Below, piece after piece: positions 1 through 10,236 of a DNA stretch of 10,236 nt. This stretch comes from Hyphomicrobiales bacterium (GTDB taxonomy: Bacteria > Pseudomonadota > Alphaproteobacteria > Rhizobiales > JAJFHB01), in NCBI GenBank assembly GCA_021775795.1, contig JAJFHB010000705.1, positions 1 to 10,236 on the forward strand. Reading direction: 5' to 3'. The notes under the pieces are model-generated. The model saw only the letters and a list, made by a program, of their open reading frames with translations, did not search any database and was not told the origin of the DNA. Positions within the stretch are counted from its first letter, which is position 1. Each line of letters opens with the position of its first letter. The position numbers and the translations under genes were made by a program.

Positions 1-399
1 TTCCGCGGCGGCCGGCCGCGCGCCCTTTCCGATCCCGATATCAGAGGCTTTCAGGCGTCAGCAACCGCCTGGCCGATAACTTTTGTAAGCGGCTCTACAG
101 AGTTGACGGAAAAATCCCGGGCAGCCATTGATGACCTCTGGCTGCAGATGTCTTACGAGGATTTTCCGCCCATCACGTTAGTCGGCTACACCGACACCCG
201 AGGCAGCGCCTCTGCCAATGAACGGCTTTCTCTGAGCCGGGCACAGGCCGTGGCGGACTATCTCGAAGGCAAAGGCTATGAGGGCGAGATCAACGTCGAT
301 GGACGCGGAGAGAGTGCGCCGTATGCGCCCCTCGATGTGGACCACTACACAAGTGACGATCTCCTGCTCATGAGCAGACGCGTTGATCTGGTGAGATAA
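1..399 (+). CDS. OmpA-family peptidoglycan-binding protein, C-terminal part (5' end outside window)
   Basis: The frame is open from base 1 to TAA at 397-399, so the gene begins upstream; a TTG at 103 is internal, because the OmpA domain already starts before it (W-P-I-T-F-V-S-G-S-T-E-L at about 70-105). The visible 132 residues hold an OmpA C-terminal domain. Its signature is V-G-Y-T-D-T-R-G, with the meso-diaminopimelate-binding Asp at 193-195, then L-S-L-S-R-A and G-R-G-E-S, ending in S-R-R-V-D-L-V-R. Proteins of this family bind peptidoglycan non-covalently in the periplasm. Two positions are unusual: Tyr replaces His of GHTD, and Ser replaces Asn of the usual N-R-R. The segment before the domain (R-G-G-R-P ... 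I-R-G-F) aligns with the next gene, so the two are tandem paralogues. The N-terminal architecture is not visible. Confidence 0.88.
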   Translation, partial: FRGGRPRALSDPDIRGFQASATAWPITFVSGSTELTEKSRAAIDDLWLQMSYEDFPPITLVGYTDTRGSASANERLSLSRAQAVADYLEGKGYEGEINVDGRGESAPYAPLDVDHYTSDDLLLMSRRVDLVR

Positions 400-404
400 A
401 TGCC

Positions 405-455
405 ATTTCGCGCACGAAATTTAATGTTTGAAAGGCGTGTTTAATGTTCCACGCC
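405..455. repeat. Two short hairpins and a 20-bp-spaced direct repeat after the first OmpA gene
   Basis: Six bases after the stop codon, ATTTCG (405-410) and CGAAAT (415-420) form a perfect 6-bp inverted repeat with a 4-base loop. GGCGTG (434-439) and CACGCC (450-455) form a second one with a 10-base loop. The nine bases TTTAATGTT occur at 420-428 and again at 440-448, exactly 20 bp apart, which is about two helical turns. The hairpins might be a weak transcript end for the first gene, but neither is followed by a clear T run. The spaced repeat could be a regulator site on one DNA face. The structure is seen; the role is inferred. Confidence 0.4.
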
Positions 456-528
456 ACATTTCGCCCGGGTCGTGGTCGGCATTTTGGTTGGACGTGCCAC
501 AGACTGACGGCGGAATTCTCTAATGAAC

Positions 529-556
529 TTGTGAACATGCGTAGTTGCACTAAACT
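529..556 (+). promoter_or_regulatory. Candidate sigma-70-type promoter of the OmpA/caspase operon
   Basis: TTGTGA (529-534) and TAAACT (551-556) lie 16 bp apart; each matches 4 of 6 bases of the -35 and -10 consensus. Transcription would begin near 563, giving a leader of about 50 nt before the ATG at 614. The match is weak and rests on spacing and position only. Confidence 0.28.
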
Positions 557-574
557 TTGAAACCAGGGTGACAC

Positions 575-590
575 TGTGATCCGCCTAACA
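575..590. promoter_or_regulatory. CRP-type operator candidate upstream of the OmpA/caspase operon
   Basis: TGTGA-tccgcc-TAACA matches the TGTGA-N6-TCACA operator at 9 of 10 defined bases, and the flanking C574 and G591 extend the symmetry (CTGTGA / TAACAG). It ends 23 bp before the ATG of the first complete operon gene. At that position a bound Crp protein could not act as a class I or II activator of this start, but it could block transcription from the candidate promoter at 529-556. A Crp-type regulator with matching recognition residues is encoded at 5468-6184. A single degenerate site can arise by chance, so this is moderate evidence. Confidence 0.42.
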
Positions 591-613
591 GACGATCAAG
601 GAGAATTGCTTTG

Positions 614-1531
614 ATGAGGACCGCAAAACTGCTCGCAACAGCGAGTATTCTTTTCACGGCCGCAACATTCGGCAGCGCTCACGCGGCTTCGAATTGCACC
701 GAATTACGGTCAGAAATTGAGGGTACAGGAACCGATGCATCCTCGCAGTCACTCATCTCGTTCCACGAGATGGCATTGAACATGTCAGACTGCGATGACG
801 CCCTTTCGGAATATCTGCTGCGGCGCATTGCTGTGACCCTGTCTCGCGAAGCAGAAGCTCCAGGCATTGGAGAAGCCCAGCGCCTCGCCATGCTTGAAGA
901 CAGCCTTGCGTATCATCGCCTGTGGCAGGTCCTCAAGCAGTTGGGCGACGAGGCCTATGATCAGGAAGATTATACATCAGCGGCCACCCGCTATCAGCAG
1001 GCGCTTGAAACCATTGATGATCCCGAAGCAACCGCGGACCGTCACGTTCCCGAACGTCCCATCGTCGAAGAAATCTTTCGCCTTGCGGAAATTTCGCGTC
1101 TGCTGGCTGACGAATATGTCGCCGTGCCCCTCAACCGCGATGGCGAGCCAACCGGACTGGGAGCTCCCAGTGTAAGAGGCTACGAGTTCAGTGTCGTCTC
1201 GGTACCGGTCACATTCGTTTATGACAAAACCCAATTCGACGAACAGGGCCAACTCGCCGTGCAGGATCTGCTATCCCAACTGCAGGCTCAGGGCGAGCCG
1301 GATATTACCCTGGTGGGACACACCGACCCGCGCGGCAGCAATCAGTACAACATGGGGTTGTCCGAAGGTCGCGCCATGAGCGTCGCCATGTTCCTGCGCC
1401 AGAACAACTACGGTGGAAACATCACAACAGTTGGCCGTGGCGAAGAAGAGCCCTTTGCCGTGCCTGAGGGAATGCAACTTCCCCAGCCCGAAATGTTTCG
1501 TCTGTTCCGGCGTGTGGAGATGCAAAGATGA
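614..1531 (+). CDS. Secreted OmpA-family protein with TPR-like N-terminal region
   Basis: A 305-residue exported protein predicted to bind peptidoglycan in the periplasm. A signal peptide covers about residues 1-24 (hydrophobic core, G-S-A-H-A before the cut). The helical middle includes a single TPR-like unit at about 107-135 (G-D-E-A-Y ... Y-Q-Q-A-L). The OmpA domain covers about 197-305, with G-H-T-D at 235-238, L-S-x-G-R-A, G-R-G-E and R299-R300. The usual Asn before the RR pair is Phe. C28 and C60 could form a disulfide. AAGGAG at 598-603 serves either ATG 614 (10-nt spacing) or an in-frame TTG at 611 (7 nt); ATG was chosen. The stop overlaps the next gene's start by four bases (ATGA), which suggests translational coupling. 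No transmembrane barrel is evident, so it is a soluble OmpA-domain protein rather than a porin. Confidence 0.87.
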   Translation: MRTAKLLATASILFTAATFGSAHAASNCTELRSEIEGTGTDASSQSLISFHEMALNMSDCDDALSEYLLRRIAVTLSREAEAPGIGEAQRLAMLEDSLAYHRLWQVLKQLGDEAYDQEDYTSAATRYQQALETIDDPEATADRHVPERPIVEEIFRLAEISRLLADEYVAVPLNRDGEPTGLGAPSVRGYEFSVVSVPVTFVYDKTQFDEQGQLAVQDLLSQLQAQGEPDITLVGHTDPRGSNQYNMGLSEGRAMSVAMFLRQNNYGGNITTVGRGEEEPFAVPEGMQLPQPEMFRLFRRVEMQR

Positions 1532-3303
1532 GGAGTTCGTTTCGGGCGAAACGTTTTGGAGCATTGCTGGCCGCGGGCATAACGATGCTGGCCATGTCAG
1601 CAAGCGCAAGAGCTGAATTTTACGGACTTGTGGTCGGCATCAACGAGTATCAAAGTGATCGCTTGCGTGATCTCCACGGCGCCGTAAACGACGCCAATGA
1701 TATTCGCGATGCGCTGATGACTGCGGGCGCCACGCACGTTACGCAACTTCTCGACAGCGATGCCACCAGATCCCAGATATTCGGCGCCTGGGATGACCTC
1801 GTTTCCCGGGCAAAGCCCGGTGACACCATCGTCTTCACTTACGCCGGCCACGGTGCCCAACAACCTGAAAGGGTTGCAGGCAGTGAAGAAGACGGCCGCG
1901 ATGAGATGTTTCAATTGCACGGCTTTCAAACCGACGCCAGTGGCAATCAGGAGCGAATTCTCGATGACGAGTTGAACCAGCTGTTTGCACGAACAAGCCA
2001 CTTGAGAATCGTATTTGTGGCGGATTCCTGCCATTCTGGCACCATGTCGCGCAACTTCGATACCCGCGCCGGTGAGCTTTCGACCCGCGGTGGCGGTTAC
2101 GAGGTCATTGAAGACGACCAGCTTCCCCCGGCAAATGCAGAAGCCGCGGCAATAACCGAAGATCAGCTCGAGCATGTTTTGTTTTTCGGTGCCGTGAAAG
2201 ATTCCCAGCTTGTTGTGGAATTGCCCGTCGAGCAACAAATGCGCGGCGTCATGTCGTGGGCCTTTGCCCGTGCCCTTCGCGGCGCAGCCGATGCAAACAA
2301 GGATCTGGTGCTGCATGGCCGGGAACTTGAGATATTCCTGCGCGAAACCGTTCGCATAGTCTCAGAAGGGCGCCAATTGCCCCAGATGGCCCGCCGTGCA
2401 CGCAACGATGAAATCGCATTAATTCTGCCCGGCGGTACCGCTCCTGAAGCGAATGAACCCGAAATCGCAAACGGGAACGATGGCAACACGAACGGTAACG
2501 GCAACGATTCTCAGTCGGGAATTTCCCAATCCGGAAGTCCAGAGTCTGGAAATCCAGAGTCTGGCAACGGCCAGCAGGCCTCCGCTCCTCCCGAGGGACC
2601 CGACAGCGTGGCCTTGCACATCATAGGAACGCGCAGCCGCGAAAGCCTGTTTTCTCAACTGACAGATGTTTCTCCAGCCCAGGAAGGCCTTGCTGAACTC
2701 ATTTGGGATGTTGGGGAAAATGAAATCATCAGCGCAAGCGGCGATATCGTGGCCCGGCTTGCCCCCGATTCCGGCCCGGAACAGATTCAGCCCCTGATCG
2801 ACAAATGGTTGCTTCTGCGGCAATTGGCGAGGCTTGCCGGCTCGGAACCACTGAGCCTCAGGTTTCAACCCTATGACCGCCAGAACAGTTTGCCTTCGGA
2901 AGACAAAACGGATGTGTCTGGTGATGTCCATCCGGAAGGCACGACACTCAATTTCGAAGTGAACGGTCATGAGCACGAACACATGACAGTGTTCAACCTC
3001 GCGATGGATGGACGGGTGCAATATCTCATCCCTGTACCTGGTGATCGTGAAAAAGCCTACAGAGGCGAAGCGTTTGCGGGCGAAACCTACCAGTTTCCGC
3101 TGGTCGTCCAGGGCCCCGGGCCGTTTGGCGCCGAACATCTTGTGGTGCTCGCAAGCCCCTCACCTCTGCCCGATCTGCATCGCGAAATTAATCGCCTGAA
3201 CGAAACTGCAAGCGCCGGCGAGTTGCGCGACATTCTCCAACAACATCTCGCAGGTGTGACGTTCCAGGCAGGCTACGTCACCTTGTTCTCATCACCCAAC
3301 TAA
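1528..3303 (+). CDS. Secreted caspase-like cysteine peptidase (C14 family), periplasmic
   Basis: A 591-residue protein with a signal peptide (about 1-29, S-A-R-A|E). The caspase p20-like domain (about 30-300) begins F-Y-G-L-V-V-G-I-N-E-Y and has catalytic His108 in Y-A-G-H-G and Cys168 in D-S-C-H-S-G. Between them, E-E-D-G-R-D-E (120-126) resembles the acidic segment that metacaspases use to recognise basic P1 residues. Residues 255-266 resemble an EF-hand loop, but the central Gly is Leu. An Asn/Gly/Ser-rich linker (about 303-358) leads to a C-terminal region (about 360-591) in which 475-505 weakly resembles DUF4384. The start overlaps the previous stop (ATGA), and the next gene begins 10 bp downstream. 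Both catalytic residues are present, so an active peptidase is likely; the substrate is unknown. Confidence 0.88.
   Translation: MRSSFRAKRFGALLAAGITMLAMSASARAEFYGLVVGINEYQSDRLRDLHGAVNDANDIRDALMTAGATHVTQLLDSDATRSQIFGAWDDLVSRAKPGDTIVFTYAGHGAQQPERVAGSEEDGRDEMFQLHGFQTDASGNQERILDDELNQLFARTSHLRIVFVADSCHSGTMSRNFDTRAGELSTRGGGYEVIEDDQLPPANAEAAAITEDQLEHVLFFGAVKDSQLVVELPVEQQMRGVMSWAFARALRGAADANKDLVLHGRELEIFLRETVRIVSEGRQLPQMARRARNDEIALILPGGTAPEANEPEIANGNDGNTNGNGNDSQSGISQSGSPESGNPESGNGQQASAPPEGPDSVALHIIGTRSRESLFSQLTDVSPAQEGLAELIWDVGENEIISASGDIVARLAPDSGPEQIQPLIDKWLLLRQLARLAGSEPLSLRFQPYDRQNSLPSEDKTDVSGDVHPEGTTLNFEVNGHEHEHMTVFNLAMDGRVQYLIPVPGDREKAYRGEAFAGETYQFPLVVQGPGPFGAEHLVVLASPSPLPDLHREINRLNETASAGELRDILQQHLAGVTFQAGYVTLFSSPN
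2538..2564 (+). repeat. 12-bp direct repeat in the caspase linker
   Basis: TCCAGAGTCTGG occurs at 2538-2549 and 2553-2564, a 15-bp period that keeps frame and encodes repeated P-E-S-G-N. It lies in the low-complexity linker of the first caspase-like protein and looks like replication-slippage expansion of a flexible tether. Confidence 0.7.
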
Positions 3304-3313
3304 AGGGAAGCAC

Positions 3314-4768
3314 ATGCCGATGACTGTCCCCCACAAGACATTTGCACGCTCCATGGCTGTGCTCGGACTGACGGTTTCCATTCCCCTTGCGGCCACTGCG
3401 GCACAAGCGGGTCAACGCGCGCTTTTGATCGGTATTGAAGAGTATCAAAACGTGGCGCAGTTGGAGGGCCCGGTAGACGACGCCATGAGCATGCAGAGTT
3501 TTCTCATGGAACACATGGGCTTTCAGCAGCAGGACATCGCTCTTATTGCAAACGAACAGGCCACAAATGCGGGCATTCAGAACGCTTTCAAGCAATTCTT
3601 GGTCAACGGCACACAACCTGGCGACCGCGTTGTCATTTATTATTCAGGTCACGGCGGCCAGGTACCCGATACCAATGGCGATGAAGAAGACAAGCTCGAT
3701 GAAACCCTCGTTCCCGTGGATGCAAGGGATGATTCTCCCGACGACCATCGGCAGCTGACTGATGATGATTTTGGTGCTCTGCTGGCAATGCTGGAAGGTC
3801 GTGATGTCACGGTAATTATCGACGCCTGCCATTCAGGAACAATCGCGCGCGGTCTCGCTGAACCAACTGAGGGCAGCTCAGTTTCTGCTCGCACTCCGCT
3901 CCAGGGCGGAGGCGCTCGCGCTGCACCTGAATCAATTATGGCGCACCGGGAAGAGGAAAGTTATGTCACCGCCACTCCCGGCATGCGCGTCTGGTCCGCC
4001 GCCTCGGCCTTCCAGTACGCCTGGGAAGAAAACGGCGTTGGTCTCTTCACGAAGTACTTTATCGAAGGCGCCGGCGAGCGGCTGGCCGATATGAATGGTA
4101 ACGGTGTGGTCTCAAACGCCGAGCTGATCGCCTACGTCAGAGACAAGTCTGAAGCATGGTGCAGAATGACACCGGACTGCGCCAACCTAAGTCTCGGACT
4201 TACCCCGGTTCTTGAAGCGTCTTCTGAGGACATGGCGAAAATCTTCGTCCCCATTGGCGCCCCCCCTGCTGCCGAACCGGATGAGATTATCGTCCAGGAC
4301 AACCAGGCAAACATTGAAATCGCCGTTCTGCCCTCGAACCAGAACAAAGTCGGTGAACAGGTTTGGTTCGAAGTGACCAGTGAGCAGGAAGGTTGGCTTA
4401 TCCTGCTCGACATCAACGCTGATGGCGAGATCGTGCAGCTCATTCCGAACAGTCTGATGAGCGAAGACGACATGAGCCACAGGATCCCGGCAGGTCAGCC
4501 TGTGAAAGTGCCAGGCGATGCATCCAATCTGATCTTTACGGCCGCTGAGCCGGTTGGCGATGGCATGCTTGTCGCCATTGTCACCGAAGACAATGTTGAT
4601 CTGGACCAGGTTCTTGCCCCCGGCAACGACCTCAATCCGGTCGAGGATCCGCAGGCCTATCTATCTGAGATTTCCCGGGCCCTGACGCGGGTCTGGAGTC
4701 GCGATGATTCTGCAAACCGGGAACTGAACTGGTCCATGACCACATTTCCCTACACAATTTCCCGCTAG
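3314..4768 (+). CDS. Secreted metacaspase-like peptidase with EF-hand-type loop and DUF4384-like tail
   Basis: A 484-residue protein with a signal peptide (about 1-32, A-Q-A|G). The caspase/metacaspase domain (about 33-300) has catalytic His113 in Y-Y-S-G-H-G-G-Q and Cys172 in D-A-C-H-S-G. Between them is the acidic metacaspase segment N-G-D-E-E-D-K-L-D-E-T-L (121-132). Residues 259-270 (D-M-N-G-N-G-V-V-S-N-A-E) fit the 12-residue EF-hand loop pattern at every ligand position, which suggests calcium binding. C283 and C289 could form a disulfide in the periplasm. Residues about 338-430 resemble DUF4384 (V-W-F-E-V ... G-W-L-I-L-L-D ... I-V-Q-L-I-P-N), a domain often attached to bacterial caspase-like proteins. 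AAGGGAAG just before the ATG is the likely ribosome site; an ATG at 3320 is an alternative. It is a diverged relative of the preceding gene, not a recent duplicate. Confidence 0.9.
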   Translation: MPMTVPHKTFARSMAVLGLTVSIPLAATAAQAGQRALLIGIEEYQNVAQLEGPVDDAMSMQSFLMEHMGFQQQDIALIANEQATNAGIQNAFKQFLVNGTQPGDRVVIYYSGHGGQVPDTNGDEEDKLDETLVPVDARDDSPDDHRQLTDDDFGALLAMLEGRDVTVIIDACHSGTIARGLAEPTEGSSVSARTPLQGGGARAAPESIMAHREEESYVTATPGMRVWSAASAFQYAWEENGVGLFTKYFIEGAGERLADMNGNGVVSNAELIAYVRDKSEAWCRMTPDCANLSLGLTPVLEASSEDMAKIFVPIGAPPAAEPDEIIVQDNQANIEIAVLPSNQNKVGEQVWFEVTSEQEGWLILLDINADGEIVQLIPNSLMSEDDMSHRIPAGQPVKVPGDASNLIFTAAEPVGDGMLVAIVTEDNVDLDQVLAPGNDLNPVEDPQAYLSEISRALTRVWSRDDSANRELNWSMTTFPYTISR

Positions 4769-4788
4769 GCTGACAGCCAAACGTCAGC
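4769..4788 (+). other. Intercistronic hairpin between the metacaspase and the last OmpA gene
   Basis: Directly after the TAG, GCTGAC (4769-4774) and GTCAGC (4783-4788) form a perfect 6-bp stem with an 8-base loop. No T run follows, so full termination is unlikely. It may partly attenuate transcription or protect the upstream mRNA end, which would set the terminal OmpA gene at a different level from the proteases. Confidence 0.5.
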
Positions 4789-4815
4789 TCTGTAACAGCA
4801 AGTAAAGAGGTCAAA

Positions 4816-5445
4816 ATGAACGTCAAATCAGCAGCAAAATGGACCGGCATTCTCACCGCCGTCGCCATCCTCTCCGGGACGGCCAGCGCCCAGGACACAT
4901 CTCGATACCGGACCATGGTGGAAGAGGACGTGACAACTGAAGCCATCATCAGATCTCTTGATTCGCCTGACGCCCCTGACGGCGCCGAAGTCAGCATCGC
5001 TGCTCCGGTGACTTTCCAGTTTGATTCAGCCCAACTTGCCCGCAATGCACAAGGCCTGCTGGACCGCATAGCAGCCGCCCTGACAGCGCCCGAGTTTGAA
5101 GGCGAACGCTTTGTTGTCGAAGGCCATACGGATGCCAAAGGCAGTGAACCCTACAATCAGGCTCTTTCAGAAAGGCGCGCTGCGGCAGTGTTCAATTACC
5201 TCGTAAGCCGGGGTGTGAGCATTTCGAACATCAGTGCAGTGGGATACGGAGAAAGCCGCTCACTTCCCAACATGAACCCGCTAGATGGCCAGAATCGTCG
5301 CGTTGAAGTGGTTCGATTGCCGGCCGATGGCGCAGGATCATCATCCGGACAGGCACCAGAAGGGCAGCAGGCTCCGGAAGGGCAACAGGCACCAGAAGGA
5401 CAACAAGGACAGGCTCCAGCTGGACAGGCGCCTTCGAACGACTAG
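4816..5445 (+). CDS. OmpA-family peptidoglycan-binding protein with repetitive Q/P/G/E tail
   Basis: A 209-residue exported protein. It has a signal peptide (about 1-25, A-S-A|Q), a short linker and an OmpA domain at about 63-168: P-V-T-F-Q-F-D-S-A-Q-L, G-H-T-D at 103-106, L-S-E-R-R-A, G-Y-G-E and N-R-R-V-E at 160-164. This is the most canonical of the three OmpA domains, with both peptidoglycan-contact positions (D106 and the N160-R-R motif) intact. After it comes a disordered tail with three A-P-E-G-Q-Q units and a looser G-Q-A-P run, ending S-N-D. AGAGG at 4806-4810 gives a good ribosome site for the ATG at 4816. The gap of 47 bp and the shared strand place it at the end of the caspase operon. 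No membrane anchor or lipobox is seen. Its likely role is a soluble wall-binding partner or scaffold. Confidence 0.9.
   Translation: MNVKSAAKWTGILTAVAILSGTASAQDTSRYRTMVEEDVTTEAIIRSLDSPDAPDGAEVSIAAPVTFQFDSAQLARNAQGLLDRIAAALTAPEFEGERFVVEGHTDAKGSEPYNQALSERRAAAVFNYLVSRGVSISNISAVGYGESRSLPNMNPLDGQNRRVEVVRLPADGAGSSSGQAPEGQQAPEGQQAPEGQQGQAPAGQAPSND
5353..5406 (+). repeat. Three 18-bp tandem repeats encoding A-P-E-G-Q-Q
   Basis: Three consecutive 18-bp units encode A-P-E-G-Q-Q at residues 180-197 of the terminal OmpA protein. They are identical as protein but differ at several third-codon positions, so the peptide repeat appears to be kept while the DNA drifts. Confidence 0.85.
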
Positions 5446-5467
5446 GTTGTGCCTTACTTTGCCAGCC

Positions 5468-6184
5468 TCATTCCATTTGATCTGCGATGTCTTCGAGACG
5501 CTCCAGATTTGTAATGACAATGGTGCCACGTGCGAGTTTCAGGATGCCATCTGATCGCCACTTGCCAAGTTGACGATTGACCGCCTCGCGGGTGGCATCC
5601 ACCATCGCCCCCAGTTCCGACTGGTTGATGGAGAGATCCAGTTTGATACCGTCTTCATCGCTTTCGCTGAAATACTCGGCGAAGGCGATGAGCTTTTTGG
5701 CAAGGCGCGCTTCCAGTTCCAAAAATGCAACATCTTCAATGTGATCCGTTGAATACCTGATTCGACGGCAAAGCACGTTCATCAGGCCGATCGCCATATG
5801 AGGATCCCGCCGCAGCAACGGCAGAAAGTTGCGGCGCTCCAGTTCAAGCAAGTCGCACTTTTCGAGCGCCGTTGCATCTGCTGTGCGCTCTTCTCCATCG
5901 AGAAACGCAATTTCGCCGAACACTTCGCCAGGGTTCATGATGTTGAAAACGATTTCCCGATCCTGATCATCGACGGTGGAATGCGACGTGATCTTCACAC
6001 GGCCGTTCACGACCACATACATGGATCGCCCTTCGTCATGCTTGTGGAAGACAGGCTGCGCCTTCGACAATTCGACAACACGGCACCAGGGCGCCAACCG
6101 GGCAAGATCTTCTTCCTGAACGTTCTCGAACAGTTCCAGACCCTGGAGCATCTCTTTCTTCTGTTTGTCCGACAAAAATGCCAT
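5468..6184 (-). CDS. Crp/Fnr-family transcriptional regulator, Crp-type (cyclic nucleotide binding)
   Basis: A 238-residue regulator. The N-terminal beta-roll (about 15-130) contains the phosphate-binding cassette F-G-E-I-A-F-L-D-G-E-E-R-T-A at 89-102, whose E91, R100 and T101 correspond to the cAMP-contacting Glu, Arg and Ser of E. coli CRP. The dimer helix has S145-T146 where CRP has T127-S128. The winged HTH (about 184-226) carries a recognition helix with R199-E200-A-V-N-R204, matching R180-E181-x-x-x-R185 of CRP, so TGTGA half-sites are expected. No Fnr-type N-terminal cysteine cluster is present, which argues against oxygen sensing through Fe-S. A GGGGA run just upstream of the ATG is a plausible ribosome site. 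It converges with the caspase operon, 22 bp between stops. The cyclic-nucleotide ligand is inferred, not shown. Confidence 0.92.
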   Translation of the reverse strand: MAFLSDKQKKEMLQGLELFENVQEEDLARLAPWCRVVELSKAQPVFHKHDEGRSMYVVVNGRVKITSHSTVDDQDREIVFNIMNPGEVFGEIAFLDGEERTADATALEKCDLLELERRNFLPLLRRDPHMAIGLMNVLCRRIRYSTDHIEDVAFLELEARLAKKLIAFAEYFSESDEDGIKLDLSINQSELGAMVDATREAVNRQLGKWRSDGILKLARGTIVITNLERLEDIADQME

Positions 6185-6466
6185 GCAAATTTCCCCGCAA
6201 ATTTCGGTCAGATGGTGCCATGGCCGTAAACCACAGAGGCCCGCCCACTGTCCGAAGATTGATCAGTTTAACCCCTTTCACAGTGATATGAAATCGACTT
6301 AACCGGCTTTTCAGGCCTGTTCGCATCTCATTTGTCAAAGGCCGAAGAACGGCAAGTCAGCATTCCGGCAAAACGGGCTGCAACGAGCCGGAAACTACTC
6401 TTTCCCGGGCCTCAGACCACAACAAAAATTCTGTGAATGATGTTTTTTGACTGCTGTGAAAGAGGT

Positions 6467-6482
6467 TGTGATGTGCGTCACA
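6467..6482. promoter_or_regulatory. Perfect CRP-type operator TGTGA-N6-TCACA
   Basis: TGTGA-tgtgcg-TCACA is an exact match to the CRP half-sites and spacing, and the flanking T6466 and A6483 extend the inverted repeat. It lies 283 bp upstream of the ATG of the Crp-type regulator, whose recognition helix fits this sequence. Autoregulation through a long leader is possible. On the + side, a TATATC element follows at the distance of a class II promoter, although no clear gene lies there. Confidence 0.72.
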
Positions 6483-6502
6483 AGCGCCACGTCCACATGG
6501 TC

Positions 6503-6508
6503 TATATC
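6503..6508 (+). promoter_or_regulatory. Candidate -10 element of a Crp-activated rightward promoter
   Basis: TATATC lies so that transcription would start near 6515, putting the centre of the perfect operator (6474.5) about 41 bp upstream, the class II CRP arrangement. On the opposite strand the best -10-like element (CATCAT, 6442-6437) gives about -44.5, off the usual phase. This is position-based inference from a weak hexamer. Confidence 0.25.
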
Positions 6509-6706
6509 AACTCATAGAGACAAACCAGGGATCAGGAGTTGCAGATCAGTATGCAGCCCCTGCTCCTAAAGAAGAAAAGATTTTGCCTGATTGGCGGAAT
6601 GATTTGCGAGCTGCAGGCAGGTAACCGTACACGGGATCATTCAGATCCTGCACGGATCACCGCCCGCAAATGGTCGAGCAATATTCCGTTCTAAAGAGGC
6701 GCCAAA

Positions 6707-6809
6707 GGTGCCATGCACCCGATTACTTTTGATCGGACAATGCTCCACTGTGGCACCACGCACCGAGGGTGTTCTGGGTATCGGTTCCCTGCTCAGACGC
6801 TCTCGGTGC
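6707..6809 (+). other. Adjacent inverted repeats, possible structured RNA
   Basis: GGTGCCA (6707-6713) pairs perfectly with TGGCACC (6751-6757). Three bases later GCACCGAG (6760-6767) pairs perfectly with CTCGGTGC (6802-6809). In a + strand RNA the second stem continues inward by six more pairs (6768-6773 with 6796-6801), three of them G-U, and GGG/CCC can pair in the loop. The - strand transcript loses the G-U pairs, so the structure favours rightward transcription. GGTGCC can also pair with the nearby GGCGCC at 6698-6703, giving an alternative fold. The base pairing is seen; expression as an RNA is not shown. Confidence 0.35.
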
Positions 6810-6865
6810 ACTCTTTCATCCAACATGTGTTCAGCCACACTTCCAGGAAGTGACATTACTGTTCC

Positions 6866-6894
6866 CATGCAGGTGTCTCGCCAAGCGAGGCATG
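6866..6894 (-). terminator. Terminator-like hairpin after the secreted-protein gene
   Basis: Reading the - strand, nine bases past the TAG, CATGC-CTCGC pairs with GCGAG-acacct-GCATG around a three-base loop, giving two 5-bp stems separated by a 6-base bulge. No T run follows, so it is not a textbook intrinsic terminator. It may mark the 3' end of the exporter operon. Confidence 0.4.
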
Positions 6895-6902
6895 CTGGTT
6901 TG

Positions 6903-7460
6903 CTATTTCGAGAGTGTCAGGGACAAAATTGTGTAGGGCTGCCGGGTGGCGCGATTTTCGGATGTGATTGTATTCGTCAACTGCCCGCCCTCACCAGAAA
7001 GCTCCATGCTCAAGGAGCTAAGAGTGTCTTCACCGGTGCGCGTGTCATTGGTCGTGAGTTCCAATTCCAAAGACGTGCCCGTACGTCGGCCGGAAACAGA
7101 TGCCTGTCCATATCCCCCAGCCCGCCACTGACCGGTGATATAACTGTTGCGATCAAGAGACGAGAGAAAGCCCGAAGACGAAAATTCAAAGTCAGTGCCA
7201 CGGCAATCATAGTCCATGGACAGCCGCTCACTTGAGCTGTCCCATGTTGCCGTCATCCGGCAGCTGACGCGCTCGCGCTCTGCATCCGGGCTCTTGCGCA
7301 CCCGACCGTTGCCCCGCCATTCACCAACAAGACGCTGCAGCATTTCATTGTCGGCGGTGCCGGCAAAACTTGGTCCAACTGTTTCAAGGACAACGCCGAC
7401 GGCCAGACCAACCGCCAGCGTGCAGCTTAACAGCCCAGCTTTGCTAACCCATCCATTCAT
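6903..7460 (-). CDS. Small secreted beta-rich protein of unknown function
   Basis: A 185-residue protein, not assigned to a named family. It has a hydrophobic N-terminal segment (about 6-26) and a likely signal cleavage near P-S-F-A|G-T (33/34). The mature part opens with L-V-G-E-W-R-G-N-G-R-V (44-54). The G-x-W motif and the alternating polar/hydrophobic strands suggest a lipocalin-like or similar beta-barrel. C67 and C86 could form a disulfide. The ATG at 7458-7460 has AAGGGA nine bases upstream, preferred over a GTG at 7479-7481 that would add seven polar residues before the signal. It lies 22 bp downstream of the RND exporter on the same strand, so the two are probably co-transcribed. A role as a periplasmic binding partner for the exporter's substrate is a guess from context. 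Confidence 0.8.
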   Translation of the reverse strand: MNGWVSKAGLLSCTLAVGLAVGVVLETVGPSFAGTADNEMLQRLVGEWRGNGRVRKSPDAERERVSCRMTATWDSSSERLSMDYDCRGTDFEFSSSGFLSSLDRNSYITGQWRAGGYGQASVSGRRTGTSLELELTTNDTRTGEDTLSSLSMELSGEGGQLTNTITSENRATRQPYTILSLTLSK

Positions 7461-7482
7461 GCTGTCGCTTCCCTTGTGCACT

Positions 7483-9759
7483 CTATATTTGCCTCCACCG
7501 CTTTCCTGTCGTCAGCATCACGGCCGGCAGCACGATGACAGTGGCCAACAACGCAGTGCATAAGATTACTATGCAAAGCCTGCCGAAGAGAACCACCATC
7601 GGCAGCACGCTGAACTGTGTCACCAGCATACCCATCGCCAGTACGGCAGTTGCTGCTACGAGCACAGGACCGACTTTCAGCATCGTCTCCCCTAGCGCCA
7701 CGTCCACAGAGGTATTCTGGCGTTCCAGACGGTAGCGATGAATGAAATGCACCGTGTTATCTACCGCAATGCCGAAGGCGACCGTGAGTGCAATAGCGCT
7801 TGTGAACTGAAATCCTGCGCCCAGTACGGCAAGCGCTGCTGCCACGATCGAAAGGGACAACAGATTGGGTATGGCAGAGAATAGTGCCAGGAGCGGTTTT
7901 CTTACTGTTACGCCAATGACACATACAATCACCAGTATGGCCACACTGAGGCTGTTGCGCAGCCCCTCAATCAGTCGTCCACTCTCTGTGGCCGCAAGAG
8001 CGGCAACACCGGTTAAACTGACCTGATAGCCGGTTGCATCCGCCCGGACTGGCTGCAGTGCTGATTCAATATCTTGAAGCAAAAGCTCTGTCTCAGGCGC
8101 CGGCGCAGCCGGCACATAGGCCGAAACAAGCCATGCATTGCCGTCAGAACTGACAAAACGGGCGCTAAACTTGTCTGGCATTCGTGACAATGCATCTTCC
8201 ACATCTGGATCATCTGATGCAGGAGAGTGTTGCAACCAGGTCTCGGCACTTGCCAGCGAGATCACGTTTTCAACATTTTGAACGGACTGCACCGCCTCAT
8301 GCACGCTGCGTACCACTGACAAGTGGTCGGGACCTTCGCTCTGGTCACTCACATTTCGTTCGACAAGGGCAAATACAATTTCAGAACCGCCAAGTTTTTC
8401 GTTGATGCGCTCAAGGGCCAGATTGGCCGGGCTGCCGGGGGCAAGATATTCACGGTAGGAGTAGGTCGGAACCAGATTGAAATAGCCAAATCCGGTAACA
8501 GCGAGCACAGCGATGCTGGCAAGTGTAATGATACCCGGCCTCACAGACACCCCGCTCCACACCGCAGCACAGGCGCCTCTTGCCAACAGCATAAACCTGG
8601 CAGGTTCGACGAGCCTGGCTTCCGCTTTCGACCCGTCCAACATCACCACCGCCATGCTTGGTATCAAAGTGATGACGACGATAAACGCGATGAAGACAGC
8701 CGCCGCTCCCGAAATGCCGAAATCCCGAACTGCTGCAGATTCGCTCAATCCAAGCGAGAGCAAAGCTATGATCGTTGTTACAGAAGTGATGGCACAGGCA
8801 GGGCCAACTTCCGACACCGAGATTTTGCACGCCTCGCGCACCTCGCACCCGGAAGCCAACTTGCGCCGGATCGAGTTGACCATATGAAGCGCATCCGAGA
8901 ATCCGATGACCATGACCAGCGTCGGCAGTATGTTTGACATCGCCGATATGTCATGGCCTGCAAGCCCAAATCCGCCGAGCGTCCAGATCACGCCAATAAG
9001 CGGCGCGACACTTGCAAGAATCACCCAGACGGCGCGCCGGAAAAACAAAATGCAGACGAGAATTGAGATAAGTGCCCCAAGCCCGTTCAGGAAATGAAGG
9101 TCTGCCCTGATCGTTTGCAGGAGTTCGTAGCGCAGCACCGGAGCACCGGTTGGCACCACGCTCAGAGCAACATCCCTGGTGGCAAAGGCGACATTCTCGT
9201 CAATTTCCGTAAGGACCGCTTCAAGTTCATAGAATTCCCGCAATTGGGGCTCCAGTGAAATGATGATCAAGGTGGCATCGTTTGCCGCCGACAACATCTT
9301 GTTTGCGAGCAACGGATGTTCACGCGCTTCTTCAACAAGAGATGTGAGCGCTTCTCCGATTGGCAAATCATCCGGAAACACCGGATCAAGCTCACCGTCC
9401 TCCCCTGGCGCCCGGCGCGCTGTAAATATGGACGTCACCGCCACGACGCTTTCAACAAACTGCAAATCAAGATGCAATCCGCGCAACGCTTCCAGCTTCC
9501 CGGCATCAACAATGTTTTGAGATTCTATAAGCAGGAAGACCTGATTTTCGAGCTCGGGAAAGGCGCTGGTGAAACGGTCATAAACCTCAAACACCTCGCG
9601 TTCAGAGCGCAACAGGTTGCGCAAGTCATCGTCAAACTCGACCTTTGTTACGCCGAACAAGGCGACAAGCGTCACCGACGCAATGAGAAGAAGTGCTGCT
9701 CTTGGAGCCTTCAGACAAAGATGCCCAAGCCGCTCCAGACCAAACGCCTGTGTGTTCAT
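7483..9759 (-). CDS. RND-superfamily exporter, MMPL/HAE-3 type
   Basis: A 758-residue inner-membrane protein with the duplicated RND plan. One TM segment (about 21-38) is followed by a large periplasmic loop (about 39-225) and five TM segments (about 226-374). The second half repeats this: TM at about 408-426, loop about 430-600, and five TM segments to about 745. TM4 carries G-F-S-D-A-L-H (286-292) and TM10 carries G-I-A-V-D-N-T-V-H-F (663-672). The Asp residues, D289 and D667, are placed as in the proton-relay sites of this superfamily. At 758 residues it is shorter than AcrB-type drug pumps (about 1,030) and fits the HAE-3/MMPL/HpnN-like group, often linked to lipids or hydrophobic molecules. 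The substrate cannot be read from the sequence. No membrane-fusion or outer-membrane channel gene is nearby. Confidence 0.9.
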   Translation of the reverse strand: MNTQAFGLERLGHLCLKAPRAALLLIASVTLVALFGVTKVEFDDDLRNLLRSEREVFEVYDRFTSAFPELENQVFLLIESQNIVDAGKLEALRGLHLDLQFVESVVAVTSIFTARRAPGEDGELDPVFPDDLPIGEALTSLVEEAREHPLLANKMLSAANDATLIIISLEPQLREFYELEAVLTEIDENVAFATRDVALSVVPTGAPVLRYELLQTIRADLHFLNGLGALISILVCILFFRRAVWVILASVAPLIGVIWTLGGFGLAGHDISAMSNILPTLVMVIGFSDALHMVNSIRRKLASGCEVREACKISVSEVGPACAITSVTTIIALLSLGLSESAAVRDFGISGAAAVFIAFIVVITLIPSMAVVMLDGSKAEARLVEPARFMLLARGACAAVWSGVSVRPGIITLASIAVLAVTGFGYFNLVPTYSYREYLAPGSPANLALERINEKLGGSEIVFALVERNVSDQSEGPDHLSVVRSVHEAVQSVQNVENVISLASAETWLQHSPASDDPDVEDALSRMPDKFSARFVSSDGNAWLVSAYVPAAPAPETELLLQDIESALQPVRADATGYQVSLTGVAALAATESGRLIEGLRNSLSVAILVIVCVIGVTVRKPLLALFSAIPNLLSLSIVAAALAVLGAGFQFTSAIALTVAFGIAVDNTVHFIHRYRLERQNTSVDVALGETMLKVGPVLVAATAVLAMGMLVTQFSVLPMVVLFGRLCIVILCTALLATVIVLPAVMLTTGKRWRQI

Positions 9760-9940
9760 TCAGGAGACCTCGCGCCGGGGCGAAGTCACGCCCAGCTCGG
9801 ATGCATGGAAAGATCTCAAACCAGCACCTCTCCTCAGTGGTGTTAAAGCGGATTGAATGCAGATTTCAGCCAGCATAATAGTGGTTTACGCCAAAATTCG
9901 GAAGCGTGTTTGTCTCTTTTACCCCCTTGCAAAACGGGCA
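9760..9940 (-). promoter_or_regulatory. Gap between glpK and the exporter with a candidate - strand promoter
   Basis: On the - strand, TTCCGA (9903-9898) and TATTAT (9880-9875) are 17 bp apart, with a good -10 and a poor -35. They would give a leader of about 110 nt for the exporter gene. GGGCG/CGCCC (9778-9782, 9789-9793) forms a small hairpin about 20 bases before the ATG. No clear intrinsic terminator for glpK was found, so read-through is possible. Confidence 0.35.
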
Positions 9941-10236
9941 TCATATCGTACCCCGCACCCGTTCGACTGCGCCCTTCCAGCCCTCATCCATCCCGGCACG
10001 ATCACTTTGTGAGGCCTGGGGCTCGAACACCGCATCAGCCTGCCAAAGTGCCTCCAGGGCGTGCAGGTCCTGAAAGACACCCGCCTCCAGTCCGGCAAGG
10101 AATGCAGCCCCCAGGGCGGTCGTTTCCGAATATCGGGCCCGTTCGACCGGCAAACCCAGTTGATCGGCCAGAAACTGCATAAGCCAGACGTTAGCCGTCA
10201 TGCCCCCATCGACCCGCACGCGTGATGGCTCATCAA
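9941..10236 (-). CDS. glpK: Glycerol kinase, C-terminal part (5' end outside window)
   Basis: The visible 97 codons are open to the window edge and end at TGA (9941-9943). The residues R-V-D-G-G-M-T-A-N-x-W-L-M-Q-F-L-A-D, followed by E-T-T-A-L-G-A-A-F-L-A-G-L, are the conserved C-terminal ATP-site region of FGGY-family glycerol kinases, which convert glycerol to glycerol 3-phosphate in the cytoplasm. A GTG at 10217-10219 is internal to this motif and not a start. One change stands out: Val where the family usually has Asp in N-D-W. The stop precedes the exporter start by 181 bp; no functional link to the neighbours is evident. Confidence 0.93.
   Translation of the reverse strand, partial: DEPSRVRVDGGMTANVWLMQFLADQLGLPVERARYSETTALGAAFLAGLEAGVFQDLHALEALWQADAVFEPQASQSDRAGMDEGWKGAVERVRGTI

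Follow-up and report, generated by a model that had tools for sequence, protein, structure and literature searches.

An OmpA–caspase gene cluster that recurs in distant bacteria may encode an exported protease pair tethered to the cell wall

Introduction

OmpA domains encoded beside metacaspases, as in the locus described here, have been reported before: of the 217 predicted metacaspase operons surveyed in a 2012 paper, 14 included OmpA, whose function there was called unclear (PMC3501461), so the association is not new in itself. According to passages of PMC5756287, members of the C14 metacaspase/orthocaspase family cleave after Arg or Lys, and orthocaspases that lack the p10 part are Ca2+-independent. 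The OmpA domain is described in excerpts of PMC5974059 as contacting diaminopimelate through an Asp/Arg pair, and pairs of metacaspases and serpins are known in plants, as part of PMC10609998 relates.

Results

The window, that is, the whole stretch of 10,236 nucleotides that we analysed, makes up the whole of contig C674, from a genome that is 71% complete, and for this reason the 5′ end of the caspase–OmpA cluster is missing. An earlier note on this DNA had described the order OmpA, OmpA, caspase, metacaspase, OmpA on one strand, and this order was borne out: the plus strand carries an OmpA-domain ORF truncated at its 5′ end by the contig edge (positions 1–399; PF00691, 50.9 bits), OmpA2 (614–1531; OmpA domain, 44.6 bits), Casp1 (1528–3303; C14, 67.9 bits; DUF4384, 24.5 bits in one search, below the cut-off of 27, and 28.4 bits in another), the metacaspase-type Casp2 (3314–4768; C14, 87.2 bits; DUF4384, 51.6 bits), and OmpA3 (4816–5445; OmpA domain, 83.2 bits), which has a Q/P/G/E-rich tail. 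The ATGA overlap of OmpA2 and Casp1 (1528–1531), the gaps of 10 bp (3304–3313) and 47 bp (4769–4815), and the intact His-Cys dyads (H108/C168 and H113/C172) are likewise as the note had claimed, and the signal peptides that it saw on all complete products correspond to signal-like N-termini in 4/4 under our home-made, permissive signal-peptide rule. The ORF at 1–399, whose place is taken in the related locus L053 (the same stretch as L037) by a complete 306-aa OmpA2-cluster protein (7077–7994), is spaced 214 bp from OmpA2, and the two may be on separate transcripts. A Crp/Fnr-family regulator (5468–6184, minus strand) is convergent with the caspase operon, and the further window genes are an MMPL, a DUF1579-like and a glycerol-kinase gene. 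The clustering exceeds chance, because 21 genomes have 2–10 OmpA matches each, yet three of the six OmpA matches in the window's genome, and both of its DUF4384 matches, fall in the caspase cluster.

The earlier note had named unlinked genes in relatives as grounds for its refutation, and when the neighbourhoods of relatives were compared the linkage held. At 8 of 12 Casp1-type loci, against 0 of 18 other caspase loci, an OmpA domain is encoded no more than about 1.5 kb away, so the linkage is not a matter of local chance. The neighbourhood scan kept 80 of 141 relatives; OmpA2 is immediately 5′ of Casp1 in 30/81 loci, spread over three classes, an OmpA match occurs in 30 of the 67 genes directly upstream of Casp1, and 17 of the 30 OmpA2–Casp1 pairs have the same 4-bp overlap as the window. 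Culturable carriers include Roseibium aggregatum SY-2-12 (L116), in which the order is OmpA2–Casp1–Casp2, and Halochromatium salexigens (L110), which has OmpA2–Casp1. The OmpA–caspase partnership thus recurs in distant bacteria, spanning two phyla, and the mirror-tree correlation of OmpA2–Casp1 pairs is 0.84 (r, without species-tree correction). The family is rare, being present in 3 of 289 genomes of the class with the window's own counted in. We typed 31/81 Casp1 loci as OmpA-linked. The 50/81 not so typed would suit neighbours without functional coupling that are held together by operon inertia, a reading to which we give hardly any credence in view of the exact overlap, the two phyla and the difference from other caspase loci. 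One Casp1 without OmpA, from the same family (G001), has FecR upstream and a Sel1/peptidoglycan-binding protein downstream, and in other non-OmpA lineages the neighbours of Casp1 are WD40-caspases or cytochrome c.

The OmpA-like domains of the cluster match PF00691, the diaminopimelate-contact Asp/Arg pair of OmpA2 (Asp238/Arg253) is invariant in 40/40 sequences, and the proteins are expected to grip the cell wall. TPR matches to the N-domain of OmpA2 are sub-threshold. Pal, YiaD, the OmpA porin and other NCBIfam OmpA equivalogs were rejected as identities for OmpA2 and OmpA3, whose best matches (58.4 of 250 bits and 90 of 175 bits, respectively) are below the curated cut-offs. That the caspases are secreted, as the earlier note had it, is supported indirectly, by signal-like N-termini in 79/81 Casp1 proteins and by invariant Cys pairs in OmpA2 (Cys28/Cys60 in the window) and Casp2 (Cys283/Cys289); the signal-peptide rule also passes 274 of 638 other ORFs. 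Two caspase-like enzymes appear to be exported together with the putative wall-gripping proteins, which may hold or present the proteases or may be their substrates, with envelope surveillance or lysis as conceivable outputs. Were OmpA2 and OmpA3 the substrates, their cleavage would detach the outer membrane from the wall, as might occur in vesicle shedding or a change of shape. The coupling of the genes and the invariance of the peptidoglycan-contact residues would be in keeping with this, but the tail of OmpA3 (after residue 167) and the linker of Casp1 (293–368) have no Lys or Arg and would therefore escape an Arg/Lys enzyme; we consider cleavage of the OmpA proteins very improbable.

The caspases themselves may be active. 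The His-Cys dyad is kept in 81/81 Casp1 proteins and in 18 of 20 proteins at the Casp2 position; the scan pattern ADSCHSGT, which includes the Cys and so biases this count, is present in 50/81 Casp1 rows, and the 31 rows without it still keep the active-site Cys. A caspase fold comprising both a p20 and a p10 part, as is characteristic of C14 members, is predicted, and the predicted structure of Casp1 combines a metacaspase-type caspase domain (residues 29–302), a low-confidence linker (about 311–352) and a C-terminal Ig-like part of DUF4384 type. Candidate acidic S1-pocket residues of Casp1 are Asp166 (81/81), Asp122 (75/81) and Asp125 (73/81). From the family specificity, Casp1 and Casp2 would be expected to cleave after Arg or Lys, and they may depend on Ca2+. 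Casp2 has an EF-hand-like loop (259–270), to which Pfam EF-hand matches are sub-threshold. The loop of window Casp1 does not match the EF-hand pattern; together with the described Ca2+ independence of p10-less orthocaspases (PMC5756287, in part), this leaves Ca2+ gating unsure.

CRP-type boxes, scanned for with the E. coli consensus as pattern, are present at the adjacent crp gene and at several caspase promoters. A perfect palindrome, TTGTGA-N6-TCACAA (6466–6483; 12/12), is centred 291 bp upstream of the crp-like gene, and a weak site (574–591; 9/12; p 0.08, not significant alone) is centred 32 bp upstream of OmpA2. The latter site scores 9 to 11 of 12 in five relatives, whereas 1 of 31 OmpA2 genes outside the clade reaches a score of 9; over the whole set there is no enrichment of CRP boxes at OmpA2 (2/17 vs 14/398, p 0.14), and a further gene, c8, scores as often (7/18). 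A crp-like gene is found at the same place in L053, L055, L056 and L057. CRP may control the caspase operon in the window's clade. In L055, L056 and L057 the crp gene occurs together with a CHASE2-cyclase; cyclase motifs are incomplete, by regular expression, in most linked CHASE2 proteins checked, crp-linked ones included. CRP-type sites in Stappiaceae share a common ancestry and are situated between divergently oriented genes.

Caspase homologs elsewhere have roles in death and defence, and the cluster might accordingly be a self-killing or defence module in which phage attack or a breach of the envelope frees wall-held caspases, leading to cell lysis or to attack on invaders at the surface. 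The M23 peptidase gene downstream of the CHASE2 gene in Stappiaceae operons and the sparse distribution of the family would fit such a module; against it, PADLOC assigned five window proteins only to a generic caspase model and, for OmpA domains, to ZorB, and the remaining window genes are the regulator and the MMPL, DUF1579-like and glycerol-kinase genes. We regard it as unlikely.

Some relatives have additional genes, for trypsins, Arg-P1 serpins, a CHASE2-cyclase or an M23 peptidase. The L053/L037 operon ends with two trypsins, which would suit ordinary periplasmic proteolysis (quality control or peptide scavenging) with OmpA proteins that merely retain the enzymes in the envelope, and a nutritional role would fit CRP-type control; the kept order of two caspases, the Arg/Lys specificity of the family (PMC5756287, in part) and the serpins of some relatives point instead to regulated cleavage, and we think ordinary proteolysis rather improbable. 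A serpin gene is present in six related loci, and a serpin accompanies a trypsin-caspase-DUF4384 protein in L043, L084, G141, G256 and G349; no serpin was found in the window, nor any match in its 71%-complete genome. By the position of trypsin residue 189 and by serpin P-numbering, the trypsins have an Asp189-type pocket and the serpins an Arg at P1. The window could be the core of an envelope proteolytic cascade with a logic like that of clotting or complement, comprising wall-anchored caspases, secreted Asp189-type trypsins, an Arg-P1 serpin as brake, an Ig-like docking domain, CHASE2-cyclase sensing and a cAMP-CRP switch. This is a doubtful proposal; the full set is in no single locus, with trypsins in L053, serpin and fusion in the five loci named above, and cyclase with crp in L055, L056 and L057.

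Discussion

Taken together, our analyses give slightly better than an even chance that the cluster encodes an exported, cell-wall-tethered, Arg/Lys-directed protease pair that is CRP-controlled in the window's clade. OmpA2 would be secreted, folded with a disulphide and bound to peptidoglycan through its OmpA domain, and its N-domain would hold Casp1, which is encoded immediately downstream by a gene whose translation would be coupled to that of OmpA2. Casp1 and its paralog Casp2 would be active metacaspase-type His-Cys proteases cleaving after Arg or Lys, kept at the wall by OmpA2 and OmpA3 and ready in the periplasm, which is rich in Ca2+, while their Ig-like DUF4384 domains would dock partners or substrates. 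Transcription of the operon would be linked, in the window's clade, to the neighbouring CRP-type regulator; in relatives it would also be linked to a CHASE2-cyclase that senses the outer side of the membrane. Our guess is that the output is most likely the cutting of envelope proteins under envelope stress or remodelling. With a conserved, coupled pair of wall-binding protein and caspase, exported bacterial caspase homologs would gain a specific partner, a compartment and a promoter. Should the serpin/trypsin branch function in the way its motifs indicate, bacteria would have an extracytoplasmic protease cascade that carries its own inhibitor, and this would be informative on how such cascades, and the metacaspase–serpin pairs of plants, arose.

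The earlier note knew of no characterised system with this exact layout, and we found none in open-licence PMC papers; the OmpA–metacaspase association itself had already been counted in PMC3501461. Section 13 of that survey gives counts and examples and, within that section, does not discuss how an OmpA–caspase unit is coupled or regulated or which of its residues are conserved. Zorya and other PADLOC systems were rejected for this contig, the five window proteins scanned giving only generic caspase and partial ZorB matches and the nine window ORFs scanned including no MotA-type gene. The window proteins differ from the metacaspases of known structure (PDB Metacaspase-1, -4, -9 and MCA2) and from GSU0716 in their signal-like N-terminus, C-terminal Ig-like part and OmpA operon; the MALT1 paracaspase, which combines caspase and Ig domains, is among the systems closest to the window caspases. 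The alphaproteobacterial trypsin-pseudo-orthocaspase-DUF4384 proteins, as described in part of PMC6426788, share with Casp1 and Casp2 a DUF4384 domain C-terminal to the caspase domain, but the window caspases have intact dyads and no trypsin. Among the trypsin-caspase fusions of relatives, that of L043 matches those pseudo-orthocaspases in its Gln variant (SGQG), whereas that of L084 differs in retaining AGHG and CHAG.

The caspase-OmpA region of the window

The contig that forms the window, C674 (10,236 bases), comes from a 3.6-Mb, 71%-complete genome in 705 contigs. Its plus strand carries a truncated OmpA-domain ORF (1–399), the gene for the complete OmpA-domain protein OmpA2 (614–1531), the genes for the caspase-like proteins Casp1 (1528–3303) and Casp2 (3314–4768), and that for a second complete OmpA-domain protein, OmpA3 (4816–5445), whose tail (5342–5442) has repeated QAPEGQ-like units rich in Q, P, G and E, without Lys or Arg. 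On the minus strand lie the gene for a Crp/Fnr-type regulator (5468–6184), genes for a DUF1579-like protein and MMPL transporter pair (6903–9759; the DUF1579 match is sub-threshold), and a glycerol-kinase end. The DUF1579-like/MMPL pair adjoining crp recurs at relatives' loci L036/L057 and L037/L053. An ORF and domain check of the window showed the coordinates, gaps and catalytic His-Cys dyads of the earlier note to be correct.

OmpA genes are linked to Casp1 in relatives

The linkage of OmpA with Casp1 is real and held in relatives, where the earlier note had named unlinked genes as counter-evidence. Searching 61 genomes, the window's own included, with Casp1 gave matches in 28. We compared the 12 best Casp1 loci outside the window's own with 18 control caspase loci (the weaker best matches of 15 further genomes plus three own-genome caspases), with L004–L006, L034 and L035 excluded as loci of the window or as a gene's second segment. 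An OmpA domain lay within about 1.5 kb at 8 of the 12 Casp1-type loci versus 0 of the 18 control loci; in this comparison part of the material for the OmpA profiles came from the family itself, and the flanks of some loci were shorter.

A scan of named genomes found 141 relatives, of which the best 80, together with the window, made up 81 loci. Within this set (best 80 of 141 plus the window), a same-strand ORF lay 400 bp or less upstream of Casp1 at 67 loci; these upstream genes included OmpA (30), C14 (12), WD40 (8) and cytochrome c (8), and downstream genes (n = 66) included DUF4384, the predicted Ig-like part of the caspases (24), and C14 (19). OmpA2 immediately preceded Casp1 at 30/81 of these loci, and 17 of these 30 gene pairs overlap by 4 bp. 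On a quick Casp1 tree of the same best 80 plus the window, OmpA at position −1 or −2 marked 31 of 81 rows; this state, which changes 8 times on the tree, is scattered across Alphaproteobacteria, Gammaproteobacteria and Desulfobulbia. The Casp1 family is sparse: at an E-value of 1e-40 it was found in 3 of 289 genomes of the class, one of which is the genome of the window; both other genomes have OmpA2 in the cluster, in G213 directly upstream of Casp1. In G347, the genome of L084, OmpA2 adjoins a trypsin-caspase.

Labrys, Methyloceanibacter and kin carry a cytochrome c gene (cluster c19) in OmpA's place upstream of Casp1; loci with this arrangement are L073, L091, L122, L123, L124, L125, L129 and L131, and at most c19 loci a cytochrome c' cluster gene precedes it. 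A protein of 1,037–1,137 aa is encoded directly upstream of Casp1 in L068, L074, L076, L077, L087, L105, L111 and L118; the L087 member, the sole one scanned, is a WD40 propeller and caspase domain fusion.

Conserved residues and export

Judged by their sequences, Casp1, Casp2 and OmpA2 look functional and exported. Casp1 His, Cys and Asp166 are kept in 81/81 proteins (best 80 of 141 relatives plus the window), a set found with the patterns GAVNDA[RNK]D and ADSCHSGT, the second of which biases towards Cys; 31 of the 81 lack ADSCHSGT, yet keep the Cys. At the Casp2 position the dyad is kept in 18 of 20 proteins, the exceptions being in L091 and L124, and the Cys pair is present in all 20. Degenerate dyads, Tyr-Ser and Gln-Ser, occur in L091 (10423–12030) and L124 (11281–13014), each next to a Casp1 whose dyad is intact. 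All 40 OmpA2-cluster proteins keep Asp238, Arg253, Cys28 and Cys60; the Asp-Arg spacing, 15, is that of Acinetobacter baumannii OmpA, in which, according to PMC5974059, Asp271/Arg286 bind diaminopimelate. An EF-hand-like pattern occurs in 58/81 Casp1 (best 80 of 141 plus the window) and 18/20 Casp2 proteins; a search of the window's Casp1 did not find it. Signal-like N-termini, by a permissive rule that also passes 274/638 other ORFs, were seen in 79/81 Casp1 (the same best 80 plus the window) and 36/40 OmpA2 proteins.

CRP-type boxes

A perfect TTGTGA-N6-TCACAA palindrome (6466–6483) lies upstream of the crp-like gene, its centre 291 bp away, and the crp ortholog in L055 likewise has an upstream CRP-type palindrome. 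Across 133 sequences (1.92 Mb) there were 15 matches scoring 11 or 12 out of 12, or 12 without duplicate loci. Of these 12, nine stand upstream of one of three kinds of gene: crp (window, L055), OmpA2 (L053) or the caspase gene that comes first in a Stappiaceae-type operon (L080, L088, L089, L092, L098 and L120, six non-independent boxes between divergent genes, that of L092 just within the called ORF). By calculation, chance would give about 4 boxes in 1.92 Mb, and in the promoters named here a number well below one.

In the window's clade, scores of at least 9 were found at 8/13 OmpA2, crp and FecR upstream regions versus 9/71 other genes (Fisher p = 4e-4), the test being on 200-bp regions, so that the window's distant crp site is uncounted; outside the clade, 1/31 OmpA2 genes reached this score. 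In the whole set, scores of at least 10 occurred at 2/17 OmpA2 (p = 0.14), 2/5 crp (p = 0.014) and 7/22 Sel1/PG caspase genes (p = 3e-5), versus 14/398 others; but c8, a gene of no assigned function, also reached such scores, at 7/18. On these scores, CRP control is probable in the window's clade and the Stappiaceae group, not across the whole family.

Partner genes in relatives

Pfam searches of cluster representatives, rather than of every member, gave partner domains that face the wall: a SPOR-caspase (L070) and, in L098, a C14+Sel1+PG_binding_1 protein (cluster in 25 loci) and an M23 peptidase (cluster in 20 loci). A Sel1/PG-binding protein follows Casp1 in G001, and a transglycosylase-transpeptidase lies upstream of OmpA2 in L040/L055. 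A CHASE2-cyclase cluster is present in 27/92 loci, 20 of them in the Stappiaceae-type group. In L055, L056 and L057 the crp gene is grouped with those for the cyclase and DUF928, and this set is convergent with the caspases. By regex, the window genome's own cyclase copy (C393) has complete motifs except for one loose pattern; motifs of the crp-linked cyclases are incomplete, so cAMP synthesis by them is not assured.

The nearest relative, L053, has two trypsins at the operon end; the 92 loci hold eight trypsin-motif proteins, six with an Asp189-type pocket. Pfam-confirmed serpins occur in six loci, adjoining a trypsin or trypsin-caspase (L043, L084, L106) or other caspases (L063, L119, L130), and each of the six has an Arg at the predicted P1 or one residue away from it. 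Further serpin genes lie next to trypsin, trypsin-caspase or caspase genes in L153, L154 and L155. In the class sample, 8/385 genomes have a serpin (9 genes); it directly follows a trypsin-caspase-DUF4384 gene in four of the eight (G141, G256 and G349, of one genus, and G347), whereas around the other five serpin genes no gene of this kind was seen in the flanking stretches covered. No serpin was seen in the window or its incomplete genome.

Proposed mechanism and comparison with known systems

The core would be a peptidoglycan-held, exported protease pair, predicted to be Arg/Lys-directed. Metacaspases are described in PMC5756287 as cleaving after Arg/Lys and mostly needing Ca2+, p10-less orthocaspases being said to need none; inhibition of metacaspases by plant serpins is described in PMC10609998. 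A bold version of the protease-pair reading would be a proteolytic cascade, joining wall-anchored caspases to trypsins, an Arg-P1 serpin and Ig-like docking, with CHASE2-cyclase sensing and a cAMP-CRP switch.

We found no characterised system with this layout in the open-licence PMC literature, and the coupled OmpA2-Casp1 unit and its regulator are absent from the relevant sections of PMC3501461 and PMC6426788. The former counts OmpA in 14/217 metacaspase operons; it also reports four Rhizobium strains that have a protease-plus-inhibition operon. The latter describes trypsin-pseudo-orthocaspase-DUF4384 proteins, which the G141, G256 and G349 fusions resemble, the dyad regex having given no match in their caspase part.
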